Source of the DNA: Rhizobium sp. RU20A
GTDB lineage: Bacteria; Pseudomonadota; Alphaproteobacteria; Rhizobiales; Rhizobiaceae
Reading direction: 5' to 3'
NCBI RefSeq assembly: GCF_900155885.1
Contig: NZ_FTMB01000002.1
Location: forward strand, 186,001 to 250,000
DNA length: 64,000 bases
The translations under genes were made by a program, and so were the position numbers. The notes below the pieces were generated by a model. The model ran no database searches. It was not told where the DNA came from and saw only the letters and a list, made by a program, of their open reading frames with translations. Of this stretch, positions 1 to 64,000 are shown in pieces; position 1 is the first letter of the stretch; each line of letters starts with the position of its first letter.

Positions 1-783
1 GGCTGTGAACGTCAGGGCCTCGGTATCCCGAACTGCCTGAGCGTCCATCGCCCTGTTCCGTGCCACCGTTGACACGAAAAGCTCCCCGAGCCCGTCAATG
101 CGAGCCTGGATTCGTTTCTTCACATCGGCCGGCAATGCCTCGTAGGCGTTGCCGTCAACCTTGTGCTTGCCGTAGTGAATGAAGGTGATCTTGTAGCCGT
201 AGTCATCCATCGCCTTGCTGGCGTCGATATGCATGGTGACCACGCCGATCGACCCGACGCCGCCTGTGCGCGAGACCGTTGCTTGACCTGGATCAGCTGA
301 CGAAAAGATGAGGTATGCCGCGGAATATGCATTCTCAGCCGCATAGGCTCGCATAGGCTTTCGACCACGGGCAGCATAGATCTTATCGCCGAGGTCGAAA
401 CATCCGGCAACATGACCACCGGGCGAGTCGATAACGAAGGCGATCCCCTTGACCTCGGGATCCGCGAGACCGCGTTCCAGCGCCTTGGTGATGTAGACAT
501 AGCCGGTCAGCCAGGAGCCGATCGCGTAGCCAACGCCGTAAAGCAGCACACCTTTCACCGGGATCATCAAGATCCCGTTCTTGACGATATAGGGACGATA
601 CACAGCCAGCCAGCTGTCGGGCGACGGCCAGAAGTCGTCCTGCATGACGATCTTCTCGCTGGAAGTTTCGATCCGGCTGAGCGCCGTCTGACCCTCGGCA
701 AGACACGCTTCGAACTGCGTGTGCATCGCCGAATTCACGAGAGCAGGTTCGTTGTTGAAGCTGGCGAGGAGCGCGTTTTTCAT
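1..783 (-). CDS. Phage head maturation protease, S49 family (partial, C-terminus beyond window)
   Basis: The reading frame begins at the ATG at 783 and leaves the window at base 1, so only the first 261 residues are visible. It shows the S49 (SppA/SohB) signature VIDSPGGHVAGCF near residue 120, with the nucleophilic Ser in SPGG. Downstream are the GSIGVV stretch and a GKHK segment that places the catalytic Lys. In lambda-like phages this protease processes the head scaffold and capsid. It starts immediately after the portal stop (TGA at 786-788), the standard portal-protease order. The family is clear; exact length and any fused scaffold domain are off-window. Confidence 0.9.
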   Translation of the reverse strand, partial: MKNALLASFNNEPALVNSAMHTQFEACLAEGQTALSRIETSSEKIVMQDDFWPSPDSWLAVYRPYIVKNGILMIPVKGVLLYGVGYAIGSWLTGYVYITKALERGLADPEVKGIAFVIDSPGGHVAGCFDLGDKIYAARGRKPMRAYAAENAYSAAYLIFSSADPGQATVSRTGGVGSIGVVTMHIDASKAMDDYGYKITFIHYGKHKVDGNAYEALPADVKKRIQARIDGLGELFVSTVARNRAMDAQAVRDTEALTFTA

Positions 784-785
784 CG

Positions 786-2456
786 TCATGCCGCCTTTTT
801 CGTGCCGCTGGCGGCATTGGACTGATTTTTCGCCTCGGGCTGCAGGATGCCGTAGAACTGTTTCCAGCCCATCTCGCGCTTGATCTGCCGCATGCGCTTG
901 CGCCAGTCGCCGCCGAGGCGAGCGTTCTCGGTTTCGAGGTCCGACAGACCGTTGTCGATCCGCAGGATCGCTGCCTCGGTTTCCTTCTTTTCGTCCACCT
1001 GTCCACGGCTAGCGCCGACCCAATCGCAGGCGGTGTATGCGTCCTTGAACTGCTTCTCGTAGAAGCTCGGCATGTTCCGGCGAACCGAGGTGATCTCGCC
1101 CTTGTTGATCGCCTCTTCCAGCCACAGGGTGTAGATGTGCGAGGCAAAGCGATCGGCGACCATGCGTTTGATCGACAGCATGGCCTTGTGCGTTTCGGCC
1201 ATCGCGGCGCGGGCCGACGAGTAGTTCGTCTTCGTGTAGTCACGCGACAGCTGCTCGTAGCTGACACCAAGGGCAGCAGCGATGTGGCGAAGAAGGGACT
1301 GCTCGAACTCACTGCCAAGCGGACCGCCCTGACCAGCGCCCTGGAGTTTGAACTTCGAGCCTGGCGGCAAATGGGGAATCTTCACGCCGTCGATCTGAAG
1401 GTTCTTCGCAGCGCCCATGAACTGGCTGAGCGTGTTGAAATGCCCGCCCATGTAGGACATGAGCATTTCCTGCACCTTCTCGGGCGACACATCCGATCCG
1501 CCGAGTTGGGCGAAGATCGCTTCTGTTGGCAGTTCGGACTCGACCGTTGCCGCATAGGTCGCATTGAGCACGGCGTTCTGAAGAACCATCTGGCGAAAGT
1601 TCTTCGTCATCTTCATCTCGGACAGCGCGGCCACCATGGCAGAGATGCCACGGGATTGATCCGGGCGCAGCTGCTCGAAGATGTGCATCATCTGGATCCG
1701 GCCCCAGGGCTTGCGGATGTCGATGGCCTTCCAGAGATAGGAGTCGGGCGTCATCCAGTCGCTAGGATGCGCCATGCGAACATAGTAGGTCTGCGGCGCC
1801 CCATGCTTGTTGCGACGAACACCGCCCCGAACGGCCGGATCACCAGCGAACTCGGGCGGCGTGGAAAGACGGTCGATGTCGATCATCTGAATGGCGGTGT
1901 TGAACATGCGCGGCTGGTCGCGCAGCCACTCGGCTGAAGCCAAGACTTCACCGTGAATGGTGTGGGTATCAACGGCCATGCGCACGAGACCAGTCAACGT
2001 GTTCTGGCGTGCGGCATCCGGCCAGTTGTCGAGCGACTCAGCCCAAAGGGCGAATTTCTCCTCGACCTCCTCCTGCCATTCGTCTTCCCATTTTTCGTCC
2101 TCCTTGCCGAAAAGCACGGTCGTGACCGGCTTTGCGTTCAGCATGTAGTAGGAGCCGACGATATTATCCTTGCGCAGCGTGGCACCGCCCTGGACATAGG
2201 CGTCGTTGCGCGCGGTGTCGCGTGTGCGGGCGTCTGCGGTCGCCTTGGCCGGAAGCAGATCGGCATCTGCCGAGCGGATGACGGGCGAATAATTTGCCAT
2301 CTCGCGGCTGAAACGGGATGCACCCTCATAGGCATCACCTGCAATCGACAGTTCCTCGCCCGCGCCGGCTCCGTTCACCCTGACACGTACCGGCGCGGGC
2401 TTCCCGCTCGATGGTGCGTCACCGAGCAGTTCCATGATTTCGGGATCGTGATTCAT
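786..2456 (-). CDS. Phage portal protein, lambda family
   Basis: A 556-residue protein of the size usual for lambda-type portals (about 500-560). It has the typical N-terminal half (alternating Arg/Asn, RNDAYVQGGATLRKDNIVGS near residues 85-105), a central MIDIDRLSTP segment, and GVSYEQLSRDYTKTNYSSARAAMAE near residue 400, a characteristic lambda-portal motif. It would form the dodecameric DNA entry channel at one capsid vertex. It overlaps no gene and is followed by the S49 protease. Unusually, no terminase or gpW-like joining gene lies upstream; the next gene upstream on the same strand is an unrelated small protein. Confidence 0.92.
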   Translation of the reverse strand: MNHDPEIMELLGDAPSSGKPAPVRVRVNGAGAGEELSIAGDAYEGASRFSREMANYSPVIRSADADLLPAKATADARTRDTARNDAYVQGGATLRKDNIVGSYYMLNAKPVTTVLFGKEDEKWEDEWQEEVEEKFALWAESLDNWPDAARQNTLTGLVRMAVDTHTIHGEVLASAEWLRDQPRMFNTAIQMIDIDRLSTPPEFAGDPAVRGGVRRNKHGAPQTYYVRMAHPSDWMTPDSYLWKAIDIRKPWGRIQMMHIFEQLRPDQSRGISAMVAALSEMKMTKNFRQMVLQNAVLNATYAATVESELPTEAIFAQLGGSDVSPEKVQEMLMSYMGGHFNTLSQFMGAAKNLQIDGVKIPHLPPGSKFKLQGAGQGGPLGSEFEQSLLRHIAAALGVSYEQLSRDYTKTNYSSARAAMAETHKAMLSIKRMVADRFASHIYTLWLEEAINKGEITSVRRNMPSFYEKQFKDAYTACDWVGASRGQVDEKKETEAAILRIDNGLSDLETENARLGGDWRKRMRQIKREMGWKQFYGILQPEAKNQSNAASGTKKAA

Positions 2457-2530
2457 TGCCTACCCGTCTGTCCGTCAACACGCGATCAGACTATGGCAAA
2501 GAATACGCTATCATTCAAACCATTGTTTTA

Positions 2531-2549
2531 ATTCAATTTTTTATTGAAT
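2531..2549. promoter_or_regulatory. 19-bp palindrome upstream of the portal gene
   Basis: ATTCAATTTTTTATTGAAT: two perfect 7-bp arms around a TTTTT spacer, 75 bp upstream of the portal start. The same 7-5-7 design occurs at 18421-18439 before the tape-measure operon. Candidate operator for a common late-gene regulator; function inferred from position and recurrence only. Confidence 0.45.
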
Positions 2550-2566
2550 TTGTTTCCGCGTATTAA

Positions 2567-2601
<35 letters not shown>

Positions 2602-2665
2602 TACCTGCGCAACAAAAAAAGGCGACCAACTGGCCGCCTCTTCCCGTGCATAGTTCCTCGTGGGC

Positions 2666-2857
2666 TCAACAACGTTTCAGAGCGGCTTCAATGTCCTGGT
2701 CGCTCGCTCGATTTATCGCGTCAACGAACCCTCGGTACTGAGCCTTGCTTTCGCGGATAATAGCATCGCGGTCTACGTCCGCTCTGCGTGGTTGTTCGCT
2801 CCGAACCGTTTTTGCATCAATCGCTTTCCGAAGCGCATTCGGTGCCGAGTTCATCAT
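2666..2857 (-). CDS. Small hypothetical protein (63 aa), operon partner of the Ntn-hydrolase-like gene
   Basis: A charged, probably helical 63-residue protein with no motif I recognise. It begins 14 bp after the stop of the upstream Ntn-hydrolase-like gene and has a strong Shine-Dalgarno GGGGAG four bases before the first of two adjacent ATG codons (2857 or 2854). That ribosome site and the tight spacing argue for a real gene co-translated with its neighbour. No membrane segment or signal peptide is visible. It may be an accessory or regulatory partner of the neighbouring protein, but nothing in the sequence proves this. Confidence 0.65.
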   Translation of the reverse strand: MMNSAPNALRKAIDAKTVRSEQPRRADVDRDAIIRESKAQYRGFVDAINRASDQDIEAALKRC

Positions 2858-2871
2858 GCTTCTCCCCAGGG

Positions 2872-4140
2872 CTATGATAACTGTGCCGCCTGTCGCAGCG
2901 CATATCTCGAATTTAGGTCAGGGCTAAAGAAATGTTTCCTCTTCACCCAAACCAAGCCCTCGTGCTTGGTAATTATCGCCACATCGACCGGTCCGCCAAC
3001 CGTCTCTGATGGCTTTGTCACTTTCTCCTTCAACGATTGAAGAGAGATTAAGGTTTCAGCCAGTCCCGCCATTTCCTCAACGGGGAGATGGCGCAGGACG
3101 TTCTTTAATGGCATCGAATGCTCGCGCCTAGCCTTATCCATCACCGCTTCGCCGATTTTCTGGGTGGTAGCTTGCACGACGCTGTCGATGTCATCAATTG
3201 CCGAAAAATCACCACCCGCTTGCACCACCACCTCGTCAGCGAACGATCTTAAGTTCTCTGTCACCGCAACCATCAGCGAGGAGTAAATATCGTAACTTAA
3301 GCCAAGCGAAAATGTATCAGTCATTGATGTTTGAGCGAAGCCTGAAAGCCAAGCTGGGGTCTCATGGTCGATTTTCTGGTCCGACTGGCTGATGCAAATA
3401 GGTTGTCCACCTAACAGTCCGCATGACACATACTCGACCATAGCCGGAAAAATCTGGTGGTCGCCAAATCCCGCAAACACGAGCCCAGTTGTAGGTAGGT
3501 TTTCCTGCGGCTTAGACATGACCTCTTTCAAAGCTGCACTCGCGGCATCCATAAGGTTGTCAGGCCTGGGAACTTCGATGGCATCGAGAAAACCACCTAT
3601 CCATTCAGCGACGCTGTCTGTGAGCTCACCTACGACTTGATTGCCGAGCGCATCGCCGATGCAGGGCGCTGGCTGTATCACCCGCCTCTTTTCTACTTCG
3701 AAAGCAAAAGCTGCGTGCACGAGATCTGAGTGCCCCTCTTCACTTGCGCCGTCGATTGCCTTGGCGATCCAACCAAAAATCAGATTTTGCGCCGGTCTAC
3801 GGACAGCGTTTTTCTGTATGTCATCTGGGAAAAATGAGTCGTGTGCCTTGCCAAGAAAGTTAAAGAGCTCCGCGGCATATTCTTCGACTGTATTAAATGA
3901 CTTACGGCCCAACTGTGCCCGAAAGGCCTTGATGATTAGCTCCCATGGGACATTAAGGATATCGGCTCCATCGAAAATCATTAGACCAACCGGATGATGG
4001 TCAGAAAGCTGAAAGACTTTGTTCGCGCCTTTGAAATAGCGCTCTTCTCGCTTATTCTCGACCCACTGGGTAACAGTAGAGGCAGAATCAGCCGCCAAGA
4101 CCACAGCCAGCCGGTTCATCATACAGATTTCTGACGTCAT
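2872..4140 (-). CDS. Proteasome-like Ntn-hydrolase candidate (422 aa), accessory gene
   Basis: The start is set by an AAGGAGG ribosome site six bases before ATG 4140, giving N-terminus Met-Thr-Ser. With the initiator Met removed, Thr would become residue 1. The Asp of AADS then falls at position 17, as in proteasome beta subunits and HslV, and a Lys in GANKVF follows at 40 (33 in the canonical fold, so about a seven-residue insertion). The next segment, PVGLMIFDGADI, resembles the beta-subunit S2-S3 hairpin followed by helix H1. The protein is nearly twice as long as HslV, with a C-terminal half of no family I recognise. No ATPase unfoldase is adjacent. The fold is inferred from motif spacing, not from any search. 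Confidence 0.55.
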   Translation of the reverse strand: MTSEICMMNRLAVVLAADSASTVTQWVENKREERYFKGANKVFQLSDHHPVGLMIFDGADILNVPWELIIKAFRAQLGRKSFNTVEEYAAELFNFLGKAHDSFFPDDIQKNAVRRPAQNLIFGWIAKAIDGASEEGHSDLVHAAFAFEVEKRRVIQPAPCIGDALGNQVVGELTDSVAEWIGGFLDAIEVPRPDNLMDAASAALKEVMSKPQENLPTTGLVFAGFGDHQIFPAMVEYVSCGLLGGQPICISQSDQKIDHETPAWLSGFAQTSMTDTFSLGLSYDIYSSLMVAVTENLRSFADEVVVQAGGDFSAIDDIDSVVQATTQKIGEAVMDKARREHSMPLKNVLRHLPVEEMAGLAETLISLQSLKEKVTKPSETVGGPVDVAIITKHEGLVWVKRKHFFSPDLNSRYALRQAAQLS

Positions 4141-4776
4141 CGCTGGCCTCCTTCAAGTTCTCTGATCTACGTTAGACCATGATTCGCGCGAACCGAGTAA
4201 TTTGAGAATCCGATTTAAACCAGTCGTCAGTTTTTTTCACAGAACTCTCTTTGCCCATCGACCTTGTAACCGCACTTTCGGGTCTGGCTTTCCGCCGCAT
4301 GCCCTCGTCCAACGAAAATTGGTTTGGCAAAGTGCCCTCGTATCACCTGTGGACAGCTTCCAGCACCCTCAATCAATCCGTTTCAAATTCCTCCCAGTGG
4401 TTCATGATAAGCGCAACCCGATCGGGTAGCCGGAAACGAGGAGAAGGGCTCCCCTGTCCGGGAGCTTGGAGACCGGATAGGTTATGGCCGTTCGGACGGT
4501 ATGGCGACCCATGACTCGGGGGCTCGTAATCGCTGCTTTGCGTCTTCTTGAAAGTTTTTTCCGGGCTCAAGTGGCCGTCGCCGCGGCGTAATTCCTGACA
4601 TTGTTGCAGGAAATGGCAGTGCCCGCATGCCCCCCGCTAGTTAAGACGCTAACCGACAAAGGCCTGTGAAGCGGTGTTGCCCTACTTGAAGGCCATCTGA
4701 TACACACTGACGCACTTGCTATGCGCAAAAATATGCATATATAGTACGCAGAAAATGCACATTTTTGGAGAGGTTT
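4141..4776. other. Intergenic region between two divergent accessory operons
   Basis: About 640 bp with no convincing gene. It must hold the promoters for the minus-strand Ntn-hydrolase-like operon and the plus-strand kinase operon. A 65-codon frame at 4373-4570 lacks a ribosome site and reads as low-complexity sequence. The last 50 bp contain palindromes listed separately. Confidence 0.6.
4731..4765. promoter_or_regulatory. Palindromes before the kinase operon, candidate RHH autoregulatory operator
   Basis: ATATGCATAT (4731-4740) is a perfect palindrome, and AAAATG-CA-CATTTT (4752-4765) has perfect 6-bp arms. Both lie within 50 bp upstream of a gene for a ribbon-helix-helix protein, a family that commonly represses its own operon at short palindromes. 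The binding assignment is inference. Confidence 0.4.
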
Positions 4777-4995
4777 ATGAGCAAGGTCAGAATGAACATC
4801 GAAGTGAGTGCAGATGTCGCGGCCTTCCTGGATGAGCTAGCGCAAGAAGAAGGGGCGACGAAGACCGAAATCGTGCGTCGCGCTTTATCCGTGATGAAAG
4901 CATATAAAAGTCAGAAAGACAAAGGTAGGAGTCATATGGGTTTTGTGTCGGACCCAAGTAAATTAGATGCCGAGATCATAGGCATCCTCAACTAA
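4777..4995 (+). CDS. Ribbon-helix-helix (CopG/Arc-type) DNA-binding protein
   Basis: Starting at the ATG at 4777, which has GGAGAGG five to ten bases upstream, the product is 72 residues. It shows the RHH layout: a short beta strand VRMNIEVSADV, then helices AFLDELAQEEGA and KTEIVRRALSVMKAY. Such proteins dimerise and bind palindromic DNA, often as the antitoxin or repressor of the operon they head. Its stop overlaps the next start (TAATG), so it is translationally coupled to the two-TM gene. Alternative: an antitoxin-like component, although no recognisable toxin follows. Confidence 0.75.
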   Translation: MSKVRMNIEVSADVAAFLDELAQEEGATKTEIVRRALSVMKAYKSQKDKGRSHMGFVSDPSKLDAEIIGILN

Positions 4996-5279
4996 TGATC
5001 AATGATCCCGAGATAATCGACATTCGCCCTACGCCAGGACCAGAGCAAATCAGTTCAACAGAAGTTGTTCCTCCGGGCTCTGTTAACCCAATCGACGTAG
5101 AACGCCTAAAAATGCTTGCAGCAATTTGGATATCGGGCGCGGCGGTTATTCTCGGGTTCATCGCGTTGATTGTCGCAATTTGCACGAAGGATACAGAACT
5201 CAAGACTTGGTCTACAGGATTGATTTCGTTAGTCGTCGGTGCTGCTATTGGCTTTGCCTTCTCGACTTCAAAAGACTAA
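4995..5279 (+). CDS. Small two-transmembrane protein
   Basis: A 94-residue protein with a polar N-terminus of about 37 residues, then two hydrophobic helices (about 39-61, MLAAIWISGAAVILGFIALI, and 71-89, STGLISLVVGAAIGFAF) joined by a short charged loop. It is probably an inner-membrane hairpin with both ends cytoplasmic. The start shares one base with the previous stop. The family is unknown to me. Sitting between a regulator and a protein kinase, it may be a membrane anchor, sensor or effector of the system. Confidence 0.75.
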   Translation: MINDPEIIDIRPTPGPEQISSTEVVPPGSVNPIDVERLKMLAAIWISGAAVILGFIALIVAICTKDTELKTWSTGLISLVVGAAIGFAFSTSKD

Positions 5280-5288
5280 GGATGGGCA

Positions 5289-6371
5289 ATGGGAAATGCG
5301 CAGCATCTGACTGGAAAGATACTAAAAGGCCACAAGACTGGGATTGGATGGGAAGTAGTCGAAAGCCTCAACACCCCCACCGCTGTTAAAAGCACTGAGT
5401 CTAATTCGCATGTGTACAAGGTTAAAGATCAGGCCTCTGGGCGCTTCGCGTTTCTTAAAGCAGCGGACGTGGATTTCATAGGCGGAGAAGAAAGCCTGCT
5501 TGTGCGCTTAAAAGCACTCCTAATGCACCATGAATTTGAGACCTGCGTGTCAGATCATTGTCATGGGAATAACATGGACCGAGTGTGCCTTGCGATTGAC
5601 CACGGGGATGCAGTGATCGAGGCTAACGGCGTGAGGGAAGCCGTTTTCTATCTAGTATTTGAGCTTGCTGACGGGGATATTCGAGATCAGATTTTTACCG
5701 CTGAACAGTGGACTGTTCAGCGAAAATTCCGCCTTTTGCATCAGGTAGCGGTGGGCCTCTCCCAGCTTCACAGTGTGAAGGTGAGCCACAACGATTTGAA
5801 GCCGCCGAACGTGCTTATGTACGCGGACGATCATAAGGTCTCCGACTTGGGGCAAGCGACTCGGGAAGACCTTATTGCACCTCATGATTGGAACGCCGTG
5901 GTTGGTGATCCCAGATATGCACCACCAGAGGCGCTTTACTCCTTTGATGGTGATCCTGGCGCACGCTTACTGCCCAATAGGTTACGTCAATGCGGTGACC
6001 TATACCTGCTAGGAAGTCTTATGCACTTTCTGTTTAGTGGCAGAATGATGACGCCATGTATTCTTGAAAGGCTGCACCCGGTCCACCTTCCAAGCTTTGA
6101 AGGTGAAGGATGGGAGGGTCCTTACAACGATCTGATTCCGTTTTGGCGTGAGGCAATGTCGGAGGAGTTTACTGCTCTTCGTAAGGCACTTGCGCAAAGG
6201 AACGATTTTGACGCGCGGTCGATTGACCAAATTATTACTTTCCTAAGTCAACTTTGTGATCCCGATCCTGAACTCAGAGGCCATCCCCTCGATCAAGTCG
6301 ATGGCATTCGCACGTTCAACCTTCAACGATACATTTCCGCTTTCAACGTTCTATCTCACCGGCTGCAGTAA
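5289..6371 (+). CDS. Serine/threonine protein kinase (Hanks type), accessory operon
   Basis: A 360-residue soluble protein with a recognisable kinase domain. There is a weak glycine-loop equivalent (ESNSHVYKV, residues 37-45), a candidate ATP-binding Lys57 in FLKA, the catalytic loop HNDLKPPNVL with Asp169, SDLG with Asp186 replacing DFG, and GDPRYAPPEAL as the activation-segment APE. The key catalytic residues are present, so it is probably active despite the degenerate P-loop. There are no TM, PASTA or WD extensions. It is encoded 9 bp after the two-TM gene and overlaps the TPR gene by one base (TAATG). The operon is visibly more A+T-rich than the core genes, suggesting horizontal acquisition. 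Confidence 0.85.
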   Translation: MGNAQHLTGKILKGHKTGIGWEVVESLNTPTAVKSTESNSHVYKVKDQASGRFAFLKAADVDFIGGEESLLVRLKALLMHHEFETCVSDHCHGNNMDRVCLAIDHGDAVIEANGVREAVFYLVFELADGDIRDQIFTAEQWTVQRKFRLLHQVAVGLSQLHSVKVSHNDLKPPNVLMYADDHKVSDLGQATREDLIAPHDWNAVVGDPRYAPPEALYSFDGDPGARLLPNRLRQCGDLYLLGSLMHFLFSGRMMTPCILERLHPVHLPSFEGEGWEGPYNDLIPFWREAMSEEFTALRKALAQRNDFDARSIDQIITFLSQLCDPDPELRGHPLDQVDGIRTFNLQRYISAFNVLSHRLQ

Positions 6372-7921
6372 TGGAGCGACAAGACGACGTTACACGCCGA
6401 ACGGTTGTGCCTCGGTGGCGCGCGTTTAGAGAAACACCTCTTCACGAACTCCGTTCGATGACGACAAAGTCAACAACACGAGATCGTCCTTCTCACATAC
6501 TGGATGCTGCTGTCAGGCAATTCGAGAAGTCCCCAACCGCTTACACAGCAGCCGAAGTCGCTGATGCCGTATCTCTGCTGGGCCACGACGACCGAGCCTC
6601 AGCCGCTCTTCGTTATTTGCAGGAGCGGCGCGACGCCCTAATGCCAATGGTGACGGAGCGATTCACCCAAGCTGTGAAGCAACATTCCCATCCCGCTTCA
6701 CCAACTGAACTGCGAGGCGCCATAGCGCAAAAAAGAAAATCTCTAATAGACCAGCCACGAAATAGCATTGGTCATGTCGAAATTGCTCGGCTTTACGCAG
6801 TGGCGGGACAAGCGAAAGCAGCCGACAGGCATATGGAAATGGCGGTCAAAATTTCTCCCGACAGTCGATTTGTGTTGCGCTCAGCCGCTCGTCTATTTGT
6901 TCACTATGACCGACCAGAGAAAGCACTTTATTTTCTTCAAAGGTCGAATTCGATCAAACATGATCCTTGGCTAATGGCAGCTGAGGTGGCGGTAGCCGAT
7001 AGCTTTGGAGAGAGACAAGAATTTGGGATTAGACAACTGAAGCGAATTTCAGGCTTAGAGCATGCGTCGATTAACTACAGCGAGCTAGCTTCCGCTCTGG
7101 GCGCCCTGGAAGATCGAAATGGGGCGCACAAGATAGCGAGAAAACTTATCAGGCGAAGCTTGGACCATCCGACAGAGAATTCTCTTGCTCAAGCAGTCTG
7201 GATGTCGACGAAGGCCAAGCATCAATTTGTAGATCTTAACCTGAACCCCAGTGAACAGGCATACGAAGCGGGCGTATTTCAAGCCATCCATATGAAGGAG
7301 TACCAGCGAGCTGACCGATTCGCATGGAATTGGCTAAATGACGAGCCATTTTCATCCGGACCAGCTGTGCAGGGCTCGTTTATAAACTGCACGTTTACAA
7401 GATCATACTCGAGAGCGCTTGCTTTTTGTGAGAGAGGTCTCATCTCAAATCCCGATGACGACACGTTACAAAACAACCGCATCTTTTCCCTTATAATGTG
7501 CGGCCGCTTGGATGAAGCGCAAAAAATTTTACCGGTGCAAGGAAAGCTTGTCCATGACCCGCAACGTCCAATCTTTGATCTTGCGCTACATGGGTTATGG
7601 CATTTTAAGAGCGGAAATTTTTCGGAGGGACGCAGATTTTACAGAGAGGCCGCTGAACGTGCTCTACCGAAGTACCCGAATTTGTACGCATCCGCCATTT
7701 CTCATTGGCTAGAAAACGAGGTTGTTTCTGGAAGCGTTGATAGGGCCGAGTTCGAACAATTGTCATTTCAGCTTGAAGATCGGCTGAAAAAGCTAAAGGC
7801 CGACCTCACCATTTGGTCTGCTACGCGGGACTTCCTACAACTGCAATATTCAGCGCCCACGCAGGTCAGGACAATTGTGAACCCGAGAACGGGCGAGGAA
7901 ATCCGGTTCATAATTCGATAA
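6371..7921 (+). CDS. TPR-like helical-repeat protein, kinase operon
   Basis: A 516-residue protein without signal peptide or TM segments. Its middle and C-terminal parts read as tetratricopeptide-like repeats, for example VEIARLYAVAGQAKAADRH near residues 137-155 and FCERGLISNPDDDTLQNNR near 355-373. The final 15 residues end in basic and hydrophobic VNPRTGEEIRFIIR. TPR arrays bind other proteins, so it may be the substrate, scaffold or sensor for the kinase it is coupled to by a one-base start-stop overlap. No enzymatic motif was seen. It is the last gene of the four-gene operon. Confidence 0.7.
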   Translation: MERQDDVTRRTVVPRWRAFRETPLHELRSMTTKSTTRDRPSHILDAAVRQFEKSPTAYTAAEVADAVSLLGHDDRASAALRYLQERRDALMPMVTERFTQAVKQHSHPASPTELRGAIAQKRKSLIDQPRNSIGHVEIARLYAVAGQAKAADRHMEMAVKISPDSRFVLRSAARLFVHYDRPEKALYFLQRSNSIKHDPWLMAAEVAVADSFGERQEFGIRQLKRISGLEHASINYSELASALGALEDRNGAHKIARKLIRRSLDHPTENSLAQAVWMSTKAKHQFVDLNLNPSEQAYEAGVFQAIHMKEYQRADRFAWNWLNDEPFSSGPAVQGSFINCTFTRSYSRALAFCERGLISNPDDDTLQNNRIFSLIMCGRLDEAQKILPVQGKLVHDPQRPIFDLALHGLWHFKSGNFSEGRRFYREAAERALPKYPNLYASAISHWLENEVVSGSVDRAEFEQLSFQLEDRLKKLKADLTIWSATRDFLQLQYSAPTQVRTIVNPRTGEEIRFIIR

Positions 7922-8187
7922 TTGCACTACGGTTGAATGAAACCCTGATTATCTCCGGTCTAAGGCATTCTCACCTGCTTGTTTAGGTTGCAATGGAAGC
8001 ATGCCTACTGCCGTTAGGAAAGTGCAGGCACACCTTTCAAGCAGAATGGTAATTAACGACCGGAAGAGGCCGCTTGACTCTCAGGCTCGACCAGAACATT
8101 TTAGGAACATTCCGGCCGCGATAAAGCGGCAATCCAAATGACCTGACTTTGCAGCCACGGCGTCGTTCACCGCGGGAGAGGATACCT

Positions 8188-8397
8188 ATGTGCGCTGATC
8201 TGGCTGAAGCCGTCAATGAACCCATTGCGATCGATCCAGTTGACGAGGTGCTGTCCTACCATGCTGGCGACATCCGGGCGGCTATCCTGACACTGCTGAA
8301 GGATTGCGTTCACCTTCGCGAGCAACTGGCACTGATGGAGGCATCGATGTCACGAGGGATGACGCGCGGATGGCGGCCGGCGTTCGAACGTCCCTGA
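8188..8397 (+). CDS. Small hypothetical protein (69 aa)
   Basis: The ATG at 8188 follows a GGGAGAGG ribosome site. The product is acidic at its N-terminus and then forms a predicted amphipathic helix (AAILTLLKDCVHLREQLALMEASMSRGM). It ends seven bases before the next gene and is probably cotranscribed with it. No family recognised. Confidence 0.55.
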   Translation: MCADLAEAVNEPIAIDPVDEVLSYHAGDIRAAILTLLKDCVHLREQLALMEASMSRGMTRGWRPAFERP

Positions 8398-8404
8398 AAC
8401 TGGC

Positions 8405-8917
8405 ATGGGCTTCGACGGTCCCGAAAGTGGCTGGCTATCCTGGCATCCCGGCAAGGACATCGGCATCACATGTGCGATTGCAGAATGTGGGCTTCATTGG
8501 CGCGCGAGCATCGACCTGCTGACGCTGCTGTCGGAGGATCGGCAGTTGATGGGTGTCCGAGCGGCAGCGGCTCGAAAAGCTGGCTGTGTCCGCGAAGGCT
8601 TGGGCAAAGCGCCTTGTCTCGCCCGGATCGAGATCACGAGGCCGCCCCGACAATACGCGGAAATCCCATTTCACGATCCGGCGTCGAAACGCAAGCTGAC
8701 CGACGCCAGCAAGATGAAAGTCGGCGACTTCCAGGATTGGCACATGCTGTTCGGGGTATGTCGGGCCTGCCGTCGCATCTATTTCGTGGATCGTCACAAG
8801 CTGGCTAGACGCTTCCCCGCCGATAGGAAACTTGGCGACCTCGCAACGAAACTGGCTTGCAAGGCTTGCCGGAACCGCATGGGCAACCTCTTCGCTGTTA
8901 CGGCCGCGCCGCGATAG
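8405..8917 (+). CDS. Hypothetical protein with C-terminal zinc-ribbon-like cysteines
   Basis: 170 residues. The C-terminal part carries two CxxC pairs (CRAC near residue 120 and CKAC near 155), which suggests a zinc ribbon. The N-terminal part has further Cys and Trp residues (CAIAECGLHW). It follows the 69-residue gene directly, and both sit in the cargo zone of the element. It could be a nucleic-acid-binding or structural zinc protein; function unknown. Confidence 0.5.
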   Translation: MGFDGPESGWLSWHPGKDIGITCAIAECGLHWRASIDLLTLLSEDRQLMGVRAAAARKAGCVREGLGKAPCLARIEITRPPRQYAEIPFHDPASKRKLTDASKMKVGDFQDWHMLFGVCRACRRIYFVDRHKLARRFPADRKLGDLATKLACKACRNRMGNLFAVTAAPR

Positions 8918-9018
8918 GAGCGGTGGCCCCAAGGGATGCCGAACACTCATGAGTTTTTGCGATGGAAACACATTGCAATTCATGAGAGCGTTAGTGCGCG
9001 CTAAAGGGGGTCGGCCGG

Positions 9019-9210
9019 ATGTCACTGAAGCCAGGCATTGTGGAAGCTTTGGAAGCTCTAAAAGGGTCGCTGCCAAAGGAGGCAGAATACCACCTGCTCA
9101 TTTACCTTTTGGAGATGGCGCAGTTAGAGGCGCTGACGATCGAGAGCAAGGGGCGCGCTCGTTCTTCCGGTCCGCCTTCCACTGCGCTGACACCATCGAA
9201 CGGACTGTAA
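9019..9210 (+). CDS. Small hypothetical protein (63 aa)
   Basis: The ATG at 9019 lies nine bases after AAAGGGGG. The first 45 residues look like a helical protein (GIVEALEALKGSLPKEAEYHL); the tail is low-complexity. The tail overlaps the end of an opposite-strand candidate (9098-9292), so one of the two may be spurious or the pair may be convergent and overlapping. Confidence 0.4.
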   Translation: MSLKPGIVEALEALKGSLPKEAEYHLLIYLLEMAQLEALTIESKGRARSSGPPSTALTPSNGL

Positions 9211-9292
9211 GCAGTGCAGCTTCGGGCGTCTCACCAGTCCTGTAACTCTGTCGGACACGCGACATAACAAGCTTCAGCTCCGGGGCGTTCAT
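9098..9292 (-). CDS. Small hypothetical protein (64 aa), antisense overlap
   Basis: The minus-strand ATG at 9292 is preceded by AAAGGA at normal spacing, and the product (MNAPELKLVMSRVRQSYRTG, then a helical stretch) looks protein-like for its first 45 residues. It diverges from the SRAP gene, whose start is at 9386, leaving a 93-bp shared promoter region. It overlaps the tail of the plus-strand candidate at 9019-9210. Confidence 0.4.
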   Translation of the reverse strand: MNAPELKLVMSRVRQSYRTGETPEAALLTVRSMVSAQWKADRKNERAPCSRSSAPLTAPSPKGK

Positions 9293-9385
9293 CTGGGTTC
9301 CTTTAAGAGATGCAGCCGCCAATCAATGCGCTGCCTTCACGATTTGCCGCGCCTAACCTATCCTTTGGGCAATAGGGAGGCAGAC

Positions 9386-10102
9386 ATGTGCAATCTGTAC
9401 AACGTGACGACGACGCAAGAGGCGATCAGGCAGTTCACACAAGCCGCGATTGACAGCCTCGGCAACCTTGAGCCGTCTTTGGACATATACCCCGACTACA
9501 AGGCGCCAATTGTCCGCAACACGCCGAAGGGCCGCGAAATGGCAATGGTCCGTTGGGGGCTGCCTTCTTCACGAAAAGCCCTGCTGGATGCCGCTACGAA
9601 ACGTGCCGAGAAATTGCGGGCCAAGGCCAAGGACGTGGATTTCGACCACCTGCTGAGAATGGAACCGGATGGCGGAACGACGAACGTCCGCAACACGTCA
9701 AGCCAGCATTGGAAACGGTGGCTTAGTGTCGAGCACCGATGTGTCGTCCCGGTTACGCGTTTTGCCGAACCAGATCCGAAGAGCAAGGTAGACGGTGGCC
9801 GGACGCCGAATGCATGGTTTGCCCGAGACGAGAGAGAACCGTTGATGTTCTTCGCCGGCCTTTGGGTGCCGGACTGGACGAGCGTTCGAAAGGTGAAAGA
9901 AGGCGAGATCACCACAGATCTGTTTGCCTTCCTGACCACGGAGCCCAACCAGGTCGTTGCGCCGATCCATGAGAAGGCGATGCCGGTATTGCTGACTGAC
10001 CGCGAAGAAGTCGAGGCTTGGATGACGGCGCCCTGGGAAGAGGGAAAGGGCCTGCAAAGGCCGCTGCCGGCTGACAGACTGGTACAGTTACAAGCGGCCT
10101 GA
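9386..10102 (+). CDS. SRAP (SOS response-associated peptidase) family protein, YedK/HMCES-like
   Basis: The ATG at 9386 follows an AGGGAGG site and puts Cys at position 2 (MCNLYN), as required: the SRAP Cys2 is exposed after Met removal and crosslinks abasic sites in single-stranded DNA. Other family landmarks are MVRWGLP, a TTNVRNTSS segment in place of NARAET, a RCVVPVTRFAEP segment carrying the Glu, and the catalytic His in PIHEKAMPVLL. At 238 residues it is the usual length. It would protect or process abasic-site-containing ssDNA. In this element it may help replication or escape from DNA damage; that role is inferred. Confidence 0.9.
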   Translation: MCNLYNVTTTQEAIRQFTQAAIDSLGNLEPSLDIYPDYKAPIVRNTPKGREMAMVRWGLPSSRKALLDAATKRAEKLRAKAKDVDFDHLLRMEPDGGTTNVRNTSSQHWKRWLSVEHRCVVPVTRFAEPDPKSKVDGGRTPNAWFARDEREPLMFFAGLWVPDWTSVRKVKEGEITTDLFAFLTTEPNQVVAPIHEKAMPVLLTDREEVEAWMTAPWEEGKGLQRPLPADRLVQLQAA

Positions 10103-10212
10103 CGGACCGGGGGTACTCGCGTTCCGACTTAAGGTTGGAATTCGGCTCTTCTATAAATGGTTGAGCCGTGTTTCACTAGATCCCGTGAATGCCAATCGGG
10201 AGTATTGAAACT

Positions 10213-10464
10213 ATGCCTTATACTGCTGAGTTCTTTCGCGGAAACGCAATGTATTTCAAACGCGCTATCGACACCCTGGCTGACTTTAGCAAGGGCGAAT
10301 ATGTTTTTGTGGGCGGAAAATCCTACGTGATTTCTGAGACAGCTATAGCGCTTCTTTCCGACAGTGCGAGTGTCAAGCGCATTCGTTTGGAAGCCCCGAC
10401 AAGGTCTCTCGCCGACGACAGTTTCCTAGCTGTCCCCCCAGGAACTCTGGAAATTGCGGAATAG
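10213..10464 (+). CDS. Hypothetical protein (83 aa)
   Basis: An isolated small gene. The ATG at 10213 has GGGAG ten bases upstream; an in-frame ATG at 10189 has no such site. The product MPYTAEFFRGNAMYFKRAID and following looks like a small globular alpha/beta protein. No family recognised, no membrane segment. Confidence 0.5.
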   Translation: MPYTAEFFRGNAMYFKRAIDTLADFSKGEYVFVGGKSYVISETAIALLSDSASVKRIRLEAPTRSLADDSFLAVPPGTLEIAE

Positions 10465-10645
10465 CTCATCCTTGGGGCGCGCCGTTCGCGGTGTCTCCCT
10501 ACCATGAGCGAAACCGTGACACTCGCGTGACTTTTGACGCGCCAATCCTTCACCCGCAATTTCAGCGCTGGCGAGCCGCAGAAAACGGGGTGGACTCCAT
10601 CCACGATTGTGACAGTATCTTCTCGGGGAACTGAGGGGAAACACA

Positions 10646-11083
10646 ATGCTTGGGGAAATTACAAGGGCGCGGATCGCGCTCGCAGCTTCGCTGTGCCTGA
10701 TTTTAGCCGGTTGCACGACAACAGAGGCAGAACTTCAAAAGAACCCAAAGGGCGTGAGCAAGGCCGCGCTCTGTCGGACGTTTGTTGAGACGCCAGATCA
10801 GTATCTGCGCGGTCAGGTCGCCGCAGAACTGGTGCGACGCAAAATCGAGCCGATGTCTTGTTTCGACATGGTTCAGCAGCAGAACCAAGCCGCTGCCGCG
10901 CTGGTTGCAGTGGCGCTTGTCGGAACAGCGGTAGCTGTGTGCGCCAACAACAATTGCGGGGGCACCAGCTATCCGAGCTATACGCCGTCATATCAGGGGA
11001 ACTGCCAATACGAGTGGCAATATGATGCTGCGGGTCGTCGCTGTGGACGCAGGGCCGCGTCAGCGCGTCCCGGAGGATGGTAA
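10646..11083 (+). CDS. Small lipoprotein with a hydrophobic central segment
   Basis: 145 residues from an ATG preceded by AGGGGAAAC. A signal peptide ends in lipobox LAGC (acylated Cys near residue 23). After a polar domain with three more Cys there is a hydrophobic stretch (AAAALVAVALVGTAVAVCA, about 83-101), then a Tyr/Ser/Gly-rich tail. It is likely anchored in the outer or inner membrane facing the periplasm. In a prophage-type element it could be a lysogenic-conversion or superinfection protein, but no homology is recognised. Confidence 0.7.
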   Translation: MLGEITRARIALAASLCLILAGCTTTEAELQKNPKGVSKAALCRTFVETPDQYLRGQVAAELVRRKIEPMSCFDMVQQQNQAAAALVAVALVGTAVAVCANNNCGGTSYPSYTPSYQGNCQYEWQYDAAGRRCGRRAASARPGGW

Positions 11084-11140
11084 TCCGCCGAGCCGCGAGT
11101 GAATCTTTACTCATTGGCAAAGAAGGAAAGGGATCACACT

Positions 11141-11362
11141 ATGGACGCTGTACAGACCATCATCAGCAATGCCCAAACCCCAACCGGAGGCGTGTTCGTC
11201 CTTTCCGCATTGATGATAATTGGCTTTGTTCTTATTGCCCGCCGTATCGATAAGGATAGCCCTTTCGCGATACGCCTGCGACACGCGAGATCGGCATGGG
11301 TATCGATGTCCACGCGGTCACGGCTGGCGGCGATAAGCTCTGAACCAACACCTACAGTTTAA
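11141..11362 (+). CDS. Single-pass membrane protein (73 aa)
   Basis: The ATG at 11141 follows GGAAAGGG, which fits better than the in-frame upstream start at 11099. The product has one TM helix (GVFVLSALMIIGFVLIARR, about 16-34) followed by a basic cytoplasmic tail. It lies between the lipoprotein and the NYN-domain gene on the same strand, probably one transcript. Confidence 0.5.
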   Translation: MDAVQTIISNAQTPTGGVFVLSALMIIGFVLIARRIDKDSPFAIRLRHARSAWVSMSTRSRLAAISSEPTPTV

Positions 11363-11383
11363 CCGCAGGTGCCAGGAGGAACT

Positions 11384-11932
11384 ATGGACTGCGTAATTCT
11401 CGTTGATAACTCAAACATCTTCATCGAAGGTCAGAAAGCTTCAGCAGTTAGAAGGGGGCAGACGCCGACTGAGTTCGGCAAGCGACCGGCAGACCCTTCA
11501 TGGCGGATCGACTTTGCAAAACTGCTTACATTTCTTGCTGATGGTCGCAACATACATGCTGCTTTTCTTGTTGGATCGCGCCCGCCGCCGAAAGATGACG
11601 TCTGGGAGATGGCCAAAAACGGTGGCTTCGATGTGATCACACATGATCGGGATTCCCAGAACAAGGAAAAGGCGGTCGACACAGAACTCGTGGCGCAAGG
11701 TACGTTGGCTGTAGCAACCGGACCAGAGAAAGGCGTCCTAGTCATTGCATCCGGAGATCGAGACTTTATCCCGCTCGTAAACATCGCTCACAAACGCGGG
11801 TGGATTGTGGAAATGGCGGCCTTTTCAAGCTCCTTCACGGCAAGCGGTGAGATGGCAACTGCTGTTGACAGGACCCGCCCTCTCGATGGCTCACTCGATC
11901 TGATCGGTCACAATGCTTTCAAGTGGCCTTAG
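11384..11932 (+). CDS. NYN-domain (LabA/DUF88-like) putative RNase
   Basis: The ATG at 11384 follows AGGAGGAACT. The 182-residue product has the PIN-like NYN acidic cluster: ILVDNSNIF at the N-terminus (first Asp, residue 8), KAVDTELVAQG (second Asp, middle) and VIASGDRDFIPLV (third acidic site). NYN proteins are metal-dependent RNases or RNA-binding proteins. Length and spacing match a stand-alone NYN protein. It is cotranscribed with small membrane proteins in the cargo zone and could act on phage or host RNA; that role is inference. Confidence 0.85.
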   Translation: MDCVILVDNSNIFIEGQKASAVRRGQTPTEFGKRPADPSWRIDFAKLLTFLADGRNIHAAFLVGSRPPPKDDVWEMAKNGGFDVITHDRDSQNKEKAVDTELVAQGTLAVATGPEKGVLVIASGDRDFIPLVNIAHKRGWIVEMAAFSSSFTASGEMATAVDRTRPLDGSLDLIGHNAFKWP

Positions 11933-12057
11933 GTCCGAAAAGACGCCACGCCGGGCCTTTTTGTCAGCCAAATTCGGACGTAGTTGCGGCTAGTGATGAA
12001 AACGCGCCACGTGCTTTCCTTGGCCTGATTTAGGCGAGTTGGAAATCTCCGGCCGAT

Positions 12058-12357
12058 TTACTGCACGGTAGGGTGTGGCATCTCTTCAAAGAACCGGCGC
12101 CCGTCGACACCTTCGGCTGCCAGCCCCTCAAGCAAGACCGCTGCGGATCGGATGGCGTTAGCCTGCAACTGCACAAGGGACTGCACAAGCTCTGGGTCTT
12201 CCGTAAACCGTTCGATGCGATCCGCGATAGTCAAAGCTAGGGCTTGCAACGTCAGGGCTTCGACCGGCCCCACATTCTCGGGCTGGAGATCATTGACCAC
12301 ACCCACAAGCGTATCGAAGACGTGTTCCTTGTCTTCGGCCGTGCCCGTCTTCGACAT
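12058..12357 (-). CDS. Hypothetical protein (99 aa)
   Basis: A minus-strand 99-residue acidic, all-helical product (MSKTGTAEDKEHVFDTLVGV onward). The ribosome site is weak. It is convergent with the NYN gene. The alternating hydrophobic pattern (VEALTLQALALTIADRIERF) supports a real protein. No family recognised. Confidence 0.5.
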   Translation of the reverse strand: MSKTGTAEDKEHVFDTLVGVVNDLQPENVGPVEALTLQALALTIADRIERFTEDPELVQSLVQLQANAIRSAAVLLEGLAAEGVDGRRFFEEMPHPTVQ

Positions 12358-12587
12358 GTAGGCGAGGAACTGAACAAAGTCGCTCGTCTATGTGACGTTC
12401 GAATGCAAATGTCTTTTTGTGCATTCAACCTAATCAAGTTGTCTTGACTGTGCGATGTTTCGAACGTCCGTGGGTCCCATCTGGTCTGATCATGTCTCGC
12501 GAGGGGCGCTGAGCCCCGGTTCATGAAAATTTTTTGGGATTTTTTGCCGGTTTTAAGACTTGAGCATTCAACTTTTCCCGCAAACGT

Positions 12588-12914
12588 CGGGACAGTAGGG
12601 ACAAATTCAACCTTAGTAGGGACACCACAATCTTCATTTTATTCAATATGTTAATCTCAAATGGCCCTACTGTCCCTACTGTCCCTACTGGAAAAATCAT
12701 CCGTGACTACTGGAAATAAATGGTGACACAGGACACCGCCGTTCAACACTGGCTGGCCACGCACGCACACATGTACGTAATGAATTTGATTTTCACTAGG
12801 GACAGTAGGGACACCATGTGAAAACGCCCATTTTCCGCCATTAAATCAGATAGATAGGGCGTCCCTACGTCGTCAGACGCACGTAGGGTCTGTCCCTACG
12901 TGAAGTCGGGACAG
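12588..12914. repeat. Cluster of CCCTACTGT / ACAGTAGGG boxes (iteron-like)
   Basis: Copies of TAGGGACA and its complement occur at 12588-12603 (two boxes), 12617-12624, 12665-12691 (three tandem 9-bp CCCTACTGT units), 12797-12813 (two boxes), 12855-12868 (facing pair), 12880-12902 (facing pair) and 12907-12914. Both orientations occur. The 9-bp tandem period and dense clustering resemble iterons of a replication origin or a cooperative operator. It lies just downstream, on the minus strand, of a HTH gene and 3 kb from the PrimPol-helicase gene. Confidence 0.8.
12880..12902. repeat. Perfect inverted repeat within the box cluster
   Basis: Arms CACGTAGGG and CCCTACGTG, 9 bp each, separated by TCTGT. 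It is the most symmetric member of the box cluster and could be the highest-affinity site or a small hairpin. Confidence 0.8.
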
Positions 12915-12942
12915 TTGAATGGCGTGCACAACAGGACATTCG

Positions 12943-13251
12943 CTAATCCGGCAGTTTGGCTTGTCGCTTTTTCCGCGGCTCCCTTAGGCGCTGGTAAAGC
13001 GCTAGCGAATCCGCCTCGCTCCATGCGCTAGCACTTGGAGCGGATGCCGATCGGCGCACCGGCTTTGACGCTTCCAGAATTGCCTCGATATCCACAGGCA
13101 ACAGAAACATGGCCTTTCCAATCACGCGGCATGCGCCAAGTTCGCGAGCACGTTCGCGGAGCGTCCGCTCGGATATCTTGATGCCTTGCCCCTGGAGCAT
13201 GGCGACCGCAACCGCTGGAGAAATCGCGTCATCGAAAGAATGCATCCCCAT
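12943..13251 (-). CDS. Putative helix-turn-helix DNA-binding protein (102 aa)
   Basis: Residues about 8-50 (AISPAVAVAMLQGQGIKISERTLRERARELGACRVIG, followed by MFLLPVDIEAIL) read as a MerR/excisionase-type winged HTH that ends in the usual 'read value, then position' beta wing. The C-terminus is basic (REPRKKRQAKLPD), consistent with DNA binding. An in-frame ATG at 13245 (MHSFDD) is equally plausible as start. It lies between the box cluster and the XRE repressor and may bind either set of repeats. Confidence 0.6.
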   Translation of the reverse strand: MGMHSFDDAISPAVAVAMLQGQGIKISERTLRERARELGACRVIGKAMFLLPVDIEAILEASKPVRRSASAPSASAWSEADSLALYQRLREPRKKRQAKLPD

Positions 13252-13271
13252 TCTCCTATGCCGAGATTGTC

Positions 13272-13297
13272 AATCAACAAGTTGATGACCAATCAAC
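13272..13297. promoter_or_regulatory. ATCAAC/GTTGAT operator-like repeats, HTH-gene side
   Basis: Three half-sites, ATCAAC, GTTGAT and ATCAAC, lie in 26 bp just upstream of the minus-strand HTH gene at 12943-13251. They match the half-sites at 13627-13665 on the other side of the XRE repressor gene, so both are likely bound by that repressor. Confidence 0.5.
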
Positions 13298-13368
13298 CAA
13301 TTGTATTTCATATGTATTTGAGAAATTCGTACGGGAATTTATGGGCGCAGTAAAGCGCGCTTCAGCCC

Positions 13369-13608
13369 TTATAAGTGCTTGAGCCGAACGCCGCGACCGC
13401 CAGCGACCATTTCGTCTGCTGCCAAGAAAACGATGCCGGCTTCTTCCAAAGCGAACTTAATCGACTTCAACGTGGAAGCCTTGGGATCAGCGACCCCTCT
13501 CTCGATGTTGTTGAGTCCAGTTGTCGATATCCCCGCTGCCTTCGCAAGCGCAGACTGCGTAAGGCCGACGAGCGCCCGCGCCGCACGGATTTGATCTGGT
13601 TCAATCAT
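13369..13608 (-). CDS. XRE-family (cI/Cro-like) repressor
   Basis: 79 residues with a complete five-helix XRE HTH: IRAARALVGLTQSALAKAAGISTTGLNNIERGV (residues 8-40), followed by ASTLKSIKFALEEAGIVFL. This length and layout are typical of small alphaproteobacterial XRE regulators. It is transcribed divergently from the 68-residue gene at 13735, with paired operator-like repeats between them, the usual layout of a lysogeny or maintenance switch. Probably autoregulatory. Confidence 0.85.
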   Translation of the reverse strand: MIEPDQIRAARALVGLTQSALAKAAGISTTGLNNIERGVADPKASTLKSIKFALEEAGIVFLAADEMVAGGRGVRLKHL

Positions 13609-13626
13609 ACACTCACCTTAAACTCT

Positions 13627-13665
13627 GGTTGATATTTCATCAACCCTAGTTGACACATCATCAAC
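13627..13665. promoter_or_regulatory. Two inverted repeats in the divergent repressor promoter region
   Basis: GGTTGA-TATTTCA-TCAACC and GTTGA-CACATCA-TCAAC follow one another in the 126-bp gap between the XRE gene and the divergent gene. Half-site GTTGA/TCAAC with a 7-bp spacer fits dimeric XRE binding. The same half-sites recur near 13272-13297. Confidence 0.6.
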
Positions 13666-13734
13666 AGATGGTAAACCAAGTGGACTTGATAAAAATTCAA
13701 GTTACGAAAACCAACTGCTAGAGAGGCGACCGAA

Positions 13735-13941
13735 ATGATCAGCTATACGCAGTCCACCACTTGGAGCGAACAGAACCGACAGGGCCGCGAATTCGCGGAC
13801 TCAGTAATTGAGCGAATGCAGGCCGATCACAATCCCCTTCACCTCAGAGACGCCCTTACCGACCTTTTCTCTGATCGCGATCGTCGGGCCGAAGCTGTAG
13901 GGTTTGCACAGAACATTGCTGAACGGCTGATTCAGAATTGA
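13735..13941 (+). CDS. Hypothetical protein (68 aa), first gene of the rightward element operon
   Basis: The ATG at 13735 has GAGAGG upstream. The product is hydrophilic and helical (MISYTQSTTWSEQNRQGREF onward). It is the first plus-strand gene after the repressor operators and so occupies the position of a cro-like or early gene, but no HTH motif is evident. Confidence 0.6.
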   Translation: MISYTQSTTWSEQNRQGREFADSVIERMQADHNPLHLRDALTDLFSDRDRRAEAVGFAQNIAERLIQN

Positions 13942-14022
13942 TATCGTGGATCGCGGCTTACCCGGATTCTAACGGCGAGCACTGGCTGATGGCCGGTAGG
14001 ATCCGGGTGCAGGGAGATCTCA

Positions 14023-14715
14023 ATGGATGAACTAGTCATCGAACCAACAGCAGCCGGACAGGCAGTGCCGCTTCGCTATTTGGCGACGTTCGAGACGCTG
14101 GCGCCCTCATCCAGTGCACTCATTCGAGAGATCTGGAGAGAGGAATCGGAGCACAACGGTGGCAAGCGTCCTAAACTAGCCGCGGGAATACTTGAGATCG
14201 CCACCCATCTTATTGAGCACGGCATCTATGAGCAAAACAGAGAAATCGTTGAGCTTATGGTAGGCCGGGTGTCCGGTGACATAGCGGGAGCTTTGATCGC
14301 TCAACGGAAGAGAAGACAGCCGCCGAAGAGTTGGACGTTTTGGACAATCGAGCATCAACGAAGGCTGCTTTATTTACATGATGCTGTCGCGGCAGACTCT
14401 GATCCAAGACAACTTAAAAAAGCTCGATTTTATCCAGAGCTTAAACCCGACCTTCGGCGCGCGGTCGCCAAAACATTCTATTCCGAGGTGGTATTCCGCA
14501 ACAAGCAGGGCAAGGCAGCGCAGGACATCGAGCCTGTTGATGTTGCAAGCTTTAAAGACAATGCGCTTGACTCAATCATCACAAAGCTTGGGCGCCTTCT
14601 AAAGCAACGTGACGAAATTGCCCGCGGTGAAACGCCAATTCAAGCGCTGTTCTATGACTTACTCGGCGACCCGATGGGACACCTGCGTCCAGATCAGCAA
14701 TTTTTGCACAAATAG
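14023..14715 (+). CDS. Hypothetical protein (230 aa), early region of the element
   Basis: The ATG at 14023 follows GGGAG. The product is soluble, helical and charged, with no recognised motif. One stretch (ILEIATHLIEHGIYEQNREIVELMVG) is amphipathic. It sits between the switch region and the replication gene, so a role in replication or early control is possible. Its last codons form one arm of a 12-bp inverted repeat. Confidence 0.6.
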   Translation: MDELVIEPTAAGQAVPLRYLATFETLAPSSSALIREIWREESEHNGGKRPKLAAGILEIATHLIEHGIYEQNREIVELMVGRVSGDIAGALIAQRKRRQPPKSWTFWTIEHQRRLLYLHDAVAADSDPRQLKKARFYPELKPDLRRAVAKTFYSEVVFRNKQGKAAQDIEPVDVASFKDNALDSIITKLGRLLKQRDEIARGETPIQALFYDLLGDPMGHLRPDQQFLHK

Positions 14716-14737
14716 CCGTTCCGCGATTTGTGCAAAA
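14702..14737. repeat. Perfect 12-bp inverted repeat overlapping a gene end
   Basis: TTTTGCACAAAT and ATTTGTGCAAAA face each other with 12 bp between. The left arm includes the stop codon of the 230-residue gene. There is no T-tract after the right arm, so it is not an ordinary intrinsic terminator. Candidate protein-binding palindrome or attenuator. Confidence 0.65.
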
Positions 14738-14803
14738 TAACCGCTTGCGGCTAACTCTATTCAACCAGCCTAATACTACCGATCCGAACTCAAGGACAGT
14801 CCG

Positions 14804-15595
14804 ATGGTAGTAGTTACACAGATCAATCTCAGCGGCGAAACACCCGATCCGGCTCTGACACCGAGGAACAATTATTTCAACCAGAATCCCCCCAACGAAC
14901 TTCCGCGTACGTACTCGCCGTTGGGCGAACTCCCAGACCTGCTGCAGGCTCAAGCCCGTCGTTTGCAACGAGTGCGAATGCTTGCGATTGTCGACGAGGA
15001 AATCAGTCAGAACAAAACCCGCGTTGCGAAACATCAAGTTGCGATTGAACGGCGCGATCAACTGAAAGCCCATGTCGATTGCCTTCGGAACAAGAATCTT
15101 GACGCAGAAGCCTCGGCGGCGATCGCAGATATCGAATTCGACCCGACAGAAATTGACCTTCAGATCTCTGAGCACTCCTTAAATCTCATTGAAGCCGAGA
15201 AGGATGCACTGGTCGCTGGTAAGGTTATTCAGGCGCTCACGACCAAAGGGGGAGAGCTTAGCAAGAGGCGCATTCAGGCCGCGCAGGCCATGAGCAATGC
15301 CACCAGGGATTGGCTGCTGGCTCTACACAGTCACCGTGTAAACGCGGTGAGACAAAAGCTTCATGAGCTAGGCGGCGACATGGCCGCGATACTTGCGATT
15401 GAGGAGCACATCGAACTGCACCACCATGACCCGAAATACTGCCTTCGTTTTGCAGAAGCTCTTGGAAAGGCGCTTCGCCACGACTCGCCTTTGCGGCCAA
15501 CGTGGTTCGGCATCGATCGTGCATCGATATTTCCCGGTTTCTCCGCCGCGAAGGCCGCGCTTGAGAGCGACATGTCGGCCGAGGATGGCCAATGA
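14804..15595 (+). CDS. Coiled-coil hypothetical protein (263 aa)
   Basis: After a Pro/Asn-rich N-terminus of about 40 residues the protein is strongly helical and charged, with a likely coiled coil (about 50-170: LQAQARRLQRVRMLAIVDEE onward). No catalytic motif is seen. Its stop overlaps the next start (ATGA), which indicates translational coupling with the 101-residue gene before the primase. Possibly a replication accessory or DNA-binding protein. Confidence 0.6.
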   Translation: MVVVTQINLSGETPDPALTPRNNYFNQNPPNELPRTYSPLGELPDLLQAQARRLQRVRMLAIVDEEISQNKTRVAKHQVAIERRDQLKAHVDCLRNKNLDAEASAAIADIEFDPTEIDLQISEHSLNLIEAEKDALVAGKVIQALTTKGGELSKRRIQAAQAMSNATRDWLLALHSHRVNAVRQKLHELGGDMAAILAIEEHIELHHHDPKYCLRFAEALGKALRHDSPLRPTWFGIDRASIFPGFSAAKAALESDMSAEDGQ

Positions 15596-15897
15596 ACGGC
15601 CTTTCACGAATTTGGAAGGACTGGCGCCGCCACAGGGTGCGTGAGCTTCAGATGACCGGAATGCCGCGCGTGCTCGCGTCCGATCTGGCAGGACGAGAAG
15701 CCAAGGCCCGGCAGACAGCCGAAGGATTGGTAGGTCACGACCTGGCTCGCAAAGGCATGCTTATCACGAGCCTCAGGCCTGATGGCACCTACAGCATGTA
15801 CCTGAAGGCGCCAATAGAGGACATTCCTGAGGCCGACCGTAGCCGCGCGAATGCTTGGTCTGCCGCCGAAAATTTGCACTCTGCTTTTCGGCATTAA
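15592..15897 (+). CDS. Hypothetical protein (101 aa)
   Basis: It overlaps the preceding gene by four bases (ATGA) and precedes the primase gene by 49 bp. The product has a basic, Trp-rich N-terminus (RIWKDWRRHRVRELQM), which suggests nucleic-acid or membrane-surface contact. No family recognised. Confidence 0.55.
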   Translation: MNGLSRIWKDWRRHRVRELQMTGMPRVLASDLAGREAKARQTAEGLVGHDLARKGMLITSLRPDGTYSMYLKAPIEDIPEADRSRANAWSAAENLHSAFRH

Positions 15898-15946
15898 GCA
15901 TCGAAATTTGAAATCGGAAGCGCGCCATTTGGCGCCACGGTGACCA

Positions 15947-18421
15947 ATGCCCGAAATTTTAAAGACCGCAATCGAGCGACTGGCAAAGGCCGGATTCGCT
16001 ATCCATTGGCTTTATGCCAAATCCAAGAGACCGATCGGGGATGGATGGGCCTCAAAGCCTGTCGCATCGCTCGCAGATCTCGAACGGACATATCGGCCCG
16101 GCAACAACGTCGGTGTCCGTCTCGGCAAATGGTCGGTCGTTTGCGACCTGTTTCTCCATGTCATTGATGTCGATATCCGCAAGAATGAGTTGGCTGACGA
16201 AGCACTTGATGTGCTCGCCACCATGCTCCCTGACCTTGACCAATCGTCATGCCCGACTGTCATCTCGGGCTCGGGCGGCGAAAGCCGCCATTTCTATTTC
16301 CTGACCGACCGCGCCTTTACGCCCCGCAAGTTCGCCCACAGTGATGGGTTCGAGATGGTGTGGGACGAAAGCAAACAGCGCGACGTCAAGAAGTGGGATT
16401 GGGAATTGCACCTGATGGGCACCGGGTCCCAGGTCGTTCTCCCGCCTTCAATCCATCCCGACACGGAAAAACCCTATCGTTGGCTTCGCCAGTTCGATTT
16501 CGACACCCTCGAACTCGGCCTCGGCCCGATCATTCCGGCCAATGTGATCGCTACGATGATCGAGGCGCCGGACGAAGATGCCGACGTCAGTCCTGAGCGC
16601 CTGCAGCCACTTGGATTGTCCGAAAGCGAGATCGTCGGCGTCCTCGACGATCTTCCTGCCGCGGAATGGTTCGAGGATCGTGACCAGTGGATGCGCGTCG
16701 GCATGGCGCTGCACCATGAGACGGGTGGCAGCGACCAGGGGTTCGACCTCTGGTGCAAATATTCGCGCCTAAGCGAGAAATTCGACGAGAAGGACCAGAA
16801 GAGGGTCTGGAAATCCTTCAAGAACCGGGCGCAGCTACCTTTCCGAATGGCCTCATTGGTCTCGGTCGTCAAGGACATCCGCATCGAACGCGAATTCGAG
16901 GATTTGGGAGATGATGATCTCAGCTTCGAAGACGAATTTGAGGATCAAAGCCCTGATTCAGACGACGACATGTTCGGCGATCTGCTTGGAACGGCGCCTG
17001 AAAAGGCACGCAAGCCCGGCAAGGCTGAAATCAAGCTCCGGAAAGAACAGGTGGAATTCGATCTCGGCAAAAAGGTGCCGCCGAAGATCCAACGCCTGAA
17101 CCGCCAGCACGCCATTGCGCGGGCTGGCGGAAAAACGGTGGTGATTGACTTCCGCAACGACGGGACAGTCAGCTACGGCTCAATCAGCGACCTGCACAGC
17201 TTCTACGAAAACGACCGCGTGCCGAAGGACGACACGACCGAACCGGTCTCCAGAGCCTGGATGCGTTCGCGCTACCGTCGCACCTATCCCAACGGAATTG
17301 TCTTCTCGCCCAACGAGGAGATCGAAGGGACCTATAACCTATGGCAAGGCTTCTCTGTCGAGCCTGATGACACAAAGTCATGCGCGCTCTTCACCCAGCA
17401 CCTGTTCGAGGTGATCTGCGACAAGAATGCCGAGCATTTCGAATACGCGATGGACTACTTCGCGCACATGATCCAGCGGCCCGAGGAAAAACCGGGCGTG
17501 GCTATCGTTTTGGTGGGAAAGAAAGGCACGGGCAAAGACACGATCTTCGATTACATCAGCAAGATCGTATTTAATCACTATGTAACGATTTGGAACCCAG
17601 ACCAGTTTACAGGCAAATTCAACGCGCACCAGGCTCATTGCCTATTCTTGCACGTCCAGGAAGGCTTTTGGGCCGGCGACAAGCGCCAAGAAGGTGCGCT
17701 GAAAGCAACAATAACCTCAGAAAACGCCATGATTGAGCCGAAGGGCATGAACGCCTTCCCGGTAAAATCCGTGCTGCGCATTGGCATTTCCTCGAATGAA
17801 AAGTGGGTCGTGCCAGCTACGGAGGATGAGCGCCGTTTCTTCGTCCTGAACGTCTCGAACAAACGCCTGGGCGACCATCCCTACTTCCAGAAAATCCGCC
17901 ATGAGATGAACAATGGTGGACCTGAAGCCCTCCTCGCCATGCTGATGGATCGTGACATCTCGAATTTCCAGGTGCGCAAGGTTCCGAACACCATCGGCCT
18001 CGCTGAGCAAAAGGTGGAAGGGCTCAAGAACGTCGAACGATGGTGGTACGAAACCCTCGATTCCGCAATCATAGAAGGCAATGGACACATTGCTGCGGAC
18101 TGGTTCGACAGCCCGCTACGAATCGAGAAGGGCGACCTTAGATCCGTATACGCAAACTGGCTTCACAGGCGGCATTGGCAGGGCTCAGAGGCGAATGACA
18201 CCGCTTTCAGTAAACGCCTTCTAACATTGGTTCCCTCCACAGAAGTCGGTCGAACACGATCGGCAGGCGATCGCTTGCGGTTTTTCATCGTTCCACCGCT
18301 GCCTGTTTGCAGAGCAGAATTTGAAGCTTGGCTCGGCTCACCTATTCATTGGCAAGAAAGTATTCAACCAGCCATTGCTATCGACTCAACAATCATTGAA
18401 GATAGTATTGTTGATCTTTAA
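15947..18421 (+). CDS. Bifunctional PrimPol-type primase and SF3-like helicase
   Basis: 824 residues in the usual order for phage and plasmid replication proteins. An N-terminal PrimPol domain (about 1-190) contains the acidic motif VIDVDIR, SGSGGESRHFYF and the basic-loop region. A PriCT-like linker (about 225-295, WFEDRDQWMRVGMALHHETG) follows. The C-terminal helicase/ATPase (about 500-640) has a Walker A motif VLVGKKGTGKDT. It would prime and unwind DNA at the element origin. The central EDEFEDQSPDSDDD stretch is an acidic linker. The gene ends in the palindrome at 18421. Confidence 0.88.
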   Translation: MPEILKTAIERLAKAGFAIHWLYAKSKRPIGDGWASKPVASLADLERTYRPGNNVGVRLGKWSVVCDLFLHVIDVDIRKNELADEALDVLATMLPDLDQSSCPTVISGSGGESRHFYFLTDRAFTPRKFAHSDGFEMVWDESKQRDVKKWDWELHLMGTGSQVVLPPSIHPDTEKPYRWLRQFDFDTLELGLGPIIPANVIATMIEAPDEDADVSPERLQPLGLSESEIVGVLDDLPAAEWFEDRDQWMRVGMALHHETGGSDQGFDLWCKYSRLSEKFDEKDQKRVWKSFKNRAQLPFRMASLVSVVKDIRIEREFEDLGDDDLSFEDEFEDQSPDSDDDMFGDLLGTAPEKARKPGKAEIKLRKEQVEFDLGKKVPPKIQRLNRQHAIARAGGKTVVIDFRNDGTVSYGSISDLHSFYENDRVPKDDTTEPVSRAWMRSRYRRTYPNGIVFSPNEEIEGTYNLWQGFSVEPDDTKSCALFTQHLFEVICDKNAEHFEYAMDYFAHMIQRPEEKPGVAIVLVGKKGTGKDTIFDYISKIVFNHYVTIWNPDQFTGKFNAHQAHCLFLHVQEGFWAGDKRQEGALKATITSENAMIEPKGMNAFPVKSVLRIGISSNEKWVVPATEDERRFFVLNVSNKRLGDHPYFQKIRHEMNNGGPEALLAMLMDRDISNFQVRKVPNTIGLAEQKVEGLKNVERWWYETLDSAIIEGNGHIAADWFDSPLRIEKGDLRSVYANWLHRRHWQGSEANDTAFSKRLLTLVPSTEVGRTRSAGDRLRFFIVPPLPVCRAEFEAWLGSPIHWQESIQPAIAIDSTIIEDSIVDL

Positions 18422-18439
18422 TTCAACTTTTTGTTGAAT
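18421..18439. promoter_or_regulatory. 19-bp palindrome upstream of the tape-measure operon
   Basis: ATTCAACTTTTTGTTGAAT has perfect 7-bp arms and a TTTTT spacer, and begins at the last base of the primase stop codon. It matches the palindrome at 2531-2549 in 17 of 19 positions and in architecture. It could be an operator or a short terminator-like hairpin; recurrence before two structural modules favours an operator. Confidence 0.5.
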
Positions 18440-18454
18440 AACTATAGGGCCTTC

Positions 18455-18874
18455 ATGTTTAACATTCTCATCCTAGCAACCTCATTCGCCCTGCCTACAA
18501 AGATGCTTTCACACGCAGAGTTCGACGCCATACTGGATGAATTTTCTGCGGATCTTGCTTCATCGATAGACGACGCGTTTTTCAACTCACCCCCTGAAAG
18601 CGTAGCTGATTTCGCTGCAGGCGCCGTTAGCGAAGGCCTGGTGCCGCGTCTTTTGCCGATCGCGACTGCTCTTTCCGCCGCTGCCAGCGGCAAGTCTAGA
18701 GAGGAGATGAAGGCAGTCGGCATCCTCGCATGCGTAGGGACTGCAGTGCAGGTCGTCGCTCAGCGATTTCCCGGTGATAATTTTTCAGCCAGCCTGGAAG
18801 CCGCCGTTGGCCACCTTGTTGCAAGGGTCGGGCTTCAAGCCGCGGCAACCACCTTCGGTCAGCGCAAGCAGTGA
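18455..18874 (+). CDS. Hypothetical protein upstream of the tape-measure gene (139 aa)
   Basis: The ATG at 18455 has AGGG five bases upstream; ATG 18500 is an alternative. The first 15 residues (MFNILILATSFALPT) are hydrophobic and may be a signal or a mis-annotated leader. The rest is helical, with two apolar stretches (GLVPRLLPIATALSAAASG and AVGILACVGTAVQVVA). It ends nine bases before the tape-measure start. By position it could be a tail assembly protein, but no homology is recognised. Confidence 0.5.
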   Translation: MFNILILATSFALPTKMLSHAEFDAILDEFSADLASSIDDAFFNSPPESVADFAAGAVSEGLVPRLLPIATALSAAASGKSREEMKAVGILACVGTAVQVVAQRFPGDNFSASLEAAVGHLVARVGLQAAATTFGQRKQ

Positions 18875-18883
18875 GGTAGGACT

Positions 18884-21800
18884 ATGGCCGGCAAGGACAT
18901 CGATCTCATCATCAAAGCGAAGGATCGGGCGTCCAGCGAACTCGACAAGATTTCGAAGGCCCTGAAGAAGAATGTTGAGGATCAAGCCGACCTCGCCAAG
19001 GGTGCTTCCAAAACATCGGACGCCCTTGGCAAACTGGCGACCGACGCTTCGAAATTCCAAAGCGAACTTGCGAAGCTCCAGGCAGCCGGAAAGGTAGCTG
19101 CTGAACTCGACAAGGCGACCGATGCCGTCAATCGGATGGAAGGGTCGCTGAAGTCCAATGCTGCCGAACTTGCCAAGATGGCACGCGAAAGCGATGCTGC
19201 TGCGCAAGCCGCTGCCCGTCTCAAAGGTCAGCTTGCCGCCGAGGAGGTGGCGCTTGCTTCCAGCAAGACCGGCCTAGCCGATACTCGCAAAGAACTGGCG
19301 CGCGTCAACGACCTTGTCAGGGACGCAGAGAAGCAGCAACGCGACTACAACAAAGCGATCAAGGACGGCGACAAGAAGGGACGCGGTCTTCCTGAAGGTG
19401 TCCAGCTGCCTTTTTCGGCTGGCGCCGACATTGGCAAACTGCGAGCGCAACAGGCGCAGATCAACGCAGAGATTAACACCTACAAAAAATCGATCGAAGG
19501 CTCCAAGGCAGCAATCAAGGAATTGCGCCCGCAGATTTCTGCCGCGTCTTCGCTGCAGAATCAGCTTGCCAACGAGACATCGCGAGCATCAACGGCGCTG
19601 AAAGCCGAGAAGGAAGACCTCGGCAGAGCCCGAGGGGAACTCGACTCGATCCGCACCGTTTCGGCGCAGGCAGGCACTGCACTTGGCGGCGTGGTCGTCT
19701 CCCAGGAAGCTGTGAGTGCAGCAGCGCAGCGCATGGCGGCGAACCTGGCAGCAGCAAAGGCTCGTATCGAAGGGCTTTCGAACACCAAGGTAACGAGCGG
19801 GGCGTCAACCGCCGCGCTTTCAGTTGGAGGCGTGGATGTTCAGGCGCTGACAACCCAACGCCGCGCCCTGCTCGAAGCACGACGGGAGTGGGTGGCTGCA
19901 CAAGCTGACGTCAAGGCGCTCGGCCAGCAGATGCGACAAACCCAACAGCCGACTGAGCAGTTGGGTGCCGCATTCGGCGCGGCGCAAGCCAAGGCGGCTT
20001 TGAGCAAGCAGGCGTATGAAGCTCAGCGCCAGACGCTCGCCAATCTTTCCGGCACTGCCCGGTCCACCTTCCGTGAGTTCAGCCAAGCGACCAGTCAGCT
20101 GGGATCTGCTGCAGCAAGCACGACGGCAGCCAACAATCAGATGGCAGCGTCAGCCAATGGCGCTGCGAACGCACAGCGCCAGCTTCGCCCAGCCATTCGT
20201 AATACCGCCAATGCAGCGAGTGATGCCGGCAGACAGACAGGCTTTTTCGCTCAGGCCCTTGCCAACGTTGGCAAAGATAGCCTGCAGACGCGCTCGTTGA
20301 TGCAGGCGCTACGGGGCGAGGTTCTGTCGCTGACGGCCAGCTACATTGGTTTTCAGGCTGCGATTTCGCAGATTGCTGGCGCCATCAATTCGTTCCGGGC
20401 GCTGGAAGCGGTTCAGAACCGTCTCGGCTCCGTTTACGAGCAGAATAACGCGAAGGTTGCTGCACAGATCCAGTTCCTGCAGCAACAGGCAGACCGTCTC
20501 GGTATCAGCTTCGGAGTCTTGGCAGACGAATACGGCAAGTATGCCATTGCTGCCAAAGCGGCCAATTTCACCACGGATGACACGCGGCGGATTTTCCTTT
20601 CCGTCGCTGAGGCGGCTCGCGTCAACAAGCTGTCTGTTGAACAGACGTCGGGCGTGTTTCTCGCTCTGACGCAGATGATTTCGAAGGGGAAAGTCTCTGC
20701 CGAGGAACTTCGCGGACAACTTGGTGAACGCCTTCCGGGCGCATTCAACATCTTCGCGCAGGCGATCGGCAAATCGACCGCCGAACTCGACAAGATGATG
20801 CAGCAGGGAGAGGTTCTTTCCGACCGCAGCACCATGCTGAAGTTCGCAGACGAGCTTTCTCGTCGCTTCGGCCCGCAGTTGCAGGCATCTTTGGACTCGG
20901 TTTCCACTGACATCGGGCGCTTTGAGAACAACCTATTCAATGCGCAGATTGCCATGGCAAACGGTTTCATTCCGGCCCTGCGATCTGCCTTGCAATCTTT
21001 CAACGCCTTCGCTCAGAGCACCGAAGGTCAGGAGACCTTCCGCAACATCGGCGTAGCGGTTGGCAACGTCATTCAGATCCTGGCAGAACTGCCGAAATAT
21101 TTCGATCTCATCACGCTTGGCGCGAAGACTTTCGCTGCCGTCAAGATCGCCGAGGTCTTCACGGGAATGATTGGGCGCGTGGTTCAGTCCACGTCTGCCC
21201 TCGGTGTGTTCAGTCGAGAATTGCAGCTTGTCGGCCCGCGAACGCAGGCAGCTGCAGCCGCCCAAGGAATTTTCAGCCGCGGGCTTGCGCAGACTGTCAG
21301 CACCCTTGGCGTATTCAGGCAAAATCTCCTGGCATCGACAAGCCAGACGGCCGTGGCTCGCGTTGGCGTGCTGAGCTTGGCAACCTCGGTTGGTGTGCTT
21401 CAGAAAGCCCTCATCCTCGGGGCAGGCGCATTCCGTGCCCTGCTTGCGGCGTTCGGTGGGCCGATCGGAATTGCGATCACCGGCATTACCTTGGCAGTGG
21501 GTTCGTGGATCACCAGTGTCGACTCGGCAACGACGTCGCTCGATGAGCACAAGCGTCAGCTGGATATTGTCAAAGCCTCCTATGACAGTGCCAAGGACAA
21601 AGTGGGCGCTTGGGCCAAGGAGATCAACAATGTCACGCTCAGTCAGGCGCAGGGCAATCTTCAGAACCTGACTGACACCTTCGATAGCGCCCTTAACGAC
21701 CTCATTTCGAAGGGACGCAATCTCAAGACGATCTATGCGCAGATGCAAGGGGTCGGCGGAGAAGGCATGCGTTCGGCCGTTTCGGCTGCTGATTTCAATC

Positions 21801-23947
21801 GCATGGGACAGGTGGTTGATCTTCTCGACAAGGTCCAAAGCAAGACGATCTCGCTCAATGATTTCCGTGTTGCTTTGGACGAGATCAACCGGGCGACCGA
21901 GAATAGCGGCCTGAAAGACCTGACGCTGACTCTCCAGGACGCGATCGATGCAGCTAAGGATGGCGCACCAAGCATTCTGGATCTTGAGAAAGCAGTCACT
22001 GAGGCTGAGGCGAAAATCCGCTTCATGTCTAATACGGCCACAGAAGCTGACAAAGCGCTTCTAGGCATGAACGATCAAGCCAAGGAAACCGTTCAGAACC
22101 TCGACTACAATGGCAAGGCTACCGAATTCAACAAAATATTGAACACGATGCGGGAGAACATTCCCGGCGTGGCTGACGAGTTGAAGAAGCTCGAAACCAT
22201 CAATGGTCTCGAAAAGCAGTATCGGGACGCACTGAAGCTCGCAACGACCATCGGTCAGGTCGTTGAAGCGACCAAGACCTATGGTGACGCAATCGCAGGC
22301 GTCAATCAGTCATTCTCGCAGAAGCAGTTCGACTCGCTCCCTGACACCAGGAAGACCCTGATTGATCGCATCATTTATGTCGAAGGCGGGCAGAACGGGA
22401 CCGGCCCATCGACGTCGAGCGCGCGGGGCATTGGCCAGTTTACCGAAAGCACATGGCTGCCAATCTTCAACGAACTGTTTCCCGCGCTCCGACAGCTTTC
22501 GGACTCGGCGAAGCTGCAGTATCGCGCCAATGAGGCGTTTGCCCGGCCGGTGCTGGAAGAGTTCACCAAGCGCAATCAGATGCGACTTGCGAACGCTGGT
22601 GTCTCGCCGACAGATGCCAACACCTATCTCGCGCACTTCCTTGGTGCCGGGGATGCCATCAAGGTATTGGTCGCCAATCCGGACGCGCTCGCCAAGGACA
22701 TCGTCAACTCGGCTTCCGTCAAAGCCAACCCGTCCGTCATTGGCGCCGGAACGACCGTTCGCGATCTTCAGAATTGGGCACTGCAAAAGGTTGGTGGCGG
22801 ATCGACCATCATGGCAGGTGGTCAGACGAAGCAGGAGTCCTTCAACGAAAACCTCGACCAGCGTGTCAAGGGATGGAAAGAAGAGGCTGCTGCACGCAAG
22901 GAGTCCAATCGTGAAGGCGCGATCGCCAAGGCCCTGGCTGAAGCCGAGAACGAAGCACGCAAGGCCGGCGTCGAACTCACCAATCAGCAGAGAGACGCAA
23001 TCCGAGAAGCAGTTGGCGCCAAGTACGACTCCGCGCATGCTGATGAGCAGCTGAAGGCCAACCAGGAGCAGGCGCGTGATCTCCTGAACGATATTGTCGG
23101 CCTCGATCAGCAGCGCAAGAACTTGCTGCAAGAAATCCAGTTGGCCCAAAATGAAGGGGATACCGGCAAGACGGCTGAATTGAAGACGCAGCTTGAGGGT
23201 GTCAACCAACAGCTGTCCGAGGCAATTCCGAAGGCTCTCGAACTCGCCCGCGCCCTTGGCGACGAGAAGATGGTCGCTCAGCTGCAAAAGGTTCAGCTGA
23301 ACACCGCCAAGGTCGGAACGCAGTTCAGCTTCCTCGGCCTCAACTTCAACCAGACCAAGCAGCTTGCCGTCAATTTTGCTGACGGTCTGGTTGGTGCGTT
23401 CGACAGCTTCGCACAGTCGATCGCCAGTGGGCAGGACGCCATGAAGGCGCTGCGCAACGCCTTCCTTCAATTCGCCGCCGACTTCCTGCGTCAAATTGCG
23501 ACGATGATCATGAAGGCCATCTTCTTCCGTATGATCAACTCAGCTTTCCCAGGTCTCGGCATGGGCGTCCCCATGGCCCACACAGGCGGTCTTGTCGGCT
23601 CTGCAGCGACCGGTGGCGGCAATGGTTCGCGTCAGGTTTCACCGGCTTGGTTTATGAATCCGATCCGCTACCACACAGGCGGTATCGCTGGTCTGCGACC
23701 TGACGAAGTACCGACCGTGCTGAAGAAGAATGAGGAGGTCTTGACCGAACAGGATCCGCGTCATCGGTTCAACAACACGGGCGAGAAGGATGGCGGGCAG
23801 AACTCGCGTGGCCAATCCATCAAGCAGGTCTTGGTTCTTGATCCGAAAGACCTGGCGAACGCCCTCGCGAGCAGCCGCGGTGAGCAGGTCGTGGTGACAC
23901 ACATCAAGAACAACGCTGCCACGATCAAGCGCATGTTGGGCAATTGA
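18884..23947 (+). CDS. Phage tail tape-measure protein with lysozyme-like (SLT) domain
   Basis: 1687 residues, the largest gene of the element. The N-terminal 500 residues are Ala/Lys/Gln-rich coiled coil. Near 600 is a TMP motif region (LSVEQTSGVFLALTQMISKGKVSAEELRGQLGERLPGA), and hydrophobic helices lie about 840-870 (AFGGPIGIAITGITLAVGSW). A lytic-transglycosylase-like segment at about 1160-1260 has YVEGG with candidate catalytic Glu1167 and ARGIGQFTESTW. A lambda-type TMP C-terminus follows. It would set tail length and locally cut peptidoglycan during DNA injection. It is unusual in lying next to int/xis, with no other tail genes around it. Confidence 0.93.
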   Translation: MAGKDIDLIIKAKDRASSELDKISKALKKNVEDQADLAKGASKTSDALGKLATDASKFQSELAKLQAAGKVAAELDKATDAVNRMEGSLKSNAAELAKMARESDAAAQAAARLKGQLAAEEVALASSKTGLADTRKELARVNDLVRDAEKQQRDYNKAIKDGDKKGRGLPEGVQLPFSAGADIGKLRAQQAQINAEINTYKKSIEGSKAAIKELRPQISAASSLQNQLANETSRASTALKAEKEDLGRARGELDSIRTVSAQAGTALGGVVVSQEAVSAAAQRMAANLAAAKARIEGLSNTKVTSGASTAALSVGGVDVQALTTQRRALLEARREWVAAQADVKALGQQMRQTQQPTEQLGAAFGAAQAKAALSKQAYEAQRQTLANLSGTARSTFREFSQATSQLGSAAASTTAANNQMAASANGAANAQRQLRPAIRNTANAASDAGRQTGFFAQALANVGKDSLQTRSLMQALRGEVLSLTASYIGFQAAISQIAGAINSFRALEAVQNRLGSVYEQNNAKVAAQIQFLQQQADRLGISFGVLADEYGKYAIAAKAANFTTDDTRRIFLSVAEAARVNKLSVEQTSGVFLALTQMISKGKVSAEELRGQLGERLPGAFNIFAQAIGKSTAELDKMMQQGEVLSDRSTMLKFADELSRRFGPQLQASLDSVSTDIGRFENNLFNAQIAMANGFIPALRSALQSFNAFAQSTEGQETFRNIGVAVGNVIQILAELPKYFDLITLGAKTFAAVKIAEVFTGMIGRVVQSTSALGVFSRELQLVGPRTQAAAAAQGIFSRGLAQTVSTLGVFRQNLLASTSQTAVARVGVLSLATSVGVLQKALILGAGAFRALLAAFGGPIGIAITGITLAVGSWITSVDSATTSLDEHKRQLDIVKASYDSAKDKVGAWAKEINNVTLSQAQGNLQNLTDTFDSALNDLISKGRNLKTIYAQMQGVGGEGMRSAVSAADFNRMGQVVDLLDKVQSKTISLNDFRVALDEINRATENSGLKDLTLTLQDAIDAAKDGAPSILDLEKAVTEAEAKIRFMSNTATEADKALLGMNDQAKETVQNLDYNGKATEFNKILNTMRENIPGVADELKKLETINGLEKQYRDALKLATTIGQVVEATKTYGDAIAGVNQSFSQKQFDSLPDTRKTLIDRIIYVEGGQNGTGPSTSSARGIGQFTESTWLPIFNELFPALRQLSDSAKLQYRANEAFARPVLEEFTKRNQMRLANAGVSPTDANTYLAHFLGAGDAIKVLVANPDALAKDIVNSASVKANPSVIGAGTTVRDLQNWALQKVGGGSTIMAGGQTKQESFNENLDQRVKGWKEEAAARKESNREGAIAKALAEAENEARKAGVELTNQQRDAIREAVGAKYDSAHADEQLKANQEQARDLLNDIVGLDQQRKNLLQEIQLAQNEGDTGKTAELKTQLEGVNQQLSEAIPKALELARALGDEKMVAQLQKVQLNTAKVGTQFSFLGLNFNQTKQLAVNFADGLVGAFDSFAQSIASGQDAMKALRNAFLQFAADFLRQIATMIMKAIFFRMINSAFPGLGMGVPMAHTGGLVGSAATGGGNGSRQVSPAWFMNPIRYHTGGIAGLRPDEVPTVLKKNEEVLTEQDPRHRFNNTGEKDGGQNSRGQSIKQVLVLDPKDLANALASSRGEQVVVTHIKNNAATIKRMLGN

Positions 23948-23974
23948 ACTGCAGTGCTGAAAATTTGAAATTTC

Positions 23975-24038
23975 TTTATTCAACCGATCAGCATCTAACT
24001 GCTCCTATCGCAACAATTTCAATATAAAGTTGAATAAA
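23975..24038. promoter_or_regulatory. Perfect 10-bp inverted repeat before the xis-int operon
   Basis: TTTATTCAAC (23975-23984) and GTTGAATAAA (24029-24038) are separated by 44 bp in the gap between the tape-measure and xis-int genes. The half-site ATTCAAC is the same as in the palindromes at 2531 and 18421, so the same protein may bind here with looped spacing. Confidence 0.5.
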
Positions 24039-24109
24039 CCATCAATTCTTGAGGGTGGCGGGAGGTTTGGGGCAATATCGAGCCATATCGTCTGATTGAG
24101 GAAATTCCG

Positions 24110-24301
24110 ATGCCGAGACCTGCTGCAACATTCAAAATGGATGCTGTCGTTCGCGCGGTCAAAGCTGCGCATAATGCCGGCCTGGAAATCCTTCGTACGG
24201 AATTGCGGAGCGACGGGACGATAATTCTCCACCACCATCAGACAGCCAATCCGACAATCAACACTGGCGAGTTGATCGCAGCATCAGATTGTGAGCGTTG
24301 A
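24110..24301 (+). CDS. Small conserved-looking protein of the xis-int operon (63 aa)
   Basis: MPRPAATFKMDAVVRAVKAA and the following residues form a helix-strand-strand small protein ending in DGTIILHHHQ. It is coupled to the excisionase-like gene by a one-base overlap (TGATG at 24299-24303). Its place before xis-int suggests a regulatory or recombination accessory function; no direct motif. Confidence 0.6.
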   Translation: MPRPAATFKMDAVVRAVKAAHNAGLEILRTELRSDGTIILHHHQTANPTINTGELIAASDCER

Positions 24302-24552
24302 TGATGCGGATCGATAATGGCTCCGTTGCACGACCTCTTCCACTCCCAAGCAAGCGCGGCCTTTCACGGGTCGAAGCAGCGGAATATATCGGCATCGGTG
24401 CAACGAAATTTGACGCGCTGGTGATCGACGGGAGGATGCCGCAACCAAAGCGTATTGATGGCCGTAAGATTTGGGACTTGCGCGCATTGGATCTCGCGTT
24501 CGAACAGTTGCCATCGGCGAACGCCGACGACCATAATCCTTGGGACAGTTGA
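24301..24552 (+). CDS. Excisionase/AlpA-like HTH protein
   Basis: 83 residues. GLSRVEAAEYIGIGATKFDALVIDGRMPQPKRIDGRKIWDLRALDLAFEQL (about 20-70) is the typical Xis/AlpA winged-HTH pattern: helix, recognition helix, a beta wing with 'MPQPKRI', then a C-terminal helix. Its start overlaps the preceding stop and it ends just before the integrase. It probably directs excision from tRNA-Phe and may regulate integrase. Confidence 0.8.
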   Translation: MMRIDNGSVARPLPLPSKRGLSRVEAAEYIGIGATKFDALVIDGRMPQPKRIDGRKIWDLRALDLAFEQLPSANADDHNPWDS

Positions 24553-24572
24553 GGCCAATGTCCGAGGAAGAG

Positions 24573-25628
24573 ATGAGAGTCCGTTTAAAATACGTTGTCG
24601 AAGACGTTGACCGTCATGGCAACATCCGCCTGTATTACCGGCGCAAAGGCTCGACGAAGGTTCGACTACCTGGCCCGTTAGGATCACCAGCGTTCTTGGC
24701 CGCTTACAAAGCCGCTGATTCCGGCGCACCCCCTGCAAAGGCAGATGACGGCAAGGTCAAGGTGATCAAGGCCGGCTCGGTTCGGTGGCTTTGCGTCCAG
24801 TATTTTCAATCGGCCATGTTCAACGAATTGGACGCGCGAACCCAATATGTTCGTCGTGGTCTTCTCGAACGATTTTGCCAGAACAAGGATGACGGCGATA
24901 AACCATACCGGCTCATTCTACCTCGGCATCTTCGTCAACGCCGCGACGAAATGATGGATCGCCCTGAAGCAGCCAACGGCATGCTCAAAGCCCTCAGACA
25001 ACTCTTCAAATTTGCCGTTCGCTACGATCACCACGACGACAATCCCGCCGCTAAAGTCGAGTATCTGAAGAACAAGAACCCTGACGGCTTCCACTCTTGG
25101 ACGCTTGAAGAAATCGCACGCTACGAAGCCCGCCACCCCATAGGAACGAAGGCTCGTCTAGCCTTGGCTCTCATGCTTTATTCCGGTCAACGGCGAAGCG
25201 ACATCATTTCATTCGGCAGACAGCATATCCGCGATGGTCGATTGATTTTCACCCAACACAAAAATCGGAACAGCAAACCGGTCCGCCTGGAGATTCCTGT
25301 AATTGAGGAACTGCAGAAGATCATCGAAGCGAGCCCTTGCGGCGACCTGACTTTCTTGGTCACCGAATTCAACAGGCCTTTTACCTCGAATGGGTTTGGC
25401 AACTGGTTTCGCAAGCGCTGCGATGAGGCCGGCCTCACAGATTGTAGCGCACATGGACTACGAAAAGCCGCCGCGTCCAGGTTGGCAGAACTCGGTTGTA
25501 GCGAGTTCGAGATTATGGCTGTTACCGGACACTCAACATCGAAAGAGGTGACCCGATACACGAAAGCAGCGAGCCAAAAGAAGCGCGCTGACAGTGCGAT
25601 GAAAAGGCTTTCAGCGGAACAGAAGTAG
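24573..25628 (+). CDS. int: Tyrosine recombinase (phage integrase)
   Basis: 351 residues from the ATG at 24573, which has GAGGAAG upstream (ATG 24558 is an alternative). The N-terminal arm-binding domain (about 1-60: VRLKYVVEDVDRHGNIRLYYRRKG) and core-binding domain (about 70-165) precede the catalytic domain. The catalytic domain has the Arg of SGQRRSD, the HGLRKAAAS box (His, Arg), GHS with the second His, and the nucleophile Tyr in VTRYTKAA. All catalytic residues are present, so it should be active. It points at the 3' end of tRNA-Phe 90 bp away, the expected integration site. Confidence 0.95.
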   Translation: MRVRLKYVVEDVDRHGNIRLYYRRKGSTKVRLPGPLGSPAFLAAYKAADSGAPPAKADDGKVKVIKAGSVRWLCVQYFQSAMFNELDARTQYVRRGLLERFCQNKDDGDKPYRLILPRHLRQRRDEMMDRPEAANGMLKALRQLFKFAVRYDHHDDNPAAKVEYLKNKNPDGFHSWTLEEIARYEARHPIGTKARLALALMLYSGQRRSDIISFGRQHIRDGRLIFTQHKNRNSKPVRLEIPVIEELQKIIEASPCGDLTFLVTEFNRPFTSNGFGNWFRKRCDEAGLTDCSAHGLRKAAASRLAELGCSEFEIMAVTGHSTSKEVTRYTKAASQKKRADSAMKRLSAEQK

Positions 25629-25636
25629 CTCAAAAG

Positions 25637-25673
25637 TGTCCCACTTTTGGCAGTGGTTCGAAATAGTGGGACA
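25637..25673. promoter_or_regulatory. Inverted repeat between integrase and tRNA-Phe, candidate integrase arm sites
   Basis: TGTCCCACT (25637-25645) and AGTGGGACA (25665-25673) are perfect 9-bp inverted arms. A nested CAAAAG/CTTTTG repeat surrounds the left arm (25631-25649). Their position between int and the attachment tRNA fits integrase arm-type or Xis sites, though a terminator for int is also possible. Confidence 0.45.
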
Positions 25674-25718
25674 AAATGACCCGTTAAGTATTTGATTTTA
25701 AATGAAAAAATTTTATGA

Positions 25719-25794
25719 TGGTGCCCGGAGGCGGATTTGAACCACCGACACGCGGATTTTCAATCCGCTGCTCTACCAACTGAGCTATCCGGGC
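25719..25794 (-). tRNA. tRNA-Phe (GAA), attachment site of the element
   Basis: 76 nt including encoded CCA (25719-25721). The acceptor stem GCCCGGA/TCCGGGC, D-arm TAGCTCAGTTGGTAGAGCA, anticodon loop TTGAAAA with GAA, and T-arm GGTTCAAATCC are all intact. The integrase gene faces its 3' end, so the attB core is probably the 3' half of this gene. No second copy of the 3' end is visible in the window, so the other att site must lie left of base 1. Confidence 0.97.
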
Positions 25795-26162
25795 ATGACC
25801 GCTTGCGGCCTTGCGCTTCCCGTTGATCCGCTTGGCCTTGCGGGCCGTTCCGGCGGGAGCGAGGCGGGTTATAGCAGCTTGACCGGCAGTGTCCAGCGGG
25901 AAATGACAGATTTCCGACAGAAATGTTGCTGCGCCGTAAGGTGTTGATCGGATGGGGGAATTGAAGCGGGCGCAGGGTGGCGCGGGGGCTGCGGCGGCGT
26001 GATCTGTTGACGGGGCGAGCCATTTATCCTGCGTTGCGGGAGTGGAGCCTCGCCGGCGGCAAGCAGCATGCCCTTGGAGCTGTCCGCCTCGTTTTCGCGC
26101 CGTCAGCTCCCCTGTTGCCACTGATAGGCCGCTGCTGACGCCCTCAGCGTGCGGCACGGATG
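25795..26162. other. Intergenic region between tRNA-Phe and yacG
   Basis: About 370 bp, G+C-rich, with no supported gene. The frames that cross it are non-coding shadows. It should contain the tRNA-Phe promoter near 25800-25860 and the 3' end of the yacG transcript. Confidence 0.6.
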
Positions 26163-26366
26163 TCAGTCGCCGTCGGAGCGGTCTTCGGTGTCGTCTTCGG
26201 AGACGGGGATGGCGTAGCTGCCGGAGAGCCAGCGGTTGAGGTCGATGTTGCGGCAGCGGTCGGAGCAGAAGGGATAGTGCTCGCGCACCGAGGCGCGGCC
26301 GCATTCGGGGCAGGGACGCGTCGGGCGCAGGGGCTCGACCTTGGCGCCGGGCGGGATGGCGGCCAT
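26163..26366 (-). CDS. yacG: DNA gyrase inhibitor YacG (zinc-binding)
   Basis: 67 residues with the YacG zinc site CPECG (about 19-23) and CSDRCRNIDLNRWLSGSYAIP (about 34-54), a nearly diagnostic string. YacG binds GyrB and blocks DNA binding by gyrase. It starts four bases after the maf stop, so the two are one transcript. The acidic tail EDDTEDRSDGD is usual for the family. Confidence 0.95.
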   Translation of the reverse strand: MAAIPPGAKVEPLRPTRPCPECGRASVREHYPFCSDRCRNIDLNRWLSGSYAIPVSEDDTEDRSDGD

Positions 26367-26370
26367 GGGA

Positions 26371-26991
26371 TCAGGCCTCCAGCCAGCGGCTGGCGACGTC
26401 GAAGCCTTCGCCGGAAAGCAGCGTCACGGTTTCCTGCAGGGGCAGGCCGACGACATTGGTGTAGGAGCCGACGAGCTTGACGACGAAGCTGCCGGCGATG
26501 CCTTGGATACCGTAGGCGCCGGCCTTGCCGCGCCACTGGCCGGAAGCGAGGTAGCTTTCGACCTCCACGGTCGAGAGGCGCTTGAAGCGGACCTTGGTGT
26601 CGATGATCTTCTGGCGCAGCTTGCGATCGGGCGTGATGAGGCAGACGCCGGTATAGACACGGTGGCTGCGGCCGGAGAGCAGGGTCAGCGCGGCATTGGC
26701 CTCGCTGACGAGTTCGGGCTTGGGCAGGATACGGCGGCCGACGCAGACGACGGTATCGGCGGCCAGGATGTAGCTGCCGGCCCATTCCGGATCGCCGCGC
26801 AGGGCGGCTTCGGCGGCGCGCGCCTTCTCGGCCGAGAGGCGGCGAGCGAGCGAGCGCGGATGCTCTGCCCGCTTCGGGGTCTCATCAAGATCCATCGGCA
26901 TCAGGCGATCCGGCGTGATGCCGACCTGGGCCAGCAACTCCACGCGGCGCGGCGAACCGGAAGCAAGAATAAGCGTCTGCGGCTTTGCCAT
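26371..26991 (-). CDS. maf: Maf-family nucleoside triphosphate pyrophosphatase
   Basis: 206 residues, normal length. It begins [18 protein letters not shown], the Maf substrate loop. It also has [16 protein letters not shown] with the catalytic Asp, [12 protein letters not shown], and [12 protein letters not shown]. It hydrolyses non-canonical or dTTP/UTP-type nucleotides to monophosphates, a house-cleaning role. It lies between infA and yacG as in other Rhizobiales. Confidence 0.95.
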
Positions 26992-27117
26992 GATGCGTTC
27001 GTCCGTTGTGGTGCGGCGTCCGTGCGAGCTTACCGCCCTGGCGGCGCGGTCCGGCCGTCCGGCCGCTTGCTGCCTGCGCCGTAAGGCGCCGTCCGGCCGG
27101 CAAGCGTGCCCGGGGAC

Positions 27118-27336
27118 TTACTTGAAGCGGTAGGTGATGCGGCCCTTGGTCAGGTCGTAGGGCGTCATTTCGACCAGCACCTTGTCGCCGGCGAGAACGC
27201 GGATGCGGTTCTTGCGCATGCGGCCCGCGGTGTGGGCTATGATCTCATGTTCGTTTTCAAGCTTCACGCGGAACGTGGCGTTCGGCAGGAGTTCGGTTAC
27301 GACGCCCGGGAATTCGAGGACTTCTTCTTTCGCCAT
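27118..27336 (-). CDS. infA: Translation initiation factor IF-1
   Basis: 72 residues, exactly the family length. It is an S1/OB-fold protein: [36 protein letters not shown], then [34 protein letters not shown]. It binds the 30S A site during initiation. It is followed by maf and yacG on the same strand. Confidence 0.98.
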
Positions 27337-27645
27337 ATCAGGATTTGTCTTTCAGCTGTCGATGGGTGCCCGACTGTGAGGGCCCCTTAAAAATTTGCCG
27401 GAAACTACACAATCGCACGGCCTTTGTGAACCGGGCGGTGCAGGGTTTCGGCGCATTTGTCAAGGCTTATGCCCCGCATTCGGGGCCTTTCAGCGGTAAA
27501 GGATAGGTGGGGATGGCGGCAGCTTCCGCCAAGGGCCAGATGCCGGCGTCCGCGTTCCACGGGAATTTTGCCTCACATTTGCCTTGACTGAAGCGCAGGA
27601 CAGGAGAACAAATTATGTAACTTTATAACATTTGGATTGCCACTT
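27337..27645. other. Divergent intergenic region between infA and the zinc transporter operon
   Basis: About 310 bp. It holds the infA promoter to the left and the metal-transporter promoter to the right, including the Zur-box-like palindrome. No RNA gene or coding frame is supported. Confidence 0.6.
27615..27631. promoter_or_regulatory. Zur-box-like palindrome
   Basis: ATGTAACTTTATAACAT: apart from the central base, six of eight symmetric pairs match, and it resembles the ATGTTAT-ATAACAT Zur sites of alphaproteobacteria. It lies upstream of a metal ABC transporter operon and would allow zinc-dependent repression. Confidence 0.6.
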
Positions 27646-27840
27646 ATGTCCTCTCGGTCTTCGCCGCATGCCCACTCCCCTCATCCCTCGGCGTCTGCAT
27701 TCTCCGCGCCCCGCGCTTGCGCAGACGGGCCCGATACGACCAGCCTCATGCAGCAATCCGCCCTTGTGCGCATCGGTCTTGCGGGTATCGCGCTTGCCGG
27801 CCTGTGGGGTGCCATTGCCTGGGCGGTCTTGCTGCCATGA
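27646..27840 (+). CDS. Small His-rich, single-TM protein coupled to the ABC ATPase gene
   Basis: A frame of 64 residues from the ATG at 27646. It has a His/Pro/Ser-rich start (SPHAHSPHP), then a TM helix (IGLAGIALAGLWGAIAWAVLL) at the C-terminus. The stop overlaps the ATPase start (ATGA at 27837-27840), suggesting translational coupling. A shorter start at 27748 (MQQSALVRIG) is possible. No clear ribosome site precedes either ATG, so this may be a leader peptide or not a gene. Confidence 0.4.
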   Translation: MSSRSSPHAHSPHPSASAFSAPRACADGPDTTSLMQQSALVRIGLAGIALAGLWGAIAWAVLLP

Positions 27841-28577
27841 ACACGCCGGCCATTTCGCTTCGGGACCTGACCGTCACCTATAACCGGCACCCGGCGGTGC
27901 ATCATGTCTCGGGCTCGCTGGCGCATGGCAGCCTGACGGCGATTGCCGGGCCGAACGGGGCGGGAAAATCGACGCTGCTGCGCGCCATCATGGGCGAATT
28001 GAAGCCGGCGGAGGGCGAGATCCGCCGTGCCATCCCGAGCCGCGACTTCGGCTATCTGCCGCAGGCCGCCGATATCAACCGGCGCTTTCCGGTCTCCGTC
28101 ATCGATACGGTTGTGACGGGCGCCTGGAAGCGGGCCGGTGCCTTCGGCGGCATCGGCCGGGCCGAGCGGCAGAAGGCGGGCGAAGCGCTTGCCGCCGTGG
28201 GGCTCGAGGGCTTCGAGCAGCGGCCAATTGGCTCGCTGTCGGCCGGACAGTTCCAGCGCACCCTCTTTGCCCGGCTGCTGCTGCAGGATGCCGCCATCAT
28301 CATTCTCGACGAGCCCTTCACGGCCATCGACAGCCGCACGAGCGAAGACCTGATCGCTATCGTGCGCCGTTGGCATGGCGAGGGGCGGACGGTGGTGGCG
28401 GTGCTGCACGACCATGATCAGGTGCGCAGTCATTTTCCGCAGACGCTGCTGATTGCGCGCGAACTGATCGGCTGGGGACCGACGGCGGAGGTGATGACGC
28501 ACGACAACCTCAGGCGCGCCCGGGCGCTGGCCGAGCGCTGGGACGACAACGCGCCCGTCTGTGCGGTGGCATCATGA
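27837..28577 (+). CDS. aztA: Metal (zinc/manganese) ABC transporter ATP-binding protein
   Basis: 246 residues. Walker A GPNGAGKST (about 41-49), Q-loop GYLPQAAD, signature LSAGQFQR, Walker B IIILDEPFTAID and the switch His in VLHDHDQ. It powers import of a divalent metal by the permease and binding protein that follow. The start overlaps the preceding small frame and its end overlaps the permease start by four bases. The order ATPase-permease-binding protein and the Zur-like site favour zinc uptake of the AztABC/ZnuABC type. Confidence 0.92.
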   Translation: MNTPAISLRDLTVTYNRHPAVHHVSGSLAHGSLTAIAGPNGAGKSTLLRAIMGELKPAEGEIRRAIPSRDFGYLPQAADINRRFPVSVIDTVVTGAWKRAGAFGGIGRAERQKAGEALAAVGLEGFEQRPIGSLSAGQFQRTLFARLLLQDAAIIILDEPFTAIDSRTSEDLIAIVRRWHGEGRTVVAVLHDHDQVRSHFPQTLLIARELIGWGPTAEVMTHDNLRRARALAERWDDNAPVCAVAS

Positions 28578-29446
28578 GCCTTTACGACTTCCTCATCGCG
28601 CCTTTCATGGATTACGGCTTCATGCGGCGGGCGCTGGTGGCGTGCCTGTGCCTGGCGCTTGGGGCAGCACCGATCGGCACGTTTCTCTCCATGCGGCGCA
28701 TGAGCCTGATGGGCGATGCGCTGAGCCATGCGGTGCTGCCGGGCGCAGCCATAGGCTATCTCGTGGCCGGGTCACTGTCGCTGACCGCCATGGGCATTGG
28801 CGGGCTGATCGCCGGACTCTCCGTGGCGCTGCTGGCCGGCGTCGTCAGCCGCATGACCGTGTTGCAGGAAGATGCGAGCTTTGCGAGTTTCTACCTGATC
28901 TCGCTCGCCGTCGGCGTGCTGATCGTGTCGCTGCGCGGCTCCAATATCGATCTCCTGCATGTGCTGTTCGGCACCATTCTCGCCATCGATACGGATGCGC
29001 TGGTGCTGATCGGCGTCATTACATCGCTCACCCTGCTGACACTCGCCCTCCTCTACCGCCCGCTGGTGATCGACTGCTTCGACCCCGGGTTCCTGAGGGC
29101 CGTCGGCGGGCGCGGGGCGCTGATCCATGCCCTTTTCATGCTGATGGTGGTGCTGAACCTCGTCGCCAGCTTCCAGGCGCTGGGCACGCTGATGGCGGTC
29201 GGCCTGATGATGCTTCCGGCCGCCATCGCGCAACTGTGGGCCCGTACGCTGCCGATGATGCTCGCCATCTCCGTGGCCACCGCGCTCGTCTCCGGCTATG
29301 GCGGTCTCATCGCCTCCTATCACCTCGAATTGGCCTCCGGTCCGACGATCATCGTTGCGGCGGCCATCCTTTATGCGGCCTCGCTGCTTGTTGCTCCGTC
29401 CGGCCTCATGAGCCGGTTTATCCGGCGTCCCCACCTCGCAAACTGA
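28574..29446 (+). CDS. aztB: Metal ABC transporter permease (ABC-3 family)
   Basis: 290 residues with eight or nine hydrophobic helices, typical of ZnuB/TroC-type permeases. Family motifs include MSLMGDALSHAVLPGAAIGYL (about 42-62), VGVLIVSLRGSNIDLLHVLFG, and AVGLMMLPAAIAQLW near residue 215. It forms the inner-membrane channel as a dimer and is translationally coupled to the ATPase gene (ATGA overlap). Confidence 0.93.
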   Translation: MSLYDFLIAPFMDYGFMRRALVACLCLALGAAPIGTFLSMRRMSLMGDALSHAVLPGAAIGYLVAGSLSLTAMGIGGLIAGLSVALLAGVVSRMTVLQEDASFASFYLISLAVGVLIVSLRGSNIDLLHVLFGTILAIDTDALVLIGVITSLTLLTLALLYRPLVIDCFDPGFLRAVGGRGALIHALFMLMVVLNLVASFQALGTLMAVGLMMLPAAIAQLWARTLPMMLAISVATALVSGYGGLIASYHLELASGPTIIVAAAILYAASLLVAPSGLMSRFIRRPHLAN

Positions 29447-29462
29447 CACAGGAGTGTGTGAC

Positions 29463-30356
29463 ATGTCCAAGCGCCTTCTTTCCATCGCCCTTGCTCTTCC
29501 CCTCGCCGGGCTGGCCACCGCGGCGTCCGCCCGGGATATCCAGGCTGTTGCCTCCTTCACCGTACTCGCCGATGTCGTGCACCAGGTCGGCGGAAAGCAT
29601 GTGAAGGTGACGAGCCTTGTCGGACCGAACGGCGACCCCCATGAGTTCGAGCCCTCGCCGGCCGATGCCAAGCACCTGAAGGCGGCCGATGTGGTGTTCG
29701 TCAGCGGCGAGGGTCTCGAAGGCTGGATGGATCGGTTGATCTCCGCCTCCGGCTACAAGGGCACGCCGGTCGTCGTCTCCGAGGGGATCAAGCTGCACAC
29801 GATGGAAGAAGACGGCAAGACCGTGACGGATCCGCATGTGTGGAACGACCCTGTCAACGTGACGATCTGGGTGAAGAACATCGCGTCAGCGCTGAAGGCG
29901 GCGGATCCCGAGGATGCGAGCACCTTCGAGGCCAATGCGGCTGCCTATCTCAAGACGCTCGATGCCATGAACGCCTTTGCGCACGCGAAGATCGACCCGA
30001 TCCCGGAAGATCGCCGCAAGGTGCTGACAAGCCACGATGCCTTCGGCTATTTCGGCGCGGAGTATAAGGTGACGTTCCTGTCGCCGCTCGGCGTTTCCAC
30101 CGAGACGGAAGCCTCTGCCGGCGACGTCGCCCGGCTGATCGAACAGATCAAGTCGGAGGGGGTGAAGACCTTCTTCTTCGAAAACTCCAACGATCCGCGC
30201 CTCGTCCAGCAGATTGCCAAGGCGACGGGCGCCAAGTCCGGCGGCGAGCTCTATGTCGAATCGCTGTCTGACAAGAACGGGCCGGCGCCGACCTATGAGA
30301 AGATGTTCCGCTACAATGTCGAGCAACTGTCCTCAGCCATGCAAAAGAACAGCTGA
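29463..30356 (+). CDS. aztC: Periplasmic metal-binding protein (cluster A-I, zinc/manganese)
   Basis: 297 residues from the ATG at 29463, 16 bp after the permease, with AGGAGTG upstream. A signal peptide (LLSIALALPLAGLATAASA) is followed by the metal-ligand landmarks DPHEFEPS, TDPHVWND and TSHDAFGYF, plus an Asp near the C-terminus (ENSNDPRL). This is the three-His/one-Asp pattern of ZnuA-type proteins. The His-rich loop seen in many ZnuA proteins is absent, which resembles AztC. Manganese cannot be excluded. Confidence 0.9.
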   Translation: MSKRLLSIALALPLAGLATAASARDIQAVASFTVLADVVHQVGGKHVKVTSLVGPNGDPHEFEPSPADAKHLKAADVVFVSGEGLEGWMDRLISASGYKGTPVVVSEGIKLHTMEEDGKTVTDPHVWNDPVNVTIWVKNIASALKAADPEDASTFEANAAAYLKTLDAMNAFAHAKIDPIPEDRRKVLTSHDAFGYFGAEYKVTFLSPLGVSTETEASAGDVARLIEQIKSEGVKTFFFENSNDPRLVQQIAKATGAKSGGELYVESLSDKNGPAPTYEKMFRYNVEQLSSAMQKNS

Positions 30357-30371
30357 GCGAGCCGCGAGGTT

Positions 30372-30399
30372 CCGGTCGGCGTGACACAGCGCCGGCCGG
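30372..30399. terminator. Stem-loop terminator after the metal transporter operon
   Basis: CCGGTCGGCG and CGCCGGCCGG arms (one G-T pair) with an 8-base loop, 16 bp after the operon end, followed by CTTTGGCTT. The T-tract is weak, but the position between converging operons fits a terminator. Confidence 0.55.
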
Positions 30400-30423
30400 C
30401 TTTGGCTTGAAGAACGCAGGGGC

Positions 30424-30906
30424 CTACCCCGCTTCCGGTCCTGTCGGCAGGCCCTTCGGTGCCAGCCTCCCAACGATCAGCCGATCGAGATGTTCGCGCA
30501 CATCGCGGTAGTGCGCGAGGATCTGGTCGCGGGTGCCGCCAGCGGCCACTGTCGGATCCGGCGTCGGCCAGTAGATGACCTCGACGGCATCGGTGCGCGT
30601 CAGTTCCAGCGCGGCGTGGTGGGCTTCCGGCGCGAGCGTCACGATGAGGTCGAAATAATCGTCTTCGAGATCTTCCAGCGTATGGGGCTGGTGGCGGCCG
30701 ATCGTCAGGCCCACCTCATCCAGCACCACATCGACGAAGGGATCGCGCTCGCCGGGCCTGACGCCGGCGGAGGCGACATAGGTGCCGGCCGGCAGACGGG
30801 CCTTGGCGAGCGCCTCGGCCATCGGGGAGCGGATGGCATTCATGCCGCACATGAACAGAATGGATCGTGGCCCTGCGCCGGATTTTGCACCGACGGGCTC
30901 CTCCAT
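30424..30906 (-). CDS. Low-molecular-weight protein-tyrosine-phosphatase/arsenate-reductase family protein
   Basis: 160 residues. The P-loop CGMNAIRSP (Cys20 to Pro28) is the CX5R signature of LMW phosphatases, and the general acid region is VIYWPTPDPT near residue 115. The usual terminal DPY is changed to PDP. It starts four bases after the UPF0262 gene, within the hisD operon. It probably hydrolyses phosphotyrosine-like substrates; arsenate reductase activity is less likely without a thioredoxin-type cysteine set. Confidence 0.8.
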   Translation of the reverse strand: MEEPVGAKSGAGPRSILFMCGMNAIRSPMAEALAKARLPAGTYVASAGVRPGERDPFVDVVLDEVGLTIGRHQPHTLEDLEDDYFDLIVTLAPEAHHAALELTRTDAVEVIYWPTPDPTVAAGGTRDQILAHYRDVREHLDRLIVGRLAPKGLPTGPEAG

Positions 30907-30910
30907 GCGC

Positions 30911-31387
30911 TCAACCCTTCCAGTAGAGCACGCAGACGAGCGTGAAGAGCCGCCGTGCGGTGTCGAAATCCATCTTGATCTTGCCGGAAAGGCGATCCAT
31001 CAGCGTCTGGGACCCTTCATTGTGGATGCCGCGACGGCCCATGTCGATCGCCTCGATCTGGCTTGGCGTCGAGGAGCGGATGGCCTCGTAATAGCTTTCG
31101 CAGATCAGGAAATAATCCTTCACGATGCGCCGGAAAGGGGTCAGCGACAGAATGTGCGTGGCGACATCCGCCCCACCCTCCGTCGCGATGGCGAAGACCA
31201 GTTTCTGGTCGAGCAGCGACAGCTTCAGCCTGTAGGGCCCGCCGGGGTGGCCGATGGGCTCGAAGCAGTTGTCTTCCAGGAGATCGAAGATGGCGACCGC
31301 ACGCTCATGCTCGACGTCAGGCGTGGAGCGCCCGATGGTCTCGTCCAGCACGACATCACAAAGGCGGAAGGCGCTTGGTGCCGTCAT
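30911..31387 (-). CDS. UPF0262 family protein
   Basis: 158 residues matching the conserved alphaproteobacterial UPF0262 family: [34 protein letters not shown] at the start, [25 protein letters not shown] in the middle, and [18 protein letters not shown]. Molecular function is unknown. The start overlaps the hisD stop by four bases (31384-31387), a fixed arrangement in Rhizobiales. Confidence 0.93.
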
Positions 31388-32688
31388 CCCTCATCCCCGA
31401 GATTGAGACGGATGGCGACGGAACGGGCATGGGCATCCAGCCCCTCGCAGCGCGCCAGCGTGATGGCCGCCGGGCCGAGCGCCCGCAACTGCTCCGCGCC
31501 GAGCCGGAGGATCGAGGTGCGTTTCATATAGTCGAGCACGCCGAGACCGGAGGAGAACCGCGCCGAACGCGCAGTCGGCAGCACGTGGTTGGAGCCACCG
31601 ACATAGTCGCCGATCACCTCCGGCGTGTGGCGGCCGACGAAGATGGCGCCGGCATTGCGGATGCCCGCGATCAGCGGCTCGGGGTCCTCGACGGCGATTT
31701 CCAGATGTTCGGCAGCGATACGATTGGCGAGCGGCAGGGCATCCTTGAGGTCGGGCACGAGGATCAGTGCGCCGAAATCCTGCCAGCTCGCACGGGCGAT
31801 CTCGGCACGACCGAGCTGCGCCAGTTGACGCTCGACCGCGGTGTTGACGGCGTCGGCAAAAGCGGCGTCATCAGTGATGAGGATCGACTGGGCACCGCGG
31901 TCATGCTCGGCCTGGGCGAGCAGATCGGCGGCGATCCAGTCCGGATCATTGTCGCCGTCGGCGATGACAAGCACTTCGGAGGGGCCCGCGATCATGTCGA
32001 TGCCGACGGTGCCGAAGACCTGGCGCTTGGCGGCGGCGACATAGGCATTGCCCGGCCCCATGATCTTGGCGACCGGCGCGATGGTCTCGGTGCCATAGGC
32101 GAGCGCCGCCACGGCCTGCGCGCCCCCGATGCGGTAGATTTCCTCGACGCCGGCGATGCGCGCGGCGACCAGCACGGCGGGGTTGATGGCCCCGCCCATG
32201 GCCGGCACGACCATGACGATACGCGGCACGCCGGCCACGCGGGCCGGAAGCGCATTCATCAGCACCGAGCTTGGATAGCTCGCCGTGCCGCCCGGCACAT
32301 AGAGGCCGACGGCATCGATGGCCGTCCAGCGCGAGCCGAGGCCGACGCCGAGCGCATCCTCATAAAGATCGTCCTTCGGCAACTGGCGGGCGTGGTGGCT
32401 CTCGATGCGCTTTGCCGCAAGCTCCAGCGCGGCGACGACAGCGGGCGCCACCGCGGCAAAGGCGGCATCCATGTCGGCCGCGCTGACGCGCATCGGCGTC
32501 ACGGCGAAATCGACGCCGTCGAACCGCTTGGAATAGTCTGCCAGCGCCTGATCACCGCGGGCCCGCACATCATCAATGATGGCGCGCACCGTCTGGTTCA
32601 CGTCGTCCGATACTTCCCGCTTGGTCGTGAGAAATGCGGCGAAGGCCTGTTCGAAGCCAGCCTGTCGCGTGTCGAGCCTGATTGCCAA
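31384..32688 (-). CDS. hisD: Histidinol dehydrogenase
   Basis: 434 residues. It oxidises L-histidinol to L-histidine in two NAD-dependent steps. Landmarks: [22 protein letters not shown], the [16 protein letters not shown] segment, [14 protein letters not shown], and [13 protein letters not shown] with the zinc ligands. The catalytic Glu-His is in the EHLEI region. Start chosen at TTG 32688, which has GGGGA eight bases before it; TTG 32703 is possible. It leads the operon hisD-UPF0262-LMW phosphatase. Confidence 0.95.
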
Positions 32689-32809
32689 GATGCGGTTCCC
32701 CAAATGCCAGTCTGCTGCCAGTCACATCGGGCGCCACGGCCCGGCCGGCATTTCCGGCGGCCCGCACGCCCCTGCCGGCATCAGTCAGAGCCGGCTTGCA
32801 GGACGGCCC

Positions 32810-33244
32810 TTACGCCTGATGGCGCGGCAGGGATGAGGTTTCCCATGCTCCGCCGGTATCTGCAAGCTGTACCTCGATACATTCGACGTCCAGCGCCATG
32901 GTTGCTCCACCGGAAAAGGCAAGGTTGACCGTTCCCTCCGGCCCTTCACCATGCGGGGTAAAGGTGGCCGCGAGCAAAGAGAGCACGTCCTCCGGCTTTT
33001 CCCGGTCGATACCTGCCGAGCGCACGGCCCTGACGCGCTTGAAAACCAGCGCGGCGCGGCGGCGCTCATAGCTGCGGCGGCGACCCTCGGCCTTTTCCCA
33101 GACGAAGCGGTTGACGATGACCGAGAGCTGCTGGCGGCGCGGCTCGAACACCAGGCCCGAGACCTTCAACACCGCATCCTGCACATGGGCGGAGACGATT
33201 GCGAGGTCTTCGGCATCCAGCGCCATCAGCTTCAGGGCATCCAT
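32810..33244 (-). CDS. DUF2948 family protein
   Basis: 144 residues from the ATG at 33244 with AAAGGA upstream. MDALKLMALDAEDLAIVSAHVQDAV is the hallmark N-terminus of DUF2948, found between murA and hisD in Rhizobiales. Also GGATMALDVECIEVQLADTG near the C-terminus. Soluble, function unknown. Confidence 0.92.
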   Translation of the reverse strand: MDALKLMALDAEDLAIVSAHVQDAVLKVSGLVFEPRRQQLSVIVNRFVWEKAEGRRRSYERRRAALVFKRVRAVRSAGIDREKPEDVLSLLAATFTPHGEGPEGTVNLAFSGGATMALDVECIEVQLADTGGAWETSSLPRHQA

Positions 33245-33280
33245 GGTATCCGCATCCTTTGTAAGACCAGCCAGCAAAAG

Positions 33281-33312
33281 AAAAGCGGGCCCGGAAATCC
33301 GGACCCGCCTTT
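33281..33312 (-). terminator. Intrinsic terminator after murA
   Basis: On the minus strand: GGCGGGTCCGGA, a short loop, TCCGGGCCCGC, then TTTTCTTTT. It sits just after the murA stop (33365) and before the DUF2948 gene, so DUF2948-hisD probably has its own promoter. Confidence 0.75.
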
Positions 33313-33364
33313 CACATAGGGTGGCGATGCTACAAGCGCAATTGCCGGGCAGGCGGCACGCGGC

Positions 33365-34657
33365 TCATTCGCTGACGCGTTCGACGATGGCGCCGCAGCG
33401 TGTAAGCTTTTCTTCGAGCCGCTCGAAGCCGCGGTCGAGGTGATAGACGCGCGAGACCATGGTTTCGCCCTCGGCCGCAAGGCCTGCGATGACCAGCGAC
33501 ACCGAGGCACGCAGATCCGTTGCCATGACGGGGGCGCCCTTCAGCGTCGGCACGCCCTCGATCTTGGCCGTCTGGCCGGAAAGCGAGATACGCGCGCCGA
33601 GACGGGCAAGCTCCTGCACATGCATGAAGCGATTCTCGAAAATCGTTTCGGTGATGTGCGAGACACCCGAAGACTTGGTCATCAGGCCCATGAACTGCGC
33701 CTGCAGGTCGGTGGGAAAGCCCGGGAAGGGATCGGTCACCACATCCACCGGCTTGATGCCGCCGCCGTTTCTGACGACGCGCAGGCCGCTTTCAGTCTGC
33801 GTGATCTCGGCGCCGGCGCGGCGGATGGCCTCCAGCGCGGTTTCGAGCAGCGCGCCATCGGTGCCTTCCAGCGTCACGTCACCGCCCGTCATGGCAACGG
33901 CCATGGCATAGGTGCCGGTCTCGATGCGATCGGGAAGCACGCGGTGGCGAGCGCCGGAGAGCGAGGCGACGCCCTCGATGGTGATGGTGGAGGTGCCGGC
34001 GCCGGTGATCTTGGCGCCCATGGCATTGAGGCAGGTGGCGAGATCGACGACTTCGGGCTCGCGGGCGGCATTGCCGATCACCGTCGTGCCGCGGGCCCGC
34101 GTTGCCGCCATCATCATCACATGGGTGGCGCCGACGGAGACCTTAGGGAAGACGTAGCGCGCGCCGATCAGGCCGCCCTTGGGCGCCGTCGCATTGATAT
34201 AGCCGCTGTCGATTTCGATTTCGGCGCCCAGCGCCTTCAGCCCCTCGATGAAGAGATCGACAGGGCGCGTGCCGATGGCGCAACCGCCCGGCAGCGACAC
34301 GCGCGCCTGGCCCTCGCGGGCGAGCAGCGGGCCGATGACCCAGAAGCTGGCGCGCATCTTGGAGACCAGCTCGTAAGGGGCGGTGGTATCGACAATGCTG
34401 CGGCAGGTGAAGTGGATGGTGCGGGCATAGCTTTCGCCCTGCCGCTCGCGGCGGCCGTTGACCGAAATATCGACGCCGTGATTGCCGAGAATGCGGATCA
34501 ACTGCTCGACATCGGCCAGATGCGGGACGTTTTCCAGCGTCAGCGTGTCGTCCGTCAGCAGCGAGGCGATCATCAGCGGCAGCGCGGCATTCTTCGCGCC
34601 GGAGATCGGAATGACCCCGTTGAGTTCATTTCCACCCTTGATCCTGATGCGATCCAT
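33365..34657 (-). CDS. murA: UDP-N-acetylglucosamine 1-carboxyvinyltransferase
   Basis: 430 residues from the ATG at 34657 ([20 protein letters not shown], with Lys22 of [10 protein letters not shown]). It transfers enolpyruvate from PEP to UDP-GlcNAc, the first committed step of peptidoglycan synthesis. The active-site loop [15 protein letters not shown], with Cys in the fosfomycin-sensitive position, is intact. Also [16 protein letters not shown] and [13 protein letters not shown]. Upstream in-frame codons lack a ribosome site. The core copy appears complete. Confidence 0.97.
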
Positions 34658-34866
34658 CGAATACCCGCCGGGCACCGCCCGCCTTTCCAATCTGACATTT
34701 TCGTGACGCCTCTTTAGAAGAAGCGGAGCGAGTTTGAAAGCGCCTTGCCCAACGCTGGGGAGAGCGACCGCACGAAGCGCCGCGGCGCCTTGCGCGCCTA
34801 GTGGAATGAGTTTGACATTTGCTCTCAAGGGTGCCGCGAACGGTAGCAAATGTCAAAATCAGACCA

Positions 34867-35082
34867 CTAGTCGCGGTCCGCGCCACCAGAAGACGGCGAT
34901 TCGTCCGTTTTTGCGGCAGGCAGACCATCCGCCTCATCGGCCGCCCCCTGCCGCCGGGCGCGGGCCTGCTGCTTGCGCTGCGCCAGATTGCGCCGCAACG
35001 TCTCGGCCAGCCGAAGGCGCTTGCGCTCCGCCTCGCTGATCGTCTGCCGCTTGTCCGGTGATGAATCGTCCGTGCCTGCCAT
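34867..35082 (-). CDS. Conserved-looking small basic protein (71 aa)
   Basis: MAGTDDSSPDKRQTISEAER and the following Arg/Leu-rich helix (KRLRLAETLRRNLAQRKQQARARRQ) form a basic, probably coiled protein between murA and tRNA-Thr. Codon use and the helical pattern support a gene. I believe similar proteins occur upstream of murA in rhizobia, but I cannot verify that here. Confidence 0.7.
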   Translation of the reverse strand: MAGTDDSSPDKRQTISEAERKRLRLAETLRRNLAQRKQQARARRQGAADEADGLPAAKTDESPSSGGADRD

Positions 35083-35228
35083 ACACCGCCTGATACTGCA
35101 GTTTGTCCCCGTACAAAATGCCCTGGGACGTCAGCCACACCGAAAACTTTCAAATGCGGCTTGCACTCCCCTCCGACCTATGGCAATAGGCCCCACGTCG
35201 CGAGGGCAAAGCCCCCGCCGCCCCAGAT

Positions 35229-35303
<75 letters not shown>

Positions 35304-35437
35304 GTTTTTCTTGATATAAATGACTTCGGTGTCCTCCTTTCTTGTAATGGACACACCAAACGCCGTTGGGTTAGCCTCTACTGACCATAACCAGGAAACG
35401 GCGGTCTAGAGCGCCTCTTTGATGAGCGAGCCATTTG

Positions 35438-36337
35438 ATGTCCCTCACAGATCTTCAGCGCCTTGAGGCGGAGGCGATTCATGTTTTCCGAGAAGTCGTG
35501 GCCACCACGCAGAACCCGGTCATGCTCTACTCCATCGGCAAGGACTCATCCGTTCTCCTGCACCTCGCCCTGAAGGCATTCTACCCCGCCAAGCTCCCAT
35601 TTCCGGTTCTTCACATCGACACGGGGTGGAAGTTCAAGGAAATGATTGCATTCCGCGATGCTGTGGCGCGCGAGCATGATGTCGACTTGATCGTGCATAC
35701 CAACGAGGACGGAGAGCGCGACAACATCAGCCCTTTCGTGCACGGCTCGTCGCACTATACGCACGCGATGAAGACGGTGGCCCTGCGGCAGGCGCTGGAG
35801 GCCTACCGGTTTGATGCAGCATTTGGCGGCGCGCGACGGGACGAGGAGCCGGCCCGCGCCAAGGAACGCATCATTTCCATACGCAGCGCGACCCATGCCT
35901 GGGACCCGAAGAGCCAACGGCCTGAGCTTTGGAAGACCTTCAACACCCACCTGTCACCGGGTGAAAGCATGCGGGTTTTTCCGCTCTCCAATTGGACCGA
36001 AAGGGATATCTGGCGCTACATTGCGCAAGAGGCGATACCCGTTGTGCCTCTCTATTTCGCGAAGAGCAGGAAGGTTGTAGAGCGCGACGGGATGCTGATT
36101 ATGGTCGATGACGACCGGCTGCCCCTGCGACCGGGTGAAGCTCCGGTAGAGCGACTTATCCGGTTTCGGACCCTTGGATGTTATCCGCTGACGGCTGCAA
36201 CGCCCTCTAGCGCCTCGACTGTTGCCGACATCCTCGAGGAAATGCGCGTTTCACGTATGTCCGAGCGACATGGGCGGCTCATCGACCGGGACGAAAGTGG
36301 CTCGATGGAGAAAAAGAAGCGGGACGGATATTTTTGA
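35438..36337 (+). CDS. cysD: Sulfate adenylyltransferase subunit 2
   Basis: 299 residues. With CysN it makes adenosine 5'-phosphosulfate from ATP and sulfate. The PP-loop is [19 protein letters not shown] (Ser32 onward), followed by [39 protein letters not shown] and [15 protein letters not shown]. It ends by overlapping cysNC (TGATG at 36335-36339). No sulfite- or cysteine-pathway genes accompany it, so in this island it probably feeds sulfation rather than assimilation, like rhizobial nodP. Confidence 0.95.
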
Positions 36338-38238
36338 TGCTTCCACGACCACAAGACGATGTGCGTGAATCACCGGCGGCGAACAAGAACAGCGACGCAC
36401 GCTCACTGTTGCGGTTCATCACCTGCGGTTCGGTCGATGATGGAAAATCCACGCTTCTTGGTCGCCTGCTGCATGATCTCGAGGCAGTACCGGAAGATCA
36501 GTTGGCAACGCTCGCGACCGATAGCAAGCGACACGGTACGACGGGCGCGGCGCTGGACATGGCGCTTCTGGTTGACGGCCTGGAAGCTGAAAAAGCGCAG
36601 GGCATCACGATCGATGTCGCCTATCGCTTCTTTTCGACAGACCGTCGAAAGTTCATCGCAGCCGACACGCCAGGACACGAAGAATACACGCGGAACATGG
36701 TGACGGCGGCATCGACCGCGGACCTTGCTATTCTTCTGGTAGACAGTACCAAGGGTCTGTTGCCGCAAACACGGCGCCACGCCTTCGTTGCTTCACTGCT
36801 GGGCGTGCGCCACGTCGTCCTGGCGGTCAACAAGATCGATATCCAGGGCTACGAACCCGCACCCTTCAGGGCGATCGTTGACGACTTCGCGGCAATTTGT
36901 GAACACCTTTCCTTTGCAACTGTCCAAGCAATCCCGATCTCGGCAAGGGCAGGCGTCAACCTGATCTCGCGATCGGAACACACACCCTGGTATGAGGGTC
37001 CGACGCTTCTCGAACATCTTGAAAACGTGGTGATCGACAGGCCTTACGGGGAAAGGCCGTTTCGATTCCCAGTCCAGATGATCAGTCGGCGGGATGCCGA
37101 TTTCCGTGGATTTGCCGGCACCATTGCGTCGGGCTCGATCTCCGTTGGCGATGAGATCATCGTTCCACGGACCGGACAGCAATCACGCATCGCGTCAATC
37201 GTCACCTATGACGGGTCTCTACCCGAGGCAAGCGAGGGCCAGGCGGTCACCCTCGTCCTGAACGACCACATCGATGTTTCGCGCGGCGATATACTGGCCG
37301 ACCCCGTCGATCGCCCTCGGCTGTCCGAGCAGTTTCAGGCCCACGTCATCTGGTTCGACGCGGTGGCGCTGATGGCCGGACGTGGCTATCGCCTGAAAAC
37401 GGAAACGGACATGGTCGATTGCACGATCACGGCCATCGTGCACATGATCGACATCGAGAGTTATGCACCATGCCTGGTGACGACAATCGCGATGAACCAG
37501 ATTGCAGTCTGCAACATCGCCACACAACGTCCGCTGACATTCGACAGTTACAGCGCCAACCGCGCCACGGGAAACTTCATTCTCATCGACCGTGCAACGA
37601 ACAAGACGGTCGGAGCCGGGATGATCGATTTCCCGCTTCGCCGCGCCTTGAATCTGCATTGGCAGAGCATTGACATCAATGCAGAAGCGCGAAGCAGCCT
37701 CAAGCATCATCGATCGGCCGTGGTATGGCTGACCGGCTTTTCAGGGTCAGGTAAATCAACGATCGCAAACCAGATCGAGCGCCGGCTTCACGCGGCAGGC
37801 CGGCACACATATCTCCTGGACGGCGACAACATCCGGCACGGGCTGAACAAGGATCTCGGCTTCACTGACGAAGACCGCGTCGAGAACATCAGACGGATCG
37901 CGGAAGTCGCACGCCTCATGGCCGATGCCGGGTTAATCGTTCTTGTCTCGTTCATTTCGCCCTTTGCTTCGGAACGGGCCATGGCGCGATCTCTGGTTCG
38001 TGAAGGTTCGTTCGTGGAGGTCTTCGTCGACACCCCCCTCGAGGAGTGCATCCGGAGAGACCCGAAAGGCCTTTACAAGAAAGCGCTACGGGGCGAGATC
38101 GCACATTTCACGGGGATAAGCTCTCCCTATGAAAGACCGGAGAGCCCGGAGGTATATCTCAACACGCTGGAGGCGGCATCGGCCGAACTCGCCGACAAGG
38201 TCTGCGATTACCTCGAAGCAAATGTGATATGTCAGTGA
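36337..38238 (+). CDS. cysNC: Bifunctional sulfate adenylyltransferase subunit 1 / adenylylsulfate kinase
   Basis: 633 residues. The N-terminal CysN GTPase (about 1-440) has GSVDDGKST (31-39), DTPGHEEYTRN (110) and NKID. The C-terminal APS kinase (about 455-633) has GFSGSGKST (467-475), LLDGDNIRHGLNKDLGF and FISPFASERAMARSLV. Together with CysD it converts sulfate to PAPS, the sulfotransferase donor. The fused form is like rhizobial NodQ. The start overlaps the cysD stop by one base. Confidence 0.95.
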   Translation: MLPRPQDDVRESPAANKNSDARSLLRFITCGSVDDGKSTLLGRLLHDLEAVPEDQLATLATDSKRHGTTGAALDMALLVDGLEAEKAQGITIDVAYRFFSTDRRKFIAADTPGHEEYTRNMVTAASTADLAILLVDSTKGLLPQTRRHAFVASLLGVRHVVLAVNKIDIQGYEPAPFRAIVDDFAAICEHLSFATVQAIPISARAGVNLISRSEHTPWYEGPTLLEHLENVVIDRPYGERPFRFPVQMISRRDADFRGFAGTIASGSISVGDEIIVPRTGQQSRIASIVTYDGSLPEASEGQAVTLVLNDHIDVSRGDILADPVDRPRLSEQFQAHVIWFDAVALMAGRGYRLKTETDMVDCTITAIVHMIDIESYAPCLVTTIAMNQIAVCNIATQRPLTFDSYSANRATGNFILIDRATNKTVGAGMIDFPLRRALNLHWQSIDINAEARSSLKHHRSAVVWLTGFSGSGKSTIANQIERRLHAAGRHTYLLDGDNIRHGLNKDLGFTDEDRVENIRRIAEVARLMADAGLIVLVSFISPFASERAMARSLVREGSFVEVFVDTPLEECIRRDPKGLYKKALRGEIAHFTGISSPYERPESPEVYLNTLEAASAELADKVCDYLEANVICQ

Positions 38239-38278
38239 GGCCTTCGCCAGCCGCCTCGCGGTTGCCATGCAGGATGTG

Positions 38279-39133
38279 TTATCGCCCGAACCGCCCAAAC
38301 GCGCTGATGGTCCGCAAAATGGCCGCATCATCGATCGGATCTTCGAATTGCGTGTGGCGCCAGCTTGAGACCGGGACGAAGTCGAAGACCCGGCTCGCAC
38401 AGTCCTCCCACCGCTCGCTTATCTGTGGAAGCGGGCGACTTTCTGGCCTGGCGACCGCAAAGCCAAGAAGCACAATCTGCGGCCCGAAATACCGTTGCAA
38501 TGCCGAGACCATCTCGGCGCAGACATCGTTACTGAGACGGTCGGCATGAGATGTCGCGGCAAAGGTGATCGCCTCGCCCTTCAAGGCGCGTAGCCGGTCC
38601 ACGCATCGTATCAAGTAGGCGTGTCCATCCGGACGGTGCACGTCGTGGTGCTGGAACATTGGCGGATGAACGCCATATTTTCGATGGAGTACGCGGTCGG
38701 TTCCAGTGCTTTCGAGGTTGGGCTCGTAAAAACTCGTATCGAGAAAGTCGCGGAAATCAGTGTCGAGGATATCAATCACTGCCCGCCAGTCGCTGAAAAT
38801 CCAGTCGAAAGGAAATGACTGTGTACGCCAGCCGGCGGATCCAAGAATAGAGGCCATGTGGCATGACGATCCGAGGCTGACCACGGTGCCTGGACTCGGA
38901 CCAACCATAACGCGCAGTGCCTCGTTGCGTGCGCTCAGGCGGCGTTCGTCACTCTCCAGCAAGACTTGCAGCACATGGTCGGCCCAATTGGGCCTGTCGG
39001 CATTCTGAAGCGCGACGTGTAATCCTTCGGGATCCGGCTCCCGCCCAAGGACCGCCCGATACATCGAGCCTATCAAAGAGATCTTCTGGCGACGTTCCTT
39101 TTCCAATGCCCGTTTCTTGAAAATTGGCAACAC
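38279..39133 (-). CDS. DUF1796 putative cysteine-peptidase-like protein with DUF4214-like N-terminus
   Basis: 284 residues. Residues about 18-60 (LIGSMYRAVLGREPDPEGLHVAL) resemble the short DUF4214 repeat seen in surface and polysaccharide proteins. From about residue 85 the DUF1796 pattern appears: VSLGSSCHMASILGSAGWRTQSFPFDWIFSD, with a candidate catalytic Cys in SSC and a likely His in a later SHADRLS segment. Such proteins often sit in glycan clusters; the function is unproven. Convergent with cysNC, 40 bp apart. Confidence 0.7.
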   Translation of the reverse strand: MLPIFKKRALEKERRQKISLIGSMYRAVLGREPDPEGLHVALQNADRPNWADHVLQVLLESDERRLSARNEALRVMVGPSPGTVVSLGSSCHMASILGSAGWRTQSFPFDWIFSDWRAVIDILDTDFRDFLDTSFYEPNLESTGTDRVLHRKYGVHPPMFQHHDVHRPDGHAYLIRCVDRLRALKGEAITFAATSHADRLSNDVCAEMVSALQRYFGPQIVLLGFAVARPESRPLPQISERWEDCASRVFDFVPVSSWRHTQFEDPIDDAAILRTISAFGRFGR

Positions 39134-39299
39134 GTTAACGATGCTCCTTCGATACCATGCCTTGCCTTCCTCCAGGCGACATCACGCCTCAGATCCGCCT
39201 CTTGAACGACAGCCGCGTTCATCTATTGCAATTGCTTGTCGGACGCTACCGCTCGCCGGCGCATTCGCGTATTCATGTTCAAACTCAAGGTTGACGCCC

Positions 39300-39860
39300 A
39301 TGACGAAAAAGCTGCGCCTCTTGTCCGACACGCTCATTGGAAAGGGCTGGGGAGAGCTCAGGGATTACACTGTCGCTTACCGCACCTCGGAGGGACAGGA
39401 TGTCGAGATCCGGCGGGAATGCTACCATCGCGGTCACGCCGCGGCCGTTCTTCCCTATCATCTCGAAAAGAAAACCGTCGTTCTTGTCCGGCAGATGCGT
39501 ATCGGCGCTTTCCTGTCTGGCGACGACGCATTCCTGCTTGAAGCTGCGGCTGGCGGGCTCGACGGTCAGGAGCCGGCTGCATGTGCCAAACGCGAGGCCC
39601 TCGAAGAGACCGGGTGCCGCGTGTTCAATCTTGAAAAGATTGCTGACGTCTACGCCATGCCGGCAGCCGTCACGGAGAAGGTGCATCTCTTCCTGGGAGA
39701 GTACGACAACGAGCCACGGAAGACGGCAGGGCTTGCCGAGGAACATGAATTCATCGAAGTGGTTGAACTTCCCCTCCGCGACGCCCTCGACATGATCAAG
39801 ACGGGACAGATCATCGATATGAAGACGATCATTCTGTTGCAATCCTTAGCGCTGAAATAG
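39300..39860 (+). CDS. NUDIX hydrolase, NudK-like (GDP-mannose pyrophosphatase family)
   Basis: 186 residues from the ATG at 39300 with AAGG upstream. The Nudix box GGLDGQEPAACAKREALEETG (about 83-103) is complete. The N-terminal region (DTLIGKGWGELRDYTVAYRTSEGQDVEIRRECYHRGHAAAVLPY) and MPAAVTEKVHLFLGEY fit NudK/ADP-ribose-type enzymes that cleave GDP-mannose. In this island it could limit the GDP-mannose pool that also feeds the nearby epimerase. Substrate not proven. Confidence 0.85.
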   Translation: MTKKLRLLSDTLIGKGWGELRDYTVAYRTSEGQDVEIRRECYHRGHAAAVLPYHLEKKTVVLVRQMRIGAFLSGDDAFLLEAAAGGLDGQEPAACAKREALEETGCRVFNLEKIADVYAMPAAVTEKVHLFLGEYDNEPRKTAGLAEEHEFIEVVELPLRDALDMIKTGQIIDMKTIILLQSLALK

Positions 39861-39949
39861 CCCGTCAGGAACGTCCCCCCGTCCCGCTCTTGCGGACCGC
39901 CAATGTGACAGCTGCCGATGCCAAACCGGGCCCGGCAGCTGTGCCATTT

Positions 39950-42145
39950 TTAGCGTTCGCGCAGGACGTTTCGGACGAACTCGTAATGCGAAAGCACTTC
40001 ATGATCGCCGGGATTGAGGTGGCGGACAAAGGAGTAAGCGACGTAGGCGTTCTCGAAGCGTCCGCGTTCCTTTTCAACATGGCCAAACTGTTTCCAGGCG
40101 GCGGCTGACTCGGGCTTTGCCCGCAGGTAACGCGCATAGAACCGCGAGGCCCATCCCCATGACCTCGCCTTGGCCGAGGATCGCGCCAACTGCAGCCACA
40201 GCGCCGAGATGTCGAACAGCGGTGCTGTTGCGGACAGGAACTCAATCGCAGTACGAGCCCCCTTCACAGGGTCAAGGACTTCTCCCCGACCATCGTCGAC
40301 CGGATGCGGTACTTCGCAGCCCGCAAGGGTGAGGGCTTCGATAAGCCGCATATGATGGTCAGGAACCGTCACGTCCGCAAAACCGATGGACGATATTCCA
40401 AAGAGCGGCTCACCCGCAGGGACGGTCTTCCCAGCCGAATTCGTCTTGAAGTCGAAGGCGAGCGTCAAAATCCCGTTATCCCCGACGCAGCCCGTCAGCT
40501 TATGGACCGAGCGACGCACGGCAAGCACCACGGTTTTCGCAGATGTGCCCGCCGTGATCTCCACGATGCGGGCACCGGGAGCCGGAGAACTCAGGCAGAG
40601 ATAGATATCAACGAGCCAACCTGTCGGCAGCACCGTCTGAAGTTCCAGCGTAGCGTTGGCCTCGTTCGCCCAGGCGAGTTGTTGCTCACAGGGGCCCCAT
40701 CCTTTGCTCCGGGTCATACGCGCCGTGACCATCAGGTCACCTTCGAGATCCAAGCGAGGCAAACGCGCCTCCCCGAAATCGTAAAGGGTGCCGGGAGAAA
40801 ATCGGTAATTGCAGACCGGCCTCGTCGAAGGCCAGGTGAACGCCTTCAGGGCGTCATACAATTCTTGGCAGAACGCAAGCCAGGTCTTCGGCTTGAAATT
40901 CTCGCGGATGTTCCGCTCCCAGGCTGCAAGGTCGCTTCTGTCGAGCAAAAGCGGGCGAATAACTGCAAGGCCGCTCTGCCAGTCGAAGGGATCCACATAT
41001 CGTGCGAAACGCCCTCCGACTTCAGGCATGGAGGTCGCCGATGACGTCACGCAGGGCTTGCCGCGTGCCAAGCTCTCCCCGACGGGCAGGCCCCAACCCT
41101 CCGCAAAGCTGGGGTATACCGTGAAAAGGCAATTTTCGTAGAGGTAGTCGAGTTCCGCATCTGAAATGTTGTTGTAGACCTGCAGCCAGCGATCAGCAGC
41201 TTTCGTGCGCGAGATCTCTTCCTTCAGTTCCTCGATGTTCCATCCCCATTTGCCGACGAAGACGAGGCGGGGAATCTTCGCATCGCCAAATTCGGTGGCA
41301 AGGGCCTCCCAGATCTTGATCAGGAAACTATGGTTCTTTCGGATTTCGATCGTACCGACGCACAGAACGTAGTCCTGACCTGAGAGCGCGGAAAAGCGCG
41401 ACGGCTGGGTGGCGGACTGAACCGCGCTCGGAAGCTCGGTGGGAAGTTGAACCGCTGTCACGGGCAACGACAGATTCAACCGCCGCCCCATGAACTCCTC
41501 GACTTCACCTTTGACGAAGTCGGAGTTCGTCAACACCTGATCGCAAACAGAAAGCACATCGATCAGAGAGCGTCGGAAGGTGCGATTGGCGACCTCGGAG
41601 AGGTATTCGGGGTTCTTGATCTGGATGAGGTCATGGATGAAGAGTGAAATGCGCACACCTTCCATCCGAAGACGGATCAACAGGTCATGATGGTAGTAAA
41701 TCCAGAACGCGCCCACCATGACGTAGCTGTCAATCGCGCGCGGTGACACTTCTATGCGGCTGTCATAGACGGCATCGAGAGCCTTGCGGATTGTTTCTCG
41801 CGATGCGCTGCCGCCTTGCAGCAACTGAACGAGTGTCTGCACCGCCTCAGCATCGGCGGCAAGAACGCGCTGGCGATCAAATTCCGGAATAACGGGAATG
41901 ACATCGACATCGGCCATCGCACGGTGAACGATGAGATTTGCAACAACCCGCTGGATGCCACTGACGGTGGTGTTTCCATCCTGCGCGTAAGCGACGAAAT
42001 CCGTTATGTCCAACCAATAGATGGGGCGGCTGCCGATCATCTTCGGGAGCAGCGCGTTACCCCACTTGGGCATTTCGGAGCCGTATGCCGGCTTGATTAT
42101 TTCGGTTCCAGTCATCTGGGCTTTTGCGACCTGCGACATGTTCAT
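39950..42145 (-). CDS. GT4-type glycosyltransferase with long C-terminal extension
   Basis: 731 residues. The GT-B glycosyltransferase part (about 40-440) begins WLDITDFVAY and VSGIQRVVANL and includes FIHDLIQIKNPEYL, NSDFVKGEVEEF, GTIEIRKNHSFLIKIWEAL and the donor motif EGWGLPVGESLARGKP with EX7E. The remaining 290 residues first form a beta-sandwich-like segment, then TPR-like helices near the end (AAWKQFGHVEKERGRFENAYVAYSF). It probably builds the island polysaccharide; the extension may bind glycan or partner proteins. Confidence 0.85.
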   Translation of the reverse strand: MNMSQVAKAQMTGTEIIKPAYGSEMPKWGNALLPKMIGSRPIYWLDITDFVAYAQDGNTTVSGIQRVVANLIVHRAMADVDVIPVIPEFDRQRVLAADAEAVQTLVQLLQGGSASRETIRKALDAVYDSRIEVSPRAIDSYVMVGAFWIYYHHDLLIRLRMEGVRISLFIHDLIQIKNPEYLSEVANRTFRRSLIDVLSVCDQVLTNSDFVKGEVEEFMGRRLNLSLPVTAVQLPTELPSAVQSATQPSRFSALSGQDYVLCVGTIEIRKNHSFLIKIWEALATEFGDAKIPRLVFVGKWGWNIEELKEEISRTKAADRWLQVYNNISDAELDYLYENCLFTVYPSFAEGWGLPVGESLARGKPCVTSSATSMPEVGGRFARYVDPFDWQSGLAVIRPLLLDRSDLAAWERNIRENFKPKTWLAFCQELYDALKAFTWPSTRPVCNYRFSPGTLYDFGEARLPRLDLEGDLMVTARMTRSKGWGPCEQQLAWANEANATLELQTVLPTGWLVDIYLCLSSPAPGARIVEITAGTSAKTVVLAVRRSVHKLTGCVGDNGILTLAFDFKTNSAGKTVPAGEPLFGISSIGFADVTVPDHHMRLIEALTLAGCEVPHPVDDGRGEVLDPVKGARTAIEFLSATAPLFDISALWLQLARSSAKARSWGWASRFYARYLRAKPESAAAWKQFGHVEKERGRFENAYVAYSFVRHLNPGDHEVLSHYEFVRNVLRER

Positions 42146-42446
42146 CTTTAAACCTTAGATTTTAGCCTCGACCCAGGCGACGCTGAGGGCAAACCGGGAC
42201 ATTTCAAGGATTGGCGAGTTATCTCTCATTTACTGACTGCAGCCCAAGGCTGCATTTATGAAAAATCTATAAAGTGCTGCGGAAAGTACTCAAATCGCGA
42301 GCAGTTGCAACCTCATCGGGGGCTTAAAATACCTGTCCGCCTGGGGTTGCTTGCCCGGATCCTGTCAAAACAAGGAGATGGAGCATTCGAGTGCCTATCT
42401 TTCGAACGGATTTCTGCAACGGGGGCATTGCCGCCCGCTCATACCC
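42146..42446. other. Intergenic region, no gene supported
   Basis: About 300 bp between two minus-strand genes. It carries the promoter of the glycosyltransferase gene at 39950-42145. No RNA gene, repeat or terminator is evident. Confidence 0.5.
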
Positions 42447-43379
42447 TTAGACACCGTCGGCCAAAGCGGCATGAAGACGGGACAGTGTCTCGTTGATGCG
42501 CCTTATTTCATCGATCCTGTATCCATTTTCAGTCTGCAATTCCTCGATCAAGCGTTGCTGCCGATGGATTTCCTCTATCCGGTCACCGTTTTCCCTGGCT
42601 AGACGGATCGCAAAGCGCTTGTAGACGTCGCGGGACTGGAGGGCGCGCAGATCAATGGAAGCAAGCCCCTCGGCCGTCAAGGGGTAACCGAGCGTCGTCG
42701 CGATCTCACCGAAGGTTCCATTGATCTTCTTCAGATCATCGGCAGAGAGCGCATTCAGCGCCTCGTACGGGCGGCCCAAACGGTTGTGCTGATCCGTGTT
42801 GCCGACCAACTGAAGGAAATTCGCTTCCATGACTATGAGATCCAAGGCCTCCCGATCGGGCCGAATGCCCATGAATTCGGCGACCTCGATAAGGAACCCT
42901 ATTGGATCCTGCACGACATCTTCATATTTCCTAATGAGACCCTCTCGCTGTCGGGCGAAATCGTGCAGTTGGCGGATATCGTCGATGAACGTGTCATCGA
43001 CACCCAAAGGCTGGTCAATGTCGGCATCGTGAATGATAGAGGCTGGCAAAGCGTCCTGCTGGTGCAGATAACGGGCATGAAACCAACTTAGCTGACAGTC
43101 TCGCGGATCGCGCACGACAAGAATGGGTACGATCTCGAACCCCTTCACCTTCTCGACAACGCTCACACCGCCGCGAAAACAGCCAACGAGAGTATTTTGT
43201 TCGAAGGCGTCCTGGAGGTGTTCCTCGGGGATATCATGCGGGGCAATAGCCTGTAGATGAAAGCGTGCAACGGTGTCGTCAGCCCGGTACCCGGATCTCT
43301 CAAGCAAGCCCTGTAGAAGCATGAAGAGGATCGAACTTCCGCCGCGGCGAAACCCAAGGAAGACGAATTTTTTATCCAC
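42447..43379 (-). CDS. PAPS-dependent sulfotransferase
   Basis: 310 residues from a GTG start at 43379 with GGGG upstream (longer in-frame GTG starts at 43394 and 43451 are possible). FLGFRRGGSSILFMLLQGLL (residues 8-27) is the 5'-phosphosulfate loop. ILVVRDPRDCQLSWFHARYL (about 105-124) is the 3'-phosphate site. A C-terminal helical stretch (RENGDRIEEIHRQQRLIEEL) is probably a coiled coil. It should transfer sulfate from PAPS, supplied by CysD and CysNC nearby, to a carbohydrate. The acceptor is unknown. Confidence 0.85.
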   Translation of the reverse strand: MDKKFVFLGFRRGGSSILFMLLQGLLERSGYRADDTVARFHLQAIAPHDIPEEHLQDAFEQNTLVGCFRGGVSVVEKVKGFEIVPILVVRDPRDCQLSWFHARYLHQQDALPASIIHDADIDQPLGVDDTFIDDIRQLHDFARQREGLIRKYEDVVQDPIGFLIEVAEFMGIRPDREALDLIVMEANFLQLVGNTDQHNRLGRPYEALNALSADDLKKINGTFGEIATTLGYPLTAEGLASIDLRALQSRDVYKRFAIRLARENGDRIEEIHRQQRLIEELQTENGYRIDEIRRINETLSRLHAALADGV

Positions 43380-43633
43380 TGAAACCCCACTCACCTGCTG
43401 CCTGCCGTCCAATGCAGTTCCCCCACTGACGCAACGGCTAGCGCCACGCACTTTTGCGCCTCTCCCAACCGTTACCGCTTTGTCATCTTCGCAATTAGGG
43501 CTTGCACGTGCCCCCGCTCAACCGTCAAGGCGCCAATCTTGATAAGAAAACAAACGAACGACAAGGATGGTGGTAAGCGAACTCTGAAAACGCCTGCAAA
43601 ATCAGGTTGCAAAGATGCGAGCTACGATTGGCC

Positions 43634-44965
43634 TCACTTTGATGTGATCGTAATGTCATGAAGGGTCAAAACGGATGTTCCATGCGAGTAGACGCGGGCT
43701 TCGAAGCGTTCGTCGTCAGCGAGATTGACGGAGACGTCGAAGGATACCCGGACGGTTCGGCCACCGGTACCGGACAGTTGGATCGTATGCGCCGGCAGGC
43801 ATTCGTTCGGCCGGCAGACGCAGAAGTCAGCCCATCCGATCGGCTGCTCGGACGGCGCGTCGCTTTGATATCGATAGGCCACCGTATAGCGATTCGGGGG
43901 CAGATAGCCGTACTGGCCAAAGGCGACAAAACCCTCGCGATGGCTGACACGACGTCCGCCATAGGGAACGACGTCCGATTCGACCTGATGGCGCAACCGC
44001 TCGCCCAGCATAAGCTTTGAATAAGCGTTCGCCTGAAAGCCCGAGGTATCAATCGCGATACGGGGCATCGACAGGTGAGTGTCATTGATATTGACTGGCA
44101 GAAGGATCTCGGCAAACGACTGGTCATAGAACCAGTCCCGTTCCGAGCAACAGAACCCGGCAAAAGTACCGCCATCATCCGTGGAGAAAAGGCAGGTGGG
44201 ATCGACGATCGAAAAGCCCAGCCGGCTTAGTGCTTCGACGTCGTTGTCCAGCCGGAAACACGACTCGCGTTCCGCATTCAGGGACCACTGAAATGGGTAA
44301 TGGTGACTTGGCGTGATCGTGGCGTGCCCGAAGCCATACAGGATGCCATTCCGGTTCAGGGCATTCGCCCCTCCCCGCATCATGTTGAAATTATCATGCG
44401 GGGCACGTGGCGCGAAACCGCCGGGTTTTGCCTGTTCCAGTTCTGCAAGACCGGTCTCGAGATCAATGTCGAGCACCTGGTTCGGATCGAAGCCGTGAAC
44501 GGCACCGAGGCGACCGTTATTGTCGAAAGGCATCCAGTTCTTACCGTACGTGAACCACGGATCACGCACGAGGACCGGCAGAAGACGCTCTCGGCCAATG
44601 TCATAAATGTAATAGGGATGCTCGCTGTTCAGTGCGCCTCGGAACAACACAATGGCACGGTCACCGACATGGGTGACACGCGGGTCGTTGCCGGAACCGA
44701 TATCAAGCGCGCTTTCGCAGACGAGACCGTCGTCCTCCCGACGCCATCGTCTGATGACGATTCGGCTCAGATAAGCGCTCTTATCCTCAGGCCAGTCCTC
44801 CGGACCGAACATGACATGATAACGGCTGGCCGACCATAAGGCCCCCTGCCAGTTGATGAATGCAAAAAAACACTCGAACGGACTTCCGCAGACGGCATGC
44901 GTTCGAAGGACAAAGGCACTGCCCTCCCGTCGAAACCTGATGGAGAGCGGCACCTTGGCAGCCAT
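43634..44965 (-). CDS. Beta-propeller-like putative glycosidase-family protein with C-terminal beta-sandwich
   Basis: 443 residues. Repeated beta blades with SGNDPRVTHVGDRAIVLFRG, YGKNWMPFDNNGRLGAVHGF and DPNQVLDIDLETG recall GH43/GH130-type propellers, where KNW and DPR segments shape the active site. No secretion signal is seen, so it is probably cytosolic. The last 100 residues (YLPPNRYTVAYRY onward to RVYSHGTSVLTLHDITI) form a separate sandwich similar in pattern to the C-terminus of the 55684 gene product. It may trim or remodel polysaccharide; this is inference. Confidence 0.6.
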   Translation of the reverse strand: MAAKVPLSIRFRREGSAFVLRTHAVCGSPFECFFAFINWQGALWSASRYHVMFGPEDWPEDKSAYLSRIVIRRWRREDDGLVCESALDIGSGNDPRVTHVGDRAIVLFRGALNSEHPYYIYDIGRERLLPVLVRDPWFTYGKNWMPFDNNGRLGAVHGFDPNQVLDIDLETGLAELEQAKPGGFAPRAPHDNFNMMRGGANALNRNGILYGFGHATITPSHHYPFQWSLNAERESCFRLDNDVEALSRLGFSIVDPTCLFSTDDGGTFAGFCCSERDWFYDQSFAEILLPVNINDTHLSMPRIAIDTSGFQANAYSKLMLGERLRHQVESDVVPYGGRRVSHREGFVAFGQYGYLPPNRYTVAYRYQSDAPSEQPIGWADFCVCRPNECLPAHTIQLSGTGGRTVRVSFDVSVNLADDERFEARVYSHGTSVLTLHDITITSK

Positions 44966-45364
44966 GCGCGATGAACCTCAGACTTTAGACTTTGCAAATT
45001 TCGGGGCAAGAGGCACGCGCCGCTACGGCTTTGCCACTTGGCACCATCAAGGACAGGCCGTCCAACTTAGCGCAAACCAATTTGAAATCGACACTTTATC
45101 TCATTGATCTCCTGATCCTATAAAATCATATATTACTTATAATACAATCCATGATACATGTTTGGAATATAAAATATAGTAGATGTGGATTTTCGTAGAT
45201 CACGAATGTATAATATTCGCATACAATAGTATTCAAAATAACGAATAATTGGTAAAACTTACTCCTATTGACGATATCGGCGCGTTTTGCCAATACGAAC
45301 ACCACAATCAGCACATTCTCGATCATTCGTCGGAGTGATCACACAAAGAATAATGGAGAGTTTC
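44966..45364. other. A+T-rich divergent promoter region
   Basis: About 400 bp separating the minus-strand propeller gene from the epimerase operon. Bases 45110-45290 are strikingly A+T-rich (runs of TATAAT-like sequence), quite unlike the flanking genes. Promoters for both directions and perhaps a nucleoid-protein silencing site lie here. No gene is supported. Confidence 0.55.
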
Positions 45365-46351
45365 ATGAAGACTGCCTTGGTTTGTGGGGCTGGCGGTTTC
45401 ATCGGTAGCCATCTGGTGAAGCGCCTGAAGCGTGAAGGCTTCTGGGTTCGTGGCGTGGACCTGAAGTTCCCGGGCTTCGCCGAGACGGAAGCCGACGATT
45501 TCATCGTGGCCGACCTGCGCGACCAGAGCGTGGTCGAGCGTGTCATCGACCGCTCCTTCGACGAGATCTACCAGCTGGCCGCCGACATGGGCGGGGCCGG
45601 CTACATCTTCACCGGCGAGCATGATGCCGACATCATGCACAATTCCGCGACGATCAACCTGAACGTCGCCGACCGCGCCTACAAGCGCAACAACAAGCGC
45701 ATCTTCTATTCGTCCTCGGCCTGCATGTACCCGGCCTACAACCAGGAAGATCCCGAAAACCCGAACTGCGTGGAATCCTCTGCCTATCCGGCGGCACCGG
45801 ACAGCGAATACGGCTGGGAGAAGCTGTTCTCCGAGCGCCTGTTCCTGGCCTACAACCGCAATTACGGCATGGTGAACCGCGTCGCGCGCTACCACAACAT
45901 CTTCGGGCCGGAAGGCACCTGGCAGGGCGGCAAGGAAAAGGCCCCGGCCGCGATTTGCCGCAAGGTGGCGCTGGCGGCCAACAATGGCGAGATCGAGATC
46001 TGGGGTGACGGCGCGCAGACGCGCTCCTTCCTCTTCATCGACGAGTGCATCGAAGGCACGATCCGCCTGACGCGCTCGAACTTCGAAGGTCCGGTCAACA
46101 TCGGCTCGGAAGAGATGGTAACGATCAACCAGCTTGTCGACATCGTTGCCGATATCGCCGGCAAGAAGATCCACAAGAACCACATTCCGGGTCCGACGGG
46201 CGTGCGTGGCCGCAACTCGGACAACCGCCTGATCGAGGAGAAGCTCGGCTGGGCACCCGGCGCGACGCTGCGCGCCGGCCTTGAAAAGACCTACGCCTGG
46301 ATCGAAGCGCAGATCCGCTCGAACAGCGCCGGCAACAAGTCGGCGGCTTAG
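45365..46351 (+). CDS. GDP-mannose 3,5-epimerase-like NAD-dependent epimerase
   Basis: 328 residues from the ATG at 45365. The Rossmann motif is GAGGFIGS (8-15) and the catalytic pair is Tyr149-Lys153 in EYGWEK. The strings YQLAADMGGAGYIFTGEHDADIM, YSSSACMYPAY, ARYHNIFGPEGTWQGGKEKAPAA and IEIWGDGAQTRSFLFIDEC are those of the plant/bacterial GDP-mannose 3,5-epimerase family. It would convert GDP-D-mannose to GDP-L-galactose (or L-gulose), a rare sugar donor. It is more G+C-rich in codon use than its neighbours. Confidence 0.9.
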   Translation: MKTALVCGAGGFIGSHLVKRLKREGFWVRGVDLKFPGFAETEADDFIVADLRDQSVVERVIDRSFDEIYQLAADMGGAGYIFTGEHDADIMHNSATINLNVADRAYKRNNKRIFYSSSACMYPAYNQEDPENPNCVESSAYPAAPDSEYGWEKLFSERLFLAYNRNYGMVNRVARYHNIFGPEGTWQGGKEKAPAAICRKVALAANNGEIEIWGDGAQTRSFLFIDECIEGTIRLTRSNFEGPVNIGSEEMVTINQLVDIVADIAGKKIHKNHIPGPTGVRGRNSDNRLIEEKLGWAPGATLRAGLEKTYAWIEAQIRSNSAGNKSAA

Positions 46352-46366
46352 AACGTCCATATTGCC

Positions 46367-46411
46367 AGAAGCACCCGGCACGGCAGAAACAATGCCGAGC
46401 CAGGTGCTTCT
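46367..46411. other. Stem-loop in the gap after the epimerase gene
   Basis: AGAAGCACC and GGTGCTTCT form a perfect 9-bp stem with inner CGGC/GCCG pairing, between the epimerase and the next glycosyltransferase gene. Only a poor T-tract follows, so it may be an attenuator or mRNA-stability hairpin instead of a full terminator. Confidence 0.55.
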
Positions 46412-46447
46412 AAATCCCCCTTTACACTGCCTGCATCGCTGGAGAAA

Positions 46448-47638
46448 ATGATGCGTCTTTTCGTCTGCGACCCTGTATGCGTGCAGGCATTCGGCCACAA
46501 TGTAACAGCGCTGCGGTACTTCACTCGCGCTTTTCGCGAGCAGTACCAGGCCATCGTTCCGTTGTGCTGCAAACTCCTTGATCCCTCAGTGGTCGAGAGA
46601 GAGAACTTCGTTGCTTTCTATAATTTTTACTACCATCGGTACTTTCCATCTGTTGAGGCGGCAGAGCCGGCCGTACCGGATGGCTCGGATGACGCAGCCT
46701 TTTATCCCGACGAGTTCGAACGTATTGCCACCGACGACGCGCGTCGACTTTTGACGTCCTACGAAATCGGCCCAGAGGACGATATTCTCTTCCCCCATCT
46801 CGATTTCTATGGCGTTGCGGGAATGCTCAATGCGCTCAGCGAGATGCACCCTGACAGCCGCCCGCACCTGTTGCTGCGCTTCATTGGCGTGATGGAGAAC
46901 GCCACAATCACCTATCGGAAACCGACCGCCGAATTGCTGGCTCGCGTGAGGGCCGCATTGGAGAGTGGCATAACGGTGCGCGTGAGCGCGGAGACGCCGC
47001 GCTATGCCGACTATGTTGCTGCGGAGCTTGGGATAACGGTCGCTGTGACCGGTTACCCAGACGAAGCGGACGCCATGCCGATGCGTCAGGACATTCCCTT
47101 TACGTTTTATTGCCCCGGCTCGGCCCGCTTCGACAAGGGGTTCCTCGACCTGGCCGAAATCTTCGGCGGCATCAGAAGGGCGTGCGGCGATCTGTCTATC
47201 CGCTTCATCACGCAGATCCTCCCGGATCGCGACCTGAAAGATCACCTCAATAGCCTCTTGAAGATCCAGGCAATCCCGGGTGTGGAGCTTCAGCCATCCG
47301 CAATCGAGGCCGAAGACATGATCGAGACCTTTCGAAGAAGCCACGCCGTCCTGCTGCCCTATGCAGCAGACATCTATGAATTTCGCGGCTCCGCGGTTCT
47401 AATGGAAGCAACAGCTTACGGAAGGCCTGCCATCACCTATGAGGGGACGGCGTTTGCCGAGCTTGTCCGCTATTACGGCCTCGGAAAGGTGGTCGCCTCG
47501 CCGGCGGACATGGTGAAAGCTGCGCTCGAAATGGCTGCGGAAGACCGCGACACGCTTGAGGTGAGGGCCAAGCAGGCAAGGTTTCGATACATTAGAGATA
47601 ATATTGCGTCCTATCAATTCTGGATGAAGCGCCCATGA
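46448..47638 (+). CDS. Glycosyltransferase (GT-B fold, GT4-like)
   Basis: 396 residues; GGAG precedes two adjacent ATG codons (46448, 46451). The C-terminal donor domain has FYCPGSARFDKGFLDLAEIF and YEFRGSAVLMEATAYGRPAI, whose Glu fits the EX7E donor site. The N-terminal half (MRLFVCDPVCVQAFGHNVTA) is the acceptor side. Overlaps the next gene by four bases (ATGA), so the two are coupled. Sugar specificity unknown. Confidence 0.8.
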   Translation: MMRLFVCDPVCVQAFGHNVTALRYFTRAFREQYQAIVPLCCKLLDPSVVERENFVAFYNFYYHRYFPSVEAAEPAVPDGSDDAAFYPDEFERIATDDARRLLTSYEIGPEDDILFPHLDFYGVAGMLNALSEMHPDSRPHLLLRFIGVMENATITYRKPTAELLARVRAALESGITVRVSAETPRYADYVAAELGITVAVTGYPDEADAMPMRQDIPFTFYCPGSARFDKGFLDLAEIFGGIRRACGDLSIRFITQILPDRDLKDHLNSLLKIQAIPGVELQPSAIEAEDMIETFRRSHAVLLPYAADIYEFRGSAVLMEATAYGRPAITYEGTAFAELVRYYGLGKVVASPADMVKAALEMAAEDRDTLEVRAKQARFRYIRDNIASYQFWMKRP

Positions 47639-49170
47639 AGAAACTCCTGTTCGTCGATCATGCGGCTCACAAGCTCACCCGGTCGAGCAACTTCTTTATC
47701 GAAATTTTATCGACGCGCTTCGACGTCGAGGTATTTTACATCGAGCCGGAGCGTGAATACCCAAGCGATCTTATCGAGACGGCGAAGAATTTCGATCTGA
47801 TCGTCGTCTGGCAAATGGATTATCTGGCGTCCATCTTTACCATTATCGGGATTCCGACCGTCGTCATTCCCATGTTCGACGGGTCGGAATTGATGCCAGA
47901 CTTGCACTGGATCTTCGGCCGCAAGGCATCCTATCTCAATTTTTCGCTGGCGCTGCACCATCGCGTGCGCATGACTGGCGGAACCTCGATGGCTCTTCGC
48001 TATTTCCGGCCGCCGGTCGAGGAAAGCCGCAGGGCAGAGTTCGACGGCCCGATCAACGCGTTCTTGTGGATCAGGCGCCCCGATCACGGAATTACCCTGA
48101 GGCTTGTCGAAGCGTTTTTGGGCGGGCAATGCGACCGCATTCATATCCATCACGCACCGGACCGTGCAGAGGACGCCGGGCCGGAGCATATCGTGCCCAG
48201 CCGTGACGACTATCAACTGACGGTCACACGATGGGGGGAGGATCCGGCTGCCTATCGGAATGCCCTCGCGGAGTGCAATGTCTTTATCGCACCTCGGCTC
48301 ACCGAGGGTATTGGGATGGCATTCCTTGAAGCCATGGCCCGCGGCATGCTCGTGCTTGCGCACGATCGTCCCACCCATAGCGAATACATTGCAAACTGGT
48401 TGAATGGCATCTTGTTCTCAAGTCACACGGTCTCCACTATTCCGTTTGATCGCGAGCAGGTCGAAGAAATCGCCGACATGGCCTATCTCACAGTCGTCGA
48501 CGGACATCGTCAGTGGCTTGAGAATATTCCGTCGATGCTCGACTTCATCGAAAACACGCCCCGCCCAGACGCAGTCGGTTCGTTCGACATTGATCGCTAC
48601 GCGCGTTCGCTATTCAGCGCCTACTACGGCGGGATAGAGTATTACCGGCACTTCCTTACATCGGCAGCGTCGTCTGTGCTGGCCCAGTTGGGCGTGTCGG
48701 TCAAGGGCACTTTCGATCAGGAAGCAAACCTGCGCCCGGCGCTGGCGACAATCGCGCCCGGGGGAGGCGAATTGCCGCCGATGCTGTGGAACGCTCGAAT
48801 GGACTTGCTTTCGCTACCGGATCATGTCGCCAAAGGAAAGCTGGTGGTTGCCGATCCGGTTGCCTGGATCACGGGGAAGAGTGTCGATCTTCATATGAAC
48901 TTCGGCATCAAGAACCCGCTGTACCGACGTATGAATGTCGCCTTGCGGCTTCCAGCTAAAATGAAAACGCAAACGCTTGTCGTGTCTTGCAACGACGCTT
49001 TGGTTGGAGTCTTTCAATTATCCGAAGGTAACGCGGAAATTTCCGCAGAGTTACCGGTGTTCCAGAACGATCTGACGCGCACCTTCTGTCTTCAGACGAC
49101 GGAACTGGCGAAGGAAAACGGGATTGAGGGGCTTGTCAGCCTCGGCATCGAACGCATTGAGTTCGAATGA
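47635..49170 (+). CDS. Glycosyltransferase-like protein with C-terminal extension
   Basis: 511 residues. The first 300 read as a GT-B protein: MKKLLFVDHAAHKLTRSSNF, FDLIVVWQMDYLASIF, and LTEGIGMAFLEAMARGMLVL, a form of the donor EX7E motif. After about residue 390 comes a beta-rich domain (GKLVVADPVAWITGKSVDLH onward) that may bind glycan. It overlaps the genes on both sides by four bases, so three products are made together. Acceptor and donor unknown. Confidence 0.7.
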   Translation: MKKLLFVDHAAHKLTRSSNFFIEILSTRFDVEVFYIEPEREYPSDLIETAKNFDLIVVWQMDYLASIFTIIGIPTVVIPMFDGSELMPDLHWIFGRKASYLNFSLALHHRVRMTGGTSMALRYFRPPVEESRRAEFDGPINAFLWIRRPDHGITLRLVEAFLGGQCDRIHIHHAPDRAEDAGPEHIVPSRDDYQLTVTRWGEDPAAYRNALAECNVFIAPRLTEGIGMAFLEAMARGMLVLAHDRPTHSEYIANWLNGILFSSHTVSTIPFDREQVEEIADMAYLTVVDGHRQWLENIPSMLDFIENTPRPDAVGSFDIDRYARSLFSAYYGGIEYYRHFLTSAASSVLAQLGVSVKGTFDQEANLRPALATIAPGGGELPPMLWNARMDLLSLPDHVAKGKLVVADPVAWITGKSVDLHMNFGIKNPLYRRMNVALRLPAKMKTQTLVVSCNDALVGVFQLSEGNAEISAELPVFQNDLTRTFCLQTTELAKENGIEGLVSLGIERIEFE

Positions 49171-51359
49171 GAGAGTTGTCTGAGAGGGTATCGACGCCCC
49201 CGTCAGGCGGGGAACCATCGGAGTTCGGGCCGAACCGCGCGGGAATTGGATCTGAAATGCAAACGGCCATAGCAGCAGAAGCCCAAAGTCACCGTCGTCA
49301 TGGGGACATCCTGCGTGAGAGCGGAGACTGGAAAGGCGCGATCGTTTCCTACAAGCTGGCCGCCGAGGCTGGCGATGACGAAGCCATGGAAGAGGTGCAC
49401 GCACTCTCCAGCGCTGCAGTTGCGCTATCGGCTTCTTCGGATGGGCGACGCCTCGCATCTTTAAGCAGCAGCGTCGAACAACACCTCGTTGCGTTGGCTG
49501 AGAGCGAGTCGGCGGCTGGCTACGTGGCTCTTGCTGAAGCGTTGTCCTCTCTGTCACTTCACGAGGAGGCAACCATCAGCCTTCTGTGTGCGCTGTCTCT
49601 CGACTCGGACTTTCGACCGGCCACGGAAGCGCTGGAGACGATCAACCTGTCGGTAAGGTCTCGGGCAATTGATTTTCGATTGCGCGGCACATGCCAGAGC
49701 CTTCTTCCAGCAGATCATGGCTACACCCGTACTCACGTTGCATGGATGGAGCGCTTTGGGCTGCGGCTTGGGCATGCATTTCGAGATTGCGGGCGAATGG
49801 AAGGGGCTATCGCCGCTTATGCTTTTGCAGCCGAAGCAGCGCCCACGCCTGACAACTTCTTCCACCTTGGCCACGCCTATCGGCAGAGTGGTCGTTTCAA
49901 GACCGCGGAGGAGACGTATCGCAAGGCTATCGATCTCGCACCACAATCGGCAGAGGCGCATTTTTATCTCGCGGAAGCGCTGGAAGCCTCGCGCGATCTG
50001 AAAGGTGCCATGCTCGCTTTCGAGGAGGCGGACACGCTTGGCCTGTCGGCCGCACGGGACCAGTGGTCGCGACTGCTGAGCAAACTTCAGCATCTGATTT
50101 TCCCAGCGCATTCTGACGCATTTTCAGACGCTGGCGCGATCATGGAGGCCTTGGTCCGGCAGGAAAATGACGAAACCTATCTTCGCCTTGCAAATGCGCT
50201 TGAGGCGGCAGGCAGCTTCGACGCTGCGATCTATGCGTGTGGCGCCGCTTTGACGCATCGCGCAGACTATCCGGAAGCAGAGCGCCTGGTGCGCGATATC
50301 GTTGAGCAACGTGTGCTGAAGGAAAAGCGGAGCTTTCTGATGCAAGCGGGGCGCCGACACGTGTTTCCGGATGCTTGCGGCTTTCAATCTCTTGCCACCG
50401 ATATCCTGGAAACACTTTGCCTGCGCGTTGGCCATGCGTTTCGCGACACCGGCATGCCGGTTCCAGCTTTTGCGGCCTACGACGCGGCCGCAGTGTATTC
50501 CCCGTCCGCGGATACCTTCTATCACCTCGGACACGCTTGTCGGCGTCTCGGAGATCATAGGAGAGCCATCAGGAGTTATGCATGCGGTCTCGAAAAGGGT
50601 GAAACGGCGCCAGGTTACTTCTACCTTGGCGAAGCCCTGATCGCTTCAGGCTTGCAAGCAGAGGGTCTGGCTGCCCTTACCTGGGCGCTTTCAATCGATC
50701 CGAGTTTTGTCGATGCGCGACGGCATATCGACCACCTCCAGCGGCAGATTGTGCCGCCAATGCGCGTTCAGGACCTCGTGGTTCCTATCCCAAAACCTCT
50801 GTCAGTCGGCATGGACGGCGGCTTAGCAACGCTTGCGACCGACGCGTTCTGCCTCCAGCCGGCCGGCTCTTTTGCCTGGCTGCAGAAGGGGGACGGTGAA
50901 GAGCAAGACGGCGTCACTCTCGCCACACTCGGCAGTTCGGCGCCTCCTGACGCAAATGCCGTGCCGTCGCTCGGCAAAGGCGGCCTTGCTCTGCAATTTT
51001 CCCTTCTTGCGCCAATGCGCTCGCGCCATGTTGTGAAGATCCTTCTCAGACAGCCATCGTCATCACGCATCGACGTTTTCGATCGCAGCTTGCCCGCAGA
51101 AGAGCAGCAACTTCCCATCCGCCGCCTGCGAGCAAACGAGACGCTGGAGTGGATCTGCTTCGACCTCATCAAGCCCGTCAACGGATCTCCTCATTTCATC
51201 GAGCTCAAGGTGCTTGACACCTTGCCCCCTGACGGCCGGGGTGATTGTCTCGCGCTCTTCACGCACCCACTCGGACGCAACGATCTCTGGGGCGCCTTCC
51301 TGGAGCAAGTTGACTATGACAGGCAGCTTCTGGAATTGAGACGTCTTCTGCGGGTCTGA
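49167..51359 (+). CDS. TPR protein of the polysaccharide operon (730 aa)
   Basis: Starts within the previous stop (ATGA at 49167-49170). Several TPR units are evident, for example GAIAAYAFAAEAAPTPDNFFHLGHAYRQSGRFKTAEETYRKAIDLAPQSAEAHFYLAEALEA (about 215-275) and a related pair near 430-500 with HLGHACRRLGDHRRAIRSY. The final 180 residues are beta-rich. No signal peptide. TPR proteins in glycan clusters often scaffold transferases or control chain length. A direct enzymatic role is not supported. Confidence 0.75.
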   Translation: MRELSERVSTPPSGGEPSEFGPNRAGIGSEMQTAIAAEAQSHRRHGDILRESGDWKGAIVSYKLAAEAGDDEAMEEVHALSSAAVALSASSDGRRLASLSSSVEQHLVALAESESAAGYVALAEALSSLSLHEEATISLLCALSLDSDFRPATEALETINLSVRSRAIDFRLRGTCQSLLPADHGYTRTHVAWMERFGLRLGHAFRDCGRMEGAIAAYAFAAEAAPTPDNFFHLGHAYRQSGRFKTAEETYRKAIDLAPQSAEAHFYLAEALEASRDLKGAMLAFEEADTLGLSAARDQWSRLLSKLQHLIFPAHSDAFSDAGAIMEALVRQENDETYLRLANALEAAGSFDAAIYACGAALTHRADYPEAERLVRDIVEQRVLKEKRSFLMQAGRRHVFPDACGFQSLATDILETLCLRVGHAFRDTGMPVPAFAAYDAAAVYSPSADTFYHLGHACRRLGDHRRAIRSYACGLEKGETAPGYFYLGEALIASGLQAEGLAALTWALSIDPSFVDARRHIDHLQRQIVPPMRVQDLVVPIPKPLSVGMDGGLATLATDAFCLQPAGSFAWLQKGDGEEQDGVTLATLGSSAPPDANAVPSLGKGGLALQFSLLAPMRSRHVVKILLRQPSSSRIDVFDRSLPAEEQQLPIRRLRANETLEWICFDLIKPVNGSPHFIELKVLDTLPPDGRGDCLALFTHPLGRNDLWGAFLEQVDYDRQLLELRRLLRV

Positions 51360-51713
51360 ACTCCAAGAGGCGACGCTCTTCATCCCGTCTCATTCTCGCC
51401 GCTTTTTTCCGGCTTCTCGCAGTGAATAGGGTTGGGCGAGGTCACGCCACTCGGACGCGGATGGCGTCGCGATATGTCTCAGTTCCGAGGTTTTGTCTTG
51501 GTTCGACACGTGTGGCGCATCATTGTTGATGGAGCGGTTGAGCACTGAGGGCGGCTTCGCCGGGGTGACACTGCGGGGAATGCCTCCTGAGGCTCGAATT
51601 GCCGCGCGATGCTGGATCGTGTAGACATATGAGTGCCTCGTTTTCTTTGATGTCACTCGATTGGATGTTGCGCGCTTTGCCGCAGGGGGCAAACAATCCC
51701 GCGCTACTGGGGA
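51360..51713. other. Intergenic region before the export genes
   Basis: About 350 bp with no supported gene; probably contains the promoter of the export operon. A long antisense frame covering it and the next gene is a shadow. Confidence 0.5.
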
Positions 51714-52904
51714 ATGCACACACATATGTCCATCGAATCGCAAATGGCCGTCTCCGGCGCCAGCAGCAAGCCGGCGCCGGCGTTGAAAAAAGTATCGCTG
51801 AAAGAGTGGGTATCGGCGCACTATACCCGAGTGATATTCATGGCCGTCTTCGTGATCCCCACATGCGCGTCGCTGTTCTACAACCTGATTGCGGCAGATC
51901 GCTTTGTTTCCGAAGCGCAATTTGTCGTTAAGGGGGTAAACTCCACTCAGGTCGGCGGCCTTTCCATGCTGCTGAGGACGTTTGGCATTTCGCGATCGAA
52001 CGATGACTCGTACGCGATTGAGAACTATCTCAAGTCTCGGGACGCGCTCGGCTCGCTCCAAAACAAAATCGATCTGCGCGAGGTCTATAGCCGGCCCGAA
52101 AGCGATTTTCTCACGCGCTTTCATTCGTTTCTCTACGGAGATACGACCGAGAGTCTTTTTGACTACTACCTGGATCAGATCGAGGTCGAACGAAACGCGG
52201 AGTCCGGCGTATCGACATTGAGGGTATCGGCCTATCGGCCGGATGACGCCAAGTTAATCGCTGACACCCTTCTTGCCCTCGGCGAGATGCGCGTGAACGA
52301 TATGAACGCCCGCGCGCGCGCAGACGCGCTGAAGCTGTCCGAGGATGCACTGCAGCTTTCCGAAGCCCGGCTTTCAGCAAGTGAACGTAGCCTGACCCTC
52401 TATCGCAACAGTGAGCTTCTGGTCGATCCTGCGAACGAAGCGCAGATGAGCTCCACCGTTATCGGCAAGCTCTATGCTCAGAGCATTCAGGAACAGATAA
52501 AGCTGGATCAATTGCTGCGAGCCGCCGCCGATAGCCCCGGCATTTCGGCGCAGAAGCTGAAAGTCGACTCGCTCCGGGAACAGCTGGCTGCTGCTGAGGG
52601 GAAGCTTGTCGGGGACGATGGATCGCTCGCATCGAAGATCGGCAAGTACGAGCAACTGGTTTTCGAACGTGAACTGGCCAATCGGGCTTACGAAGCATCC
52701 GTGAATGCCGTCAATCAGGCGCGGGAGGAAGCGCTGCGCAAGCAAATCTACCTGCAGACGATCGTTACGCCCAATCTTCCGGACAAGGCGACGCGTCCTT
52801 ACCGCCTGCACAACGTCTTCACTGTCGGCCTTTTGACGATGGCCAGTGCCATCATGATCTATCTTCTCGTCTCGGGCAGCCGAGAACACCTGAACCTGCA
52901 CTAG
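51714..52904 (+). CDS. kpsE: Capsule polysaccharide export inner-membrane copolymerase, KpsE/RkpR-like (copy 1)
   Basis: 396 residues (ATG 51726 or 51741 are alternative starts). A TM helix near residue 40 (VIFMAVFVIPTCASLFYNLI) and another near 375 (VFTVGLLTMASAIMIYLLVS) bracket a long periplasmic coiled coil. VSEAQFVVKGVN and IVTPNLPDKATRPYRLHNVF are typical PCP-2b strings. It bridges the ABC transporter to the outer-membrane export protein. It is followed 11 bp later by the permease gene. Confidence 0.88.
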   Translation: MHTHMSIESQMAVSGASSKPAPALKKVSLKEWVSAHYTRVIFMAVFVIPTCASLFYNLIAADRFVSEAQFVVKGVNSTQVGGLSMLLRTFGISRSNDDSYAIENYLKSRDALGSLQNKIDLREVYSRPESDFLTRFHSFLYGDTTESLFDYYLDQIEVERNAESGVSTLRVSAYRPDDAKLIADTLLALGEMRVNDMNARARADALKLSEDALQLSEARLSASERSLTLYRNSELLVDPANEAQMSSTVIGKLYAQSIQEQIKLDQLLRAAADSPGISAQKLKVDSLREQLAAAEGKLVGDDGSLASKIGKYEQLVFERELANRAYEASVNAVNQAREEALRKQIYLQTIVTPNLPDKATRPYRLHNVFTVGLLTMASAIMIYLLVSGSREHLNLH

Positions 52905-52915
52905 GCGGCACCAAG

Positions 52916-53713
52916 ATGTATGCAATGGGACGCCAGACCACTGGCCAGAAGCTCCGGAGCAAAGCGCGCACGATCAACGCGCTCCTGGTACGCGAGCTCA
53001 TGGTGCGCTTTGGCCACGGAAATATCGGCTTCATGTGGCTTGTGGGCGAGCCCCTCATCCTGACGATCGGGGTGATGGGAATGTGGACGCTCCTATACGG
53101 CGAACAGAAACATGGCGTGAAGATCATGCCGGTCGTTCTGACCGGCTATTCCACACTGACGCTGTTCCGGCACATCATCAGCCGGTACGTCAACTGTTTC
53201 CGTGACAATGCAGGGCTGCTTTTCCATCGCTCCGTACGACCGGTCGATACCCTGATCGCGCGAGGCCTTCTCGAGACGGTTGGCGTCCTGATCGCGTTTT
53301 TCGTGGCCTACATCCCGATGCGCCTGCTCGGATATTTTGACCCGATCTACGACTATTCCCTTCTGCTCAGCGCATGGTTCCTGTTCTGCTTCGGAATTTC
53401 CGGCTTTGGCATGATCGTCGCCTGCATTTGCCAGATGTCGGAGACCGCGGAACGCTTCGTTCAGCCCATGCTCTACCTTGCCATTCCAGCGACAGGATCG
53501 TTCTTCATGGTCGCGTGGCTGCCTGAGTCCGCACAAAAGATCGTGTTGCTGTCACCGCTGGTCCACTGCAACGAAATGTTCAGGGCCGGCTACTTCGGAC
53601 CGTCCGTTGCAACGTCCTGGAATGGTTGGTACGTGGTGACCTGGGCTCTGGTGAATAACGCGATCGCATGGACCTTGGTCAAACGGACGCAACGACACAT
53701 CGAGATTTCCTAG
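52916..53713 (+). CDS. kpsM: Capsule polysaccharide ABC transporter permease (KpsM/RkpS-like)
   Basis: 265 residues with six hydrophobic helices. The N-terminal segment INALLVRELMVRFGHGNIGFMWLVGEPLILTIGV is a hallmark of KpsM/Wzm permeases. MRLLGYFDPIYDYSLLLSAW and NEMFRAGYFGPSV also fit. It forms the inner-membrane pore for lipid-linked polysaccharide together with the ATPase at 54960. It lies between two KpsE-like genes. Confidence 0.9.
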   Translation: MYAMGRQTTGQKLRSKARTINALLVRELMVRFGHGNIGFMWLVGEPLILTIGVMGMWTLLYGEQKHGVKIMPVVLTGYSTLTLFRHIISRYVNCFRDNAGLLFHRSVRPVDTLIARGLLETVGVLIAFFVAYIPMRLLGYFDPIYDYSLLLSAWFLFCFGISGFGMIVACICQMSETAERFVQPMLYLAIPATGSFFMVAWLPESAQKIVLLSPLVHCNEMFRAGYFGPSVATSWNGWYVVTWALVNNAIAWTLVKRTQRHIEIS

Positions 53714-53742
53714 GGCCATCACGGCAGGACACAGCAAACACC

Positions 53743-54954
53743 ATGGCCACAGATCAGCAAGAACGTCAGCAGGACGAGACCCTTGTCTTAAAGACGATCA
53801 GTTCGAGCGGACAACTCGTCCGCATCGACGCTGATGAATTCGTCGCGTTTCCGCAATCCGGGCAAAGGAAAGCCTCGCGGTGGATCCCATCCAAGTCGCT
53901 TTCCATTTTTGTTCTGCTTCCAGTGCTGGTCGCCGGGATCTATAATTTCGTCATCGCAACCCCGCGATACACATCCGAAGTGTCCTTCATCGTCCGTGAA
54001 AACAAGGCGAATACAGGTGTTGCGGCACTCATCGGCGAAGGTGGCCTGACGCGATCGGATGAAGCGAGTTACGCCGTCGTCACGTATCTTGAATCAAGGG
54101 ATGCCGTTAAATTCCTCGATAGCGACGGGATGCTCAGTTCCATCTTTTCCGGCGCCAGTATCGACTTCGGATCTCGTTTTCCAAGCTGGATCAACGGCTC
54201 GTCCTTCGACGAGTTCTACAAGCACTTCCAACATTACTATGACGTGGAATATTCCTCCACGACCGGCATTGTTTCGCTCGAGACTCAGGGCTTCACCCCC
54301 ATCGATGCACAGAAAATTGCGTCGCGCCTGCTGGAGGGCGCTGAAAAACTGGTGAATGCGCTTGGAGATACGGCAAAGGCGGACGCCATCCGACTGGCCC
54401 GTCAGAATGTGGCAGATGCACAAACCAAGCTCGCGCTCATTCAGAAAGAGATCACCGATTTTCGAAATGACAGCCGTCTTTTGACGCCCGATGTCGAAAT
54501 GAAGATGAACAGCGAGATCATTACCGGTCTCATGTCTGAACTGAGCACAGCAGATGCTCAGCTTTCACAGCTGCTGCAGGGCTCCCCTGACAATCCGAGG
54601 GTAAAGGAACTTCAACTGCGCCGCGACGCCTTGCGTGATCAGCTCGACCAGTTCCGGGCGCGCTTGAGCGGCTCGGACAACTCCCTGACCCAGAAAATGG
54701 AGGCGTATTCCGAGATTTTCCTGCGCAAGCAAATTGCGGAGAAGGTTCTCGTCAACGCCTTTGCGACACTTGGCAAGGCGGAACTCGATGCGGCCAAGAA
54801 ACAGTTGTATATCGACGAGGTCGTAACCCCGGGCGTCTCCGACGTTTCTGAACATATGCGGCCTCTTCTCAACGTCTTTCTTACGCTCATTTTGACTTTT
54901 TCGGCCTACTGGACCGTCAAGACGGCGTGGGAACTGGCCATGGATGAAGGCTGA
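53743..54954 (+). CDS. Capsule polysaccharide export copolymerase, KpsE/RkpR-like (copy 2)
   Basis: 403 residues from the ATG at 53743. Cytoplasmic N-terminus of about 55 residues, TM helix LSIFVLLPVLVAGIYNFVIA (about 58-77), then YTSEVSFIVRENK, a periplasmic coiled coil with LTPDVEMKMNSEIITGLMSEL, and a final TM (LLNVFLTLILTFSAYWTV). It is clearly related to the product at 51714 but divergent, so it is a paralogue and not a recent duplicate. Two copolymerases in one operon is unusual. Confidence 0.87.
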   Translation: MATDQQERQQDETLVLKTISSSGQLVRIDADEFVAFPQSGQRKASRWIPSKSLSIFVLLPVLVAGIYNFVIATPRYTSEVSFIVRENKANTGVAALIGEGGLTRSDEASYAVVTYLESRDAVKFLDSDGMLSSIFSGASIDFGSRFPSWINGSSFDEFYKHFQHYYDVEYSSTTGIVSLETQGFTPIDAQKIASRLLEGAEKLVNALGDTAKADAIRLARQNVADAQTKLALIQKEITDFRNDSRLLTPDVEMKMNSEIITGLMSELSTADAQLSQLLQGSPDNPRVKELQLRRDALRDQLDQFRARLSGSDNSLTQKMEAYSEIFLRKQIAEKVLVNAFATLGKAELDAAKKQLYIDEVVTPGVSDVSEHMRPLLNVFLTLILTFSAYWTVKTAWELAMDEG

Positions 54955-54959
54955 CATCG

Positions 54960-55673
54960 ATGACGTCCAGCGCACCTGTCCTGCCGGTGGATCTTGAGGC
55001 GGCAAACGCGCCTATCCGCAAAAATTCCATCGCGATCAGGAATCTGGTCAAGGACTACCACACGCCAACGGGCACGGCCCATGTACTCAAGGGCATTTCC
55101 TTCGATGTGCAGGCAGGCGAAAAAATTGCGATCCTCGGACGAAACGGCGCCGGCAAATCGACCCTCGTAAAACTCGTGGGTGGTGTCGAGAGGCCGACAA
55201 GTGGCTTCATATACCGGGGCATGTCGATGTCTTGGCCGATCGCATTCGGCGGCGGCTTCGAACCGACCATGACGGGCCTCGACAATATCCGCTTTATTGC
55301 CCGTCTCTACAACCAGCCCATTCGCGAGACGATCGAGCGCGTCGACGACTTTGCGGAACTTGGCAAACATCTGATGTCACCGGTGAAGTCCTATTCATCC
55401 GGCATGCGCGCACGACTGGCCTTTGCGCTGACGCTGGCGATCGATTTCGACTGCTTCCTGATCGACGAGGTCATTTCCGTTGGCGACCAGCGTTTCCAAC
55501 GCAAGAGCCACGAAGCCCTTTTCGAAAAACGTAAACACTGCGCCATGATCCTGATCAGCCATGACATTGGCATCATACGGTCGTATTGCGACCGAGCTGT
55601 CGTTTTGAAAGCCGGCCGTAGCAAAGTCTTTGAAGATTTGGACTTTGCGATCCAGATTTACTCCGCGCTTTAA
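54960..55673 (+). CDS. kpsT: Capsule polysaccharide ABC transporter ATPase (KpsT/RkpT-like)
   Basis: 237 residues. Walker A GRNGAGKST (60-68), the signature YSSGMRARLAFAL, Walker B FDCFLIDEVISVGD and the switch His in ILISHDIGII. The short length and WPIAFGGGFEPTMTG segment are typical of KpsT/Wzt-type ATPases without a carbohydrate-binding C-terminus. It powers export with the permease at 52916. Starts five bases after the second copolymerase gene. Confidence 0.93.
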   Translation: MTSSAPVLPVDLEAANAPIRKNSIAIRNLVKDYHTPTGTAHVLKGISFDVQAGEKIAILGRNGAGKSTLVKLVGGVERPTSGFIYRGMSMSWPIAFGGGFEPTMTGLDNIRFIARLYNQPIRETIERVDDFAELGKHLMSPVKSYSSGMRARLAFALTLAIDFDCFLIDEVISVGDQRFQRKSHEALFEKRKHCAMILISHDIGIIRSYCDRAVVLKAGRSKVFEDLDFAIQIYSAL

Positions 55674-55683
55674 AGATCCAGAG

Positions 55684-56709
55684 ATGATTTTCATTTGCGC
55701 GGGCCCGCTTTCCCCTAATCTCCTTTTTGTCATGCAATTGCTCCTTGCGATGCTGGAGCGTGTCCACGGCGTTGTGGACGTCGTAACGGCCAATACCGTC
55801 GAGGAGCTTAGAGCGGCGCTACAAGAGCGCAGATCACACGTCATGATCCTCATGACGACCTGTCCTTCGGAAGAGATCTCGGCCTCGATATTGCGAAATC
55901 GAATGTCGATTCTGCTGGTCACCCAAGACTTTGCCACTCTGGCGTGCCAATCGATGCGCACCACAGGATCAGACTTCGTCGGCGCACTGCGTGACGTGAC
56001 ACGTCAGGTCAGCGCGTTAAGCCCGGTGGCGACAAGCGAGGGGACAGCGCGCCTTCCGATCGCGGAGCAGGATACGGTTCACGCCGTCGCAACGCGCCTC
56101 ATGCTTATGCTGGGACTTTCATTGGACGACAACCAACTGGAAGAGGCTTGCATTGCCATTTCCAAGGACAGCAGTTCGACAACCGTCATCGATGCGCAGC
56201 GACAGAGTGTCGAAAGAGCCGCTGACACCTATCAATCAAGAGACATTCTCCTTCCTCATGAAGTGCTTTTGATCAAGCGGCTTGAGGAGAGCTATGGCGC
56301 GCTGATGGATCGGGAGCATCCGGAATCAGTCGAGATTCCAACGGAAATGCTGATCCGCGCCGAACCACCTCATCCCCATCTCGAGGGGACGATCGATCTT
56401 CTGGGACCCAGTCGTATTCTGACATTTGGACCGTATATGCACCTGCCGGTCGGCCGATGGCGTGCCGAGCTTCTTTTCGATATCCGGGACAACCACTCTG
56501 GAAACGAGTTTGCCATGGATATCTTCAGCAATGACGTCGTTCTTGCCTTTGCAAAGACACAGATGCCGAGAGAAGGAACGTTTCAGGCTGAACTCAACTT
56601 CGAAATCACCCGCGCAAGTGCCGCCTTTGAGGTCCGCACATTCGTTTATGTCGGCGCCATCGAGGGCGTTCTCACGATCCAGAGCCTGAAGATGGTGGCG
56701 CTGACCTAG
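55684..56709 (+). CDS. Hypothetical protein (341 aa) with C-terminal beta-sandwich
   Basis: Starts at ATG 55684, 10 bp after kpsT. The first 100 residues look like an alpha/beta (receiver- or flavodoxin-like) domain (MIFICAGPLSPNLLFVMQLL, SHVMILMTTCPSEEIS). A helical middle follows. The last 100 residues (HLPVGRWRAELLFD to FEVRTFVYVGAIEGVLTIQSLKM) form a sandwich resembling the C-terminus of the propeller protein at 43634-44965. No enzyme family recognised. Position suggests a role in regulating export or modification. Confidence 0.65.
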   Translation: MIFICAGPLSPNLLFVMQLLLAMLERVHGVVDVVTANTVEELRAALQERRSHVMILMTTCPSEEISASILRNRMSILLVTQDFATLACQSMRTTGSDFVGALRDVTRQVSALSPVATSEGTARLPIAEQDTVHAVATRLMLMLGLSLDDNQLEEACIAISKDSSSTTVIDAQRQSVERAADTYQSRDILLPHEVLLIKRLEESYGALMDREHPESVEIPTEMLIRAEPPHPHLEGTIDLLGPSRILTFGPYMHLPVGRWRAELLFDIRDNHSGNEFAMDIFSNDVVLAFAKTQMPREGTFQAELNFEITRASAAFEVRTFVYVGAIEGVLTIQSLKMVALT

Positions 56710-56825
56710 TCGTTGCAGTTTACGGGTGCGCACAGAATGCCGCTGTCGGCCAAGCTCCCACGGCCTTTGCAAAACCGGAAAATGCAGGTTGAACGCGCCC
56801 CGCTATGCCGCTAAGCCAATGCACC

Positions 56826-58112
56826 ATGCGGATACTCCTCGACGTCACACGCACCCTTGTACACTCAAAAAAATCGACACCGACAGGCATCGACCGGGTA
56901 GAGCACGCCTACATCCGGTATTTTCTTTCCAGCCCATTGGCGGAAAATGTCTTTTTCCTCGCGAATTCGGCTTTGGGGCGCGGCGCGTTGACGGCAAAGG
57001 AATTCTATCCATTCTTCAGGAAAATCGAGGACAACCACGAGAGAGATGCGCAATCGGAAACGGGAGAAAACTGTCTCAAACTGCTGAGCACGCTTGCGGC
57101 TCCGCCTTCCGTCGATCGACTTTCGCCGTTGAGCTTACGCTCCGGCGACAAAGCGGCCGCAGACAGCATCTGGAGCGTTGCGAACGCAGTGATCAGAGGG
57201 CGCAAACGCTTTCAGGCAATGGTTCGTGATGGCATTCCGACGACATATTTTCATGTGTCACATCTCCAACTCGATGATCCGCGATGCTTCCGCTGGCTCG
57301 AAGCGCCACACATCGAGCCCTTCTTTTTCGTGCACGATCTCATTCCCATCGAGTTCCCGGAATTCTGCTCCCCACGGGCCGCCGAGCGGCATGGGCGCAG
57401 GATGGAAACCATCCTGCGCCATGCGCGCGGAATCCTGGTCAACTCCCATTTCACCGAAGCATCTCTTCAGCGCTATGTGAAACAGCGGAACCTGCCTGAG
57501 TGCCGGGTCGTGCCTTTGGCAAACAAGATTCAGACCCGCGATATCCCGGCATTTGCGGACTTTCGTGCCGATGTCCCCTTCTTCATCCATGTCGGAACGA
57601 TCGAGGGACGGAAGAACATCTCCCACATTCTCACCGTCTGGCGCGCGCTGATCGAGCGTCTCGGCCCGTTGAAGGCTCCCCGCCTCGTCATTGTCGGCCG
57701 TCGCGGCTGGGAATGTGAAACCGTCGTCTCCGCTCTGGACCGCAGTCGGGATCTGGCGAACCATGTCATCGAAGTGTCAGGGCTACGGGATGGTGAGCTT
57801 TACGGGCTCATGCGGAAGGCAGCCGGACTGATTACCGTTTCCATAACGGAAGGTTTCGGCCTTCCACCCGTCGAAGCTGCGAGGCTCGGCTTGCCTGTCA
57901 TTGCATCCGATATTCCAGCGCACCGAGAAGTCCTTTCCGATGCCGCGACCTTTGTCGGAATCCACGATGGCGAAGGCTTGCTGCGTGAAATTTTATCCAT
58001 CATGTCTGGAGAGGGCCGTGCAAACGGCGCATCCCCTCCTCTGGAATTTTCCTGGGACATGCATGTCGACCTCGCCCTTCGGTCGATCGACGAGATTACA
58101 AACCGCTCATAA
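56826..58112 (+). CDS. GT4-type glycosyltransferase
   Basis: 428 residues from the ATG at 56826 (ATG 56805 is an upstream in-frame option; neither has a strong ribosome site). Landmarks: MRILLDVTRTLVHSKKSTPTGIDRVEHAYI, FVHDLIPIEFPEF, NSHFTEASLQRYV, GTIEGRKNISHILTVWRAL and EGFGLPPVEAARLGLP with EX7E. It shares the GI-x-RV and GTIE-RKN patterns with the transferase at 39950-42145, so the two are probably paralogues. Donor sugar unknown. Confidence 0.88.
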   Translation: MRILLDVTRTLVHSKKSTPTGIDRVEHAYIRYFLSSPLAENVFFLANSALGRGALTAKEFYPFFRKIEDNHERDAQSETGENCLKLLSTLAAPPSVDRLSPLSLRSGDKAAADSIWSVANAVIRGRKRFQAMVRDGIPTTYFHVSHLQLDDPRCFRWLEAPHIEPFFFVHDLIPIEFPEFCSPRAAERHGRRMETILRHARGILVNSHFTEASLQRYVKQRNLPECRVVPLANKIQTRDIPAFADFRADVPFFIHVGTIEGRKNISHILTVWRALIERLGPLKAPRLVIVGRRGWECETVVSALDRSRDLANHVIEVSGLRDGELYGLMRKAAGLITVSITEGFGLPPVEAARLGLPVIASDIPAHREVLSDAATFVGIHDGEGLLREILSIMSGEGRANGASPPLEFSWDMHVDLALRSIDEITNRS

Positions 58113-58140
58113 GAGCGCATTCGGGAGAGAAGGCGCTCGG

Positions 58141-59415
58141 ATGATGGCAGATCGGCAAACGATGGCTTCCAGAGAAAAGCGTATCCTCGTCGATGGGAAA
58201 AACATCGCGCTGCCGCAAGGCACCGGCGTGGCGACCTATGCACGTTCCCTGTGCAGAAACCTCGCGATGCTCGACGCCGATGTACAGCTTCTCTATGGCC
58301 ACCGGTCGCCAGCGGCTCTTGCATGGCACCAAAAGCGCCCCGCCTTTCTCCGCTATGCGGAGCGGCTGGGAAAGTTGGCCTTCGCGATCGTACCAACTGA
58401 TATCGGTACAGAGACCCCTCTTCAAACAAGCGATCTCCGGCAAGTGGACGGCGTGTCTCGTTATTGGCGGGCACCTTACGTGTTTGACAGGCCTTCCTTT
58501 TCCTTCACATGGCATCGCTTCCAGGCCATCCGCAACGTCATGAACGCCGACGCGGCGCACTGGACCTATCCGGTGCCCACGCGCCTTAACGGCGCCGCCA
58601 ACATCTACACGCTGCACGACCTCGTGCCGCTGAAGCTGCCGGAGACGACGCTCGACAACAAGCGGGCCTATCATGCGATGATCCGGAAGATCACGCAGAC
58701 GGCGGATCTGATAGTGACCGTGTCGGAACAATCGAAGGCGGATATCCACGACTTGTTCGATGTCCCGGATGAGCGGGTCGTCAACACCTATCAGGATGTC
58801 GACATTCCCGCAGAGTTGCTCGCCGAAACCATGGATCAGGTGGCCGGGATGATTGCCGCCGATTTTCAGCTGGAGGCCGGGCGTTTCCTGCTGTTTTACG
58901 GGGCCATAGAGCCGAAGAAAAATGTGGGGCGTCTGATCGAGGCGCATCTGTCGTCCGGGCTCGACATGCCGCTTGTCATCGTCGGCAAGGATGGCTGGTT
59001 GATGGAAAATGAGCTGAGGGCCTACAATCAGCATCTTGCCGCGCCCGGCGGGTCATTGCGCGTCATCCGCCTGCCTTATGTCACGCGCGCGCAACTGGTC
59101 CGGCTGACACGGGCCGCCTTGGCCGTGACCTTCCCGTCGATCTATGAAGGCTTCGGCCTGCCGCTGGTCGAGGCGATGCTGTTTGGTACGCCGTTGTTGA
59201 CGAGCAATATCGGTGCCATGCGGGAAATCGCCGGCGATGCGGCCTTGCTGGTCGATCCCTATGACGTCGCATCGATCGCGAAGGGTCTTTGCCGGATTGC
59301 CGGTGAAGCGTCCTTGCGCGACGAGCTTGTGGATGCCGGACGCATCCGCGCAGAGACATTTTCCAGCACCGCTTATCGCGCCCGGCTGCGGGACGCCTAC
59401 GCCCGGATCGGGTGA
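58141..59415 (+). CDS. GT4-type glycosyltransferase
   Basis: 424 residues from the ATG at 58141. RILVDGKNIALPQGTGVATYARSL begins the acceptor domain. YTLHDLVPLKLPET, VSEQSKADIHDLF, YGAIEPKKNVGRLIEAHL and EGFGLPLVEAMLFGTPLLTSNIG form the usual GT4 order with the EX7E donor site. It is the last gene of the export block, and codon use becomes more G+C-rich in its second half. Probably adds a residue to the island polysaccharide; specificity unknown. Confidence 0.9.
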   Translation: MMADRQTMASREKRILVDGKNIALPQGTGVATYARSLCRNLAMLDADVQLLYGHRSPAALAWHQKRPAFLRYAERLGKLAFAIVPTDIGTETPLQTSDLRQVDGVSRYWRAPYVFDRPSFSFTWHRFQAIRNVMNADAAHWTYPVPTRLNGAANIYTLHDLVPLKLPETTLDNKRAYHAMIRKITQTADLIVTVSEQSKADIHDLFDVPDERVVNTYQDVDIPAELLAETMDQVAGMIAADFQLEAGRFLLFYGAIEPKKNVGRLIEAHLSSGLDMPLVIVGKDGWLMENELRAYNQHLAAPGGSLRVIRLPYVTRAQLVRLTRAALAVTFPSIYEGFGLPLVEAMLFGTPLLTSNIGAMREIAGDAALLVDPYDVASIAKGLCRIAGEASLRDELVDAGRIRAETFSSTAYRARLRDAYARIG

Positions 59416-59639
59416 GGCAGCGGCTGCACCGCCGCAAACGGGAAGGCCCCTGCGAAAACGCGGCGAGCGCCGACTATAATCCGTTGATATTATATCATTT
59501 TTTCAAAAATTCCTGCACTTTCTTCAACCACATACGAGGCAGGCGGGCTGCGTTTTCGCAGGCCGCATCAAGCGGCTATTAACCTTTCTTTTCTATTGAG
59601 AAAGGCACCGTTCGACATGTAGTTGAGAGTAAGCGTCCC

Positions 59640-62468
59640 ATGCGTCAGATCCGTCCCGCACCCGTAACGCCCACGCCGAAAAAGGTGGCTGAGATGCAAG
59701 GGGGGCGCGGAGATCTCGGCCGGGGCGATGCCGGCACGCTGAAGGGAGCCGGTGAGTTGACCGACCTGCCGGAGTGGCAGCGGGCGTTCATTTTGCGACC
59801 GAATGTGCGGTTTACCCGGACGCCGGAAAATGCCATCCCCCGCAAGGGTACCGAAGGCGAAAGCGATGTCGCTGCGGAGATGTCGGTCGAGGCGTCGGCG
59901 CCCGCGATGATCGGCCCGCAGATCGGTGCAAAAGCACCGGCAGTGCCGGCTCAGGTTCCGGCCGAAAATGGACCCCAGGAGACGGCTTCAACTGCCGTTC
60001 CGCCTGTCGAGCAGCCCGTGGTCTGGCAGGGTGACGCCATGTCGCTTCTGGCGAAACTGCGGCGTGAAGTGGCTGGCACCTTGCGCCATCGGGAAGCCGC
60101 CGACGCGCTTGGGCTTACGCCCCGGCCGGAATCACCCGTCAAGCTCGTCGAGACGCCGGCGGCGGTAGAGACGCAGCCGATGATCACGATCGCAGCGCCC
60201 GACTCTCCTGTTACGGGCTGGGTTGCGCCGCAGATGCATGGGCTCACGTCGCCCGCTTCGACGCCGGGCGAGGCGAGCCCGGCAGCAAAGGTCGAGCCGG
60301 CTCTTTCCGCGTCCCCATCGGTCAACGCTTTGCCGGATTCGATCTTCTGGGCGGCAATGGCCGAAGATGTGGATCTGACACTCTTTGCCGGATTCGAATC
60401 GGGGATGGCTGTGGATGGCGTCGCCTATCAGGCACCCATACAGCCGGCACCGGTCGCGGCCGCGTCGAAGGCTTTCCCGGTCGCGCCCGCGCCCGTCGTC
60501 GCGGCACCTGTCCCTCCCCTCGCCGCTGCTCCGGCGACCGCCGCGCCGCGCTTTGGCGCCTGGCCCAAACCGGCCCGGTCCATGCCGCCGATCGAAACGC
60601 TCTACCGCGCCATCGATCTGCGCCGCCCGAGTGCCGCGCTTTCAGCCCTGGAGGCGGCGCTCTCGGCGGCGGCGGCGCATCTGTCCGCGCCTGCGGATCT
60701 TATCCCTGCCGTGGATGCCGAGCCGGCATCAGAAAGCGTGGCGCCAGACGTCGCCGCCGACATTGCCGCCGAGGCGCCACCTGTCACCATCGAGGCGCAG
60801 GCACCCGTCGTGGAAGCCGAGCCTGCCGCTGCGCCCGTGGCAACACGCACGCGCACCCGCACGGTTTCCGCCCGCCCGCTGACCATGATGCCGGCACCGC
60901 TTTCGAGCGGCGGCGAATACGAGATGCCCTCGCTCGACCTTCTGAACGATGCGCCCGAGCGCGAGACGATGACCATGACGCAGGAGGCGCTGGAACAGAG
61001 CGCCGGGCTGCTGGAAAGCGTGCTGGAGGATTTCGGCGTGCGCGGCGAGATCATCGACGTGCGGCCCGGCCCCGTCGTGACGCTCTATGAATTCGAGCCG
61101 GCGCCGGGCGTGAAATCCTCTCGCGTCATCGGCCTTTCCGACGACATCGCCCGCTCCATGTCGGCGCTGTCGGCGCGTGTCGCCGTCGTTCCCGGCCGCA
61201 ACGTCATCGGCATCGAGCTGCCGAACCCGGTGCGCGAGACGGTCTATTTCCGCGAACTGGTGGAATCCGCGGCCTATTCCGAAAGCCGCGCACGGCTGGC
61301 GCTCTGCCTCGGCAAGACCATCGGCGGGGAACCTGTCATTGCCGAGCTCGCCAAGATGCCGCATCTGCTCGTGGCCGGCACCACCGGCTCGGGCAAATCG
61401 GTCGCCATCAACACGATGATCCTCTCGCTGCTCTACCGGCTGAAGCCGGAGGAGTGCCGGCTGATCATGGTCGATCCCAAGATGCTGGAACTGTCGATCT
61501 ATGACGGGATCCCGCATCTGCTCACCCCCGTCGTCACCGATCCGAAGAAGGCGGTGATGGCGCTGAAATGGGCCGTGCGCGAAATGGAGGAGCGCTATCG
61601 CAAGATGTCGCGACTCGGCGTGCGCAATATCGACGGCTACAACCAGCGCACCGCCAATGCGCGCGCCCGCAACGAAACCATCCTCGCCAGCGTCCAGACC
61701 GGGTTTGATCGCTCCACGGGCGAGCCGGTGTTCGAGGAACAGGAACTCGACCTTTCGCCTCTGCCCTATATCGTCGTCATCGTCGACGAAATGGCCGACC
61801 TGATGATGGTCGCCGGCAAGGAGATCGAAGGGGCCATCCAGCGTCTGGCGCAGATGGCGCGTGCGGCCGGCATTCACCTGATCATGGCGACGCAGCGCCC
61901 GTCGGTCGATGTCATCACCGGTACGATCAAGGCCAACTTCCCCACCCGCATCTCCTTCCAGGTCACGTCCAAAATCGACAGCCGCACCATTCTCGGGGAG
62001 CAGGGCGCCGAACATCTGCTCGGCCAGGGCGACATGCTGCACATGATGGGCGGCGGGCGGATTTCGCGCGTGCACGGCCCCTTCGTCTCGGACGAAGAAG
62101 TGGAGCGTGTCGTCGCGCATCTGAAGCTGCAGGGCCGGCCCGATTATCTCAGCACCGTGACGGAAGAGGAAGACGAGGCCGAGGTGGAGGAGGTCGAGGA
62201 CACCGCCGTCTTCGACAAGGGCGCGATGGGCGAAGGCGACGCGGACGATCTCTACGAGAAGGCCGTGAAGCTCGTGCTGCGCGACCGCAAGTGCTCGACC
62301 TCCTACATTCAGCGCCGCCTGCAGATCGGCTATAATCGTGCCGCTTCGCTGGTGGAGCGGATGGAACAGGAAGGCATGGTCGGCCCCGCTAACCATGTCG
62401 GCAAGCGCTCCATCATCGGGCTGGAACGCGAGGCGCCGGCGGCGATGGAGATGGACGCCGAGGACTGA
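59640..62468 (+). CDS. ftsK: FtsK/SpoIIIE-type DNA translocase lacking visible N-terminal membrane helices
   Basis: 942 residues. The first 430 are a Pro/Ala/Glu-rich linker with no hydrophobic helix; canonical FtsK has four TM segments here. The motor follows: [19 protein letters not shown] with Walker A at 580-587, [18 protein letters not shown] with Walker B, and [28 protein letters not shown]. The C-terminal gamma winged helix ([33 protein letters not shown]) reads KOPS. It pumps chromosome ends toward dif at division. It might be a second, soluble rhizobial FtsK. Confidence 0.93.
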
Positions 62469-62502
62469 TCGGCTCCTCCTTCTAACCCATAGCCAAGCCA
62501 TG

Positions 62503-62531
62503 AACCCCGCGCCGCCCGGCGCGGGGTTTTT
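62503..62531 (+). terminator. Intrinsic terminator after ftsK
   Basis: AACCCCGCGCCG and CGGCGCGGGGTT form a strong G+C stem, followed by TTT. It lies 35 bp after the ftsK stop. Confidence 0.85.
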
Positions 62532-62590
62532 CATTGCCGGATTCGCATGCGTCCGGCGCGGTCGGTTCGCCGGCAAAGGAGACCAACAAA

Positions 62591-62620
62591 AAACCTCGCC
62601 GGCTTTCGCTGGCGAGGTTT
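62591..62620 (-). terminator. Intrinsic terminator for the polysaccharide export gene
   Basis: AAACCTCGCC and GGCGAGGTTT form a perfect 10-bp stem with a 10-base loop. Read on the minus strand, it ends in a TTTTTT run and lies 25 bp past the stop of the 62645-63868 gene, facing the ftsK terminator. Confidence 0.85.
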
Positions 62621-62644
62621 CAAGGCGTTAGGATCGGATCGGGA

Positions 62645-63868
62645 TCAGTTGTTGGTGATCGACCGTACCGAGGAGGCGGCGCCGATGGGGCGGGCGACGA
62701 AGTCCATGAACTTGGAGATATCGACCGAGGGATGGCGCGAGGCGTAGATGACGTCGCGATTCTTGACCGGGAAAGTCTGGCCGACGATCAGGCTGTCCGG
62801 GCGCGACATGTCGAACCGGTAGACGATCGGGTAGCGCCCCTGGGCATCCGGCTTCAGGCCCTTGTTGACCAGATTGTTGAACTTCTGCGGGCCGAGCAGG
62901 GCCTCGACGATATCGGCTTCCTCGTAGCGGAAGACGAAGTAGCCCTGAGCATCGACCGACTGGTCGTTGCCGCCGCCGGCGAGTGCCACGGCTTCGAGAA
63001 GGTTCAGGTCGTTGGCGCCGAAAGGAACGCGCTGGTTGCCCTTGACGGCACCCAGAATCGTGAAGGTGCGGGGATCACGAACGACGAAGATCTGGTCGCC
63101 CGGCTGGACGTTGATGTTTTCGCGCGGCGAATCGAGCAGCGTCTTCAGGAGAACGGTGCTGGTCTTGTTGTTGCGCGTCAGCGTGACGTAGGATTCGTAA
63201 GGCGGCGCGACGGGGCCGCCGGCACGGGCGATGACATCCATGATCGATTCGGCGATCAGGTTCAGCGGCACCATGGAGGGGCGACCGACGGCACCCGAGA
63301 CGGTCACGTTGCGCGAGGTGGTGCCCACGCTGGTGACGATGACATCGGGCTCGACGGCCTTGTTGACGAGCGCCTGCAGGATGGCCTGGCGGGCCTGCTC
63401 CAGCGTGCGACCGGCAAAACGCACGGAGCCGACATAGGGGATGGCCGCCATGCCATCGGGCTGGACGACGATATCGATCGCGGTCTGCTTGGATTCGGTG
63501 GTCGAGAAAAGGCCGTCGCTGCCGGCTTCGAAAATGCTGACCTTCAATTGGTCGCCGACGCCGATCGTGACGCGGCCGACGCCGCCGCCAACGCCGAACC
63601 GGCGGCTGAGGGCGGTCGACACGTAATTGGAAACAAGGCGTGCGCTATAGCCATCGACATCGACGATATCGAAAACGGTCGCATCGCGCCGGCCGATTTC
63701 AGAGCCGGACCGGCCGGCATCGGAAAGGATGTCGCTCGCAAGCGGGCCCTCTCCGGGCACTGCCTTACAACTTGCAAGCGCCAGACAAATTGCAATCGCA
63801 CCGTAACGGATCAAAGACTGTACTCCGAATTCGGCACACGAACCGCCGAAGCGCCGTGACTGCCGCAT
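62645..63868 (-). CDS. Polysaccharide export outer-membrane lipoprotein (Wza/KpsD class)
   Basis: 407 residues from the ATG at 63868 (an in-frame start further upstream cannot be excluded). The signal peptide ends in LASC (lipobox). A Poly_export domain (about 85-165: VTIGVGDQLKVSIFEAGSDG, VQPDGMAAIPYVGSVRFAGRTL) is followed by two SLBB-like repeats (NVTVSGAVGRPSMVPL and FTILGAVKGNQRVPF). It forms the outer-membrane channel that would complete the KpsMT-KpsE export path. It is separated from the island by ftsK, so it may serve a different polysaccharide. Confidence 0.9.
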   Translation of the reverse strand: MRQSRRFGGSCAEFGVQSLIRYGAIAICLALASCKAVPGEGPLASDILSDAGRSGSEIGRRDATVFDIVDVDGYSARLVSNYVSTALSRRFGVGGGVGRVTIGVGDQLKVSIFEAGSDGLFSTTESKQTAIDIVVQPDGMAAIPYVGSVRFAGRTLEQARQAILQALVNKAVEPDVIVTSVGTTSRNVTVSGAVGRPSMVPLNLIAESIMDVIARAGGPVAPPYESYVTLTRNNKTSTVLLKTLLDSPRENINVQPGDQIFVVRDPRTFTILGAVKGNQRVPFGANDLNLLEAVALAGGGNDQSVDAQGYFVFRYEEADIVEALLGPQKFNNLVNKGLKPDAQGRYPIVYRFDMSRPDSLIVGQTFPVKNRDVIYASRHPSVDISKFMDFVARPIGAASSVRSITNN

Positions 63869-64000
63869 GCTTTTGGGACGCTTCTGCCCGCGACCTGAAA
63901 AGCACAATAACGCCGATACAACAAGACACCAGGGGGCGCCATCCTCCAAATTCACTGCCTGTGCCATAATGGCAATAGCAGTCAGGCGGATTAATACCTG

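Follow-up and report, generated by a model that had tools for sequence, protein, structure and literature searches.

A proteasome-like Ntn-hydrolase gene and its conserved small partner gene on prophages, phage satellites and plasmids

The window analyzed in this work, a stretch of 64,000 nucleotides from Rhizobium sp. RU20A, carries two consecutive reverse-strand genes near its left end: a gene for a proteasome-like threonine Ntn-hydrolase and a small open reading frame (ORF) behind it (Table 1). Read directly, the hydrolase gene comprises 422 codons, and its product begins with M-T-S-E. The AAGGAGG site lies 6 nt ahead of the ATG and confirms the start proposed in the first-pass annotation, with Thr immediately after Met; counted from this Thr, residue 17 is the Asp in AADS and residue 40 the Lys in GANKVF, as had also been stated there. 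The 63-residue gene that had been placed 14 bp downstream with its own Shine-Dalgarno sequence was likewise recovered, with a gap of 14 nt and with GGGGAG placed 4 nt ahead of the start codon. Initiation at another ATG, 3 nt further into the small ORF, would yield 62 aa instead of 63. No promoter-like site was found ahead of the pair on its strand, and no terminator-like site was found 3' of the window's own small gene; a (GA)n run occupies positions 2571-2599, 3' of this gene.

The pair is located within a prophage-like element, between portal and kinase operons, in agreement with the initial proposal. The integrase of the element adjoins tRNA-Phe, and the second copy of the 18-nt direct repeat lies 707 nt to the left of window position 1, the two copies being about 26.4 kb apart. 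The S49 peptidase encoded next to the portal gene is presumably of the usual prohead-protease type. On the other side of the pair, within the region 4995-7921, the kinase and TPR genes match PDC-M71A/B strongly, with E-values of 1.4e-77 (kinase) and 1.1e-102 (TPR), and a 94-aa protein encoded before them has two segments that look hydrophobic by eye, together with a weak match to SLATT (E 0.58).

Table 1. Features of the gene pair and of the surrounding element (window coordinates)
Feature	Position	Strand	Basis
S49 peptidase gene, 5' part in window (L227:13485-14789)	1..789	-	
Lambda-type portal gene, downstream of the pair	786..2456	-	
Small partner gene, 63 aa; modelled with a loose N-terminus and a long C-terminal helix	2666..2857	-	
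Shine-Dalgarno GGGGAG of the small gene	2862..2867	-	sequence
Proteasome-like Thr Ntn-hydrolase gene, 422 aa (phrog_5990; PMI-4-like)	2872..4140	-	sequence, family match, predicted model
Shine-Dalgarno AAGGAGG of the hydrolase gene	4147..4153	-	sequence
Kinase and TPR pair, PADLOC candidate defence system PDC-M71A/B	5289..7921	+	
Phage integrase, right end of the element	24540..25628	+	
18-nt direct repeat (tRNA-Phe 3' end), likely att site	25718..25735	+	

The sole family match of the hydrolase is phrog_5990, over the full length (E 7.1e-81), for which PHROGs gives no function; no match was obtained in Pfam, NCBIfam or PADLOC, and a phmmer search of the single sequence against the PDB returned one match only, at E 0.98. 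The predicted model has the proteasome fold (pLDDT 90.8, pTM 0.87). Its top Foldseek match among solved structures is the 20S subunit 1ryp_K (E 2.8e-4), with low TM-scores across the whole query (0.21-0.30 among the 50 matches listed). VIA-align ranks first a structure identified as yeast beta5 from its title and length (Z 17.6, rmsd 3.2, 186 aligned residues); the 50 matches listed are proteasome subunits or Anbu throughout, nearly tied at Z 16.7-17.6, and many of these alignments start by pairing residue 2 of the model with residue 1 of the mature subunit. Compared with solved structures, a 56-sequence profile ranks an archaeal 20S beta subunit first, weakly (E 0.004), with the N-terminal strand that bears Thr and the C-terminal strand GGxIDVAVI matched in the right order. 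The proteasome/HslV-type Ntn fold, for which structure prediction and fold comparison had been proposed as the check, is thus supported by the model and by both structural searches. At the level of sequence families, Pfam PF00227 matches 4/56 homologues (best E 1.6e-4). The Rhizobium genome has a PF00227-matching gene elsewhere; hhalign against a piece of its product gives a probability of 0.3%, and the catalytic residues nonetheless align.

In the model, whose segment borders were set by eye, strands in residues 3-56 precede H1/H2 (helices 66-77 and 85-98). An all-helical insertion (100-214) separates H2 from the strand 218-224; strands continue to residue 269 and are followed by helices with extra residues within about 283-351, by H4 (354-375) and by the last core strands (385-400). 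A sister family of about 280 aa, found through the locus L117 at 15 viral loci (L134-L148; 13 sequences aligned), aligns end to end with the hydrolase (E 5.8e-39), and the gaps fall in the helical insertion stretches: most of the inserted residues after H1/H2 are missing, and the region before H4 is shorter too. The profile of this family weakly matches proteasome beta type-4 (E 0.009). A separate C-terminal domain was therefore rejected, since the core strands extend to 385-400, the helical insertions precede them and the sister-family gaps fall there; the "long unknown C-terminal half" described as fused in the first-pass annotation resolves instead into helical insertions inside one Ntn domain. 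As judged from the model, the window hydrolase is a proteasome-like Ntn fold with variable helical insertions.

Conservation of Thr2, Asp18 and Lys41, on which the original assignment had been staked, is complete: T2, D18, S19 and K41 are identical in 99/99 distinct homologues. The first codon of these genes is ATG in 85, TTG in 12 and GTG in 2 cases, and residue 1 was written as M by script whatever the start codon. Since little in-frame room exists upstream (at most 20 open codons in 43/55 genes; more than 20, up to 154, in the other 12/55), a propeptide seems unlikely in most homologues. Removal of Met before Thr is a general rule, and the nucleophile would be exposed in this way because Thr directly follows the start codon. 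The position aligned with proteasome Ser169 is an invariant Val (V381, in a numbering derived in this analysis), so the auxiliary residues seem unlike those of the proteasome.

Relatives of the hydrolase were found in 13 of 50,697 phage records, Streptococcus satellite phages among them, in 10 of 72,556 plasmid records, at six genome-contig loci (one archaeal, one partial) and in 183 stretches of viral contigs, the best 80 of which were used. Among sampled genomes, matches occur in 16/289 of the window's class and in 11/398 of its phylum, its own genome counted in both, which marks the gene as a sporadic accessory one. Within E. coli, 22 of 5,426 genomes match, nine with copies near-identical to the query and 13 with another lineage. 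The hosts and carriers seen are a Porphyromonas phage, Streptococcus, Enterococcus, Proteobacteria and one Methanomassiliicoccaceae archaeon; phages and satellites are represented for hosts among the Bacillota, Bacteroidota and Pseudomonadota. Frame-broken copies, present as two ORFs or a shortened one (L017; L115 and L119; L144), suggest that the gene decays in some hosts. The distant chromosomal relatives L107, L108, L109, L111, L124 and L127 have no C-terminal W..RK motif; a larger ORF of 90-129 aa lies near L111, L124 and L127, and none with a Shine-Dalgarno sequence near the other three.

Conserved pairing with the small gene, another check suggested at the outset, was found in a survey that covered first 58 representatives from 85 homologues and then 99 distinct proteins. 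By a permissive criterion, an ORF of 34-74 aa lies 3' of the hydrolase gene in 94 of the 99, and a Shine-Dalgarno match of at least 4 bases precedes 81 of these 94 small ORFs. Of the five remaining loci, the sequence ends too early at L015 and L071, and the ORF is missing at L018, L073 and L089. In a control on the same contigs (loci with fewer than 300 nt after the gene dropped), a small ORF follows 51/55 hydrolase genes versus 39/373 other genes. With loci of fewer than 450 nt dropped, the strictest criterion gives 46/55 representatives versus 36/375 other genes, and the permissive one, with no Shine-Dalgarno sequence required, gives 54/55 versus 185/375; the strict figures are preferred because the permissive control is high. 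In an uncontrolled count, a small ORF also follows the sister-family gene at 12/15 loci (two of the 12 being near-copies); L144 is frame-broken, L145 ends with the contig and L140 has none. The partner therefore appears independent of the large insertions, and it may go with the Ntn core; a link to the W..RK..[YF] C-terminus that both families share, with its conserved W398/R401/K402/F405, is conceivable. Fixed pairing is opposed by several genome loci: L121 and L122 have no small ORF, L104 has only ones at least 48 nt away, and L107-L109 have none with a Shine-Dalgarno sequence. No clear natural fusion of the two genes was found in the sequence set, from which the partial genes L031, L034, L037 and L038 were left out for this check; the long C-termini of L018, L071 and L089 are, by eye, unlike the small partners.

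As judged from its substitution pattern, the small gene is coding, under purifying selection and usually faster-evolving than the enzyme. Its pN/pS ranges from 0.15 to 0.74 versus 0.09-0.43 for the hydrolase and is the higher of the two in 79/82 pairs; these pairs come from seven hand-picked groups, are not independent and mostly have synonymous differences near saturation. In 35/52 cases, versus 10/260 random stretches, the first 90 nt after the small-gene stop contain a terminator-like hairpin, and together with the short spacing this suggests that the two genes share one transcript. The small proteins are mostly basic (pI of at least 9 in 72/94, below 7 in 15/94). The model of the window's protein, built from six sequences only (pTM 0.43), has a loose N-terminus and one long helix at residues 30-62 (pLDDT about 89-97). 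With this protein as a query, the sole viral-contig match was the window's own provirus, and no universal motif was found in the small proteins. Of seven patterns examined, four, of F-N-P or aromatic-proline type, occur more often than in all 500 shuffles, the broadest in 12/53 proteins versus 3.0 after shuffling; the seven were chosen after looking, the four enriched ones overlap and most small proteins are without them.

Prophages, phage satellites and plasmids all carry the pair, which in some cases follows a repressor or runs antisense to late genes. At the one locus examined of the near-identical E. coli lineage, the gene lies between Q and the holin gene on the opposite strand, with its own terminator after the small ORF. 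At the two loci examined of the second E. coli lineage, it stands directly behind an HTH gene in the repressor position, an arrangement like that of lambda rexAB. Neighbouring genes were called with a simple ORF picker on either strand, ORFs below 75 aa and annotated loci being left out. Of 47 upstream neighbours, at least 7 have a match in a transcriptional-regulator family and 6 in a repressor family (the families may overlap); of 44 downstream ones, 7 match a Q-type antiterminator. In two satellites, a putative regulator gene lies 17 and 21 nt upstream. The copy of the Porphyromonas phage is located in the structural region, and that of a Providencia phage precedes the lysis genes on the same strand. 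Ten PADLOC families occur upstream, each in 1/47 proteins, and one downstream, in 1/44. No HslU-, Clp- or Lon-like unfoldase is annotated in the examined neighbourhoods, where many products are "hypothetical"; for unfoldases of these types, the earlier statement that no ATPase gene is adjacent stands, and the other ATPases seen are a helicase loader, a terminase and ParA. Two rhizobial plasmids, L018 (733-2799) and L019 (6671-9177), carry Multiubiquitin-domain and ThiF-type E1 genes at most a few kb away from the hydrolase gene.

We propose that the pair is a mobile cassette expressed in the lysogen, in which a proteasome-fold candidate hydrolase is combined with a dedicated regulator that binds it; as the best explanation of the data, this reading is assigned a probability of roughly one half. 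The two genes would form a cargo unit that is carried by temperate phages and phage satellites and occurs on plasmids as well. The first gene would encode an enzyme made with no propeptide, its active-site Thr placed right after the start codon and probably exposed by ordinary Met removal. The product of the second gene would most likely bind the hydrolase and control it, either as a dedicated inhibitor or as an assembly factor that replaces the missing propeptide. A regulator of this kind is favoured by the apparent absence of a propeptide from the enzyme and by a partner that is short, encoded next to it and quick to evolve. Expression in the lysogen is suggested by the E. coli copies, which either directly follow a repressor-like HTH gene or, ending in their own terminator, run antisense to late genes, and by the regulator family among the upstream neighbours; late expression also fits, given the positions of the Porphyromonas and Providencia copies. 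Once control is released, the hydrolase would most likely act on host or incoming-phage proteins. A narrower version, in which the prophage expresses a propeptide-free phage-borne hydrolase, held by a fast-evolving peptide partner, so as to confer immunity to other phages, is possible but doubtful, and the rarity of known defence genes among the immediate neighbours argues against a defence role.

Several other relations between the two products were considered. The small protein could be a substrate or bait cut by the hydrolase, for instance to free a signalling or toxic peptide or to report an inhibitor of an infecting phage; it is short, mostly basic, fast-evolving, partly loose in one model and encoded with the enzyme, but no cleavage-like motif is kept across clades, the F-N-P type being the best and having been picked post hoc, and we regard this role as unlikely. 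Somewhat less probable still is an addiction pair of the toxin-antitoxin kind, with a putatively toxic hydrolase neutralized by the small protein: the location on mobile elements, the two-gene unit and the fast-evolving partner suit it, whereas the chromosomal relatives L107-L109, L121 and L122 have no adjacent small ORF of the kind expected. In Actinobacteria, pup adjoins the proteasome genes (prcBA), and Pup is small and disordered; a comparable arrangement in which the hydrolase is a connectase-like ligase and the small protein a tag put on targets appears improbable, as no small protein ends in GG[EQ] and the modelled hydrolase has no connectase-type S3/S4 insertion, its strands 21-27 and 30-36 being joined by a tight turn. 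A ligase is known within the wider family, since connectase ligates (available sections of PMC8665760), and for that reason the designation "protease" is unproven for the hydrolase. A virion-maturation protease of capsid or tail assembly is the least probable role, and a prohead protease was rejected, since the gene's position near the portal here and in the structural region of the Porphyromonas phage is outweighed by the prophage's own S49 peptidase adjoining the portal and by homologues on satellites and plasmids, behind repressors (repressor-like genes in E. coli) and antisense to late genes.

The proposed cassette of hydrolase and binding regulator can be compared with several known systems. 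The window hydrolase shares with the 20S beta subunits (yeast beta5, archaeal beta) the fold and the equivalents of Thr1/Asp17/Lys33, invariant here as T2/D18/K41; it differs from them in its large insertions, the apparent lack of a propeptide, the absence of any unfoldase seen nearby and the Val at the Ser169 position. The N-terminal catalytic layout is the same as in HslV, according to a very weak alignment. HslV has about 175 residues, whereas the window hydrolase has 422 with its insertions, and its neighbours are portal and kinase genes with no hslU. The likeness to Pup lies in a small protein encoded beside a proteasome relative; the gene order is reversed with respect to pup/prcBA, and a Pup-like C-terminal GGE/GGQ was rejected for the partners, with none in the small-protein set and a last residue that varies. 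A connectase type (PMC8665760) was also rejected, because the two-helix S3/S4 insertion is missing and the H1/H2 helices are present. BPH of phage RXM is a proteasome relative in a phage genome (available sections of PMC8953757), and by name and description alone it belongs to another family.

The closest counterpart is PMI-4, one of the Proteasome homologs with Multiple Insertions named by Fuchs, Alva and Lupas in 2021 (PMC8665760). In the available sections of that paper, PMI-4 combines the proteasome-beta fold with one insertion following H1/H2 and another between H3 and H4; both are also present in PMI-3, which is not marked in phages, PMI-4 being the only PMI variant so marked in Table 1 of that paper, with hosts that include Proteobacteria, Firmicutes, Bacteroidetes and Euryarchaeota. 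The window hydrolase, compared with this text, has the long helical insertion after H1/H2 and the extra helical residues between H3 and H4, and its family occurs in bacteria, in a euryarchaeal-type host and in phages, part of the table's phyla having been sampled. By this description the enzyme family is very probably PMI-4. The same sections report no suggestive genomic context for the new proteasome-like families and no known function for PMI-4, and no functional study of the hydrolase family or of the partner was among the papers listed in the literature searches, which had subscription papers outside their scope. Within that scope, the partner gene and the cassette layout are new. The partner can escape annotation: RefSeq has no entry for the small ORF (10308-10457) that follows the examined E. 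coli copy L131. If the proposed reading is true, the PMI group would gain in the partner its first dedicated small regulator, and a role in immunity would make the hydrolase the first proteasome-family protein with a function in phage defence, both within the literature searched. Phages and satellites of three bacterial phyla are shown here to carry a proteasome relative, and the pairing suggests a two-gene switch carried by viruses of bacteria. What distinguishes the window family from PMI-4 as described is the conserved small partner gene and the prophage cassette layout, and since the partner lies beside almost every copy, it offers a direct handle on the function of one PMI-type family.
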